Below, one piece after another: positions 1-64,000 of a DNA stretch of 64,000 bases. Below the pieces are notes generated by a model. That model was not told the origin of the DNA and made no database searches. It saw only the letters and a list, made by a program, of their open reading frames with translations. How positions within the stretch are numbered: position 1 is the stretch's first letter; each line of letters begins with the position of its first letter. The translations under genes and the position numbers were made by a program. This stretch comes from Tubiluchus corallicola. Its lineage: Eukaryota; Priapulida; Priapulimorpha; Priapulimorphida; Tubiluchidae. The stretch lies in NCBI GenBank assembly GCA_030141605.1, contig JAQGDQ010000914.1, forward strand, positions 16,889-80,888, read 5' to 3'.

Positions 1-124
1 CACTAGTGCTACACTAAGCCGTCTTGCTTACAACTGCGTGCTCTAGGTCTACGAAAGGCCCACAAATATTCAACTGAATTCTGTGTTGGTCTATTTGTCT
101 TTAAGACCTACTAAGACGAGCATC

Positions 125-1803
125 ATGGTTTACCGAGAAGTAAAAGCAGTCATCCTCATTTCTTTATTAGCTTCAGTATTATATGGTAAGTAATGGACGA
201 GTAATGGTTATGTTAAGAAGAATGGACGAATGAACGTCAGTTTTAATACAATTCTAGGACACTTAGTACCAGTCATTTGGGCACCAGACAGGTGGGCACC
301 AGATGTCTTGCAATATCTAAATGTACCAACTACAACCACCACAGAATAGCCCATTCAACCAGGTCGATTTATGGCAGATTAATATTTTCTCAAAATTCGG
401 AGTACGTTTTTTTACAAAAAACGGCCATTTTGGCAGTTTTGTATAATATATCTAACGTTAAACAACAATTACTGATAATTATGATGTTGCTTATTATCAA
501 GTACTTATAGTCCTTGATATAGTCCTTATGAAGAAAACTCTAATTAAAATGTTAGTATGTTAAAATAACCTAAAGCATAATGACAAAATAACATCTTTCA
601 TTCTAGCAGAATATTATTTTTGTCATTGGCTAGTTTTTAAAGGTTAAACTTAAAGAATTAATTTTTTGATTATATTTAGACTTACATCTCAGATTTTTCC
701 TTTTCACTTAAATTAAAAAATATCCGGGCACAGGTGATAAAATGGCTGCCTCTATATTTAAAACAGTTAAAAGGTCGTTTTTTGCAAGTTTGTTTAACTG
801 ATCAAACGAAAGCAAAGCTATTTCACCTTAGTAGAATTTCCTTCATTTAAAGCTACTGAACTGATTTATCTGGGGTTTTTTTGCTCTGTACCACATTAAG
901 GTAAATCAAACGCAACTGTCAGCTTGGCTGACAGATCATCTGATTGCAGTGATGTATATTACCTATAATTATTCTGTTATCTTCAACTTAAAACTGTCTT
1001 TCCACTACAAAGTCAAGCTCATCCAAAATGGCCTGTCACTTGCGTCTTCTTCGAGGGCTTTCTTTTAGTTTTTAAGATTCTGCTTTATTTACCTCCGGTT
1101 TTTATGTATTTTTGTTTATCGCACACGTACAGGGCTAGGGTCACGAAATTCACAGGGCACACTCGGGAGGTAGGAGAATTTATGCTTATTCTCTCCGGGT
1201 CAAAAGTCATAGAGTGGAAGGAGCTTTTTTCATTAGGCTGGATCTCCGTCTTACAGATTTTGAGCTAAGGCCGCAATTTTGGGTGTCTAGGTGGCGTTGC
1301 GATCTTGTGTATGGCCGAATACAGGCCATTTGCGTATGGGAAAGTTTATTCTAGGGGAGAAAAACCAAAAGTGGGGACACCAAGGCTCCCAGTGCCAGAT
1401 AAGCGGTTTGTAGTACATCTGGTGAAAAGCCTTGGTGAGGCGATTGGTTGACCCCTGATCCCGCTAGTGGGTAAAAACGAAAATAAAGACAAAAGATTCC
1501 AGTGCCAAGCAAAAAGTAGGTTGTGGTGTATGAAATGAAAGACATCAATGAGACAAACTGAATGGCACTAGCTAAGTCTATGTTGGTTGGCCCCTTACCC
1601 CCAATAGGAGCAAAAACTGAAATTGGAGTCAGGGGTAATTAATTCATGTTTCTCTTAATCCTGATATCATTGTCCACAAACTCTTCCTTTATACTTAAGT
1701 GGAATGATGCAAGCTGAACAATTTAGCTACATCTTGTGTAACATGTAGGATTACACGAGTGATCCACCTTTCTGCATGTGTCACTTGGAAGATTATATGA
1801 TAT

Positions 1804-1853
<50 letters not shown>

Positions 1854-1862
1854 GTGTGTGTG

Positions 1863-1894
<32 letters not shown>

Positions 1895-4800
1895 TGTGTG
1901 TTTATCTCCTGTTTTTGAGGTCCACACGTTGTAAGAAAAACCTCATGTTGACTTCTTCGGGAGAGTCCCTGAAATTCGGTGACAATTAAGAGTTTGAAAG
2001 TTTTATGTTCCTGTTCTCGATAAAGCCTATAGTTACCTACTTGGGATATTACTTAAGCTGGAATTATATCATCCGTAGTGCCAGTTAAGCTAGTAGTGCT
2101 AGCAAAAATACTACTAGCACTAATGCTGTAGCCCTAGTAAAATGAAAACAAGAAGAACGGCCCGTTTAACTCAATTTGCCTAGGATGTAATTTAGGAGCT
2201 GAAAGGAGCTGTAATGTACTGTTTCTTTTGATAAGCATAGAATTATTCAGGAGTTATGACAACAACTTCCGGCTATTGTGACGTTCAGGTGGTAGTCCTA
2301 CCCGACGTTTCTTTGATCTTTGTAATTCCACTACTATGTCACCACTCTCCACGCAAAAAAGCTCCAGAATTTTGTGCCAAACGATGAGGCGGACCTTATC
2401 ATGCTTATCTCGTGCTGAGGACAGACTCACTAGTTTGCTTCATATACTGTCACGTCTGGAGCATCAGGATTAGCTTGTTATACTGGAGGAAGGTCAGCGT
2501 GCTTCTGAGACGACTGCAGAAGAAATAAAGCTATTAAGAAGTGGCCAAATTTCAATAGATTTGAGAATGTCTTTACGGATTTCATTTCATTAACTCTGCC
2601 AACAAGAATACTCTAAGTACACCAGTTGTAAAGGAAAAGTTTGTAGAAATACGTTACTTACTTTATGACGGCAATACGATGTAAACGTATCACTCCGCTT
2701 TCCTCTGGACTACACCAGCGAGGAAGAGAGGGGTTCCTGTTGTCTGGGAAACTCAGGATCTCCATACACCTTGCCCAGGCGTGCACCCTGGAGACGTTCA
2801 AGAATCGCACTACTCATCCACAGTCGACGCTGCAGCTCCATCAATGCGATCAATCACTGACTCTCTTGGCGGACACTCCATTGTCTTCCGAGCCAGAAGG
2901 AAGCCAACCAAACTAACGATATTTTGTACTTTGATTCTGACTCGGATTCATTTTTATTTTTTCAGCACAGTAATTCTTAATTATAATAAAGAATCTACAT
3001 GATTTTCTGCCAAACTCATTAAATGTCAAACTTAATACAGAGAAGTTACTACACTACACAGGCTACGAAGACTGCTCTTTATCAATTCACATTCTGCTCA
3101 TTGATACTGCTCAACTGTAACAGAATTTCGTGGATGTCATTTTTCAAAAGGTGCATCCTTCAAATTTTGCCATTTTTTAAAATTATAATTACTTTATAAA
3201 GTTTACACATAACCTTTACATTCTGTCAGTAGATGGCACCACTGCATGCTTCTACATGTTTCTAGCACCACAACACAGCGACTCTTCTAACCTCCAATCT
3301 ACATAATTTAAATTAGCTAAGTTAAAAAAACAAGCTAAAAACATAAAATTGAATACAATTAAGAAACTACCTTACAAGTGCTGTTACATTTGCAAGGTAG
3401 AAAACCGAAGGCTTTAACTTGACTGTTGTGGAGATCGCTGGCATCTATGAGAATTAAATAGAATATTTATGAATGTTCCGTTAGAATAATCGTCTTACCT
3501 TGTAGAATGTTCTGGAAGAAAACGTCTAGAATGTTCCCTGGCACCCTATATAACGTGAAGCAGGCCGCTGAGAGAGAGACACGGACGCCACTTACACATT
3601 CTCTTGTATACTTACATTTTCAGATACACTCAAACATTTTCCAGATTTTCACGTTTAGTGTAATCATTTCGTTCGCGTTCCTTCATACTTTTGTGTTGTA
3701 GAATTCTCGCTTAATAAACTAGTTTAGTTTGACGAAGTGTTTTCTGCTTTTCTCTACGAGCCTTCCGAGAGAAACAAAACACAACATTAACACAGCCTCG
3801 TTTTATTGCAGGTTACCTATCACTACTATCATCGTCATCATCATCGTTCTTGTTATCCTCGCCGTTGCCGTCATTGTCACCATCTTCCAGATGTCCTGCT
3901 GGGTTTTTCCGCTTGAAAGGGATGCGAAACTGTTCAAAATGGCTGAACTGTGAGGACTTAAAGAAAGTCGAAATGAAGGAGAAACATTTTGTCAACGGAG
4001 GCTCTAAAATGGTATTTGTTAATTAACAACTTTTTACAAAACAAAAGGAGGTCTTGTTCTTTTCAACATCACTAGTGTCATCTTGCTCAATAGTTAACAG
4101 CTAATTACGTGGAATTCAAAGCAGACTGTGAAAGTTTTCTTAAACAGGTCTGACACTTAATTGTGAATTAGAAGAATCGAGCAACTTCTTGAAATGACTT
4201 AGGAGACATAATTAATAACGTATTCTGATGTTTCTGAACCATGCTTCTATACTTCCCGTTAAACTTCTAGACTTTTTACAAAAACATGTCGTGAAAAGCA
4301 GGAACAGCAGCAACAACAACAGCAGTAGTAGCAACAGCAGCAGTAGCAGCAGTAGCAACAACAAAAACAACAGTAGCAGCAGCAGCAGTAGCAGCAGCAG
4401 CAGTAGCAGCGACAGCAACAGCAGCAGCAACATCAGTAGCAGCAACAGCAGCAGCAGCAGCGGAAATAGCAGCAACAACAACAGCAGTGGCAACAGAGCG
4501 GCATCAGTAGCAGCAACAGCAGCAGTAGCAGCAGCAGCAGTAGTAGTAGCAGCAGCAGCAACAACAACAAAAACAGCAGTAGCAGCAGCAGCAGCAGCAA
4601 CATCAGTAGCAGCAGCAACAACAACAGCAGTAGCAACAGAGCAGCATCAGTAGCAGCAACAGCAGCAGTAGCAGCAGCAGCAGTAGTAGTAGTAGTAGCA
4701 GCAGCAGCAGTAGCAGCGACAGCAACAGCAACAGCAGCAGCATCATCAGTAGCAGCAGCAGCAGCGGAAGTAGCAGCAGCAACAACAACAGCAGTAGCAG

Positions 4801-5657
4801 CAACAGCAGCAGCAACAATAACAACAGCAGCAGCAGCGCTTATGATGATCACGTTCGCGTTTCTCTCTCATATGTAAGTTTTCTTTTTGCAGCTTGACCT
4901 TGTAACGTGGAACAACCGGACAATCGTCATGGCCAAAATGAAAAGGAAACGCAAAGTGGACGGTAACTTGGCGGGAATGTTAGAAAACTACATCAAATTC
5001 CAAACCAAAACCAACGTTGTTCAACTCATTGGTTACTGCAACAAAACTTTAACAATTTGCACGGAATACCATAAACTAGGCAACGCAAAGACCGTTCATC
5101 AAGTTCTAGAACAATCGTCAGTTCATGATACAGCGAGACGTCGTCTAAAGTTGTGTATAGACTATGCAAGAGTCGCTGATTTCTTAGACAAACAAAACCT
5201 TTATCAGTGCGACGCACACAGATTGAAGAAACTGTTGTCACAGTACCTCCTCACGGATGACCACCAGCTAGTTCTCAATGACCTTGAAGATATTAAACCT
5301 CGGGAAGCCAGCTGCACGTATATGAATCTTACCCTACGTTCAGATCTGAACTTCGAAGCACCAGAATCGAGATTGTGGAACGACACTGAATGCACCACAG
5401 TTACATGTGCCAAGAAGCAGCGAGCCATCAAACACGCAAATGAAGTGTTTAGAATACCGGATGTTTGCTTGTCATTCTTCTTCGGGATTAAGGATAATTG
5501 GGACCAGAATAAAAGGGAAAGATTTGCTTTTGCTGTTGATACCCTAGCGCCCGTGCATCAGGCTTGTAAAGATGCGGATCCAAATAAGAGACCGTCAATA
5601 AACTCTGTTGTGAAATTTTATCGAAACGTTCTGGCAAAAAATTCGAAATTTAAATAG
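125..5657 (+). CDS. POMK: Protein O-mannose kinase (POMK/SgK196), 3 exons, 341 aa
   Basis: Exons 125-185, 3812-4011 and 4893-5657 join in frame (phases 1 and 0) through GT-AG introns. Known role of the family: an ER-lumen kinase that phosphorylates the O-mannosyl trisaccharide on alpha-dystroglycan. Residues about 6-25 form a hydrophobic signal anchor (KAVILISLLASVLYGYLSLL), as expected for a type II membrane protein. A serine-rich stem follows, then the CPAGFFRLKGMRNCSKWLNC segment that matches the conserved CP-G-F-MKNC-WL-C start of vertebrate POMK. Exon 3 carries the kinase core: VVQLIGYC, TEYHKLG, the catalytic-loop-like QCDAHRLKKLLSQYLLT, the NDLEDI metal-site region, FEAPE, and a C-terminal HQACKDADPNKRPS motif. 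Length is close to the human protein (about 350 aa). The start is the ATG at 125, in an exon ending in a perfect GTAAGT donor. Oddities: an LTR-like insertion ends 25 bp before exon 2, and intron 2 is largely a trinucleotide repeat. Confidence 0.9.
1808..1902. repeat. TG microsatellite
   Basis: A run of TG dinucleotides with a short GCGTGCGT variant section, preceded by TATATA. It sits in POMK intron 1. The remainder of intron 1 (186-3423) holds AT-rich unique sequence in which I see no gene. Confidence 0.95.
3424..3786 (+). mobile_element. Solo-LTR-like element in POMK intron 1
   Basis: The element starts TGTTGTGGAGATCGC and ends GAAACAAAACACAACA, giving TG...CA ends with a short inverted TGTTGTG/CACAACA. 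It contains an internal TTAATAAAC polyadenylation-like signal. Flanks TTGAC (3419-3423) and TTAAC (3787-3791) look like a 5-bp target duplication with one mismatch. A shorter relative lies in reverse orientation at 20090-20310. Confidence 0.7.
4298..4838. repeat. Imperfect AGC/AAC/AGT trinucleotide repeat
   Basis: About 540 bp of almost uninterrupted trinucleotides, mostly CAG/AGC with CAA, AGT, GAC and GGA variants. It lies in POMK intron 2 and ends about 55 bp before the exon 3 acceptor. Long open frames on both strands (poly-Ser/Asn/Ala on plus, poly-Leu/Ala on minus) come from the repeat, not from a gene. Confidence 0.95.
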
Positions 5658-5741
5658 TTTTTTAGGTTAGGTTTTGATCGTTTTGTACCAAACTTACTTG
5701 TACCAAACTTTCCTACATTCCCCACTGGGCTCGATCCGAAA

Positions 5742-5747
5742 AATAAA
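5742..5747 (+). promoter_or_regulatory. Candidate polyadenylation signal of POMK
   Basis: AATAAA about 85 bp after the POMK stop codon. It lies in a short block (about 5715-5800) that has a diverged copy near 48820-48890, sharing CGAAAAATAAAC and TCGAGACCTTTC, so the signal may come from a repeat. Confidence 0.5.
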
Positions 5748-5800
5748 CCATCAATTAACCATCATTAGACGAATTTAGTTCGAGACCTTTCGTTTGCTAC

Positions 5801-5892
5801 ACACACACACACACATATATATATATATGTATATATATGTTATATGTATTATATATATATATATATATTATAATATATATAATATAATAAGC
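5801..5892. repeat. CA/TA dinucleotide repeat
   Basis: (AC)n passing into imperfect (TA)n. The following stretch 5893-6400 is AT-rich and shows no gene or element that I can define. Confidence 0.9.
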
Positions 5893-6402
5893 CCATACCA
5901 CCGAATAGTATCATACAACATGTAATAATCTTGAATATCGCGCAGCAGTTTCAAAATTATCAGACAATGATTTCAAACATTCATATATTCGTTGTATTAT
6001 TAATTTTATATTGTATTTAATATTATACATATATGTGTGCGTACTTGTGGGTTTATATAATATATAGTGAGTTTTATTATTTAACGTACCTTTGGTATAT
6101 TGGTGAACTCTTGCTCTGCAAATGAAGAGTTCTGTTTTATTTTGAAAATAAACGAAATTTCATAAATGAATTCCACAACTGTGCAAAGTACTGATGACAG
6201 TCATGAGGGCAGAAGAACCCGCTATCACAAACAGAATTATATAGTACATACTTGATATTCGGATCACATTCCTTATTAGGTTGTTTCGTTTTGATCAGTT
6301 TTTCTAATCCTTATCACTTTTTGTCCCAAGAAATCAAAGCTAAAGAAAGTTTTTAAACGATAGTCATGACACAAGTTTTTTGTAAGCTGCTGTGATAGTA
6401 GG

Positions 6403-6844
6403 CAGGGGCGGATACAGGTTTCAGAACAACGGTGGGCCCAACAGAAAAGCAGTTAGGGGGTCTGGGGAAACAACGTAAGCTCCCCAGCGAGGTCCATCCG
6501 GACAACAATACATTTTGCTGCATTTCAGACCATTTTCTGCCTTCCAGAAGCCATTTCCTCAAGGAAGCTCACTTGTTTGTAGCATGTGTCACCTCACTTT
6601 TGACTCAAAAATCAAAAATGCATACACCAATATTTTGATATACACTATACAGCATACATGACGTACGTTACTTTCATCTGTTTTCTTGTGATACATGTTT
6701 TTTACAGATATAAGGCACCTTTAGGATCTAGCAAATTGTTCTAATGCTTATAACCCAGAAAAAATATTAATTTGGTGTTTTGTAACAGTTACTGTGAAAG
6801 GGAGGGCCCAGGCGCCTTGGGCTCACCCCTAAATCCGCCACTTG
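6403..6844. mobile_element. hAT-like MITE with GGCGGAT termini
   Basis: Ends CAGGGGCGGATACAG and, reversed, CAAGTGGCGGATTTAG form imperfect terminal inverted repeats typical of small nonautonomous hAT elements. It is about 440 bp with no transposase. I could not see a clean 8-bp target duplication. A related single end (CAGCGGCGGATTATGA) is at about 50183. Confidence 0.6.
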
Positions 6845-7079
6845 GTACTTGCAGTAGGTACTTGTCTAAATGACACTCAGAAATACGAATGGCGATAATA
6901 CGAGTTATTAAAATAAGTGAATTCTATTCAAAATTAAAACGATTCTATGCTATTTCTCTTGGTTTTATCAGTTTTTTACATTTTTCGGTTTGTTTCCTAC
7001 AGGGGAAGAGTCTTTCCTTGATGCCCTATATCATTTAATAAATAACTCACCATGTTACTAATAGTTAAAACGCAATTTT

Positions 7080-7570
7080 AAAGTTTGTCCCAAAAAACTT
7101 TCATACAAAAGTTATAACATTACGCTTACCTGCTTGAAAGACTTATGTACTAGAAAACAATTTGTTTATTAATTTAAAATGTTCTCGCCAACTGCGAAAA
7201 CGTCACTGACTCACCTTTCCAGTGTGCCCTAAAAACGTCACTGGCTCATCAGAAAAACGTATTGTTACTGTTACTGACGATATATAAAGTAATTTATAGT
7301 TTTGGTTATTTAGTGAAGAGTGCACCAGGAATGCTCTGATTATTTTCTCAAAGTTTATGGCAAATTTGTTTCAAATGTTATTTCTACCAGACACCGTTAA
7401 AATGGCTGCACCTAACGGACATCATAGGAGTTTACGTTTGCCAGCTTTATACAGCGTTATTGCTAGTACAAATTCTCTGCGCAAGATGGCAGCATGTAGG
7501 TGACACAAAATTTCAGCTTTTTAGCTTTAGGTAACTAAAGGGTTTTCTTGTGTTTTAAATTTCAAATTGC
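7080..7570 (+). repeat. Interspersed repeat family A, copy 1
   Basis: Shares long diverged similarity with 18110-18590 in the same order: an ACTAGAAAA block, TTTAAAATGTT, ATGCTC(T/A)GATTATTTT, AAAATGGCTGC(A/G)CCTAACGG and the final AAGGGTTTTCTTGTG. A reversed partial copy is at 37350-37600. No coding potential was seen. The flank to about 8250 is AT-rich and otherwise featureless. Confidence 0.7.
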
Positions 7571-8252
7571 TTCCGTGAGGAAAGCATAACTAAGAACTGT
7601 ACACTAGATTCAATTAATGTTGTCGTGTATGTGCATGTATGTATAGTGTAACCCCTTTGCACTGTGCGTGTTATTATTAAAACATTACAACATCTTTAGT
7701 AACCACATTGATTCATTTAGGCCTATTTCTAGTTTACAAGTTTACAATTTCAGTACACAAAGAAGTGAAAATCGATTATATACTCTATAACAGCAGAAGT
7801 GCTAAATTGATACGATACTAAAATATAGTCAAAAATGTCGTTTACATCATTACATTACAAGCTCACAATTCTGTATAATTATTACAAAAAAAACGTATGG
7901 TTTTAGGGGAAATTCAGAGTGGAATGTTCTTAATATATATGTACGTATTTACGATATTCACAATGTAAAAAAATACAATAATCATAGCAGCAAATAAATA
8001 GTTATGAGATCAAATACTTACAACACTGCATACTTCCAAATTGACTTAATGAATTTTATAATAAGCAGTTCAGAAAAGAAAAATCTGTGGACGAAGTTCC
8101 AGATTGCCAGTAGAGAGGCAGCTACATACACACTTTGCTATAACTACTGCAGAAACGATTAAACAAGTCACTTGACCGCCTCCGCCCTCTAGCTCTGGCT
8201 GCTTGTGCAGGTCCTCTGCCTAGTGTCAAGATACAGTGTGGGCACATCCCGC

Positions 8253-8368
8253 AAGCCTACAGCACCTGGTATTCCTAGGCGGTCACCAATCCAAGTACTA
8301 ACCACTTCAGTGCTTAACTTCGGTGATCAGACGAAAACTGATGTTTTCAACGTGATATGGCCGTAGTC
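8253..8368 (-). rRNA. 5S rRNA-like sequence (gene, pseudogene or head of a 5S-derived SINE)
   Basis: On the minus strand the sequence runs from CTACGGCCATATCACG through CACCGAAGTTAAGCACT and TTAGTACTTGGATTGGTGAC to ACCAGGTGCTGTAGGC. These are the 5' stem, box A, box C and 3' stem of animal 5S rRNA in the right order, at about 116 nt. The two ends can pair (CTAC.GC with GCTGTAG), as in 5S helix I. There is no T-run straight after the 3' end, so a functional Pol III terminator is not obvious. A retro-copied pseudogene or a SINE3-type head is therefore as likely as a working gene. Its first bases overlap the stop codon of the tandem-STING gene on the same strand. Confidence 0.75.
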
Positions 8369-11206
8369 ATTGTCCAATACTGTCGGCCATTTTACTCATG
8401 TCTTTCACAATTCGTATGCAATATTGTCCCTTGCAGTCGTCGTTATTTTCCAATAAACATCTCAACGTCTTGACGAACTCCTCAACTTCTCTCCTGAGGT
8501 CACCGCTATCCACGTTCAAGTTATGATGATGGACCATTGCGTACATGGTTAGAAGGACTGCCGGACAATCGGCAACGAAATAAATATCCTAAAACAAAAT
8601 GAAAAACGTTTTATAAATCAGTTTGCAATTTAATTCCATTTTTGTAAATTTACAATTATTACAATCGTGTTATCATAACCTCTTAGGGAATACTAGACTG
8701 TCCAGACTTTGGTACGTGTTAGACAAACTACTGTAGAAGCTATTTTAACTTTATATTGTAATTCATGTATGATCTAGCAGAATCAATTTTCAAAAACAAC
8801 TGTAAGCCTTCTTTTGTATTCACTGTTAAAACAGTAAAAATAATCTGATCCCATTTAACCTAAGTATAGCTGCTACTTAGAGCACTGGTTGGCTTGAATG
8901 AGTCAAAAAAATGTTGAAAATAAAAGTATTCACGTCATATTTTTGCCATTGCACTTTTAAAGCTTGTACAAATGGAACCGTATCTGAAAACGTTACTCAC
9001 TTTATTATTAGTTCTGCATTTGTACACTGTGTTGCGACCGTAGTTTCGACCAACATTTCCAGCTCGGTCAATTTTTCTGTCTCCAAGGTGACCAGCTTTC
9101 TGAACACGTCCATCAGCTTCACTAAAACTTCCCGGACAATTGCAGTCTTCTGGAACTATTATCAGAAGAAATCCCTGTTGAATTTTTGTCCCAAATTCCG
9201 GCGAGGATGCCACAAACTTGTTAAATTCTGTAAATATTGTGAATTAAAATAATAATTGAGTCAATCTTTGTACGTAACGTAACTATCTTAATTTCAAGAT
9301 GATTTTAGTAGATTTATACACTAAGGTTATTAAATTTTTGGAATCATGGTTAATCATTAAAAATTTAAAAAAACTCAAAATTGGAACTAATCTAGGAACT
9401 AGAATCAGTATTTTTGCGACGAGTCCAAATAATAATGTTAAAACTGATAATTTTCCATAATTACAGACAACTCCTGCTCAAACTCTTTGCACGTTTTTTA
9501 TTCCAGAGCTTAGAAAATAAAAAAATCAAATCGCTATTTTTGGCAAAAGAAAATAACAAAGCCAAATAACTTTTGGCACTTCATATTCCTGATAACTGAT
9601 ATTTACATTTTGATATCATCATGCAGCTATTTCTACTTCTGACACAGAGCTACATTATAAGACATCACTGTTTCTGAGATGCTTACCAGGCAAAATGATC
9701 CTCAAATACCCCAAGTAGTACGACCATGCCAAACCTGCACCTACATGGGTTGGGATAGACTGTAGTGAGGAAACAGTTTCCTCAAATTGCTCTTCGTCAC
9801 TTTGTGAAATTCGTAGCGCTATCAAATCAGAAATGGTGGTCAGATCTTTGACTACAACGATGTCATACTGCCCTCTGAATGCTGGATTTGAAAAGAGGAG
9901 AAATTTAACAGTTCTGAGAAACTCTTGCATTTGCAACTGCAGCTCCTCTGGCAACATGTTAACGTCTCCACATTGTGACATCTCATAGAGATTCAGCAAC
10001 GGTGTTGCAAATTCACCAACAAAATAAGTCTCAACCTATAATGAACACCAGTAATTAAAAGATACATCCGACCAAAGAACAAATGAACGAATCAACAAAT
10101 CAATTAATCTACTATAACCATCCAGCCAGTCGGTAGTCGTGCCTTTACAGTATTTGCCTTTAGCAGTGTAAGTGTTTAGTAACTAATCATCTCTGTAAAC
10201 TCTTATTTCAGTGATTATCAATGTTTTTAATGGCAAATAAAGATTATTAAACATATATTATGCGCATAGTTAGCATTTAGTTAGAAGGACAATGGTCAGT
10301 AAAACAGTCAGTGAATTGGTTGGTCACGTCAGTGAATTGAGACGGCCAGCCACTCAGCAAATCAGACAACATTCAGTTTGGAAAGTTAGTCCGCAATACT
10401 ATGTTCGACTATGATAAGTGTTTTAGTTTGTAAAAAAGTTATCTTTTAAGTCTTGTAATAGCCTGATTCTTTATGAATTTAGCAATTACAGAAGAATGCT
10501 TCGCCCCTGACGAAAAAATTGCAAAAAATATACGTGTAACAGATAAATTTCTCAATAAAAATATAAAATCATAAAATGATAAAGAAGTAAATAAAATACA
10601 TTAGATATAGGCCTCTACTAGACAATGATATAATGACTCAATCAGCACTTACGTCATTTTGGGTGAATTTATATACGGAGTTTCGTCCATAATTACGTCG
10701 TACACTGCCTGCCCTATTGATAAACCGGTCCCCTAAATGGCCAGCGTGTTGAATTCGGCTGTCTGCCAAACCGAGGCTCTTGGGACAAAAGCAGTCTTCT
10801 GGCATTATGATAAAGAATTTTTTTGCTGATATTTTCTCTCCAAACTCTTCGGAGGATGCAACAAAAGTGCCAAAATCTGTAAATTCAAACCGTTTAATCA
10901 ATGAAATAAATTAACGCCGGTTAATTGGCTAATGATTTTGTTGCAGAATAAACCCTAAAATGAATTGGACAAACCAGAAAATTAAAACAGAGATTACACT
11001 GTAAAGGTAGACTGTATAATGCAAATAAAATTTAATATTGAAAAAGAGTTTTAGCTAAAGATATTTCATAGGCCTATAATAGTCTACTTCGATCACTTAC
11101 CTTTTAATATAATGTTTAGAAATCCATCGAAATACCCAAAAGCAAAGCCTTGCGCAGCATCTTTACTCACTTCACCAACGTTTAACGAACCACGTACATC
11201 AGACAT
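8367..11206 (-). CDS. Tandem STING-domain protein, 5 exons, 375 aa
   Basis: Minus-strand exons, in order: 11206-11101, 10876-10653, 10035-9687, 9227-9001, 8588-8367. All introns are GT-AG and the frame is kept throughout. The product has two copies of the STING cyclic-dinucleotide-binding domain. Domain 1 (about 15-200) has GFAFGYFDGFLNIIL, FFIIMPEDC, NRAGSVRRNYGRNSVYK and GEFATPLLNLYEMSQ. Domain 2 (about 206-375) has GLAWSYYLGYLRIILPE, LLIIVPEDC, DRAGNVGRNYGRNTVYK and YFVADCPAVLLTMYAM. These align with human STING GLAWSYYIGYLRLILPE, LYILLPLDC, DRAGIKDRVYSNSIYEL and LEYATPLQTLFAMSQ. Known for the family: STING binds cGAMP or other cyclic dinucleotides as a dimer and signals in innate immunity. 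There is no four-helix membrane region and no TBK1/IRF3-binding tail. An in-frame TAA just upstream of the ATG supports this start, unless a further 5' exon exists. Inference: a soluble, single-chain STING pseudo-dimer. Confidence 0.9.
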
Positions 11207-11303
11207 TTTAGTAGAACTTATATATTAGAAGATCGTTTCTGATATTATTCTGTCACAGTCGTAAGTTGACTTTAATTTGATCTCTACTGCGTTGCAGTCC
11301 CTA

Positions 11304-11313
11304 CTTATATATA
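11304..11313 (-). promoter_or_regulatory. Candidate TATA box of the tandem-STING gene
   Basis: Minus-strand GCTATATATAAGTAG lies about 100 bp upstream of the start ATG, which would leave a 5' leader of roughly 70 nt. It is the only strong TATA-like match I see just upstream. Confidence 0.4.
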
Positions 11314-11319
11314 GCATAC

Positions 11320-14300
11320 TGTTTCGGGGATCCCCATGCAAGTTGTTGTCAAAATAGAGAACCGGGGAAAACCGGATTGCTATCCTTTGTGAAACTTGCG
11401 TGCGCAGATGTATTTACAGATGTTGGTACTTTGACACGCCTACAGACACCCGTAGCCTTGCATAGAAGAACAGTTGGTTTGTAAGCAGCGTTTTGATTGG
11501 ATACAAAAGATGATGCACCCTGACGTCACATGATTAGCGTAACGGATACTACACTCCCCCTGGCACGAATCATCTGCTGCAGACGGTTTTCCCCGTCATA
11601 ATTTCGTCGAAGTATTCGTGTTTGCACTCCTTTCCTATTTGCTAAAGTGCGTCGAATCTAATGACAAATTTAGCAAATGCACGTAGCAACCACGCCAAAT
11701 TAAAGTGTAAATTCGTCTTAGCTACGATTAGTTTGGAGAAATCGGCGTAGTCATCAAAATCATGAGTTGATGACTAGGCAGATTCATCGCTGTATAATAC
11801 ATATTACCACAATTCCTGAAAAAAATATTAGCTGTATTAGGAAATAATTAGTAATTTGTTAAACTTGTTGTTGTCTGAAAAAGTTGATTTGAATGATGAT
11901 GTAACTGTAAAAAAATTCTAATGTAGCCTGTTAATTAAGTGCATATTTTATTTTTCACGGCAAGCTTGCAAATGAACTTCAACTTTCAATGAAATACTTC
12001 AGCCATATACCATTTTTTAGATAAATATTTTAGCAATTAGCAGCCTTTACTAATTATAAGTGATGCAATCTTAACAAATATATTGTCAGTTTGTGAAATA
12101 AGAGTAATTTTCGTCGCAAGTGTAACAATAATAATGTATAATAATTCTAGACAAGCCCGGAATTAAGACATGAACAGTATAAGCGTGTTGCACTACAATC
12201 AATGACTGCCATATTCCAACAAAATATTGTAGTGTTTTATACGTCATTTCTATTAAAAAAATAAAAAGGCTATTTTACAAATTTGCATTAAATTCTGAAG
12301 TTCTTAACTTTATTAAACACAAACATTAAATAAACCTAATTTGGTAATTTTACTAATTTATACGACGTTATATCGTTTATAAGATTGTAATTCATTAAAC
12401 TAAAATGTTCAAAGCGATCAGTTCATAATAATTCCAAATAATACAAAATGATGTATTTACTTACATCGTATGTCTCCATAAAGCAAATCTAGTATTTACC
12501 AATATATCTGCCAAATTATGTCACTATCATACTGTGAAAAACTATTTTTAAAGAAGCCTGTTAACGTCTACCAACTAACTCACTTGCCCAGGTAGAAACA
12601 GATTTGCACAGGTGAGTGACCGTGGTCACGTGACCAACGAGATACTTGGCGAAGTTCCCTAGGGCACCAAGGTCCCAGGGACGCCAAACTGGCAAAAAAT
12701 TGAAAACAGATATCATGTTAATAAAGTATTTTAAACAGCATAAAAAGCCTTACGATTCAAAATGTGAGGTAGAGGAACACAAGCGAATGTAAAATTTTTT
12801 GCTGTTGGCAGGGATCATACTTTTTCTGTAGCTGATTAACTTAATTAAAATTTGATTTTAAAGTCAATAAAGAATTCAAATGCCATTAATCCTATATAGA
12901 GCAATGGGATTTGCTTTATAACTACAATTTATGATTTATAATTACAACACTTTAATTAATCCGGCTTTGATTACAGTTGATTATGAGGATCATCAAGGAT
13001 CTTATTCTTTCTTGCTAAATTTTATGAAAACTATATTTAGCCAAGGTCTTCTCTACTTTTTCTGCTCACCAAGAAGAACCGATATTGCTGTGATCTTTTC
13101 TATTCCCCTTTGCAATGATTTCCTAACCTGGGCATAAAATCGTGCAATTTTTGCTAATATTTGCTTAAGCAAACAAAGGCTCATACTTTGAATATCTGAA
13201 TAATGATGTTTACTGGAAATCGTGAAATATATTATCTCCTCTGTGACGTAACACACCTCGTGACAACAGCTCACACAGCGTGACAACAACTACCTTTAGT
13301 AAACAACATAACAGCTAATGTTTAATCAGCAGGTAAACTGATTGTGCTTTTTCATAAAGACAAATTTGCAGGGCGGCAGTTATATTTGCACGGAGTTAAA
13401 ACTTCAAGTACCCGAAAAATGACTTTTCAATTTAAACAGAATGTAGAGACGAAGTTTCAAAGCACTGCAAAATACAAAGACATAAGTATAATAAAGAAAC
13501 TAAGCCAGTTAACATTGCTTTAAGATAAATGAGCATTAAAAATCTCTCTAGCCTTTGAACATCAAGCCTGCGATGTATTTCTTCTATAATTAACTGATCA
13601 TGTGCTCATCTGTAAGATTTATCCAGTTTTTGTATTTTTTTCGTTTGTTAGGTTACGGAAATGGAATAAATTTGATTGTTCCATTCAATAGACGACCCTT
13701 ATATCGACTGCTCGAGTTACATAAGTCCCAATGGCATCTTTTAACCTTGATTATAACCACATAAATAGAGTAAAATTAGCTAATATTACATTGATGTATA
13801 ATATAAATTTTGGCCACATTTGAGTAAATGTGGACCATGAAGATCTTATCGAGGTTTATAAAAGCTGACCAGAAAAGAAAATATTTTGCCTGAAAACATT
13901 TTGTCTGCATATGGGGTTTCTACGAGTGTCCTCGGTTACTCATAATCATGACAGTTGTCACGGATTCTCGTGAATGAGTTCAACCAATACCGAATAGCTT
14001 ATTCTCTACAACTTACACAAACCTACTTAGAGTAATGTTATAACTAGTCGTTTAAAAATTCACATATTCTCATATATGAGCTTAATTCAATACACCTTTC
14101 CATTCTGTAGCACTAATGTTTTCTTTATCATACGATTCACTTCATATTTTCAGATTATTTTCATTAATTTTTTTTACTTTTTTACTTTTTTTTCTTCACA
14201 GTGTGGGACAATCTAACAAGCCCTGCTTTTTGATTGCCCGCAACACATTTACATTTGTATATGTAGCAAACCTAAACTATGGTATATCTAAACTAGTTAT

Positions 14301-15080
14301 GTGCTCAAAGTAAACTGTATACGAATTTACTAAGCAACATACAACAGCGATAATTCTCTTGTTTATCTTTCAACCCCACAGTGTTTTGAGAGTCAAGTTA
14401 GTATATTTGCAATGATGCTGTACATAACGTTGTTTAGACACCAGTATTAAAGGAAGTAGCGATATCACTATCTTTGTTTACCATAGGTTGACCTACGTCT
14501 AAAGACAATTTAAATCATTTTTTCCAAAATTTGCTTCCAATTATGTATCTTACTATTTGTTATTCATTGAATTATTGATAACTTTTTGTTTCTTTTAATG
14601 TATTAATTGTGTATTTGTGTTGATGTGAAATAAATAAACAATAAGCAATAAATAAAAAATTAGTATTACATACCAACTAGTATTATAAAAGATAGTATAG
14701 TAATATAGTTATGGGAATATATAATTATATAGAATTATATAATAGGAATATAGTAATATAATACTATATTCAGTGAGTGATAGCTTGATGTGTTTTAGAA
14801 GAAAGGTAGAATGATATGTTTAGTTGTTTACAGGCTAACATATACTAGCCAATAATTCGAAAACAGCCAGAAAAATTCATGAGCCAAAACATTAATTTTT
14901 ACACTAACTGCCGTTTGTCTTGTGAAAAGCGTGATACGTGTATATTATGGGTTCAGTAGTGATGCACTCACTTTACACTCGCTCTGCGTGTAATTAAAAC
15001 TGGAAACTACAACTATATTACAACTATAACTCAAAAGCTATTTTGATAAGGTAATTATTATTTCCTATTTTATGAACTCA
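11320..15080. other. Intergenic, AT-rich, no gene recognised
   Basis: This spacer separates the minus-strand tandem-STING gene from the plus-strand NFXL1 gene. Open frames are short, lack splice-supported continuations and match nothing I know. No tRNA or clear terminal inverted repeats were seen. Confidence 0.6.
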
Positions 15081-15090
15081 ATAAGATTTA

Positions 15091-15143
15091 ATAATAATAA
15101 TAATAATAATAACAATAATAATAATAACAACAACAACAACAAC

Positions 15144-15196
<53 letters not shown>

Positions 15197-15205
15197 TAAT
15201 AAAAA
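15091..15205. repeat. AAT/AAC trinucleotide microsatellite
   Basis: (AAT)n with interspersed AAC units over about 115 bp. The following 15206-16815 is unique AT-rich sequence ahead of the first NFXL1 coding exon. It should hold that gene's promoter and any 5' UTR, but no element stands out. Confidence 0.95.
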
Positions 15206-16815
15206 TATCGTTGATGAAAAACAATAAAATTTGCCCAAAATCTGGCTTTTTCATCCAGAAAATGCCTGTAAAAGAGTAAGTAAAGAGTGAGTAATAACCA
15301 ATCAGGAGCTGAGACAAATTTGATATCATCATTACCACTGATAACATCAGCATGCACAACTTGACTTCAATGTTTAATCTATTGTAGTACAGTAGTATTG
15401 TATTCCTTCACCACTATTATATCACACTGCCTAACGAAGCTAGAGTGCTAAATGAGCTGCTTTGTTAACTAACAACTTATTGTCCAGCTAGCGAGTTACA
15501 CAAGACAGCACAAGGCAATACCTATGTACTGCATGCTGGCGTGAATTAAACATAAGGTCGTGCAAGTTTTCATGATGGCAACTCGGCCAACAAGCACAGT
15601 ATTTAATAAAATAAAGAAATTTTTACAGAATTTCTAAAAATACGGAGTAGTGCAACTGCGGTACATGAGTTAGTGAGTTACATGCCTTTACAACCCGTAT
15701 TCAACAACTCCGCCATTTTAATTTGACGTCATCAACCTTTGCTGCAGATAGCTAGTCCACTACATTTTCAGCCTGTTGTAACATTTGTGTTTGTAGCAAT
15801 AAATGCATTTAAAAATGAAGCCCATCTTTTTGATACACTTGTTTATTTTAAAAACTTCCTTTAGGCTTTGATGTTTTTTGTCTACTGTCTAGCTGTCTAC
15901 TTAGATGTGCTGTCTACACAGGCTAGAGGTCTATAACTAAGAGACTAGTAGGCTATATTTTAGCTACGTATGTAATCACCATTGTTTACCAAACTTTATT
16001 TGCAGCTTTACGGTGCAGTGCAAAATTATTAATAATGACATTAGAAATAAATTAAAATAAGTTTATGCAGGCATTGTCATATCTTTTTATCCATCCTTAC
16101 ATACATATCCGAGGGCTGTGAATTAATAAACACCAATGCAGTTTTTGATTTTTTAATTATCACACTGCTTCATTAACTTTTTTACAAATATTTCAATGTG
16201 AATAATTGCTCATAGTTCAGTATTATTTTCCTTGCATCCATTATAACAAATTACTGTCAGGCAAATTAGGTTTACCTGATAAGCGTTAATAGTTTCTGTA
16301 AGAGGTTTGCACTATTTTTTGAAATATTTTTCACTAAATGGAATTCGTTGCATAAGGGAAGAGATAAATTATTTCAGCGGTCTTTGATCAGACCTACAGA
16401 GTTCGTGTGATTTCATACTGGTAAAAAACTGAAACTGAACTAATTTGCGAGATAACCCTCGGCGAGAGAGATAACCCATGTTTACAATTTTGAACTGGCA
16501 TTGCCGCGTCAGCAAAACTCGTAATTATCAAATTAAAATTTACGATTACTAAATCAAGTTTATTGCAAGAGGATACTATCACGTTGGTACGCCTAAAATG
16601 TCCAGAAGTGAGGATTTCAGAAGATTATAGGGCCAGTAAAACTGTTACTATCGCTGAAGCTCGGTGCACTCCGTTATTATTGCCTCTGGCATTGGTAAGA
16701 TAGTAAGGTACTTACCAACTGGGATCCAAATAATAATGAATCACGACGAATATTTCTACACGAAAATTATGATGATGTCAATTTCTTTCACCTTATTTCA
16801 TTTCTGTAGAATATT

Positions 16816-19800
16816 ATGGAAGCATCAGGTAGAGGACGGGGCCTATGGAAAGGAACCAACAAACCTCCCATGACGTCTCCCGTTAGACCTGCAGCTACGT
16901 ACTTTGGCGGTCGAGGAAGGCAGAAACCAGACACGAGAAGCGGTGCATGGACAAAACATCAAGCACCAGGTGTGATATTCATAAACTAGTACTTTTTAGT
17001 AGTAGTAGTGCTAAACTGTAATCACTACCGTCTGCGCCAGTTTGCAAGTTTTAACAAAGTAGACAGCTAACATCATTTCACACATTGAAGTACAGGGACA
17101 GAAGTACAAGGGGTGTGGCAGAGTGGGTAAACAGATTTCACTTCTGCACTTTACTCACTGTTTTGTAAAGTATGCTATTCTAAGTAAAATTGTACCTCAA
17201 TCATCAAAATTGTACAAATATTATAAATCTTACAATTTATATGTATAAAATGCTTTGTTGTATTTCATGTGTGTTGTTTGCTTATTAGAAAAGCAAGAAT
17301 TTTTCACCTGTTAATTAACGAGTTAACCATATTTAATTTTCGACCACATTGCTTGCTTTTTTGTTGTTGCATTCATGACTTAACTGCATCTTGTTTAGTT
17401 GTTGTTTTAATATTTAACTGCATTATTTGCGTGCTTTTTTCCATTGGTATAATTATAATATAACTGCATTGCATTTTGTTTATTTGCTACACTTAAGACC
17501 TAACTACGTATTATCCACGTAACCATGTGGTCTGCCGTGCTTTATAATATTTCTAAGTTATATAGGGGTGGCTGACTCGATGACCTCCTGCTCAGTCGCC
17601 GCCCCATCTATACACACTTTACATAATTTGTTGTATTGCACTATAAATATTATATTAGAGATAAATAAACCCTTTGAATTGAATTGAACTGAATTTTGTA
17701 TTATGATTTATTCCAGTATAATACCTTATTTGTCTGAATCCCACACAAATTAGTGTAACTACATAGTTACCTGACCTCTTCTTGTTAAACTTCTAAAAAT
17801 AGTAAGAAAATTAAATTGCAGTTATTTGTCAGTCATTTAGAAACATGTGAATTTATCCATGCAAAACTTGGAAAAAATGAAAAGTCAAGAATGCTAGGAA
17901 GTTATTTAAAGGACAAGAAAAGGGGTACCTGAAGTAGGTTTCAGACAAATCGCCTTAAAAAATTATATTACTCTAAAGCAATTTTATGCATATATCTTAC
18001 TCGCACTGAAAGGAATTTTAGTTTGTTTTCATTTTAAATTTCCCGCAATACTATTACATGACGTCATGCACCAAACGTAAATGAAGGGAAGAGAAAGCCA
18101 TGTTAAATTACGTCTCAAAAGACTTTCCCTGCAAATCTATATTACTTAGATTTTCGCTTACCTACTAGAAAGGCTCATGTAACTAGAAAAGAAAATTATT
18201 AATTATTTAAAATGTTTTCACCAATTGGTAAAATGTTGCCGACTCACACTCCAGGGTGCACCACTCACTAACCAAAAAACGTATTTTTAATCTTATTGAC
18301 AAGATACAGTAATTTTAAATTTTATTTAGTAAGTGACTTGTGCGCTACAAATGCTCAGATTATTTTTTCAAACTTTACAAGATGTTTTCTAAACTTGTTT
18401 CAAATGACCTGTCGTGAAAATGGCTGCGCCTAACGGTCATCGCGGGAGTTTAAATTTACATGTTTTATACAGCTTGACTGCCGATTGAAGTCCTGCATGC
18501 AAAAAGCATGATGTAAGTGATATAAAATTTCAAAACGAATTTTTCCAGCTTTACGTTTATGAAGGGTTTTCTTGTGCTTTAACTGTACATAAAGCAACTA
18601 TGCGAGTTGACTTATGTTTCTGTCTTCCGGTTGTTTTCTTAAATTACTATTTTGCTTTGTTCCCTTGCAGGAGAGCTCCGGTCTAATTCTCGTTTTGAGG
18701 ATGCCGCAGCAAAGATAAATGCATCTGTACAGAAGTTCTTGTCAGCAGCGGATGAAGAAAGCAACTCATCGGAAGAGGATTTGGAGGATGAAGAAATCGT
18801 GCGGAACATACTCTTCAGTTATGCCGGTATATATTTACCAAAATAGTTTCAGGGATGAGAATTTTCCGCGGATACGCGGAATTCCGAGCTTTTGGAAGAC
18901 CAGTAGTGCCATTTTTGTAAATCGCGTAAATTCGTTGAGAAAATTTTTACGGACCCAGTACATTATTTCACAAACTGACCGCTAGTTGGCAGGCCGTCAC
19001 TTTGTTTACATCACGTACATCAGTGTAACCACGTGTGTATCTCTATGTATAAAAATATAGAATCAATTGTGCAGAGTTATTTGAGTCAATTGCAAACAGT
19101 TTTTATATACTTTTGCATATTAGAGGCCAGTACTTAGGCGTTTTTGAGACAATTAGGTATCATATGTCCTTGATAGTTGGGTATTTGAAATTATGCATGA
19201 AACAAGGTAACTGATACTTTAAGTCCTCTTAGGGGCTCTGTATGGTCAAAAAATTGCAATTTGTTGCTGCCTACGCGGCCCCCAAACCCCCGACATGTTT
19301 CAGAGTTTTTTGCAATTTGTCAATCTCATCCCTGTAGTTTACTGCGAAACATTTTTTGAAACAAAATCTGACTTATGTCAGTCTCATCTGTCCGCTGACC
19401 GCTAGACCAGTGCTATTCAGCCTTTTTCAGACCGGTCCACCCTAAGAACCCTGAACTGGTCACGTGGCATAAAATTGAAACAAAAATGTCTTGCTTTACC
19501 TTATTATTATTTATTTATTAAATAACATAATATTTATTAAACTATAATAATTATTAATAAGTCTTAAAATAAATCAAAACTAGGGATTCACATTAATTTA
19601 ATTAGTTTAAGCATTCAAATAACTTGATTGTTGGTAAAAAAAACCATAAGGCAGAATTATGTGGAGTCCAGAAAGAGTATTACTGTAATTAACTTTATAA
19701 AATTATAAAATGGCCGTGTCGCAGAATTATAGTACAGTGTTAGAGACAAAATTCATTTATGTACCATCACCATTGTCGTTGCTGTTGCCGTTGTCATTTG

Positions 19801-22800
19801 AATAAAAATATTACAGTTTGACGGGGTCTTATCCTAGCATCCTAGTACCTCCATAGTTAAGCTCTTCTGCTTAAAAGCCAGATACACATGCGCATCCACA
19901 ACTCTTAATTATTAGTATTAATAAATTATCATATGTGAACAGTAGAAAATGATTTGCCAAATTGTAAGATAAGTGTTCTTTTCCAAAAACAACTTTCACG
20001 GCTGCTATGCAGTCATTTTTAATGCAAAAGCAACGTATTTCTTAACAAATCTTGTCTCATCTACAACAAACCATCAACGGTTGCCAAAGTGTTGTGTTTC
20101 TCTCAGAAGGCTCGTAGAGAAAACCAGAAAACACGCTGTTAAATATTATTACTTTATTGAGCGAGAATTCTTACAACACAAGTATGAAGGAACGAGAAAT
20201 GATTATACTAAACGTCAAAATCGGGAAAACGTGAAAGTAAGTATAAATGCGTAAGTATAAGTCTACGATGTTCTATGCAATTCTGCTTGACGTCAGCGAT
20301 CTCCACAACACAAAGTAACGAAACGCCAAATGATAATTTTTTTACTTGCAACTTGCTTATTTTATGTTAGGGATGTTGTACCAGTCTATTCTTTCTCAAT
20401 ATTTGTTATTCTTCAACCAGTATGCAAGAAATAGTAGCTATATGAGTTACTATTGGAATTCTGCATTCCTGGTCCACCCCAATCCCCTGATCCACTCTTA
20501 GGTGGTCCGTCCACCCCTTTTGAATAGCACTGCACTAGACCACGTTTCATCCCAACTCATTCAATGATTTGACTGGTCAGCTATAAGGAACAAACACATA
20601 ACATGAACAAATAAACACATTTGTTTTTAAGCAAGAGATTTCCTTTAATATTTTAGGTTCATCTTTGTTGTTTATTATACAACTTGCTTCTGCTATTGCA
20701 ACTCGTATTGTTTACGCATGTGGAAGTCATGTTTAAGGTTGTAGTTGAACACTTTGTAGAAAAAGAATAAAACACTATACTACGTATCTGCACAAAACTG
20801 AAAGCGTTTATTAGACTACATACACATGTAGAATGACTGCTACACTGAGAACAAGAGTGTCCTGCACTGATCACTGAGAGTTAGACAGTAAGTAAAATGA
20901 GGATCACGACTGCTGCACTGCACTGAGAGTGAGAGTTAGACAGGTGTGTAGCACGACTAACATGACTTCTGCACTGCATTGAGAGTGAGACAGAGAGTGA
21001 CTAGAAGTAGAATCCAGTCAGTATATATAGGTATAGGTAATTATGCAAACTTGGCTTCACAAAAACCATTACAGTAAAATAGGGAGAGATCCAGTGAGTA
21101 TGCATATTCACTGGACCGTACAATTATACTAGGGGTGAGTTTAACTAGTAAAATGTAAAGGGATTAGTTAATAGATGGCAGCATCTAAAAATATACAGTT
21201 ACAATTTCCACAACGCATGTTAATTTCAAATCGCTTATTTGCAGAGAGCGTCGGTAGTGGAGATCGTAGCATCTCAGCTGACAACGAGAGTTTGACTCGT
21301 ACGAAGCAGCTACTAGCGGATGCTTTCAAGTCCGGTTCGTCTATTTGCCTCATCTGCATAGAATCCATTAAGCGGATGGAAGCGGTCTGGTCGTGCGAGT
21401 CGTGTTCGTGCATGCTGCACCTTCCCTGCATTCAGAAATGGGTGAAGGAGGGCGTACATCAGGCAACATCTCTGCTGTCGGAAGAGAATTTCCCTCAGCG
21501 TGACATCAATTGGCATTGGTAATTCAATTCTTCACAAAGTATGCTGTATTATTGAGTTGTACTTGCTCCCTTGTAGTTGTCTACCAATACAAATCATAGT
21601 CGTTCCCGGGTTCTTAAGTGTTGTTAATGACGTAGCTAAGTTAATCAGAAGACGTCACTAGAGTATCATGCTAATTTCTCTACTATAAAGAAACTTAGTG
21701 GATTATCTATGGTCTCATGTACCTTGGATTATCTATGGTCTCATGTACCTTGGATTATCTATGGTCTCATGTACCTACCTAAAATCTCAAGGGTTAAGTG
21801 ATTCAATTACTTACGTTACTTAGTTTTTCCAGGGGTGTACCTAGTATGCTTTATACTAACGTAAGAAATTGTAGGATATTTGCTGTTACTTAGATCATTC
21901 TCTCTGCTCACGTTCCGATCATTTATTGTCTGTCTTCTACTAGATGTGATCCATTTAAAGAAACTTAAATTGAATTTGTTGTTGGGGAGTGGTGGGGGGT
22001 TGTATGAGTGTTTGTCTCATTTTACCAATTAACCTTTTCCTGTTCAGTGAGCTTTTGATTTTCTCTGAACTTTAACAACTAATTGATAAATTCCTTTAAG
22101 CAACCTTTGCCAACTAGGGTGCCATTTGGTTCATTTTCAAGCACGTTTGTCAAAATCGTGATTATGACTGCTGAGGTTAGCAGTTCGCTGCAGTATTGCA
22201 GTACCTAATTTTCTTACATTTCTTTGACTTTTTTTGAAACATTGTGTTGTTTTTAGTGGAACACTTGGGTTACATTTTTATTTTAGTCCTAAATGTCGAA
22301 AGGAGTACAAGCAGTCCGAATGTCCCTCGCGCTACTATTGCTTTTGCGGAAAGGTGCAGGATCCCAAGTTTGATCCTTGGCTAGTGCCGCACTCGTGTGG
22401 ACAAAAATGTAACAAACCACTCAGTTCAAAATGCGGACACAGTTGTCTACTGCTATGCCACCCAGGTAATTATTTTTATAACTTGGTTAGTAATTTCTTT
22501 CCATCTTTTTTTACTTAAAGAAAAACCTGATGATTGTGTAAACACGAGTTCAGTATAAAGAATGCTCTAAAATATTGAAAACTACAATAGCTTAATTTTA
22601 AATCAAAGCTTAGATTAATTAATAATCACCTCCGATACTCAAATTTCATTAAACTTTCAAAGCTACGCGTGGCTCGGTGAATCTACTAAGATTGGCAGCG
22701 GTGCATTTTTGTCACATTTTGATAACCATGATCAAGAAATGCAGTGTTAGTTTCTGACGTCATGTGATGTAAAGCCCATTTTTCCTGACATCATGCATTT

Positions 22801-25800
22801 AAGCAGTACTGTAACACTTGTGCAAATTTGCTTGATGCACAAGGGAAAACGCCTGCCATTGCACAAACTGTGGTTAGTTTCTGACGTAAGCAATAGCTGT
22901 GTTCGTTTGGTCTTTAATTAAGTTTCTAAGCTAATTATTCAAATATAAGAATCAACTGTTAACTTTTGTAGGCAAGAAAATCTATATTTTGGACAGTAAA
23001 TTAAAATGAGATTGAGTCTAAACCGTCGTCTGGCCTTCCTTTAATGCACCACAAACAGTTTGTCCAAATTTAATTTTAAATTTGTTTTTATTGATCTTTT
23101 GTACCTTTTATTATTATTATTATTTTTTTTTATTTAAGATTGTAATACCTGAATATCATCGTTTCTTGATATTTTTGTAGATAATTAGGAATTATCTGCA
23201 TGTTCACTTCATTTTACACTGAATTTGTTTTCAGTCGTCATGTTTTCTTTGTCACGGACAATAATAGTGGCGTTAAATAGAATTACGTTTGTTTTATCAT
23301 TTTTAAAATTGCATGAATTTGTGTTTTTTTCATTATTTAAAGACTTGTAGTTTCATAGTGAAAAAACGTATTTGTTATCATTGTATATCATTTACTGAAT
23401 GTGACTCATATGAAGTGAGATTTAGCAACTCATGTAAATGAAACAACGATGGTTGAAATGAAGGTGACTGATGCATGTAGATTGAGCCCTTCTCACCTGG
23501 GCAACTCAACACTCAGTGCTGATGGAACTTCAGCTACTGTCTGTTCCAACAGTTGCTCGAGTGAGAAGCTCGGTGTCGTGAAGTTTGGGCTTCACGATTC
23601 ACCCGCCATAAAGAAGCCAATGTGAATTAATTTACGTATAGCTGTAGGAACTGGCTCGAGGAGTTAACTTAGTTAAAAGAAGTTAGCTAGTTGTTGAGTT
23701 GATATGGAACAGAAAACATGTATATTGCGCTTTCGAAAAAGGATTAAATTTAGCGTTATGGCAGAAGGAAAGTTCTCGTTTTTGTTTTACTATCGTCGCA
23801 AAAGTCACCACGACACTCGGTAGCAACTTTGGAGTGTGTAAGCTGCTCATAAAAAATGCTGCCAAGTCTGTGTTTCATTCGGCACTAACATTGCTTGCTT
23901 TGAAAACTAGTCAACACTTTCGTACATACGTAAGCAACTCACTTGTTCATTTTCCTGCTGATAAATCCATGTAAAAGACAGAGACAGGCATCGTTTGGTG
24001 CAAGTCCTCTATCAAATCAGGCTACATAGGTGATTGTGTTACGTTGAACATAATTCAGTGATATTGAACACAAATCACATAATGTTATTGTTTTCACACA
24101 GAAATGATATTCATTGTATAGGACTTTTTTAATTAGTCTAGCTAATTAGCTAATGTACGTCTTATTATAAAATCAAACAAGAGCAGAAGCAATTAAACCA
24201 TTAATTTGCCTCACAATATTTTTGTTCGATTTTCATATTAAGACTATGATTGTTTAAAAATTTGTTACTGAATCAAAGTTTTGGTGATTATACTGTTAGA
24301 GCAATGAATTGTGGCTTGTATATCAACACTTAAACAGATCTTGAGCAGTAAAACTTGTGGTTTTTATGCAAGCCAGCCATAGTGAATTCGACACAAGTGC
24401 TTTATTCACATTTGAAATCGTTTTCGAAGCATTTATTAGAAATTTGTTTCTTTTTTTAAGCTGCGTCGACTGACATGCGTAATAATTTGAATATTTTTGT
24501 TTAGGTCCGTGTCCACCTTGTCCGCAAGTGGTCAAGAAACCTTGTTTCTGTGGACGCGGTCCAGTTCAACCTAAGCGTTGCAGCCAAGCTGAGTGGTCAT
24601 GTGGCAAGCCTTGCAAGCAGTTGTTGACATGTAAACATCACAAATGCAGCTCTCCATGCCATAAAGGTAAGTTCACTTCTTTTCATGTACAATTTTGTAA
24701 TTACTGTTATATTGATATGCCAAAACTCTTACGTGTATGCAATACTTACGTGTATGCAATATGTTAATAATTGCTAGAAACACATTCGCTTATTTCTACA
24801 TGAGCAAAAACTGCTTTTAAAAATTTCGCACTCTGTTGTCTTAATATACCATATGTGCTATAATAATGTTTACTGTTTTCCAAATTTGTGTTCTTTCTTT
24901 ATATATACTGTTTTTCTCTTGCAGCTGTTGTCGTGTTATGCTTTGTTACATTTGGTTGTTTTAGGCGACTGTCCAGCATGTCCGATGACCAGCGTCCAGC
25001 CTTGCAAATGTGGCCGGCAGTCAGTCAGACGACCGTGTGCCAGTCCACAATGGCAGTGTGATAAGGTTGGCATAACAGTAAAAAGAAGCTTTTAGCAAGT
25101 TTGTGCAAGTTTTTTTTGCCATGGAATTTGACGAAAATGTTTTGTGGGAGCCGTTGTTATTTTTTGGCAGTGATAGAGGTTGGCAGATGTTTAAAGTTTT
25201 TAGATTGAGTCCTGAAATAGCTCTCGCTTGTAAACCTGGGGCATCGGTGTTGTTAAATGAAAGGTAGTATTGTTTCAAATATTTTCGTAATCTTCAATGA
25301 CGTGCCTTGGTTTGGTCGAGACCTAGATGTTGTGTTCTATTGCAGGTGTGCGAAAAACCGTTGTCGTGTGGTCATCACGTCTGTGAGAAAGTTTGCCATG
25401 ACGGAGACTGTGGACATTGTCCAAGGATGGGAGAAAGGACTTGTCCTTGCGGAAAGTCGAGTGAGTTTATATCATATGTTAAAGTTACTATTTTTTGTAC
25501 AAATAGCTTGAACTTTAACTATTACTTGTAAATTAGTAGTTATTTCCTGAGTTGTTCACAGAATAAATTTTTTATATACTAACTGGATAAAGTTTACAAT
25601 TCCCCACACAAAAATATTTAGTTCGGGATTAGGTTAGGGTTAGGGTAAAGAGTAGCTGTAGGGTTAGGATTAGGATTAGGGTTAGGGTTAATGCTATGGA
25701 TAAGATTAGGATTAGGGTTAAGGTTAGGATTAGGATTAGGGTTAGGGTTAAGAGTAGGAGTAGGGTTAGGATTAGGATTAGGGTTAACAGTAGGATTAGG

Positions 25801-28800
25801 GTTAGGGGATTAGGATAAGGGTAAAGGTATTTAAATTGTACGGGGAATTGTAAACTCCTTACTAAAACGTAAACATTTAGTATGGGAGATAAATTCTCTC
25901 TTTTTACTATCGAAGAGTGTTGACGTTTTGTATGTAGTTTCATATCATGATGTGTTCTTATCTAGGACATATAATGCAGGCTTACAATATGGAGGAAACA
26001 TTAATGCTTAATGCTCCGTGTTGTTCGTGATGCTTAGTTTATCGCCTTTTACAGAAAGCAAACTGCCTTGTACGGAGGATGTACCAACATGTGGAGACAC
26101 GTGTGAGAAGGTTTTGAGCTGCGCCATTCATTACTGCATTCAGATGTGTCATACAGGTCCTTGTGCAAAGGTCAAATTTTAGATTTTAAAATTCCTCTAT
26201 GGTTACTTTCCTTGAATCACAAACTAGTTGTGCAACACCGATGGTCTAATTTTTGTTACTGTAGAAGACACAGGGCTTACTGTGTAGAAGATCCAGGGCT
26301 TACTGTGTAGAAGACCCAGGGCTTACTGTGTAGAAGACCCAGGGCTTACTGTGTAGAAGACAGGGCTTACTGTGTAGAAGACCCAGGGCTTACTGTGTAG
26401 AAGACCCAGGGCTTCCTGTGTAGAAGACCCAGGGCTTACTGTGTAGAAGACACAGGGCTTACTGTGTAGAAGACCCAGGGCTTACTGTGTAGAAGACCCA
26501 GGGCTTACTGTGTAGAAGACCCAGGGCTTACTGTGTAGAAGACCCAGGGCTTACTGTGTAGAAGACCCAGGGCTTACTGTGTAGAAGACCCAGGGCTTAC
26601 TGTCGATGCACACGTTTTCCAGACTGACCCAAATGACTGGGCTTTGATCTTTACCGTCGGCCACTTCATGTTTGTTATTGTTATGAAGCCACATCGCTAA
26701 ATTTCAGCTTTGCGTCTTTAAAACTTTGGGAAGAAAAGCCCAACTGAGAAAACCAACAGAAATGTAGAAGATTGAATTTAATTAAATAATATGGAGCTTA
26801 CCTTATAACCTAAAAGTTGTTGTTGATATAAGTGTGTTGCCATAACCGTGTTTCATAGTATAACTACGTATAAGTAAGTGAATTTCATTACTGAATGTGA
26901 TTCAAGATATGGAGCAGCAAACAATCGTTTTATACTTTCGGAGGGAGGGAGCACTGTGCAAATCACATCCTGGGGCTCACTTAAGGCTAGTAGCACACCC
27001 CTCGGTTTTAGATTTTCAAAATTAATCAGTGACGGCTGTTATTAATATTTGCATGAATGAGCGAAAGACAATCTCTCATTGTTTAGCACTTTATAAATGC
27101 AGACAAGAAACATGATGCGTTCAGTTTACATCCGGTTTTGTTTAAACTGTTTTTATACAAACGTTTCAATTCTCTGGGCATTTTATTAATTCAAAACAAA
27201 AATTAGCTACTGACTTTGAGTAACAGATAGCTTTTAGGTGCTAATCAATGAAAAGCATAACTTTCTGTACCTCAATAAACTGCTGAACAAAAACAGACTG
27301 TCTTGTTTAAGCAAGATGAGCGTACCGTTGCAATTGTTTTTGTTTTATAATTCATTTTTGTAAGTCTCATACACCGAGTCTTTGGCACTGTATTCATTTT
27401 GGCACATTTATTAAATTAGAGATGAATTTTGGTGCAAACTGCACATGTCACGTTACACATTTGAGAACTTTTCAGCAATGTGTGTTTAGAAAAAAGGAAT
27501 CAGAAAATGCGACTATGAAACCCTTTTTCATTTGTTTAACATTATTTGTTTAACATGTTCATGTTTTTCTTGGTTTGCAGTGCAGACAATTGGTTGAAAA
27601 GCGCTGTAGATGTGGTGCCAGGAAGAAGTCGGTGCTTTGCGGTGCAGAATATACATGCGAAACGAAATGTTCGCGTATGAAGAACTGCAGCAGACACGCA
27701 TGTAAACGAAAAGTATGTTCAAGTGTTTGCTTCTGTTGTTTCTGCCGTAGATTTTTCTGTTTTGTATCCGTGCGGTCGATGCAAGTGTCTGCGCAATGTT
27801 GACTTTTTAGCTTTGCCTCATGTTGGTAATGGCAAAAGAGAGAATTTTTTTATGATTTTGCTGTGCATGATTTAGGTGCCTCTTTTGACAACTACTTGGT
27901 TTTTACATTCAGAGCTCTGAAATTGAAGCAGCAATGGAATCGAGTTGGCAACTTGTTTGATCATTTATAGAAAATAATCTATTTGTTATTTTACTGTTTT
28001 GACTGATTAGTTAAAAGCCTAATATCGTTCACTTCAACATCTAACGAGCCACCATTAATGTGTCTATGCGTAGAGCTTTGATTAACGTCACCTAAGTTTC
28101 GATCTTCCCCTGCAAGTATCTTGTCTGATAGCGGCTTCACTAAATTAGTGACACGTTCCATTATCATCGCCTATGTCATTTTTTCAAAATAATCGATGAC
28201 TTAGTGCCCCACTATTTAAGTGCAATTCTGCCGCCAAAGGTTAACGAAGTTACCCCGTATTATATGCGCAGTGGTACTAAATACAAAAATTTTAATTGCC
28301 GTTCTGTTAGCTGTGAAAAATCGTTTTTCATATCGACCATTAACATGTGGAACAACTTGCCACAGAACATTCGTGAAATTACATCCATTTCACAATTCAA
28401 ACAAGAGCTCAAATCACATTTAAGTTTTTCGTTGCGTAAGAAACATTTTTCGTTTGGTAAACCTCCAATATCAGTGCATCATACGCGCATGAGAATCGGA
28501 TTTTCTCAGCTAAACTATGACCTTTTCTCTAAAGGCTGTATGTAAAGGTAATAACGGTCATCCAATATAGCCGAATTGTAACTGTGGATTTCGATTTGAG
28601 TCTGTTGAACACTTTTTGTTGCACTGCCGATTGTATCAACTAGCTAGGGTTGCTATGCAATAAATTGAATGCAATACTTCTGCCCGAAAACCTTAATATA
28701 GCTGTCTTAGGAAATAATGATCTGTTGAAGTTGTTATTATTCGGTAAAGATGAATTTAACTATGTTACTAACTGTAAAATATTCCAATGTATACATGACT

Positions 28801-31800
28801 TTATATTATGTACTAAACGCTTCCAGTAGTTTCTATCTGATATAAAATGCATCATTCTTAAATAATCGTACATTAATATTTACTAACCGTCATTTTCTAC
28901 TAATGTCTAATGTATCACTGTAGTAAAACTTTAGTATACTAAAAACTAAGTATAGTCTATTTTTACTGTAAATGTTCTTGTAAATAGTGTATAACGTCTG
29001 TTGTGGTGAGGATCCTAAATCATGTTGTACAAACTGTCTGATCCAATCCTAAATTATGTTTAAACAAATGTGTCTATGTGTAGAGCTTTGCGTCAGATTA
29101 GCGTCACAGTGGTAACACTGAGCTGTGGTTATGCACAGTTATTGTAACTCATTCATTTCCTGTTGATAAAGTGTTACAACTAATTGGGGCTGTTTCACTA
29201 TCAGCTGCAGGTCTGTTGTAAACGCAATTGCTTGTATGCTGAAATCTCGATTGGGAACTGAATTTTTGTTCATTCACGAATGGAATTCAGTCGCTCATTC
29301 GCTGGATCAGCGTCTCAAAGCTAAGGAAATGGATTAGTAATAATCGTTTATCCACGTGCTGTAATTAGTTAAGTTAATTAACCATTTGCTGCCTCGTGTT
29401 TGTATACGTGCCCTTTTTTACAGTGTTGTGATGGTAATTGTCCCCCGTGTGAACAGGCTTGTGGACGGATGTTACCGTGTAGAAATCATAAATGTCCAAG
29501 TCCCTGCCATCCAGGTGCGGTGTTACTAGCATCTTAGTCTAGTGTAAATAATTTGATTATCTTGCGTGCGAGACGTTACAGACTGTTATTGAAGTTGTAG
29601 ATAACTCACTTTGTAGAACAAGAATAAACAACTATACTACATATTTGCACAAAACTGAAAAGTGTTTATTAGACTGCACACACATATGTAGAATGACTGC
29701 TACACTGAACACTGAGAACAAGAGTGTCCTGCACTGATCACTGAGAGTTAGACAGTAAGTAACATGACCATCACGACTGCTGCACTGCACTGAGAGTGAG
29801 ACAGTGACTAGAAAGTAAATCCAGTCAGTATATATAGGCATAGGTGATTATGCAAACTTATCTTCAAAAAAACATTACTGTAAAATAGGGAGAGATCATA
29901 TTCACTGGACCGTACAATTATACTAGGGGTGAGTTTAGCTAGTAAAATGTAAAAGGATTAGTTCATAGATGGCAGCACCTAAAAAAATATACAATTACAA
30001 TTTCCACAGTCTGATCCATTATGAAGCCATTGCATAGCAGCTATAAGTAGCTAGTATGGAATGGCCTCGTTCGTTCATTCGGCAGACGGAAAGGTGCGTT
30101 TGCCACCTAAGCACCTGTTCCGTAGTCACGATCAGTATGAGAAATGCAGGAACAGATTCTGGCTCATTTTCATCTTAATTTTTGCATTTAAATTTTTGTA
30201 TTTTTTGTCTATTTTCACTTCTACAACATTTGTCTGCAACTTGGTTTGGCTGATTCAGATTTGAACCCAGGACCTCTTGACCAGTGCCGCGACAATATTT
30301 TTTTAAAATTTAGAACTTTTTTCTGTTAATTTATTCTTTTTCTGCACTAAGAAAGATTTGCTGTATTTATTGATTACGCAGAAATAATGTGTTGAAAAAG
30401 GTCACATCACACATGAAGACATTGCATTTGTTTTTCTCTTATCCATCTAGGTTATAGTAACTAGATTATTGACACCAATATAAGTTGACTTGCTTAGGTT
30501 TTATTCTTTTAGGACCTTGCTATCCTTGTCCGCTCACCGTCAGTTTGACTTGCGCTTGTGGCGCCACCAAGGTGACCGTTCCGTGTGGTCGAGAGAAAAC
30601 AACAAGACCGCCTCGTTGCAATGCACTTTGCAGGTATCTTTCATGCTTTATAATAGACGACTGAACATTTGCTTTACACAGTAGACACTGTGCGAGTGGA
30701 AATCCAGCACTTGGTGACAAAAAAGTATCAATACCATAATGACAAAAACTAGTTTTTTCAACACATTAATTATCGTTATCATAACATCCTTAATCTAGAG
30801 CAGACTATTCATCATTTTTTATTATTTTATTATTTTTTAATATTTTATTTCAAACTTTACAAAGTTCACATACACATCACAAATTAATACAATAACTCAT
30901 GACACGCAACAGTAACCCAAATAACAATTAACGATATAACAAACTACGCCAATGACGTCTAATTACATAAGAAAAGTTTACATCACTGTTTAAAATGTTC
31001 TTGCATATAAAATTTTCACTGTTATTCAGCCAGACGTATAAACTGTATGCAGATTTTCTGTGAATCACATCAAAATAAATAATTTTAAGTCTAGCAGAAA
31101 TATATCTGGCGCTCGTATCATATGAAAAGTTAAACAGCTTCCGTCTTGATACATTATATGCAACCTTGAGTTTGCTAAGATTGTAAGAATAAAAATGTTT
31201 CCAAGTGGATATGCAATAAAAAGTAGTGCAGTAAGCATTAAACAATTGTTTCTTCACGTTAACTGAACAGTGAGTAAATTTCATGAGTAATTTATTTGCT
31301 CTACCATAGTAAATTGAACATTGTCGTAATATGTCTAAATCATCTCTATTGTCATCTAATAAAATATGACCCAGATATTTTTCCTTTTTGCTAGGTAGCT
31401 TATATTATAGCTTTAGAGACTAAATGTTTGACGAACTCATAATCAGACACTTGCGCAATTACGACACTTTCTGGTGTCAGTAGAGGCACATTGTCCACTC
31501 CCCGCAAATATGAATTCTCATAAGTTATAATTCTTTTTAAGGCAAGAAGTTAGCATTGTATTTATATCCTTGCTAGCTGGCAGTAACGTGTTTCTTTCAT
31601 GGTTTTCGATACTTATAATGTGACCTTTGTCTTTTTGCTGTTTCATCAACCGTCGTAAATGTGGACTTTGTTCTTCCTTTTTTTGTTTTGTCCATCTTTC
31701 TTGACCGCATATATGTCACACATCTCATCATTAAGTTTATCGAACAATCTTTATTTGGGTCTCCCTTTTCTTCCCGCCATCTTGATCACTCTTCTGTCTT

Positions 31801-34800
31801 CTCTACTTAATCGGTTCTTCTCTCTTCTCTACCACGTTCGTTTCACGTCCGTTAGTGGCTTAGTCGAGTGACTTTCATCTTTTCCCACATCTAATCTATC
31901 ATTCCTGGCAGCTCTAATGCAACCCCGTTCATTTCTGTTACCGCGAACGAGATTTCTCTTTTACTGCGATGCTCATTCTCTCAAGTTCGTAAAACGTGGC
32001 TGACCTCACTACAGTGCCTGACCTCACTAGAGTAACCGACCTCACTACAGCAGCCAACCTCACTACAGCGGCCGACCTCACTACAGCGGCCAACCTCACT
32101 ACAGTGGCTGATCTCACTACAGTGGCTGACCTCGCTACAGTGACTGACCTCACTACAGCGGCTGATCTCACTACAGTGGCTGACCTCACTACAGTGGCCG
32201 ACCTCACTACAGCGGCTGATCTCACTACAGTGGCTGATCTCACTACAGTGGCTGACGTTTCTACCGTTTCTTATACTTTCCTTTTCAGTTTCACACTTTT
32301 GCCATATAATACAGCTTTGATTAGTAATTGCAGCATGAAAAGATAGCTGTCTGTTATCTGGCTAGAATTGACATTGTGATCCTGCATTGAGTTTGCTAAT
32401 GAAAATATCTGTGTCTGTTCAGGAAGCCACCTATATGTCACCACAAGGTGCAGGAAAAGCATCGCTGTCACTCCGGGAAGTGTCCACCTTGTCGTCAGTG
32501 CTGCGATATTCAACTGCCCTGTGGTCATCGATGTCCGAACACTTGTCACACGGCAGTATTGGTCAAGTTACAGGAAAAGGTAAAAAATTATTGAACTATT
32601 TGACAACATTAATTGATAGGTGTGACATGGAATGGCTTTTGTGATAAGGGTTATTGTGATAATGAATTATATTATTGATAGTGTTTTTCAAATATTTAAG
32701 TTTTGTTGTATGTTTTTAAGTAAGAGATTTTCTCTAGTTCTTATTTAACCAGTTGAAGTGTTGTGTGTAAGTAAAATGAAATCAATATATTTTATTTTGT
32801 GAGCAAAATTATTACACAACTTTGCAATATATATGAAATGACTTGAACTGTTTGTCTTTTATTTTGTGTTTCATAGTTGTTATAAGTAATTTTTCAAAGC
32901 AACATGTTGCTATAATCCGTTGCACAAATTATGAACAACTGATCATACATGTTGCAGAAGCTGTGTTCCTTTTTTGCAGATGCATGTTGCTTGTATGCTG
33001 TCATGTGTTAGATAATTTCTGCTTAGTTGCTCAATGATACATTGACTTTTTATATGTGTGGAAGTCATTATGCCTTACTATTTTAAGGGCACTGTTGTGA
33101 GGGCAGGCCCGTGGGAACCAGCGCCACAAGCTAGAGTTGAGTTGGTGAAGTATGATTGCAGACCGTGTATTGTTGCCGTACCCGTAACCTGCCACGGGAA
33201 GCATGAGGTAATGATGACTGTTAGTGTCTCTGAGAGGCATTTATGACAACTTCAAAAGTCTCAGTTAAATTTACATGTAAACCACTGATCTTTATTTCTG
33301 CAATATTTAAAAATTAAAATAGAAAGGCAAAGGTGACTGACATTGGCTAATTTTATGAAAAGTTACATAGTTTAGTTAGATTTACAGTCATTTAGTCCAT
33401 TCAAAAATATCAATGAATAAATCAAAATAAAAATTAATAGAAGTAAACTTACATCGTTGCGGCATATATCTAATGAAAAATTTCGCTAGCTTGTACAAGA
33501 CACATGTTCACATACACTACAGAACAGCATAATGAAAATATAACTTGGTCAATGCCCACACTTTAAACTTTCTAGCTAGATGGAGCCACCTTGGCTACAA
33601 AATTAAAATTTATTAAGTCAGGTTCACACTGGCCTTAATAATGATGCACAGTGAGATCCAGCCTTTGTAATGCTATGGACCAACTGTGTTAGTTTTTTGT
33701 TTATATGCGATGGATTTTGTAGTTTTGACTGCCTTGACCACTGGGAGATGCGCATGCCTAGTGGTCTAAGGTGTCTGCAATGTAAGCAGACGGTCGCTAG
33801 ATTTCCTATCATTCTTGTTTGGCAGCAAAATTAAGTTAATTATGGGTTTTAAACATCACCAGAGAGCATGTTCATCACTCTGTCTGAAATTCCTCTTCAA
33901 TTCGTCACTGAGAGTTTAACACCTCCCCAATTCTTCACTGAGAGTTAAACACTTCTCCAATTCGTCACTGAGAATTAAACACCTCTCCAATTCATCACTG
34001 AGAGTTAAACACCTCCCCAATTCGTCACTGAGAATTAAACACCTCCCCAATTCGTCACTGAGAGTTAAACACCTCCCCAATTCGTCACTGAGAGTTAAAC
34101 ACCTCCCCAATTCGTCACTGAGAGTTAAACACCTCTCCAATTCGTCACTGAGAATTAAACACCTCCCCAATTTGTCACTGAGAGTTAAACACCTCCCCAA
34201 TTCGTCACTGAGAGCTAAACACTTCCCCAATTTGTCACTGATAGTTAAACACCTGTCCAATTCATCACTGAGAATTAAACACCTCCCCAATTCGTCACTG
34301 AGAATTAAACACCTCCCCAATTCGTCACTGAGAGTTAAACACCTCCCCAATTTGTCACTGAGAGTTAAACACCTCCTCAATTCGTCACTGAGACTTAAAC
34401 ACCTCCCCAATTCGTCAGTGAGAGTTAAACACCTCCCCAATTCGTCACTGAGAGTTAAACACCTCTCCTATTCGTCACTGAGAGTTAAACACCTCCCCAA
34501 TTCGTCTCTGAGAGTTAAACACCTCCCTAATTCGTCACTGACAGTTAAACACCTCCCCAATTTGTCACTGAGAATTAAACACCTCACCAATTCGTCACTG
34601 AGAGTTAAACACTTCCCCAATTCGTCACTGAGTGAATTAAACACCTCTCCAATTCATCACTGAGACTTAAACACCTCCCCAATTCGTCACTGAGAGTTAA
34701 ACGCCTCCTCAATTCGTCACCGAGAGTTAAACACCTCCCCAATTCGTCACCGAGAGTTAAACACCTCCCCAATTCGTCACCGAGAGTTAAACACTTCTCC

Positions 34801-37800
34801 AATTTGTCACTGAGAGTTAAACACCTCTCCAATTCGTCACCGAGAGTTAAACACCTCCCCAATTTGTCACTGAGAGTTAAACACTTCTCCAATTTGTCAC
34901 TGAGAGTTAAACACCTCCCCAATTCGTCACCGAGAGTTAAACACTTCTCCAATTCGTCACCGAGAGTTAAACACCTCTCCAATTCATCACCGAGAGTTAA
35001 ACACCTCCCCAATTCGTCACCGAGAGTTAAACACCTCCCCAATTCGTCACCGAGAGTTAAACACTTCTCCAGTTCGTCACTGAGAGTTAAACACCTCCCC
35101 AATTTGTCACCAAGAGTTAAACACCTCTCCAATTCGTCACTGAGAGTTAAACACCTCCTCAATTCGTCACCGAGAGTTAAACACCTCTCCAATTCGTCAC
35201 CGAGAGTTAAACACCTCTCCAATTCGTCACCGAGAGTTAAACACCTCCTCAATTCGTCACCGAGAGTTAAACACCTCTCCAATTCGTCACTGAGAGTTAA
35301 ACACCTCCCCAATTTGTCACCGAGAGTTAAACACCTCTCCAATTCGTCACCGAGCGTTAAACACTTCTCCAATTCGTCACTGAGAGTTAAACACCTCCCC
35401 AATTTGTCACCAAGAGTTAAACACCTCTCCAATTCGTCACCGAGAGTTAAACACTTCTCCAATTCGTCACTGAGAGTTAAACACCTCCCCAATTTGTCAC
35501 CGAGAGTTAAACACCTCTCCAATTCGTCACCGAGAGTTAAACACCTCACCAATTCGTCACTGAGAGTTAAACACTTCTCCAATTCGTCACCGAGAGGTAA
35601 ACACCTCCCCAATTCGTCACTGAGAGTTAAACACCTCCCCAGTTCGTCACTGAGAGTTAAACACCTCCCGTTTGAGAATTATTGCTACAGCATAGCAGTA
35701 TGCAAAGTAACAACATGTTTCCAATTTTACTGTAAATTTTTTGCAAACGGTGAAAAAGATTGCAGTCCTTTGAAGACCCCAAATTTATGTAAATTGTTTT
35801 TGTAGCTAGAATGATAACGAATTGAATTATAGTTAGTTTAATTCCTGTTTTTTCAGTAACATAAATTTTTGAGGCAGATCAATTTCGGCTTTGCGTGATA
35901 TTCTGTATACAGAAAAATCGATTTCTTTTATTTAAATAATCGTTTAGCATGAGCTATTAGAGAATATATGCAGACTCACTTTCGACCAGACGGTTTAGTC
36001 TAGTGGTAATGCATCTGCTTTCCGTCTGGGAGGTTGTGAGTTCGAACCAGCAGCCGGGTTATACCAAAGACTTTAAAAATGGTACCTGCTTTGCCCTGCC
36101 TGACGCGTGGTATTTAGGGTAAAAGTGGGGTAATAATAGTCTCTGTTATGTAGTTGTAGGTTGTTATTTACAGTCGGCGATAATAGCTCTTTGAGCTAAT
36201 GTTAATTGTTGACCCAAAAGCCGACTTTAAATAAAGATTATTATTATTATTATTATTATTAGCTTTCTTCACAAGTGGTTGAAGTAACACAAGTAATTTA
36301 TAGTTTTACTATAGAAAGTTACTACTCGGTTTCACTGACTGGAGTTATTATAATTTTAGATCACTGACTTCGCATGCTCCGAAGCAGCCCCGTATTCGTG
36401 TGGAAGAAATTGTGGACAACCGCTAGCCTGTGGTAATCATAGATGTACGCTCGAGTGCCACGTGGTAAAAACTTCACACAACAGCGGATCTCAGGTTAAT
36501 AGCAGTCATAATTAAGATGAATAGAGTTCTTTCGTAGTCTTAGATGTTTCATTGATTACAGTAATTGAGGTGGGCACTGTGGGTACTAGTTCTTGCTACT
36601 GTTTCATTTCACTTTGACTTCGAATTATCAACTCAAAAGTTGAACCATAGGGACACTGACTGTGAAAATCATTTTTGAAATTGTTGTTCAGTCACTTTGT
36701 TATGATTGAGTTTAGGCACAGAGAAGTATGGATAGGAACCAAAAATCTATAATAAATATTTGCACTGCACACAACAGAAAGTGTTTATTGAACTACAGAA
36801 AACATGAGTAGCAAAACTGCTGCACTGAACATTGAGCAAAAACTAGAAAGCAAAAACAGTCAGTAAAACCTGTTTCACAGCCAGTATACAGGTATAGAAC
36901 TTGACCTATGCAGAGTTATACAGGCTTCACAACAACCATTAATTTTAGATAGGGAGAGGACCAGTGTGTATGTAGTCACTGGACCATACAATTATGCTGA
37001 AGGTAAGTCAGCTGGTAGAATGTAACAAGATTAGCACATAGATGGCAGCACCTAACTGCAATGTACAATTCCAACTTCCACACTGACATACTATTAATTA
37101 GCTATAGTTTTTATGTTTTTTTGGCTGTAGATGGGAGAACCTTGTGAAGAGTGTGACTCTCAATGTGACAAGCCTCGGCCAGAGGGATGTACACATGCGT
37201 GCCTAGAAGCGTGCCACCCAGGTAAAAACACGTAGAACTCGTATTTGTATTTACCTTTGTTGACTTTTTAAGACTCGTTGTAGTTCTAGGAATATAAAGA
37301 AGTCTTTTTTGTTGCAGCACAGGAAAACCCTCCACTTAAAAATGCGTCTTGAAATTTTATGCCACTTCCATACTACCTTTTTGCATACAGGGCTTGCATC
37401 GGCAACAACGCTGTATAAAACATGTAAATTTAAACTCCCTCGATGACAGTTAGATGCAGCTATTTTGACGAGGAGTCATTTGAAACAAGTTTAGATAACA
37501 CTGAGTAAAGTTCGAAAAACAATCAGAGCATTCGTCGTGCACACACCACTAATTAAGTAAAATTTTTAAATTACTGTAATGATGCTATGGGAGTGAAATG
37601 AGTACAAAAAAATCTAACCTGTATCAAAAGAGATTTGAGTTAGGCCCTTTGGGGCTTCGTTTTCAATTCTGAAAATAGAAAAAAATCTTTTTTAAAAGAA
37701 ATTAGTAAGTGAATGTGCTTGTGAATTAATATTTTGTAGCAGCCCAGGATGTACGCAGAAACAAGATAGTCAAATAGCAGCAAAATGCAGATACGCGAAA

Positions 37801-40300
37801 ATTTAATTCAACTAAAATAAACTATTTTATAGTAATGTCAAAACACCATGCAAACTTTGAGCAAACTGTATTAACATGACTAGAACATGACACTGCAGTG
37901 TTAAAGCTCTCTGGTTCGCTTCGCATCTTCGCATTTCTTTTGCACTAAATGTCGGTCATGCAAGAACAATAAGATGTCTTTCAGTCTCGTAGAACTCACT
38001 CTCTCTATTACATCACTGCAACATGAATTAAACATGAATTTATTCCACAGCAAATCACAAAAACACAACAAAACCCACAAACACAAAAACACCACAACCA
38101 CACAAACACCCAGCAAATGTACATATAAACTGACATACAAATTGTTATTCTACAGCAAATCGTACATATAAACTGACATACAAATTGTTATTCCACAGCA
38201 AATCGTACATATAAACTGACATACAAATTGTTATTACATTATAAAATAAAATAAAAGAGTCACTGTGAGGAGGAAGGAGCATTATGCTTTTCAGTCCTCC
38301 TCCATTATAACTTTTTGTACAACTTTTAAGCAAGATATTTTTGTAAGCAGTTACTTTATGTATGCAGGTGACTGTCCTCCGTGTACACAAATGCTACGTT
38401 GCCGTTGCCACTGTCAGCTAGTGGTGTTGCACAATGAGTGCAGTAAGTGGAATTCTGCCGACGATGAAGAGCGCGAGCTGATGCAGTCTTGCAAGAATCA
38501 GTGCCCTAGAGAGGTGAATTTATTCTGCTACGTAGTTAGCTGTTTTTAACTTACTTATTTGGAATAAATTGTGAGATTACGTGTAAATGCATGGAATAAG
38601 TTGTGAGATTACGTGTAAATGCATGGAATAAGTTGTGAGATTACGTGTAAATGCATGGAATAAGTTGTGAGATTACGTATAAATGCATGGAATAAGTTGT
38701 GAGATTACGTGTAAATGCATGGAAGCCTATAGGGATTTTATGGCTTCTAGGATTCAAAAGAAAATCTGTTGTAATACGATTCCTGTTTGTGTGGATTTTG
38801 TTGTTTTGAATTTGGTGGATATATGTCTCATATTGTATGCACTATTGTATGCACTATATTGTATGACTATTGTATGCACTATATTGTATGCACTATAATT
38901 AGCGATTACTTTTGGACGGTGACATAAATTACCTGCTCTGCTTTGCTTTTACGTTTCTTTTTTCTGTTATATAATCATATACACAGTATTTTTTCTCATC
39001 GAGAATTTTGTAAACAACTGTACATATATCATCATTTTATTTAATTCGTAACTAATTATTGTGATACTTATTCATCATCTTCATTTATTATTATTCTTTT
39101 TTTCACTTATGCCATTGTTGTTATGTTTGTTTTTATATTTTTCTTTTTGTTATTGCTTTATTTTGATTAGTTTATTTAAGTAATTAACAATAATTGCATC
39201 CTATGTCATTCATCAATTCTTTTTTCTGTCATCAATATTAAATTATAAGGGGTGAGTGACTAGATAACCTACGGTCTTTCCTCGCCCCATCTCCACGGAT
39301 AAAGTTATTTTTTCGTAAAATGGAAATTTGTGACACATTTGGAGAAAATAAATGTCTACGTCTATATGTCATAGTAATACTTTAAAGTTCATGGATAATC
39401 TATTCAGTATTTTATCTGTACATAGCAGGAAAAACACAACAAAACAGAAATATAAATTTGGCACAGAATTATGCACATTTCCTTGTATATTAATGTAATC
39501 CTTCTCATGATAATGAAGCACGGTAAACATTTGTTACACCAGACCATATAACAGTGGACTGTTTCCCGTTGTAGGGGAAAGTATATTTGAAGGATGGCAC
39601 GTATCTGGATAGGTGCCTTTGTTTGACGAGTGACATCCATTTTGGAAACGTAATGTCGTTACCATACGTGTTGTGTGTGATAAAGTAAAGTGTAACAATG
39701 GAACCAATGTAAAACCGTAACATGTAACAATGTTTCTGGCATGCCGACTACATTGTTCCACAGATTTTGACATCAATTTTGTGCCTATTTTTTAGCTGAC
39801 CTGTAAACATCGCTGTCCTAAGCAGTGTCACAGTGGCCCTTGCTTGGACGTCGTACTGTGTACGCAGAAGAAGATCATTCGTTGTCCTTGCAAGCGACGC
39901 AAGACGGAAGCACTGTGCCGCGAAGTGCAGGCTGGCGATCGTTGCATAGAATGTGACGATGGCTGCAAGAAAGCCGTGGAAAATAAAAGACGGGTAATTT
40001 ATGCTGGCTAAATTATGTAGAGCTGAAAAAATGAATAAAATAACAGGTGATACGTTTAACTTTTTGCTAGTGAATTTGTGCCATATGAAATTTTTAAAGA
40101 AGCTTTCCCTATGTTTCAACCTGGTAGATTTGTAGAACATTGAGTGTCTTACGAAGCTGCATAAACTATTCAAGCATTCTCAATAGTCGAATATTAGACC
40201 ACTAACGTATCACAAACAGAGCCTATTTCAGGGGGGGGGATACTTCCCCGGGGCCTCGCGCCAAGGTAACATTTTTTTTTGCTTTATGCAAACATACTGG

Positions 40301-40344
<44 letters not shown>

Positions 40345-41023
40345 CACGCGCGCCGTTTGCCAGTATTGACAAGTATTAAGGACTGGTCTTGAGAATAAAG
40401 CAGTTTTTCTTTCAATTGTTCTTTCCTTTAACAACTGTATAACTCCATATTTTCTCTTCGAAAATGCGTCTCCGGCGTGCTAGCAGTTCAAAAATTTTCT
40501 GGGCGCGAACCATGGTGTGTGTGTCCGTCCCCCGGCGCTTTGCGACCCCCTCCGAGGGGGCCTCACACGCCCCACTTCCCCGGGCCTCGCTTAAGCTGAA
40601 ATAGGCCCTGATCACAAAAGTAAATTACATGTAGTATTAATTCTGAATTTTATATGAGTTTTGTCTGTACAATGTACAGTATGTGTATTTTAGCGACACA
40701 TTTTGACTAAAATAACTTGAAATCTTTTGTAACTGTCGTGAACGGACTGTTGCCAGAATTTAATACTTACTACTACTACTACTACTACTACTACTATTGT
40801 TGTTTAGGAAGAGGAGGAGAAAAAGAGGCTTGAAGCTGCACAAGAAGAAGAGAAAGCAAGGGCAGAGTTGGAGAAATTTGAGCGCATGATGAGTGGACCA
40901 AAGCGGAAGCCTCGCAAGAGAAAAGAGGTCGTGGAGAGCATCAGTTTTTGGAGGCGGTACTGGATCAGTATTGTTTTGTCTTGCTTTGTAGCTGTGGTTG
41001 CCTATTACGTCTTTCTTGTCTGA
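16816..41023 (+). CDS. NFXL1: NF-X1-type zinc finger protein NFXL1, 18 exons, 887 aa
   Basis: Coding exons: 16816-16969, 18671-18826, 21245-21518, 22287-22465, 24505-24666, 24965-25065, 25346-25460, 26055-26170, 27581-27712, 29424-29514, 30513-30633, 32423-32579, 33088-33207, 36360-36494, 37131-37221, 38368-38513, 39796-39993, 40808-41023. All junctions are GT-AG and in frame; exons 6 and 8 use weak donors (GTTGGC, GTCAAA). The protein starts MEASGRGRG, like human NFXL1. It has a RING/PHD-like domain near 138-195 ([24 protein letters not shown]), then a long series of NF-X1 cysteine-histidine fingers (for example [15 protein letters not shown] and [11 protein letters not shown]). Next come an acidic/basic coiled coil ([20 protein letters not shown]) and a C-terminal membrane helix ([20 protein letters not shown]). 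Human NFXL1 is 911 aa with the same order. The family is a membrane-tethered zinc-finger protein, thought to act as a transcription regulator or ubiquitin-ligase-like factor; its exact role is not settled. The gene spans 24 kb because its introns are full of repeats. Confidence 0.95.
17470..17700 (+). mobile_element. Non-LTR retrotransposon 3' end fragment
   Basis: The block GGGGTGGCTGACTCGATGACC ... GCCGCCCCATCT can pair as a hairpin (GGGGTG with CGCCCC). It is followed by an AATAAACCC stretch and a short GAATT-type tail. Similar hairpin blocks occur at 39248-39365 and 62490-62625, which suggests a shared LINE 3' UTR. It lies in NFXL1 intron 1. Confidence 0.45.
18110..18590 (+). repeat. Interspersed repeat family A, copy 2
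   Basis: Diverged copy of 7080-7570, lying just before NFXL1 exon 2. It shares the AAAATGGCTGCGCCTAACGG core and the closing AAGGGTTTTCTTGTG. No open frame is maintained. Confidence 0.7.
18850..19334 (+). mobile_element. MITE family B, copy 1 (CAGGGATGAGA termini)
   Basis: 485 bp with terminal inverted repeats CAGGGATGAGAAT...(A)TCTCATCCCTG. Exact 6-bp flanks TAGTTT occur on both sides (18844-18849, 19335-19340). It lies 23 bp after the exon 2 donor of NFXL1. Three more copies are at 41805, 47588 and 55906, all in the opposite orientation. Confidence 0.85.
19408..20532. mobile_element. hAT-like nonautonomous element, 1.1 kb, with nested insertion
   Basis: Ends CAGTGCTATTCA... and ...TGAATAGCACTG are inverted repeats, and subterminal GGTCCACC/GGTGGTCC also pair. 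The flanks CGCTAGAC and CACTAGAC give an 8-bp duplication with one mismatch, typical of hAT. No transposase frame is present. An LTR-like element (20090-20310) sits inside it. Confidence 0.75.
20090..20310 (-). mobile_element. Solo-LTR-like element nested in a hAT element
   Basis: Reverse-complement relative of 3424-3786 with the same TGTTGTGGAGATCGC start and GAGAGAAACACAACA end. It has an exact 5-bp duplication CAAAG on both sides (20085-20089, 20311-20315). An internal TCAATAAAG signal is retained. It is shorter than the other copy, lacking part of the 5' region. Confidence 0.75.
20740..21215 (+). repeat. Interspersed repeat family C, copy 1
   Basis: Long similarity to 29605-30010 and weaker similarity to 36740-37083. 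All share AAGAATAAA near the start, a GCAC(A)AAACTGAAAG.GTTTATT block, GGGAGAG.(T/A)CCA, ACTGGACC(G/A)TACAATTAT and ATAGATGGCAGCA(T/C)CTAA, and end near TTTCCACA. The type is unclear (LTR-like or SINE-like). It ends about 30 bp before NFXL1 exon 3. Confidence 0.7.
21700..21778. repeat. Short tandem repeat, 26-bp unit, about 3 copies
   Basis: TGGATTATCTATGGTCTCAT plus GTACCT is repeated three times in NFXL1 intron 3. Nothing else was recognised in that intron (21519-22286). Confidence 0.95.
22519..23040 (+). mobile_element. TTAA-targeting MITE, copy 1
   Basis: Flanked by TTAA on both sides. Ends AGAAAAACCTGATGATTGTG and, reversed, AGGAAGGCCAGACGAC form about 20-bp inverted repeats. It is about 520 bp with no coding capacity. 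A reverse-orientation copy is at 54022-54565. TTAA target sites suggest the piggyBac or Kolobok superfamilies; the AGGAA termini are unlike the CCC start of piggyBac. The rest of intron 4 (23041-24504) shows no known element. Confidence 0.8.
25626..25832. repeat. Interstitial telomere-like TTAGGG/TTAGGAT array
   Basis: About 200 bp of degenerate TTAGGG, TAGGAT and TAGGGTTAA units in NFXL1 intron 7. It resembles the metazoan telomere hexamer but is imperfect throughout. A 104-residue minus-strand open frame over it is a repeat artefact. Confidence 0.85.
26265..26605. repeat. Minisatellite, 23-bp unit, about 14 copies
   Basis: Unit GGGCTTACTGTGTAGAAGA plus CCCA repeated nearly perfectly, with a few CA/CC variants and one shortened unit. 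It starts about 95 bp after NFXL1 exon 8. The rest of intron 8 (26606-27580) is AT-rich with no recognised element. Confidence 0.95.
28081..29066 (+). mobile_element. Truncated non-LTR retrotransposon with 24-bp target duplication
   Basis: A frame at 28204-28545 has the C-terminal landmarks of LINE ORF2: [20 protein letters not shown] and [17 protein letters not shown] shifted [20 protein letters not shown] follows. The element is 5'-truncated and frameshifted, so it is dead. Flanks AATGTGTCTATGCGTAGAGC(TTTG) at 28057-28080 and AATGTGTCTATGTGTAGAGC(TTTG) at 29067-29090 are a 24-bp duplication with one mismatch, as made by target-primed insertion. It lies in NFXL1 intron 9. Confidence 0.85.
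29605..30010 (+). repeat. Interspersed repeat family C, copy 2
   Basis: Close relative of 20740-21215, including GTCCTGCACTGATCACTGAG, CACTGGACCGTACAATTATA and the ATAGATGGCAGCACCTAA end. It lies in NFXL1 intron 10. A reversed tRNA-like B-box fragment (GATTTGAACCCAGGACC) lies a little further on at 30258-30276. Confidence 0.75.
30800..31450 (-). mobile_element. Non-LTR retrotransposon fragment (reverse transcriptase 3' part)
   Basis: The minus strand reads [20 protein letters not shown], then [20 protein letters not shown], then [10 protein letters not shown] and [19 protein letters not shown]. These are the thumb/linker landmarks after the LINE reverse transcriptase (KYLG.I, DD-DI-RQ, YC...Y, LKVAYN..R). 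The frame ends after [10 protein letters not shown] at about 30928, followed by an AT-rich tail. The 5' part is missing. It lies in NFXL1 intron 11. Confidence 0.75.
31996..32262. repeat. Minisatellite, 18-bp unit, about 15 copies
   Basis: Unit GACCTCACTACAGTGGCT with GCGGCC/GCGGCT variants. Because 18 is a multiple of three, it stays open on both strands and yields repetitive frames (ADLTTV). These are not genes. It lies about 160 bp before NFXL1 exon 12. Confidence 0.95.
33898..35670. repeat. Minisatellite, 30-bp unit, about 59 copies
   Basis: Unit TTCGTCACTGAGAGTTAAAC plus ACCTCCCCAA in strict 30-bp register over 1.77 kb, with one 4-bp register shift at about 34632. The proximal half mostly carries CACTGAGAG; after the shift most units carry CACCGAGAG, in alternating patterns. 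Since 30 is ten codons, both strands stay open for over 330 codons (decapeptide [10 protein letters not shown] on plus, [10 protein letters not shown] on minus). No splice or homology evidence supports coding. It lies in NFXL1 intron 13. Confidence 0.97.
35990..36262 (+). mobile_element. tRNA-derived SINE with ATT tail
   Basis: The head carries a Pol III A box (TAGTCTAGTGGTAATGC) and B box (GGTTGTGAGTTCGAACC) at tRNA-like spacing. A body of about 170 bp follows, then an AATAAAG(ATT)n tail of about nine units. It lies about 100 bp before NFXL1 exon 14. Confidence 0.8.
36740..37083 (+). repeat. Interspersed repeat family C, copy 3
   Basis: More diverged copy of 20740-21215, retaining AGAAAGTGTTTATTGAACTA, GATAGGGAGAGGACCAGTG, CACTGGACCATACAATTATG and the ATAGATGGCAGCACCTAA end. 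It ends about 50 bp before NFXL1 exon 15. Confidence 0.65.
37350..37600 (-). repeat. Interspersed repeat family A, partial reversed copy
   Basis: Reads as the reverse complement of the central part of 7080-7570 and 18110-18590: GCAGCTATTTTGACGAG, TCATTTGAAACAAGTTTAGA, AATCAGAGCATTC, then the AAATTACTGTAAT side. It lies in NFXL1 intron 15. Confidence 0.6.
38115..38232. repeat. Short tandem repeat, 43-bp unit, about 2.7 copies
   Basis: ACATATAAACTGACATACAA followed by ATTGTTATTCCACAGCAAAT is repeated with minor changes, directly before NFXL1 exon 16. Confidence 0.9.
38556..38722. repeat. Minisatellite, 32-bp unit, 5 copies
   Basis: Unit AATAAGTTGTGAGATTACGT plus GTAAATGCATGG, nearly identical across five copies, starting about 45 bp after NFXL1 exon 16. 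A short TATGCACTATATTG repeat follows at about 38835-38895. Confidence 0.95.
39245..39365 (+). mobile_element. Non-LTR retrotransposon 3' end fragment
   Basis: GGGGTGAGTGACTAGATAACC ... TCGCCCCATCT then AATAAATGTCTACGTC; the same hairpin layout as 17560-17610. It lies in NFXL1 intron 16. The T-rich sequence before it (38950-39240) has no clear identity. Confidence 0.4.
40217..40610. mobile_element. hAT-type MITE carrying a CT microsatellite, copy 1
   Basis: Ends CAGAGCCTATTTCAG and CTGAAATAGGCCCTG are inverted repeats. There is a perfect 8-bp target duplication ATCACAAA (40209-40216 and 40611-40618), the hAT hallmark. Inside are a (CT)n tract of about 40 bp and a GC-rich end. The second copy is at 53294-53759. 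It lies in NFXL1 intron 17, which ends in a (ACT)n run before exon 18. Confidence 0.92.
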
Positions 41024-41372
41024 ATTCGTTTAGCACTGATGACTGGTCAGTTATTTCAGTACTTGACTGGCTTACTGTCTGAATTCGTTTAGCACTGATG
41101 ACTGGTCAGTTATTCTAGTACTTGACTGGCTTACTGTCTGAATTCGTTTAGCACTGATGGCTGGTCAGTTATTCTAGTACTTGACTGGCTTACTGTCTGA
41201 ATTCGTTTAGCTCTGATGGCTGGTCAGTTATTTCAGTACTTGACTGGCTTACTGTCTGAATTCGTTTAGCTCTGATGACTGGTCAGTTATTCTAGTACTT
41301 GACTGGCTTACTGTCTAAATTCGTTTAGCACTGATGACTGGTCAGTTATTTCAGTACTTGACTGGCTTACTT
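41019..41372. repeat. Minisatellite, 59-bp unit, 6 copies, starting at the NFXL1 stop codon
   Basis: Unit TCTGAATTCGTTTAGCACTG plus ATGACTGGTCAGTTATTTCA and GTACTTGACTGGCTTACTG. The TGA in the first unit is the NFXL1 stop codon, so the array makes up the start of the 3' UTR. Units differ by only a few substitutions. Confidence 0.95.
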
Positions 41373-41804
41373 GTTAAACTGATGTGGCAGCGTATTGTTT
41401 AGAACTGCTCCAATTCGTTAAACTGATTTCATTTTTTACGTTAGTATTTCATCGCTTAATGATGCTAATGTTTTCCAGTAAAATGCAACATTAACCGAAT
41501 CGTCGTTAAATGAACCATTTCTTCTGTGGACAAAAATGCAAAAGTTAAAGATGTGTTCTAAGGGTGAAAGTTGATAATTCATAGCAATAAGAATTTTTCT
41601 TTTATTTGCTTGTCGTTATACTAAAGGCTTTTTTACAACTTGCGTCAAAGTGGCTGCTAATGATTTCTTCTGCTATTTTACCTATAAAGTTCACGGAAAA
41701 ATACAGCGGAAAAATACAGAGTTGTTTTTCAATAGCGTAGATACAAATGGAGTGACTGGCGAATAGAACCCCAACCCAACAAGTAGGTGTGTATCATGGA
41801 ATAT

Positions 41805-42297
41805 CAGGGATGAGAATGACAAATTGCAAAAAACTCTGAAACAAGCCGGGGTTTGGGGGCCGTGTAGGCCCCCGTGGGGGTTCAAATTGCAATTTTGTGA
41901 CCATAGAGAGCCTCTAAGTGGACTTAAAATATCAATTACCTTGTTTCATGCATAATTTAAAATACCCAACTATCAAGGATACATGGACACCTACTTGTCT
42001 CAAAAACGCCTAAGTACTGGCCGCTCCTATGCAAAAGTATATAAAAACTGTCTGCAATTGACTCAAATAACTCTGCACAATTGATTCTATATTTTTATAC
42101 ATAGAGATATACACGTGGTTACACTGATGTACGTGATGTAAACAAAGTGATGGCCCGCCAACTAGCGGTCAGTTTGTGAAATAATGTACTGGGTCCGTAA
42201 AAATTTTCTCAACGAATTTATGCGATTTACAAAAATAGCACTACTGGTCTTCCAAAAACTCGGAATTCCACGTATCCGCGGAAAATTCTCATCCCTG
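41805..42297 (-). mobile_element. MITE family B, copy 2
   Basis: 493 bp with CAGGGATGAGAATG...GAAAATTCTCATCCCTG ends. Flanks GAATAT and TAATAT give a 6-bp duplication with one mismatch. Orientation is reversed relative to 18850. Confidence 0.85.
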
Positions 42298-42727
42298 TAA
42301 TATAAGAGGCTTATATCACACAAGGCAGACTTACCATAATGTAGGCAACACATAAATCATGGATGTTTACCAGTGTCTGACAAACTGCTATACACACAGT
42401 GATTTGGGTTAGTAGTGGCTTCTTTATAGATAGCAATAAATCATATTTGCATAAGCACTTGGATAGGTAGCAACTTCGTTATTGAGTGTCAGCTTAACAA
42501 ATAGGTTGTAATGCTTAAGTATGGTCACAAACTTGTCGGTAAAGTGAAGTTTACTTCATCAAGTGAGAAATACGTGATAAAAGCTTGTTGTTGGTAAAAC
42601 GATTCATTGGAAAATCGGGAGTCGTTTAGTGGGGATGTATTTTAGGTGACCTACCCTATCGCTTCTGGTTGGTTTGAAGCATTGTTTAATTTTGTTCTCA
42701 AGTCTGTCATAAAAATTTTTTAAGGTA

Positions 42728-43198
42728 CAGTCAACCTCGGGTATAAGGTACTCGCTTATAAGGGACCACCAACACCAGTCCCGCTTTTTCGTAACGTTTT
42801 TCCTATGTAAAAAACTTCGTATGTAAAGTATGCGGATATAAGTGACTTTCGGTTATAAGGGACGATATCTTCAGGTCCCGCGTAATAAAAACCCAGATAA
42901 ATTTCCTCGCATATAAGGGACCCTACAATCAAAGCAAAATTGATTGATTTTTAACCTCAATTTTTCGCCTCAGCCTTCAAACAGCTCGGTTTCCGCAGTC
43001 ACATACATCTCGCATCACTGAAGGAGCTTCCTACATACCGTTTGCAATAAATGTGTAGCAATAATCCATAAAATTATTGGTAAAAGTACAGGTCTAGATT
43101 ACACCCTTGGTCTGATTCAACTTCGGCTATAAGGGACATCGGATATAAGGAACGGTTTTTTCCGGTCCCGAGGTGTCCCTTATATCCGAGGTTGACTG
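42728..43198. mobile_element. Tc1/mariner-pogo-like MITE with TA target site
   Basis: Ends CAGTCAACCTCGGGTATAAG and its inverted match (CTTATATCCGAGGTTGACTG) are about 20-bp terminal inverted repeats flanked by TA on both sides. Internal subrepeats such as TATAAGGGAC recur on both arms. It is 471 bp with no transposase. The TA flanks and CAGT... termini fit pogo/Tigger-like elements. Confidence 0.85.
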
Positions 43199-43564
43199 TA
43201 GCAGTTGGTGAGCCATGTTTGTAATTGTGCAAACATCTTATTTGGAATGTCACGAGTCTCGCGCTTGAACATTTAAAAATGGTTTATCAGAGAATTTTGA
43301 TGATTTAACTAATTAAAGTTTTTCAACTGAATTTCAAATTATTAGGTCAGCCATGTTTAGAGACTAAACTTTTCTGTGATATTGTGACAGGCCTTTTATG
43401 TACTATAACTATGTAAAGTGTCAAAAAGAGATGTCACTATTGACTTGAAACATCATTAGCAATGTTGAAACGCCACTGTAACGTGTTTTTATATTTCTGC
43501 TCCTGACGAGGCAGACAGTAACTGAGGAAGATAATATGATGCATTTATGAGAGGAGGTGTCGTG

Positions 43565-43790
43565 GTTAATTAGCAGAATACACCAGGTGGTTCAACTCAA
43601 AGGCAGCGTGCTCACTTCCCACCCGGGAGGTCACGGTTTAAATTCCGACCAAAACGGTGCCGCCGGTTCTTCGACCAAGAACACGGGCTTATCGAAGTAA
43701 CATGCGGTTTATAATAATCGGGACCACCTTTGGGAATATGTATCGAGTTACTTAAGGTGTCATTCTTAGACTATCTCCTAAATGAAGTTA
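43565..43790 (+). mobile_element. Possible tRNA-derived SINE, diverged
   Basis: GGTTCAACTCAAAGGCAGCG and, 30 bp on, GGAGGTCACGGTTTAAATTC resemble degenerate A and B boxes around a tRNA-like arm. An unrelated body and a short ATTGCTATTGTT end follow. It is weaker than the SINE at 35990. The rest of 43199-44570 is AT-rich with nothing recognised, apart from a short (GA)n run at 44572-44591. Confidence 0.4.
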
Positions 43791-44836
43791 TTGCTATTGT
43801 TAAAAGTCATTCGCATAGTAAACTCTTGTTTTTTCATAAACTTTTTATATTTGAACGTGTTCAGCATTTTTCTAAACAGCATTGAGTATTGTTACGTTCA
43901 GTATGTTGTTCAAGGCGTTTAAAAATTGAAATTGCAAGTTTTGCAAACGTTTCACTTGTTTATTTAAATTTGTTGTTGTTGTTAATACAATTATAAATGA
44001 CAATTTCAGTTGTTTGTATTGTTATTTTGTACGTATTTGTAAAGTTCACCTAATTCTGCTCGACTAGTTCCTAGCTAAGTTGAATTTGTTGGTCTACTAT
44101 ACTCATACATGTAAATAGGCTTTGCTCATTATAGCAATGTCAGCATGTAGCAATGTCCCCAGAGCTAAGTATACAGGCTACAGTTATAAGTTCAGCAAAG
44201 TTGACTAGAATTATAATGAAAATTGTTGCAAAGATATTGTAGTTTGTACGTATTGGAGTTTCTGTTAAACTGTTTGTATTAATTTGCAATCTGCAAAGAA
44301 TTTAATACAGTTTTATAATGGTTTTTGTAAAAACAAAGTTTCAGTATTTATTTCAGTGACCTGTAATTGTTTGATTGTAATAGTGATAATTATACGTCTC
44401 CACTTTAACGTGGTAAACAGCCATCGATGGTATGGCAAATGAAACAGCCAGAACACGTATTGATCCCAGTTGTCGCCCATCCGTTTACTGACCAGGTGTG
44501 ATGTTACTCAACTTCAGTGTATAAGCAGACACAATGACCAGTTGGCTCTTTAGCCTGGCCCAGAATGCAAGACAGAGAGAGAGAGAGAGAGAAGGGTTTT
44601 ATACGTCTTCATCTCTGCTTTCAATAAAATATGGATAGCTTTTAAATAATCTCACTACATACAAGTCAGTTTATGTTGATTAATAAATAATACATTATTC
44701 TTAGTGCAGCAAAAAACAAACAATTCTTACTAAACGGCACAAAATTGTAGGTGTGTCATAAAAATCTTGATTTTATCTTAAATTTTTTTACATAGTTATG
44801 CTTATTTACATGAACATTACAACAAATTTTTCGTGG

Positions 44837-47341
44837 TTACCTTCTATATCTGTACCGCTTGAAGTGAAACCACAACTGAAAAATGCCATTGTGAAACTGA
44901 CAGCGGAAGCCGCGCTTGTAGGAGTACTCCCATTCTCGATTGACAACCTTAAATGCAATGTCTTCGTACGGCGGCCCTGCGCGAAATCTCAACATGGCAA
45001 AATCCTTGTTTTCCGGAAGAGGAGTCAGAAAATATTCGGGCGTTGAAGATTTGTCTATTATGTCCGGGTAGAAAATGTTGAATTTATACCCCTGTACGAT
45101 TTTAGGTGGCGGGTTATCAAAATCGTAGTGGGTCTGGTTATATTTGTTCCACTCAAATCCGGTGTGAACGCGATTGAAGAAGCGCGGCTTTCTCGGCCGG
45201 TATTTATCCTGCCACAGGTAAGAGGTGTTGTCAAGCGGAACCTCGACACTGAATTGAGCCTCTTCGCCACTCATGCCTTTCCTGGCTTCTCGCTCAAAAG
45301 CGGCATCTTCTGCAGACATGACTCGACCTCTTTCGGAAATTTCCCGTCTCTTGAATTGCAACCTTTCCAAGTCTAACATGGCATCCATAATGACAGTGCC
45401 AAGATCTAGATCCTTTTCCTTAGTTAGTTTTGGGCTATATCTGCCGGCTTCGTATTCTTCGTAATAGTAATTATTAACAATATCTTCAGTTTCTTCTTTT
45501 CCTGAACTTTGATCACCGTCTGCCTCTTCAGAAATCTTGATAAATTCGGCTGTGCTGTCTTCATCCCGTTCTTCTTTCACAGTAACATCCATAACACTGG
45601 GTACTTCAACCGGTTGTTCCTCCGAGCTAATAGTAATGTCACGTTCACCTCGCAATTCTTCTGCTTCTCGCTTTACTATGAGGTCAGCAATAGCTTCTGA
45701 CTGCTTGAAAGATTTCGCTGTGGCCTTTGGTGAATTTGTCACACTTCTGGGCAAACTTGGTCCAGGGGAGGGTTGACTAGTGCTGCCCTCCTGTGCTATT
45801 ATTGGAAACAATGGCATACTTTCCACACCTTGTTCTTGCTTTAGCTGGAATAATTTTTTCCGCAACAAATCCTGATGTCGATCGCGGAGTCGTGCTTTTG
45901 CCATGTACGCTTGCAACTGCTGTAGTAAAGACTCCCAATATCCTATATCAATACCTTCTTCTCCACTCCGGATTTTACTAATAATCTGCTGCTGTAGTAT
46001 TGCGAGCTGATTTGATGTCTTTCCCCGGAATACTTTACTAATGTCTTGTCGAACAGCGTCATTAATGCCTTCCCGCCTGGTGCCCACATGTTCCTTATTC
46101 AGAGGATCAATTTTCCGTAACTTATTTAGTTCATCTTCTGTAACAATTGTCATGTCTTTCCAATAATCGAGATTGTGAGCATCATCTAAGTCCATATAAA
46201 CTTTAATATCCTCCAAAAGATCTTCTAGATCGCCAATTGTTAATCCAGTGAGATAAGTGTACGGCTCGTTCATTTCAACTGCTTCAGTTTCTTCGTCCGC
46301 AGTTATGTATTTGGCAAGTAAGTCAATGGGCTTTGCTCTTCCATCTTGAATACGGATTTTTGATCTAAGTTTTGCTTGCTGTAGATGAAATTTCTCTTCT
46401 TGTTGAGACCAGCCGGCAAACTGTTCAGATTCCTTTGTCCGTTGTAATAACTGCAGTTCCTCTTCTCTCTGCAAGCGCTCGTGTTCTCTTTGTAAGCGAG
46501 CTTGCTTCACCTTTTCCAATTCCCTTCTATTTTCCTCTAGGTTTTTCATGTTCATTTTGGCAATCTCTTGATTTGTCAATTCTTGAAGACCCTCGTGCTC
46601 TAGTTTCTTTTTCCACACAAATGTATCAAGTAACGTCGCATCTCCAAATGGGTTATCGGTGTTGGTGTATCCGAGGTAGTCTTTGTCCCAGCCCATTTTC
46701 ATACGTCGTTGTCGCTCTTTTGCTTCCTTTTTGGCTAGCCGCCTTGCTCGTTTTTCTTCTGGTGTTTCATTAAGCTTCATTAGTTCCTTTTGTTTTAGTT
46801 TCTCTTCTTTCGTAAGTGGTTTACTTTCCGGAATTCTACGCTCGCTTCCGTCGTCTAGTTCCTGTTCACTAGACGCCGAGTCACTATTATTCGATGACGT
46901 TTGTCGTTTAGTAGGTTTCTTTTCCTTGCGTCGTATTGACTCCGAACGCGACCGTGACCTCCTTTTCCTGTGGTTCATCTCTTGTTCACTAGACTCGTTA
47001 CTGTCGGACGAACTTCGTGGTCTCGCACGTTTGGTCTTTTTCTTGTGCTGCTTTGGCAGTGGACTATGTCTTGATCGTTTCTTACGATATTCTCGTGATC
47101 TTGATCGGCTCTGTCGTCGTCGACGAGTTTTTTCTTTCGTTCTGCTATGAGAGCGAGATCTGCGTCGAGCGGATGATCTCCTGATTTCATCAGAACTTGA
47201 CGCGGTATTTTTTGGTCGTCGCCTTGGCGATGGCGACGATTCAGAACTGGCACTCGAATTTTCAGAGGACTGTGAATGCTGGTGCCACTTTTTCTCATAT
47301 CTACTTCTAGATCTATCATAGTCAACGTGCGGTTTACCCAT
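44837..47341 (-). CDS. CACTIN: Cactin, spliceosome-associated protein, single coding exon, 834 aa
   Basis: One uninterrupted frame starts MGKPHVDYDRSRSRYEKKWH and ends FHNGIFQLWFHFKRYRYRR, the invariant Cactin C-terminus. Residues 1 to about 180 are Arg/Ser-rich (RS-like) with many acidic and basic runs. About 190-330 is a charged coiled coil (EKLKQKELMKLNETPEEKRA, ELEKVKQARLQREHERLQRE). The middle conserved domain includes TGLTIGDLEDLLEDIKVYMD and REGINDAVRQDI. The last about 125 residues are the CactinC domain (YRPRKPRFFNRVHTGFEWNK). Known role: a nuclear protein linked to pre-mRNA splicing and, in flies and mammals, to NF-kB/Toll pathway control. Human CACTIN is 758 aa; the excess here is mainly in the RS region. 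A TTTTTTCCAG acceptor about 80 bp before the ATG (boundary at 47424) suggests a 5' UTR intron. Confidence 0.97.
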   Translation of the reverse strand: MGKPHVDYDRSRSRYEKKWHQHSQSSENSSASSESSPSPRRRPKNTASSSDEIRRSSARRRSRSHSRTKEKTRRRRQSRSRSREYRKKRSRHSPLPKQHKKKTKRARPRSSSDSNESSEQEMNHRKRRSRSRSESIRRKEKKPTKRQTSSNNSDSASSEQELDDGSERRIPESKPLTKEEKLKQKELMKLNETPEEKRARRLAKKEAKERQRRMKMGWDKDYLGYTNTDNPFGDATLLDTFVWKKKLEHEGLQELTNQEIAKMNMKNLEENRRELEKVKQARLQREHERLQREEELQLLQRTKESEQFAGWSQQEEKFHLQQAKLRSKIRIQDGRAKPIDLLAKYITADEETEAVEMNEPYTYLTGLTIGDLEDLLEDIKVYMDLDDAHNLDYWKDMTIVTEDELNKLRKIDPLNKEHVGTRREGINDAVRQDISKVFRGKTSNQLAILQQQIISKIRSGEEGIDIGYWESLLQQLQAYMAKARLRDRHQDLLRKKLFQLKQEQGVESMPLFPIIAQEGSTSQPSPGPSLPRSVTNSPKATAKSFKQSEAIADLIVKREAEELRGERDITISSEEQPVEVPSVMDVTVKEERDEDSTAEFIKISEEADGDQSSGKEETEDIVNNYYYEEYEAGRYSPKLTKEKDLDLGTVIMDAMLDLERLQFKRREISERGRVMSAEDAAFEREARKGMSGEEAQFSVEVPLDNTSYLWQDKYRPRKPRFFNRVHTGFEWNKYNQTHYDFDNPPPKIVQGYKFNIFYPDIIDKSSTPEYFLTPLPENKDFAMLRFRAGPPYEDIAFKVVNREWEYSYKRGFRCQFHNGIFQLWFHFKRYRYRR

Positions 47342-47587
47342 GTTTGTTCATGAAGCGTGGCACGTTGAGCGTTCTTTCAAAGACGCTTCAATACCTTACT
47401 TCTGCTGAATATCTTCACCGCTTTCTGGAAAAAAGTAAATTATTTAATTAATTTTCTTTACACAACTAGGTCTGGAAATTTCCATAAGCAACGTCTTCAA
47501 GAATCATCGATTATAATCCTATTCGTGAGGAAACTGTTTTGCAGGGTTCTTGTTAGTAAACTAATTTTACTGAATACAGTTATATAT

Positions 47588-48107
47588 CAGGGATGAGAAT
47601 GACAAATTGCAAGAAACTCTGAAACAGGCCGGGGGGTTGGGGACCACGTAGGCCCCCATGCGGGTTCAAGGAGGGTGAAGCCCCCATTGCAGCCAGCAAC
47701 AAATTGCAATTTCGTGACCATAGTCTAAGTGGACTTAAAATATCAGTTACCTTGTTTCATGTATAATTTAAAATACCCAACTATCAAGGATACATGATAC
47801 TTAATTGTCTCAAAAACGCCCAAGTACTGGCCGCTCCTATGCAAAAGTATATAAAAACTGTCTGCAATTGACTCGAATAACTCCGCTCATTTAATTCTAT
47901 ATTTTTATACATAGAGATACACACGTGGTTACACTGATGTACGTGATGTAAACAAAGTGACGGCCTGCCAACTAGCGGTCAGTTTGTGAAATAATGTACT
48001 GGGTCTATAAAAATTTTCTCAACGAATTTACGCGATTTACAAAAATGGCACTACTGGTCTTCCAAAAAGTCGGAATTCCGCGTATCCGCGGAAAATTCTC
48101 ATCCCTG
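47588..48107 (-). mobile_element. MITE family B, copy 3
   Basis: 520 bp, same CAGGGATGAGAATGACAAAT start and TCTCATCCCTG end as the other copies. Flanks ATATAT and GTATAT give an imperfect 6-bp duplication. It lies about 250 bp upstream of the CACTIN ATG. Confidence 0.85.
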
Positions 48108-48164
48108 GTATATGCCTTATACACAAGCAAACTACAATCACGTATAAAAACAGGTTTTCGTTGT

Positions 48165-48910
48165 TATTAATTAGGGAATTAATAATACACTAGCAAAGGC
48201 CCCGCAAAAAATTTTGCGTATAAACACACGTATAATCAATAATACGCGAACATTCTACCTAGCCCTCATTTATAACACAAAGCCCGTAACATCCTGCCTA
48301 CTGTTTGTTTACTTACCTAACGCAAAGCAGCTTTTACTGAATTAAAGCTATAAGCAGAGTACAATGGATGACGTCACAACAATGGCATTGCGTCAGCAGT
48401 TTTCTAAGAGAAAATTGCCGAAAATAGAACATCTAATTAACTCGCCAGCACTCCTCTCGGTGGACCTGTCCTAAAATGCAGCTCACATCATCGTGTAGCC
48501 CTGTCCTTCCTCTTTGTAAAGAGCCCCATATCTCCTTCCTAGAGTCCCACCGGGCGACGCTAGAACGTTTTTCCCGCATGCTGTTTGGTCAAAATTTCGA
48601 AAAAATCGCGAGTTGGGTCCGGGAAAACGCCCGTTGCGGGACCCCGTGGCCCTCTCGCGAATTCTAAATAGACCCATGACACCCACCGCTAAACGGGCTA
48701 TCTATCCATACCCAGCACCACCCTCGGCCCATTCCCGTTCTCCACATCTCAGCCGTATAACTTTTGCAAAAAACGGCCGAAAAATGGCCATTTTGGAGGT
48801 TTTTCGCCCCCCGTTCCTCCCGGTGGGCCCGATTCGAAAAATAAACCCCCAATGAGACGACACTAGATCGAGACCTTTCTTTTGATATATAGATCGCCGC
48901 AAATGGTGCC
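48165..48910. repeat. Repeat block sharing a segment with the POMK 3' flank
   Basis: GC-richer block with GCAAAAAACGGCCGAAAAAT and, at 48823-48890, a segment matching 5722-5795 (CGAAAAATAAAC, then TCGAGACCTTTC). Overlapping short frames occur on both strands but none has supporting motifs. It is followed by a (TA)n run at 48938-48966. Confidence 0.5.
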
Positions 48911-48934
48911 CTCGTCGAACCTGTAGCCTCGAAT

Positions 48935-48968
<34 letters not shown>

Positions 48969-49360
48969 AAGAATATTAATATAAGAGTATAGATAAGGTG
49001 TTAAAAATTCACTTAAGTGTTGCTATAGCTGTATTTTAGAATTGGAAATAAATGTATAAAGTGGGTAAGATAGCGCATAAACCAGTAACAATACTACCAT
49101 AAATTGCTATTCTAAACAAACACACCGAGCGAGTACACACACCCTATACAAACTCACAACATTAAGTAAACAAAGCATGAAGTGCAAGAGCACAGGCAGG
49201 TTAACAGTAGACCTATAAACACGGTGCTCAAGGACCCGAGTGGACAATGAATATATATTAATCCAAATCAGTTTAAAAACCGGTCTGTAAATTGTAAATT
49301 GCATTTTCACATGCAGCTTGCATTTGAGTGAAAGAATTCCAGCAAAAGAACAAACTAAAA

Positions 49361-52300
49361 ATGCCAAAGAAACAAGTCGAACTGTCAGGTGCAGGATCGG
49401 TAAGTTGCATTTTCTTTAATCACTTTAACTGATTTATACCTTAAATATGACTCCATGATTTCTTGAAACTTTATAAATGCATATTTATGAACATTCATAA
49501 GAAAGCTGACAACGAGCAGTGAAGAGACTGTAAACTATCTTTAAGTGCAAGAAAAAAGTACAAAACATTAACATGGTTGTACAATGTTATTGGATTTGAT
49601 AATGACAGCACAGAATCAATTTAGCACACAGTCCGTGATGTCAAAATGGGAAACCACAAGAGTAAGAGAAAGAGTAGAAAAACACATTTTTGCACTGTGC
49701 ATTCTGTTTTTAAATAGTGACTGTGTTCTCTTTTTCTTGCTTTCTTCCGTGCTGAATTTGTGATCTATTATAAAATCCAAAAAAGTGTTTTTAACGAACA
49801 TTTGTTTCTGCATTGTAGGACTTTTCATTTATTGTGCCAAATCTTGGGGTTAAAATTACTTATGCGTGTGTGTGTATGTGTGCATGTGCGTGTGTGAGTG
49901 TGCATGTGTGTGTGCATGCATGTGTGTGTATGTGTGCATGTGCATGCATGTGTGTATGTGCATGCATGTGTGTGTGCATGTGTGTGTGTGTGTGCGTACG
50001 CGTGTGTGTGTATGTGCATGCATGTGTGTGTGTGCACATGTGTGTGTATGTGCATGCATGTGTGTATGTGCGTGTGTGCATGTCTGTGTGTACGTGCATG
50101 CACGCATGTGTGTGTGTGCGTATGCGTGTGTGTGTGCGTACATGTGTGTGTGTGCGCGCGTGCATGTGTGAATGTCTGTGTCAGCGGCGGATTATGATTT
50201 TATGGGCCTTAGGCTTGAGCTTGGAACGGGCCTTTTAAATGTTGCTATTACGTGTGTGTGTGTGTGTGTATGTGCATGCATGTGTGTGTGCATGTGTGTG
50301 TGTGTGTGCGTACGCGTGTGTGTGTATGTGCGTGCATGCGTGTGTGTGTGTATGTGCGTGCGTGTTTGTGCGTGTGTGTGTATGTGTGTGCGTGTGTGTG
50401 TGTGAATGTCTGTGTGCATGTGCGTGCATGCGTTTGCGCGTGCATGTGCATGACATTCATTTATCAAATTTATGCAGTACGCATTAACCACTACATACAA
50501 TTTTGAATTAGTTTGTATCTCATTCAGTTCATTCCTAATGAAGTCTTCTTCAATAATTAATTCATGCTGGCAAGCCCAATAAATTTACTGAAGAGGCTTT
50601 TCTTCCATGCTAAAATTTAACATTTATTTTCACTTAGTGTTGTTCAACTTGAGTAGGGTTACCATATTGTCTGAGTTGAAAAAGAGGACACTTTTTCGCA
50701 CACTTGTAAGTAGGCAAAAATAACCAGTCCAAGGTCTATTAAAACAATGCAATTATACAAGTAGGCCTACATGTATTCTAATAGCAACACCAAATGGCTA
50801 TACGTCAAAAAACATTAACACACGGCAACTGTCAGTCGCCTGCTTCTTCTTGGCTCTCAAGAATCACATTTGAGATGTTAGCAACATCTTGCATTGAAAA
50901 TTAACGAGCTTTTTTTCGTCTCGTACTATCGTACGTCTCTGCAGTTAGCAATGTCCGTACATACTTACGGATTGAGGCAAAACCCAGACAAACTGGCGAT
51001 GTTTTGAAAACCCGCCCAGACAGAGGCCCAAAAAGAGGACGTGTCCGGGGAAACCTGGACTTATGGTTACTCTAAACTTGAGTGACCATTTAGAATGCTC
51101 GTTGACGAGAAAGTTAAGTTATTACTTTGACCGATGCATTTGTACATCTTTAATCATCGTTTTGAAAAAATGATTCAATTTTTCGGCTAAGCAACGTGTC
51201 AGATTTGAATGAGAGCTGTACAGAATGGGTAAAATTCGTTGCAAAACTTACCTAAATTCCATTACACTCAAAAGCACCACATGTTTTGAGGACAGAGTAC
51301 AGAAAAAACACAGTCTTGACAAAAGTACAAACTGTCAATAACGCAACATGAAAAAAAACATACTTAACTACTTGTTTGGTGTAATTACATAGTACTAACA
51401 ACATCTGACAGATGCGATTGTGGTTTTTTATTAATATTATTTACTTTTATTATTATTATTAATATTGTTATTATTATTATTATTATTATTATTGTTGTTA
51501 TTATTATTATTGTTATTATTATTATTATTGTTATTGTTATTATTATTGTTATTATTATTATTATAAACTCCAAAGAAATAGTTTCTTGTGATCTTTAGTG
51601 AATCTTAGTTACTTTTCTTTTTCATCTGAAGACAGTACACAGTGGTGTAACTTAAACATTGTTTTGTTTCATTTCTTCATAATGGCACCATAGGCCACAT
51701 ACGAAAAGAGCAAACAGTTAACCTTCACTAATTTATACGGGTGAGCATCGAACGCTCTTTCTTGATTCGAGTCCAAAACTATAGATTCGAATAATTCAGC
51801 ACTTCAATCACATATGTTCCTGATCATTAAAACGATTGAAATTAGCATAATTTAGCTGTGATTTCTGCACACAACATTAAACAAATTACTAGTCGTTTTA
51901 TTGCAGAACGAAATCTAGTGATATGCATGATCTTTATAAGACTAATTTTTACTGGTGGTTCGAAAACTTGTTCGAAAATCGTTCAATCTCAATTCGGATT
52001 CGAAACACTGAAGTTCGGTTCGATTCGAATTCGAAAGTCACAAATTCGGTTCGATTCGAATTCACTTTCTGGTAGAGAATGCTCACCCCACTAATTTAGC
52101 GTTTAATCAATGTACAAAAGAAGTGAAAGGCCAAAAGAATCTAGTAACCCATGCAGCTGATTCGCATCTTCTCAGAGAACAATGATGTTTATGCACAGTT
52201 TCAGTACAAAGATCCGTACGTGAATTACGCCTTCAGGCCAGATGATCACGAAGTCCACGACAGCACAATTTCAGCGAAGATCAAAGCTGCAGAAGAAGCA

Positions 52301-53574
52301 GAAGAGAAGGATGAATTTGTAGTTACGCGCACAAAGCCTCAAGGTTATATGTGCTGTGCCACCGTGACAATATGCGTCGTGTTTGTAGTCATAACAGTCG
52401 TCTTAACCGTCATCTTTGCAAGTGAGTATTTTGCGTTGTAAATAGGGGTGACGAATAGCCAAGTGGTCATTGCATATGTACGAACCGAAGTTAAGCAACG
52501 CCAAGCCCGGCCAATGGTAGTATTAGGCAGGTTTGAGTTACAACGCTTGCTATGGGTGGTTTCATTTGCCATGCTGATTTTGGCTGCTTTAGGAACGTGG
52601 CTTACTAGTATAGTGTTTCTTCTCACAGAACTAGCTGCAATAATGAGCCTAGGTTTCAGTCTTGCCACAAGCTTGCTATGGGTGGTTTCATTTGCCATGC
52701 TGATTTTGGCTGCTTTACGAACATGGCTTACTGGTATAGTGTTTCTTCTCACAGAACCAGCTGCAATAATGAGCCTAGGTTCCAATCTTGCCACAAGTAT
52801 CCAATTTACGTTGGCACTACCACTGACTGCAGATTGGATAAGATTGCAGTGTGTCGAATTCAATAAAAAATACAGCTAGTTACTAAACAACATGGAAAGT
52901 TTAACAGACTGTCAGACAATTAAGAACATTTTTGCAAAAAACAACTTTTTGATGCAAATCTCCCTAACTAATTTGCTAGTGACAGGAGGTACGTGTTGAC
53001 GTTGTTCTTCAATCGAGTCTGTAGTAAACTATACCTCAGCAATTTTCTACTGGAGAATTCCATGGATAAGAGGCCCGGGGGAAAAGCCAAGCCAGATTTA
53101 TAGGCGGCTGTTCGGCACACAGTAATGTGCAGTCCCAGTGTCAGAAGATGAAAAGCAGCAGAAACGCTAGCAGTAAGAACAAACTGAGCATTCAGGAATC
53201 AGTGACGAGTGATCCTGAGCGACACATGAACATGAATAAATGTAGCAGTTCACCCTCAGTACATAATTTCTCTGATGCATTAATCACCACATCCAGGGCC
53301 TATTTCAGCCTAGGCGAGGCCCGGGGAAGTGGAGCGTGTGAGGCCCCATCGGGGGGGGGGTAAGTGCCGGGGCAGGCGCTACCGTGGTTGGCGCCTAGAA
53401 AATTTTTGGACTGCTAGAACGCCGGAGAAGCATTTTCGAAGAGAAAATATGGAGTTATACAGTTGTTAAAGGAAAGAACAATTGAAAGAAAAACTGCTTT
53501 ATTCTCAAAACCAGTCCTTAATACTTGTCAATACTGGCAAACGGCGAGCCTGCGGCGAGAGAGGGAGAGAGAGA

Positions 53575-53653
<79 letters not shown>

Positions 53654-53908
53654 AAGTATGTTCGCATAAAGCAAAAAGATGTTACCTTGGCGCGAGGCCC
53701 CCATGGAGGGTGAGGCCCCGGGGAAGTATCCCCACTTCCCCCCCTTGAAATAGGCCCTGACCACATCACACTACATCTAAAGTGTAAACCAATTCAAATC
53801 CAGGCGTACATATGTGATCTTACTAACCTCTATGAGTCTATCATTTACAATGCTTTTAATTTGATTTCAGAACTGGAAGAGGACGACTACGATGGGACGT
53901 GCGGATAG
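49361..53908 (+). CDS. Unrecognised single-pass membrane protein, 3 exons, 113 aa
   Basis: Exons 49361-49399, 52157-52421 and 53871-53908 join in frame (phases 0 and 1) with GTAAGT and GTGAGT donors and CAG acceptors. The protein begins [13 protein letters not shown]. It then has a polar region with aromatic residues ([20 protein letters not shown]), a charged helix ([19 protein letters not shown]), and a membrane helix at about 80-101 ([23 protein letters not shown]) after a double cysteine that could be palmitoylated. It ends with a short acidic tail, [12 protein letters not shown]. There is no signal peptide, so the N-terminus is probably cytosolic or the protein is tail-anchored-like. An AATAAA at 53986 lies 78 bp past the stop. 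I do not recognise the family. The splice pattern and polyadenylation signal argue that it is real, but the evidence is structural only. Confidence 0.65.
49862..50456. repeat. TG/GCATG-type microsatellite, interrupted
   Basis: Two long tracts of (TG)n with CATG, CGTG and TATG variants. They are separated at about 50183-50247 by a fragment starting CAGCGGCGGATTATGA, which looks like one end of a hAT-type MITE. Repetitive open frames on both strands are artefacts. It lies in intron 1 of the small membrane-protein gene. Confidence 0.95.
50654..51074. mobile_element. hAT-type MITE (TAGGGTTACCAT termini)
   Basis: Starts TAGGGTTACCATATTGTCTG and ends GACTTATGGTTACTCTA, with AAAGAGGAC subterminal motifs on both arms. 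A perfect 8-bp duplication AACTTGAG flanks it (50646-50653, 51075-51082). There is no transposase. The layout resembles short hAT elements known from many animals. Confidence 0.92.
51436..51565. repeat. ATT trinucleotide microsatellite
   Basis: (TTA)n with TTG variants over about 130 bp in intron 1 of the small membrane-protein gene. Confidence 0.95.
51736..52090. mobile_element. hAT-type MITE with GGGTGAGCAT termini
   Basis: Ends TACGGGTGAGCAT and ATGCTCACCCCA are inverted repeats, with a perfect 8-bp duplication CTAATTTA on both sides (51728-51735, 52091-52098). The interior is made of short TTCGATTCGAATTCG-like repeats. It ends 66 bp before exon 2 of the membrane-protein gene. Confidence 0.9.
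52545..52796. repeat. Tandem duplication, 126-bp unit, two copies
   Basis: GCTTGCTATGGGTGGTTTCA starts each unit and CTTGCCACAA ends it; the copies differ at only a few bases. Since 126 is 42 codons, a plus-strand frame stays open over both (52448-52879). It sits inside intron 2 and has no splice support. Just upstream (52487-52502) is ACCGAAGTTAAGCA, identical to the 5S box-A region at 8253-8368, which suggests a diverged 5S-derived element. Confidence 0.85.
53294..53759. mobile_element. hAT-type MITE carrying a GA microsatellite, copy 2
   Basis: Ends CAGGGCCTATTTCAG and TGAAATAGGCCCTG are inverted. A perfect 8-bp duplication ACCACATC is at 53286-53293 and 53760-53767. An internal (GA)n tract of about 90 bp is the reverse-strand counterpart of the CT tract in 40217-40610. 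It ends about 110 bp before exon 3 of the membrane-protein gene. Confidence 0.92.
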
Positions 53909-53985
53909 CAACCTTTGCGAAATACGAAGTCAACCTTGTGAAAATCTATGACTTTATTAATAGTGCCATTCTCAGAACTTTGTTA

Positions 53986-53991
53986 AATAAA
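53986..53991 (+). promoter_or_regulatory. Polyadenylation signal of the small membrane-protein gene
   Basis: AATAAA, 78 bp after the stop codon at 53908, preceding the TTAA-type MITE. Confidence 0.6.
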
Positions 53992-54021
53992 ACATTATAG
54001 AATAGTTTGCTTGAAAATTAA

Positions 54022-54565
54022 AGGAAGACCAGATGATTGATTAGACTCAATCTCGTTTTAATTTACTGTCCAAAATACACACTTTCTTGCCCTAAAAAAG
54101 TTAAAAATTGCTCCTTATATTTGAATAATTAGCTTAGAAATTTAATTAACGACAACCAAAGAACACAGCTATTGCTTACGCCAGAAACTAACCAAAGTTT
54201 GTGCAGTAACATCTTCCTTTGTGCATCAAGCACGTTTGCGTAAGTGTTACTGTTTAAACGCGTGAAGTCGCAAAAAATTGGCTTTACATCATATGACGTC
54301 AGAAACGAACACAGCAGTTCATGATTATGCTTATCATGGTACCGCCTTCTATTTATCGGCCACACACACGTGACAAAAAGGCACCGTTGCCAGTCTTAGT
54401 AGATTCACTAAGCCGCACGTAGCTTTGAAAGTTTAGCGAAATTTGAGTATCCGAGGTAATTATCATTTAATTTAAGCTTTGATATAAAAAAAGCTATTGT
54501 AGTTTTCAATATTTTAGAGCATTCTTTATTTTGAGCTCGTGTTTATACAATCATCCGGTTTTCCT
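54022..54565 (-). mobile_element. TTAA-targeting MITE, copy 2
   Basis: TTAA on both sides. Ends AGGAAGACCAGATGATTG and CAATCATCCGGTTTTCCT are inverted repeats. The interior is the reverse complement of 22519-23040 along its full length. No coding capacity. Confidence 0.85.
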
Positions 54566-55905
54566 TTAAGTTTACTACAGTGATCCATAGAATGAAGATG
54601 TTTATATATAGCAGAATAGGCGCTGGCTGAAAAAGTAGTTCCTTCGTAAAAGCCACAAGTAGTAAATAAATATTTTGTAAATATTGCTAAAGTTATGAAA
54701 GGAAATGTGTGTGCTCATCAAGCTGCTCCAAACAAAACATGTGCAAGAGGCTTGTGAGTTTCTAGCAGGCTTAGGTAAACAGTTACAGTAAAAAAATGAA
54801 AAATTGAATACGGATATTATAGGCTCAAAAACATAGAGTTTTTATCATTAATTTATTAGTGAAAGGCGGTAGAAATTCAGGGGGTGGGGGGCATTTGTTG
54901 TTAACAGAAAAACATTTTTTGTAAAGAAATGTACAGATAAGCGATCCGAGTGATTTGCATTCGTTTTGCCCAAGCAGCCCAAGTATGTCTATTGTTAAAA
55001 GTATGGCAGGCAAAGATGCTTAAATTTAAAAAATGAAAAATATTGGTATTTTTTTAGAAAAACAGACCAATATATTCAATTCTAAAACCATTTTTGTTGA
55101 CAGACATCTGGCAGACATTGCGTGTTAATCTTATGCAAAACTGTATTATGTGACCAAATCAGCAATTTAACTGCATTTATTGAGAGAACCTACAGATAAG
55201 GGAATCAGTAACAATCAGTCAATGATCTACACCTTAGGCTCTGTGCCTAGCATGTGTGCAGATTATGGAATATGTGAATGCTGTAGAAGGTAACGCCCTT
55301 TCAGATGAGAGGCTGATCAAAATTCACAATAACACTATGGTGGATTCAACCATGCAGCAGCTTGTTTCAGTCATAAAGCAAGGTTATGTTAGAGACTATT
55401 AGCCTTATCGTGATGAGACGAGTATTCAAGCTGGTATAATTTTTCGGGGCACACGTCGTCATATCAAAAGTGATGTGTCCTCAGATGAAAGCAAAGTCAC
55501 ATGAAGCTCATCTATTGTAAACAGGAGTCATTAGAAAGACCATAATACCTAATATTCACAAATATTATATTAGAAAACCCAAAAAACCTCTAGACAACCA
55601 TCAGAAGTTCCTCAAAACACAGATCATCAGTTAGATGTTGACCAATGTTAACAAGCAAAAAAGCATCAAGAAATTTGTCTTTCAAATCTTACGATATTTG
55701 TCAATTTTCCTCCAATATTGATTTTGAATTGAATTTATTTAACATTTCACATTCCTGTTATAAGTTGTCTATTTCATTAATATTTGAAAATGTGAAACAT
55801 CATACTAATGACTGTCTGCATTCATCTTGCAATTAAACAGTTTGAAACTACACACACCTCCACACCTCTAATGACTGATTCAAAAACAAAAAAAATCGAT
55901 AAAAA
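54566..55905. other. Intergenic, no gene recognised
   Basis: AT-rich sequence with only short open frames and no splice-supported or family motifs. I see no terminal repeats or RNA gene. Confidence 0.5.
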
Positions 55906-56427
55906 CAGGGATGAGAATGACAAAATGCAAAAAACTCTGAAACAGGCCGAGGGTTTTGGGGTCACCTTGGCCCCCAATGGGGTTGAGGGGCAAAGTCCCC
56001 TTGGAGCCAGCAAGAAATTGCAATTTTGTGACCATAGAGAACCTCTAAGTGGACTTAAAATATCAGTTACCTTGTTTCACGCATAATTTAAAATAACCAA
56101 CTATCAAGGATACATGATGCCTAATTGTCTCAAAAACGCCTAAGTACTGGCTGCTCCTATGCAAAAGTATATAAAAACTGTATGCAATTGACTCAAATAA
56201 CTCTGCATAATTGACTCTATATTTTTATACATAGAGATATACACGTGGTTACATAGATGTATGTGATGTAAACAAAGTGACGGCCTGCCAACTAGCGGTC
56301 AGCTTGTGAAATAATGTAATGGGTCCGTAAAAATTTTTTCAACGAATTTACGCGATTTACAAAAATGGCACTACTGGTCTTCCAAACACCCAGAATTCCG
56401 CGTATCCACGGAAAATTCTCATCCCTG
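55906..56427 (-). mobile_element. MITE family B, copy 4
   Basis: 522 bp with CAGGGATGAGAATGACAAAA...TCTCATCCCTG ends. A perfect 6-bp duplication TAAAAA is at 55900-55905 and 56428-56433. Confidence 0.88.
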
Positions 56428-57799
56428 TAAAAAGGCCTTTCAAGATCTTGGAAATCACCATTAAATGACATGTTTATGTTTCGTGCTAAGGCAATGTGGC
56501 TTCTAAAGCAATTTATGTTCTTCACAGACTTTACAGTAAAAGGTTATGAATAAAGTCAGTTGTAGTTACCAAATGCTTCTACACTCTGGCATTGCAGTTT
56601 GCAGCATAAATTAAACAAAACCCAAGGAAAAACTGTAATTTTATCATTTTGTACAAAATAATATAGTTTTTTGTCTCTGTTATCCATTTACAGTTCACAG
56701 TATTTAGTACAACTGTATTATTATAAGTTCTCATGTTGACTTGTTCAGTAAAATGGTAAATTCAGTGATTTGTTAATTATACATGACGTAATATGAATGA
56801 AATCGTAGGTATAGATGTAGGTTGCAAATTTAGATTCTACAAGTAGCTGCTAACTGCAATACTTATTTAGATTACTAATCTGACACTCTTGCCTTTAACA
56901 GTGGAAGTTTAGTAAAAGTGACGTGCGTCTTTTGTAATATTTTTGTTAATGTTACGACACCTACTTTATGGCAAATAAAGATTTAATATACTGGTTATGT
57001 GCTATTTGGTACTAATAAGTGACCGGTCTAACAAAACTGTCAAGATACACAGATGCAGGAGTGACCATGATGCATTTTCCTTCGTCTTCAAACTGTCAAG
57101 TAACACTTGCAATGTCAAGGATTTTTGTTTGTTAAATTTAATATAGCGTTTTACAGTTACAAGTGGCGACATCTGGCTTCAATATTTGCGACCTAGTCAA
57201 AAACCGGTCATTCAAGTTTCAATGTGTTCAAGTGATGACGTGTTTCTGTGTAACTCACGATTTAATGCCAACGATGTATGTAAATTTTATTTAGTTATTT
57301 ACTGAAAGTCTCTCATTAATTTCGATTAATCGTAATCGATCCTTTGATAAGAAATGAATTAGTTTATTAAAGGAATTTATATATCTTGTTTCAGATAAAA
57401 TGTATAATTTTGTGTAATGGCGTCTCAGTGTCAGGTATGAAGTAAATGACTAAGGGGCACGTGACGTGAAGATGGTATACAAACGATAAACTGTTATGCT
57501 AAGCAAAAATGATGACTTTGTTTGTCACCATAAAGCCCAAACATGCAAGCTCAAATCATTATGACATGCAAGAGCTGTAATGAATCGCATATTATTGGCA
57601 CGCGTATTTAACAATGTTTACTAAACTACCTTATCACAGGCATGTAAATGTAGAAACTTTCAATGGCAAATTCTACATTCAGACATTTTGGGGAAAAAGT
57701 GCAAGTTCGCTTCATCGCTGATGGCATGAAATGCTAAGAATAGAGAGAATACTCTCGCTTAATAAAAATCAAACCGTAATTTTAGGTTTTGGCAAATCT

Positions 57800-58060
57800 A
57801 GTTCTCAAATGAACCCAACATTAGGAGCCTGAATACAAGAAAGATTTAACTTGCCACAAACCAAGTAAATGAATTGTTACGGCTGGATGACATCAAACTA
57901 TTCTCAACACTCTTTGCAACTTTTCAGAACTGAAATCGATCAGTGGAATTCCCTCCAGACAGAAATTGTGAATGTCACAAGAGTTGATACAATTAAAAGA
58001 AAACTTTATAAATATATTTTTATAAGAGGGTATATTACAATTAAAAGAAAACTTAATAAC
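57800..58060 (+). mobile_element. Degenerate non-LTR retrotransposon tail
   Basis: Pieces in two frames, including LDDIKLFSTLFATFQN and QWNSLQTEIVNVTRVDTIKR, resemble the C-terminal W-N-LP...I-FK-L motif of LINE ORF2 proteins. The motif ACAATTAAAAGAAAAC then repeats three times to about 58105. It is a frameshifted remnant. The sequence before it (56434-57799) shows nothing I can identify. Confidence 0.45.
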
Positions 58061-58159
58061 TGTACATTATCTACAAGGTACGTTACAATTAAAAGAAAAC
58101 CTGATAAAAATTATTTTTACAATAATATCATTTATAATTATATGTTCTTTACTAACTAG

Positions 58160-59765
58160 CTTGCGGTGGCACGATATCCAGTCAATAACTAATTCACCAG
58201 GATTACTGAAATTACGGACAATCTTCTTCATCACACTTACCTGAGATGGTAAGCACTGCATACAAGTTACCACAGCCTTACTAAAAATGAAAATAAAACC
58301 TATGCATACTGACATTCCTTAGACACCGATGCCGCTCATTACGATTTAGCGCCAGGAAACTAATTACCTTTCAATTGCAACTTCAGTGACTTTTATTCGA
58401 TTTAGTTTCCACTATTTTGTCTCAACATGCTGAGAAATACGTTTTTCCAACGAATTTGAGTAAATCTACGGAGTTGTAAATCCTAATAAAAGACACCTTC
58501 GGCAATTTTCACTTCAGAATTTTGTTCAGTTCGATTTTGTTGACTAATATACCATAAAATTCACCAGAGCCTCAAACAATCTAAAACGATTTTCGCTTTT
58601 TTTCCTTATGCATGACTTGTCTATTTCAATCAAATGCCGTAAGCGGTTTTTGATGTGTAAAATTTTGGTCGTAGTCTTCTCAGTGGGCTAGCACTCACTT
58701 TGTTCAAAGCTATTTTCATCATACGGCTAAACAAACGCACAATAATTATTATAACTGTTGCGCAATAGTATTAACAATAATACTTAGTTGGCGCACACAA
58801 GTGAAATACTGTGCAATATAAATTTGCAGTTTTCGATGTAGCTTGTCAGTATCGCTCGTCAATGACAGACGTTCAGTCCTTCCGAACACTAATATCTCAA
58901 ATCTACCAGGTCTACCAAATCAAGGCAAAGTTCATGATATTCGGCAGGGTTTCTTTTTGTTGCATGCCGACCTTTAGATCAGTCCGTTAATGTATTACAT
59001 CCCTTAAAATGTTCTGAACAGATCTCAACCGACTTTGTTATTGAACTTGTCATGAATTTGTCATCCAAATCCTGCATTGTAGATCATCTGCATACTTATC
59101 TCTTGAAGAAAAGAATACGAGAAATAGCACCTACTGCGAGAAGGGACGCGGCGTGATTGAAAAGTGATTCGCCCTAGGAGAAGCATTATATCACGGAACT
59201 CAGAGAACGCGAGCAGGAATGAAAATGTAGGGACAAAAGAGAGGGCCAGGGTAGATGAAATGCTGTCGATTTGTAACCTTACGCTCGAGAATTTAGGACT
59301 GGTTCTAACGTTATATCAAAAAATAATGATATGGTATTATAAGAAATAAGTTTGACTAGAACAACTGGTTGAGGGACTCACTAAATTTGAACCATGGTGG
59401 ATGAAAAATCTGACTCCGTCAGTCAGACTATAGATGAGAAATTGTTTGTAGTACATTCATGTGAGGTTTCTCGACAATTTCAAGATAACGGTACTTACTG
59501 CTTACGGCTTTTTAGAAATGACATCATCGGCACCATCTTGAATTTAAGTGGCGGATCGAAATTCGATTTTGTTAATGGGTGCAGAATTTGATCTGGTGTA
59601 TTATTCCTATATTTTTTATAACGATCCATTGCGAAATCATGAAGCCTACAGCTTTTTTCAAAAATGCAACAACAACAACTAGGAATTGAGATTTGAGTTT
59701 AGTCCGTCTACCAAGAAGAACAGAATCGCTTGAAAATAACCACGCTCGTGTCACATCGGCTTACG
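58160..59765. other. Intergenic, no gene recognised
   Basis: Moderately AT-rich sequence with short frames only. A frame at 59164-59349 has no supporting motif. No RNA gene or transposon ends were seen. Confidence 0.5.
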
Positions 59766-59769
59766 TAAA

Positions 59770-59922
<153 letters not shown>

Positions 59923-60269
59923 AACCCTTTCAAAGACAAGTTTTAAATCAACAAGTCATTCAAAATAAATGCGGAAAAATTTCCTGTCACTATTGTTGAA
60001 ATTTATAGGATGTATCCACAATTTTCAGTGTAAACTTGGTGAAGGCGTTTCTTCCCGTTTCTCAACTGGTCCCACCAAGGAGGTTTAATAGTAGGAGTAT
60101 ATGAAACCTCCTTGGGTCCCACACACTCAACGATTTTTGCCTTTTCAATTACTTCTCTGTATCATCAGACTGTATGTACACGTGTGGCTGTCACGCACTT
60201 TCTTAAGAAAATTCCAGACGCTTAGTTCAGAGGATTAAGTCCGTTTTTTATCGCTAACAAACCGTTCTT

Positions 60270-60640
60270 TTTCTTCTTCCCAGCTTATCCCTATTCGGGG
60301 TCGCCGTTGTGAATGAGTCTTCTCCACGCATTCCTGTTGTTGACCATCTCTTCATTTATGTCTTCCTACATGATCTACACCGACTCCTCTTTTCAGGTGT
60401 CCGTACCATCGCAATCTTGCGAGGCTTCCACTACTTTTACTGTTCCTCTGATATAATTATTTCTAATTTTATCTCTTCTTGTTATCCACACCATCCATCT
60501 CAACATCCTCATCTCCACCACGCCCATTTTCTTCTCTTCGGTCTTCTTAAGAGAAGCTGCTTCCGGCCCATAGATTAGAGCGGGTCCTTTGTGGACTTTA
60601 CCTTTAACTCTCACCGACTCATTCATTTTGGCGCAGTTTT
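60270..60640 (-). mobile_element. Non-LTR retrotransposon C-terminal fragment
   Basis: The minus strand reads ALIYGPEAASLKKTEEKKMG then VVEMRMLRWMVWITRRDKIR and NNYIRGTVKV, matching the common LINE ORF2 pattern of (ALxYGxExWxLKKxxEKKLxVxEMRMLRWM, then DKIRNExIRGTxKV). The 5' part is missing and the frame breaks after the motif, so it is a dead fragment. Confidence 0.85.
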
Positions 60641-61724
60641 TACAGGCTCCTGACCCTAACCCTCCCTATTTATCCGGGCTTGGGACCGGCACTGAGTTGG
60701 GCTGGCTTGAGAGTGGCTAGGTTGTCGCTAACAAACTGGCATCAGTGCTTCACCTTTTATTAGCAAGCCCATGGTGTAACTTGGTTAATTTCTTTATTGT
60801 TTTGCCGAATTACGTGTTGAGTACTTTACACTTTATGGCTGTTTTTCACACTTCCTGCATTTAAATTTTTGACGTGGAAAACGTTTTCGAGCTTAACCAC
60901 TAAAGCTATAAACTTGTAACTGTCACAGCTAAAAGCAAAGGTATCGTAATTCCATACCGTGAGATTTCCAACTTTGTTGGATACTCACTTCTAATATTAT
61001 TGCTATCTAACTTCGGCATACTTTTTTGAGCTGCTCGATGTATTTTTCGATATTGAAGATTCAGAATATGTCAGAATGATTCATAAAACAATCAGTAAGT
61101 CTAATTATTGCTCCAGATTTCTTTAAAGTTTCTTTTTGGATATGGCAATTAGCCAGCCGTCTCATTTGTGTAATAATTATGAGAGTTAATGGCATTTTTA
61201 CAACAATCATCGTGACTGTGGTACAGAATTTCGTGATAAATACAAACTTCGCCTGCTTCAGACTTCTGTTATCTTTTTCTAGAAAACAGTTTCGTTCGGT
61301 TCTCATCAGTGAATCTAAGTAAATTCTAGAACATAACATGAGATTGATGATGATGATAATGAAAATAACGATAACGATAACAACAACAACAACGGAGATG
61401 CTTTATAATTTTTCAAACAAAAAATGTTTTATGATAATTCGCATTAACCAAAACGTTGGTACTTTAAATTCCCAATGTCCATTAGAGCCCCTTACAGTAG
61501 GCGTCAGACCACGCCTAGTCAGCTGATTGCGTGCTGTACAGTACTACTGGTAGCTAAGCTTTCCCATGGATGTGCTGGGTTACTGTTACCCAAACAACGT
61601 GTAATCCGTCCCTGGACCTGGGTGGAAGCTTGGACTATGAACAACGGTGCCCAGGTTGCGTGGTGTTACAGCTAAAAGTTTAGCAGTCGGTTATCACTAA
61701 GCATTAATTTTGGCAACTTCCAGA
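60641..61724. other. Upstream region of the creatinase-like gene
   Basis: Contains short CAA/GAT microsatellite-like runs near 61350-61395 and a GC-richer block at 61480-61680 just before the first coding exon, which could hold promoter or 5' UTR. No clear TATA box was seen. Confidence 0.4.
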
Positions 61725-63989
61725 ATGAACTTGCTGCTGAGAAAATGCCTTCGAGTTCGAACCAAACCATTGATATCACAGCTGAGATGGAATTCCACGC
61801 AATCACTAATGCCCAGGACAGTTTCCCTGGGTGGAGGAGAAAAGGTAGGTCTCTGTGATACAGCATGTGAGCTTAATGTTATGTTTCGTAACATGATTTT
61901 GATCTGCATGAAAATAGTAACGGTATTCTTGGATTTTTATAGATATAATAGTGATAATTTGCTTAATTTTATTGCATTGATATTTAGTTATGATTTTGCA
62001 TGATGAGTTTTTGATTTTAGTTAGTTTTAGTTAAGTTTATTATTATCACATTCAGTACAATATAATGACATTAAGCACACAGTGACATCAAAATTATTAC
62101 ATCTACTGTATTAAATTGTTATGTTTCATACACTATCGTTATCATAAAAGAATAATTGTACTGCAGTGGGCTAGAGAAGCAAAGACTTGTATAAGCCCAC
62201 TGTCATGTGAACCCGATAAAAAAAGAATGGATGAATGAACAAAAAGGAAGAGTAGAAGGATGTGTTAGTGGAAATGGTAGGAAGAAAGATAATAGATTGT
62301 GCTATGTTGAATAAATTTACATAATTTTAATGTGTTCATAAAATGCATGATGTTTTTTTTGTTTTTAAATTTATTGAGTTTTTACTAAAATTCGAGTCAC
62401 ATACAAATTATATCATATTTAGCGTGCTAGTACGTAATTCAGAATTATTATAATTATTTGATCAGTGATCCTCGGCAGTGATCTGGGTTAACATAACTGA
62501 GTTGGGATGGCTGATTAGATAACGCATGTTCTTCACCACCCCTTCCCATTTGATTGGCCATATATGATAGTAAATCTTAGCTAATGTTATATGTTGACAT
62601 AGACAATAAATGCTTTGATTTGCTCTTTATCTATGACTAGAAAACTGTTTCCCTGGTATGTAACTAAAATATCGACGGTTCATTAAAAACATCGACGGAT
62701 ACCTTCTATCACTGCCAAATTAAATATGAAAAATCTACTTTTCTGGATATGTATTCATATTTTCACCTTTTATTGTGCCCATTTACTTTAAATGCCACTA
62801 GCCTTTTTAGGGATGGATTCTTTTAAAAATTAATAAAAAAAGAAAAAATAGTTAGGTTTACACAATAATCATAACCATTGCAGATCATGTAGCCAAAAAA
62901 TTTAATAACTTTCATTTTTTATTTGTGTTTACTAACCATTAAGACCGTGAAATAAGATTTTACGAAGCTGTAGTGCAATAATTCAAGCTTCTCATCGGTT
63001 TATGTACGAAACGAGTGCACAATTACTTGTGGTGTGTTAATAACACTAGGACTCAGATACATACATTTAGATATATTTGTGTAGTTTTTATATCGAAGGA
63101 AGCAGTCCGACTGCTTGTAGTGTATTAATTATGTGATACATTGTAGTTGTACTTGTTTGTTACTTGGCTCTTACATAAAAGTGGACTCAGTAACTACTTG
63201 TGGTGTGTTATAAAGTACATGTTCTATACGAATATGAAGTCATTTTGCGAGGAAGATAAGAATTTTTTAGCACTGGGCCCCTAAAATGTGGCTCCCCTCA
63301 AAATTTGGCGCCAACTTAGGCTACAACCTAGTTAGTGTATTGGTAAATGCACACCTACCTGGCATTTTCTCTTCTTAAACGTAGGTGAAAGGGTTGTTTT
63401 CAAAGGAAGAGATGGATCGGAGAATGCTTGGCCTCAGGTCTTACATGGAACAGAACCAACTTGAAGGAGTACTGCTGACGTCTATGCACAATATTAACTA
63501 TTATGCAGATTTCCTCTACTGCTCATTTGGTCGTCATTATGGACTCGTGGTAACTCCCACCAAATGTGTGCTTCTCTCTGCAAGTAGGTAAATTCCATGC
63601 ATAACTACCCATATTATGTTGCACAATCTTGCAGATTCTTTTAGTAAGCTTCCTTTTCAATGATTTGCAGGAGACGTGACTGTCTAGTTGAAGTTTTTAA
63701 GCCAGATGGAATTACGTAGTGGCTTCAGAATAACAATGATCTGTAGCCTCATTTTTTGCTTGTTGCTCATTTTCTATATTTAACAATAGACATAGATGGT
63801 GCTCAGCCGTGGAGACGTATTCCGCATCACTTTGACAATGTTGCATACACGGACTGGCAAAAAGATAACTTCTTTTTCTTGGTGCAGCAGCAATTGGGCG
63901 AGACGTCTGGCAAGATTGGCTTAGAAATGGATCACATGACTGTTGATTCACTGAAAAAGATCAACGAAGCATTACCTAATCAAGAAAAG
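61725..63989 (+). CDS. Creatinase-like amidinohydrolase, 5' part (3 exons, runs off the window)
   Basis: Exons 61725-61844, 63385-63583 and 63790-63989 (continuing past the window) join at phases 0 and 1. The joins restore SANIDGAQPWRR, a motif of bacterial creatinase. Other matches are TSMHNINYYADFLYCSFGRH, YGLVVTP and VAYTDWQKDNFFF, covering most of the creatinase N-terminal domain. Known reaction: creatine + water to sarcosine + urea; the active-site pita-bread domain lies beyond the window, so activity cannot be judged. Residues 1-28 (MNLLLRKCLRVRTKPLISQL RWNSTQSL) are Arg-rich without acidic residues, like a mitochondrial presequence. Met29 starts MPRTVSLGGGEKVKGLFS, which lines up with the bacterial start. 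The ATG at 61725 is preferred because the leader is complete from there. Related M24 enzymes (ectoine hydrolase, Xaa-Pro peptidase) are less likely given the motif match. Confidence 0.88.
62480..62625 (+). mobile_element. Possible non-LTR retrotransposon 3' end
   Basis: GTTGGGATGGCTGATTAGATAAC...CACCACCCCTTCCC then AATAAATGCTTTGATTTG: the same hairpin-plus-AATAAA layout as 17560-17680 and 39250-39350. It lies in intron 1 of the creatinase-like gene, which otherwise shows no recognised element. Confidence 0.35.
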
Positions 63990-64000
63990 GTAATAAGTGA

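Follow-up and report, generated by a model that had tools for sequence, protein, structure and literature searches.

The window, by which is meant the whole stretch of 64,000 nucleotides of Tubiluchus corallicola DNA that was analysed, carries on its minus strand, at 11206-8367, a gene whose five joined exons encode a 375-aa protein with two STING ligand-binding domains in tandem. The coding sequence of 1,128 nt ends in TGA, its introns have phases 1, 0, 1 and 0, and all four donors start with GT and all four acceptors end with AG. The open frame of exon 1 (11093-11224) starts at a stop codon just 5' of the ATG. The exons and the elements flanking them, in window positions, are as follows.

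11364..11373, plus strand: predicted kappaB-like sequence GGGGAAAACC, of which there are two in the window, counting both strands
11326..11335, no strand assigned: predicted kappaB-like palindrome GGGGATCCCC (pattern GGGRNWYYCC)
11304..11313, minus strand: TATA-like box about 107 bases before the ATG, from a pattern scan; 186 such in the window, so weak alone
11101..11206, minus strand: exon 1, start codon and first helix of domain 1 (donor GTAAGT; aligned to the start of P0001, the closest public protein)
10653..10876, minus strand: exon 2, core of domain 1 with the equivalents of R232, R238 and Y240 (splice sites and residue alignment)
9687..10035, minus strand: exon 3, end of domain 1 (E260, T263, P264), linker and first helix of domain 2 (one open frame)
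9001..9227, minus strand: exon 4, core of domain 2 with the equivalents of R232, R238 and Y240 (splice sites and residue alignment)
8367..8588, minus strand: exon 5, end of domain 2 (D260, A263, V264) and stop codon (splice sites and residue alignment)
8167..8367, minus strand: short interspersed element derived from 5S rRNA, starting at the stop codon (Rfam 5S match at 8254-8368, 68.3 bits)

The Pfam family PF15009 (STING_LBD) matches the protein in two stretches (E 4.5e-64, 215.6 bits against a cut-off of 27). The bacterial family PF20300 (prok_STING) matches far less well than this animal one, reaching 30.8 bits over the whole protein against a cut-off of 27.1, with single stretches each falling below it; a Pfam scan at E up to 0.001 found these two families only, both above cut-off. 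Both halves also match STING among PDB sequences: by sequence, the best match of the whole protein is C. gigas STING (8ydn, E 2.4e-25), and that of the second half of P0001 is the coral Sp-STING3 (8efn, E 4.6e-27). The original prediction of a five-exon polypeptide at 8367..11206 with two STING domains, left there without a strand, is therefore confirmed, and its domain limits (about residues 15-200 and 206-375) were right to within a few residues; the possibility it had raised, that only one half is related to STING, does not agree with the Pfam and PDB matches of both. Domains 1 and 2 are identical at 79 of 171 residues and the intron sites of the two halves correspond, so that the gene seems to have arisen by exon-wise duplication of a single STING ligand-binding domain.

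No Pfam match to the membrane domain STING_TM (PF23417) or to a TIR domain was obtained for either this protein or P0001, nor was a caspase domain matched in either, and in a scan with a weak control no 19-residue segment of the protein encoded in the window has a value of 1.6 or more. Vertebrate STING has a C-terminal signalling tail; by reading, there is none of this type here, and the chain stops soon after domain 2 has completed its last strand.

P0001 is a 373-aa frame, 85% identical over 98% of the query, and its contig is only 1,280 bases long. The frame spans all four intron positions of the window gene, whose coding sequence is spread over 2.84 kb. The public protein P0003 is 93% identical, over 292 residues, to the product of a second locus of this genome, C460; it lies on 1,482 bases, exons 1-4 of C460 spanning about 9.4 kb, and its end resembles read-through of the fourth intron. 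We infer that both contigs are assembled transcripts. Since the frame of P0001 runs across all four intron positions, the two halves are very probably on one mRNA, in a close relative, and their assignment to separate mRNAs, which the original prediction had named as grounds for rejecting it, is at odds with a single 373-aa frame holding both. That the halves come from different genes or mRNAs, or that the annotation is an artefact, seems very improbable: P0001 might conceivably be an intronless genomic copy, and the transcript evidence comes from a relative and not from this exact locus, but exon 3 by itself runs in one open frame from the last part of domain 1 into the first part of domain 2, P0001 and P0003 both cross the junction between the domains, and C460 repeats the exon layout.

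In the promoter region, the pattern GGGRNWYYCC gives three counts in the window on both strands, the palindrome GGGGATCCCC being counted twice. GGGGAAAACC is found upstream of C460 also. The TATA-like box, GGGGATCCCC and GGGGAAAACC all recur at a broken locus, C1326, and are not independent evidence there because C1326 is a recent copy of the window gene. That copy (L018 2600-6400) keeps the promoter and start, lacks most of domain 1, and has a long TAT-type run within exon 4. At the 3' end, the 5S-derived element seems to supply part of the STING stop codon: 39 other copies with 87-90% identity were found among the best 40 of 1,817 candidates, and most of the scored copies start within a few bases of the point equivalent to 8367.

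Elsewhere in the window, an 836-aa open frame at 44837-47347 (minus strand) contains both domains of cactin, a family that takes its name from binding Cactus, the inhibitor of NF-kappaB. At 33898-35669 a unit of 30 bases is repeated 59 times, open in one frame on both strands, and a 181-copy AGC repeat at 4297-5657 directly precedes a frame that matches protein kinase weakly (PF07714, 24.6 bits, the cut-off being 23.1).

STING loci in the genome and their history

Searched in six frames with PF15009, the genome yields 22 matches, which lie on 10 contigs, at ten loci. Eight of these loci have two domains; the other two (C1326 and C1793) are broken and retain pieces of each half. The second broken copy, C1793 (L019), has in-frame stops in its domain 1 pieces and a short domain 2 piece. 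The intact loci fall into three types.

Type 1: the window gene (C818) and C460; two domains
Type 2: C235 (pieces L013 and L027), C414 (L014), C2160 (L015), C2192 (L030 and L012) and C1844 (L028 and L016); domain A in a single large exon, domain B in two exons
Type 3: C2317; two domains in six exon pieces, the first donor and middle junction being provisional

No single-domain STING locus was found among the best candidates scored with PF15009. A coral STING domain, used as query at E up to 0.1, likewise gave 12 matches among the best candidates scored, all at known loci (C460, C818, C2192, C1326, C414 and C1844). A genome-wide search with STING_TM (PF23417) returned no match, and nothing in 14 controls either, so that absence of this domain is not established; because the genome searches score the best candidates, a diverged single-domain or membrane STING could be missed. 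A profile search with type 1 found four proteins, three of them already known and the fourth an oyster TIR-STING from Saccostrea (P0009), with no named tandem relative of type 1 among them.

The tree built from 33 domain rows makes the two type-1 domains, 1 and 2, sisters (98/94). For each half, C460 groups with the window protein and P0001 (98/93 and 99/97), from which it follows that the type-1 doubling preceded the split between C460 and C818. The A domains of type 2 fall apart from the B domains (100/99 for both groups), each group uniting Priapulus with this genome, so that this doubling looks older than that of type 1 and separate from it, subject to the tree program's warning that long-branch joins, type 2 included, may be false. 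The rows of C2317 are long and unplaced.

Caspase-STING relatives and known STING systems

A search with a type-2 STING model returned P0004 (655 aa) and four Priapulus caudatus proteins, the caspase-STING matches being about 30% identical; these matches are all that points to a closeness to priapulids, a COX1 search having given no match. By Pfam, P0004 and the two Priapulus proteins P0007 and P0008 each carry a caspase domain (PF00656) and two STING_LBD stretches in one chain; P0006 also has two STING stretches, its caspase remnant staying under the cut-off, and P0005 two STING stretches and no caspase. When 24 stretches of the present genome were searched with a caspase p20 query from P0004 and a p10 query from L013, caspase-like exons were found upstream and on the same strand at all five type-2 loci, and there was no match at the type-1 stretches (the window included) or the type-3 stretches; the p10 hit in L013 is a self-match, the query having come from there. 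Ten caspase-like pieces from four of these loci (C2160 left out) were compared with PF00656: nine match and five pass the cut-off, both C2192 pieces falling short and one of them giving no match at all. A whole-genome PF00656 search gave 11 matches on 6 contigs, with C235 the only type-2 locus among them. The motifs THG and QACRGG, which we take to hold the catalytic His and Cys of a caspase, are kept at C235 and C1844, while C2192 has SADG and HGCRGG and has lost the His; only the last caspase exon was seen at C414 and C2160. From their order and strand, and from P0004, we infer that caspase and STING exons belong to one gene at the type-2 loci. If active, a caspase-STING would let a single animal protein lead from a cyclic dinucleotide to proteolysis, and would be a direct version of the link between STING and a caspase (Dredd) that Hua et al. 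are said to have reported in insects in 2018.

The window protein shares its ligand-binding domain (by Pfam, sequence and fold) and the main pocket residues with the membrane STINGs of animals, such as human STING and Stylophora Sp-STING1 and Sp-STING3. It differs in having two such domains and no recognised membrane segment, where membrane STING has an N-terminal membrane segment and one ligand-binding domain; PMC9980059 describes the S. pistillata STINGs as a membrane domain and one ligand-binding domain. The oyster TIR-STINGs (Crassostrea gigas 6wt6/6wt7; Saccostrea P0009) likewise have no recognised membrane helices, but consist of one STING domain and a TIR, whereas the window protein has two STING domains and no TIR; P0009, the only named match of the type-1 profile search, is 35% identical over 49% of the query. 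Four Priapulus caudatus proteins (LOC106806933, LOC106806925, LOC106810332 and LOC106817462) resemble the window protein in having two STING stretches per chain, though by the domain tree their doubling is a different and older one; the first two carry a caspase, the last two are without a full caspase, and the window gene has none. PMC10732462 covers membrane forms and TIR forms of STING and, for bacteria, TIR, membrane, hydrolase or peptidase fusions, and its main text has no occurrence of tandem, two STING, caspase or Priapul; STING also appears among domains fused to TRADD-N in PMC8195603. In the literature searched, outside which lie most subscription papers, no description of an animal tandem STING or caspase-STING was found, in keeping with the earlier remark that no animal gene of this design was well described, and two STING domains are mentioned in two papers, both on bacteria.

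Pocket residues and selection

STING contacts its ligand through Y163, R232, R238 and Y240. Residues are given here in human STING numbering, read from the MAFFT alignment that underlies the domain tree. Y163, G166, R232, R238, Y240 and M271 are kept in both halves of the window protein, and R232, R238 and Y240 in both halves of all three type-1 genes; for R238, the role as a ligand-contact residue is given in a passage of PMC9980059. The two halves part company at other positions, domain 1 having F167, E260, T263 and P264, and domain 2 Y167, D260, A263 and V264. P0001 is the same as the window protein at these positions, and C460 has T263/P264 in one half and A263/V264 in the other, with E260 in both. 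Each chain therefore offers two unlike half-sites. The type-2 halves are also asymmetric, A with D260 and B with E260, T263 and P264, both without R232, and the Priapulus type-2 A half has K238. Domain 1 of the window protein has D165, where the other type-1 and the PDB rows are hydrophobic; position 165 presumably lies close to the expected packing site of the dimer helix.

The products of the window gene and C460 are identical at 218 of 365 residues, with pN 0.259 and pS 0.828 (saturated), alike in both halves, and the low pN relative to pS indicates purifying selection in each. Positive selection was considered and dropped. A stretch of 276 bases of exon 3, compared with C1326, gave dN 0.063 over dS 0.016, but the whole exon gives 13 nonsynonymous changes at 269 sites and 3 synonymous at 79 (Fisher p = 1); where exon 4 begins, the comparison with C1326 gave 6 nonsynonymous changes at 130 sites and 4 synonymous at 35; and the ratios among C235, C414 and C2160 (0.84, 0.59 and 0.68) were none of them significant.

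Possible pairing of the two domains

An AlphaFold2 model of the window protein, made from a three-row alignment, is of low confidence (mean pLDDT 57.7, pTM 0.45); richer alignments were stacked on domain 1, stretched or partly misplaced. Its predicted fold matches that of STING by VIA-align, whose rows span model residues 12-190 and so do not cover domain 2. The model places a 17-residue tether between the domains and, being output without inter-domain error, cannot settle how they sit together.

The most likely reading, held with about even confidence, is that the product is a soluble receptor with STING domains in tandem. Domains 1 and 2 would pair within the same chain to form one composite pocket, and the protein would act beside the caspase-STINGs. 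Each molecule would then have a single cyclic-dinucleotide pocket, made from the half-sites E260/T263/P264 of domain 1 and D260/A263/V264 of domain 2, and to judge by the alignment, the kept pocket residues together with the differences at 260, 263 and 264 would fit one asymmetric pocket of this kind. With its partner covalently attached, the receptor would pair at any concentration, and an asymmetric ligand could be held in a fixed orientation. The composite pocket is proposed from residue conservation, the tether and the general design of STING, and the role beside the caspase-STINGs only from co-occurrence in one genome. Against this reading, domain 2, which has neither T263 nor P264, could have lost ligand binding, and D165 in domain 1 could weaken pairing. 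Weaker steps of the proposal are that the protein may have no output of its own and serve as an immune-induced cyclic-dinucleotide binder, that it may either co-assemble with the animal's own caspase-STING-STING proteins or rival them for ligand, and that ligand may be supplied by the animal's ankyrin-cGLR enzymes.

Pairing might instead be intermolecular, domain 1 meeting domain 1 or 2 of another chain to give dimers, rings, filaments or ligand-driven cross-linking. The original prediction had raised both a dimer within one chain and chaining into filaments. The abstract of PMC9402430 describes STING filaments in bacteria and oligomers in animals, and the tether in the model would force neither arrangement; the constant asymmetry of the halves is easier to explain by a fixed pairing of 1 with 2, and we consider the intermolecular arrangement unlikely. 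Rather improbable, too, is a non-signalling decoy or degenerate receptor, in which one or both domains fail to bind cyclic dinucleotides and the protein only blocks or buffers others. No effector was recognised in the window protein, Y167 is replaced by F in domain 1, and T263 and P264 are replaced in domain 2. A decoy would leave unexplained why R232, R238 and Y240 are kept in both halves across three type-1 genes and why purifying selection is alike in the two, and the oyster TIR-STING 6wt7, solved with 2'3'-cGAMP, also departs at 263/264, with G263 and V264.

STING has so far been studied as a symmetric homodimer. A natural single-chain STING with unlike halves, as in the composite-pocket reading, would allow the half-sites to be mutated separately, which is impossible in a homodimer, and might reveal what connects ligand asymmetry, pocket closure and oligomer growth. 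More tentatively, and with some doubt, it may be suggested that in a lineage possibly near the priapulids soluble STINGs with two half-pockets replaced the membrane homodimer, that some of them were wired directly to caspases, as single-polypeptide death proteases set off by cyclic dinucleotides, while others, the window gene among them, served as stand-alone partners or inhibitors, and that the unlike half-sites read asymmetric messengers in one orientation.

As to possible sources of ligand, the genome contains nine matches to Mab-21, the cGAS-like enzyme family. Eight of these loci, L036-L043, were taken as a set, the ninth match (C162) lying outside it. Ankyrin repeats are present in the longest frame at all eight, and Mab-21 with Mab-21_C at seven, the longest frame at L042 not being the matched one. 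The motif GSS...DEFD, which we take to resemble a cGLR active site, occurs in six of the eight longest frames. Ankyrin-cGLRs as such are already known from PMC9980059.
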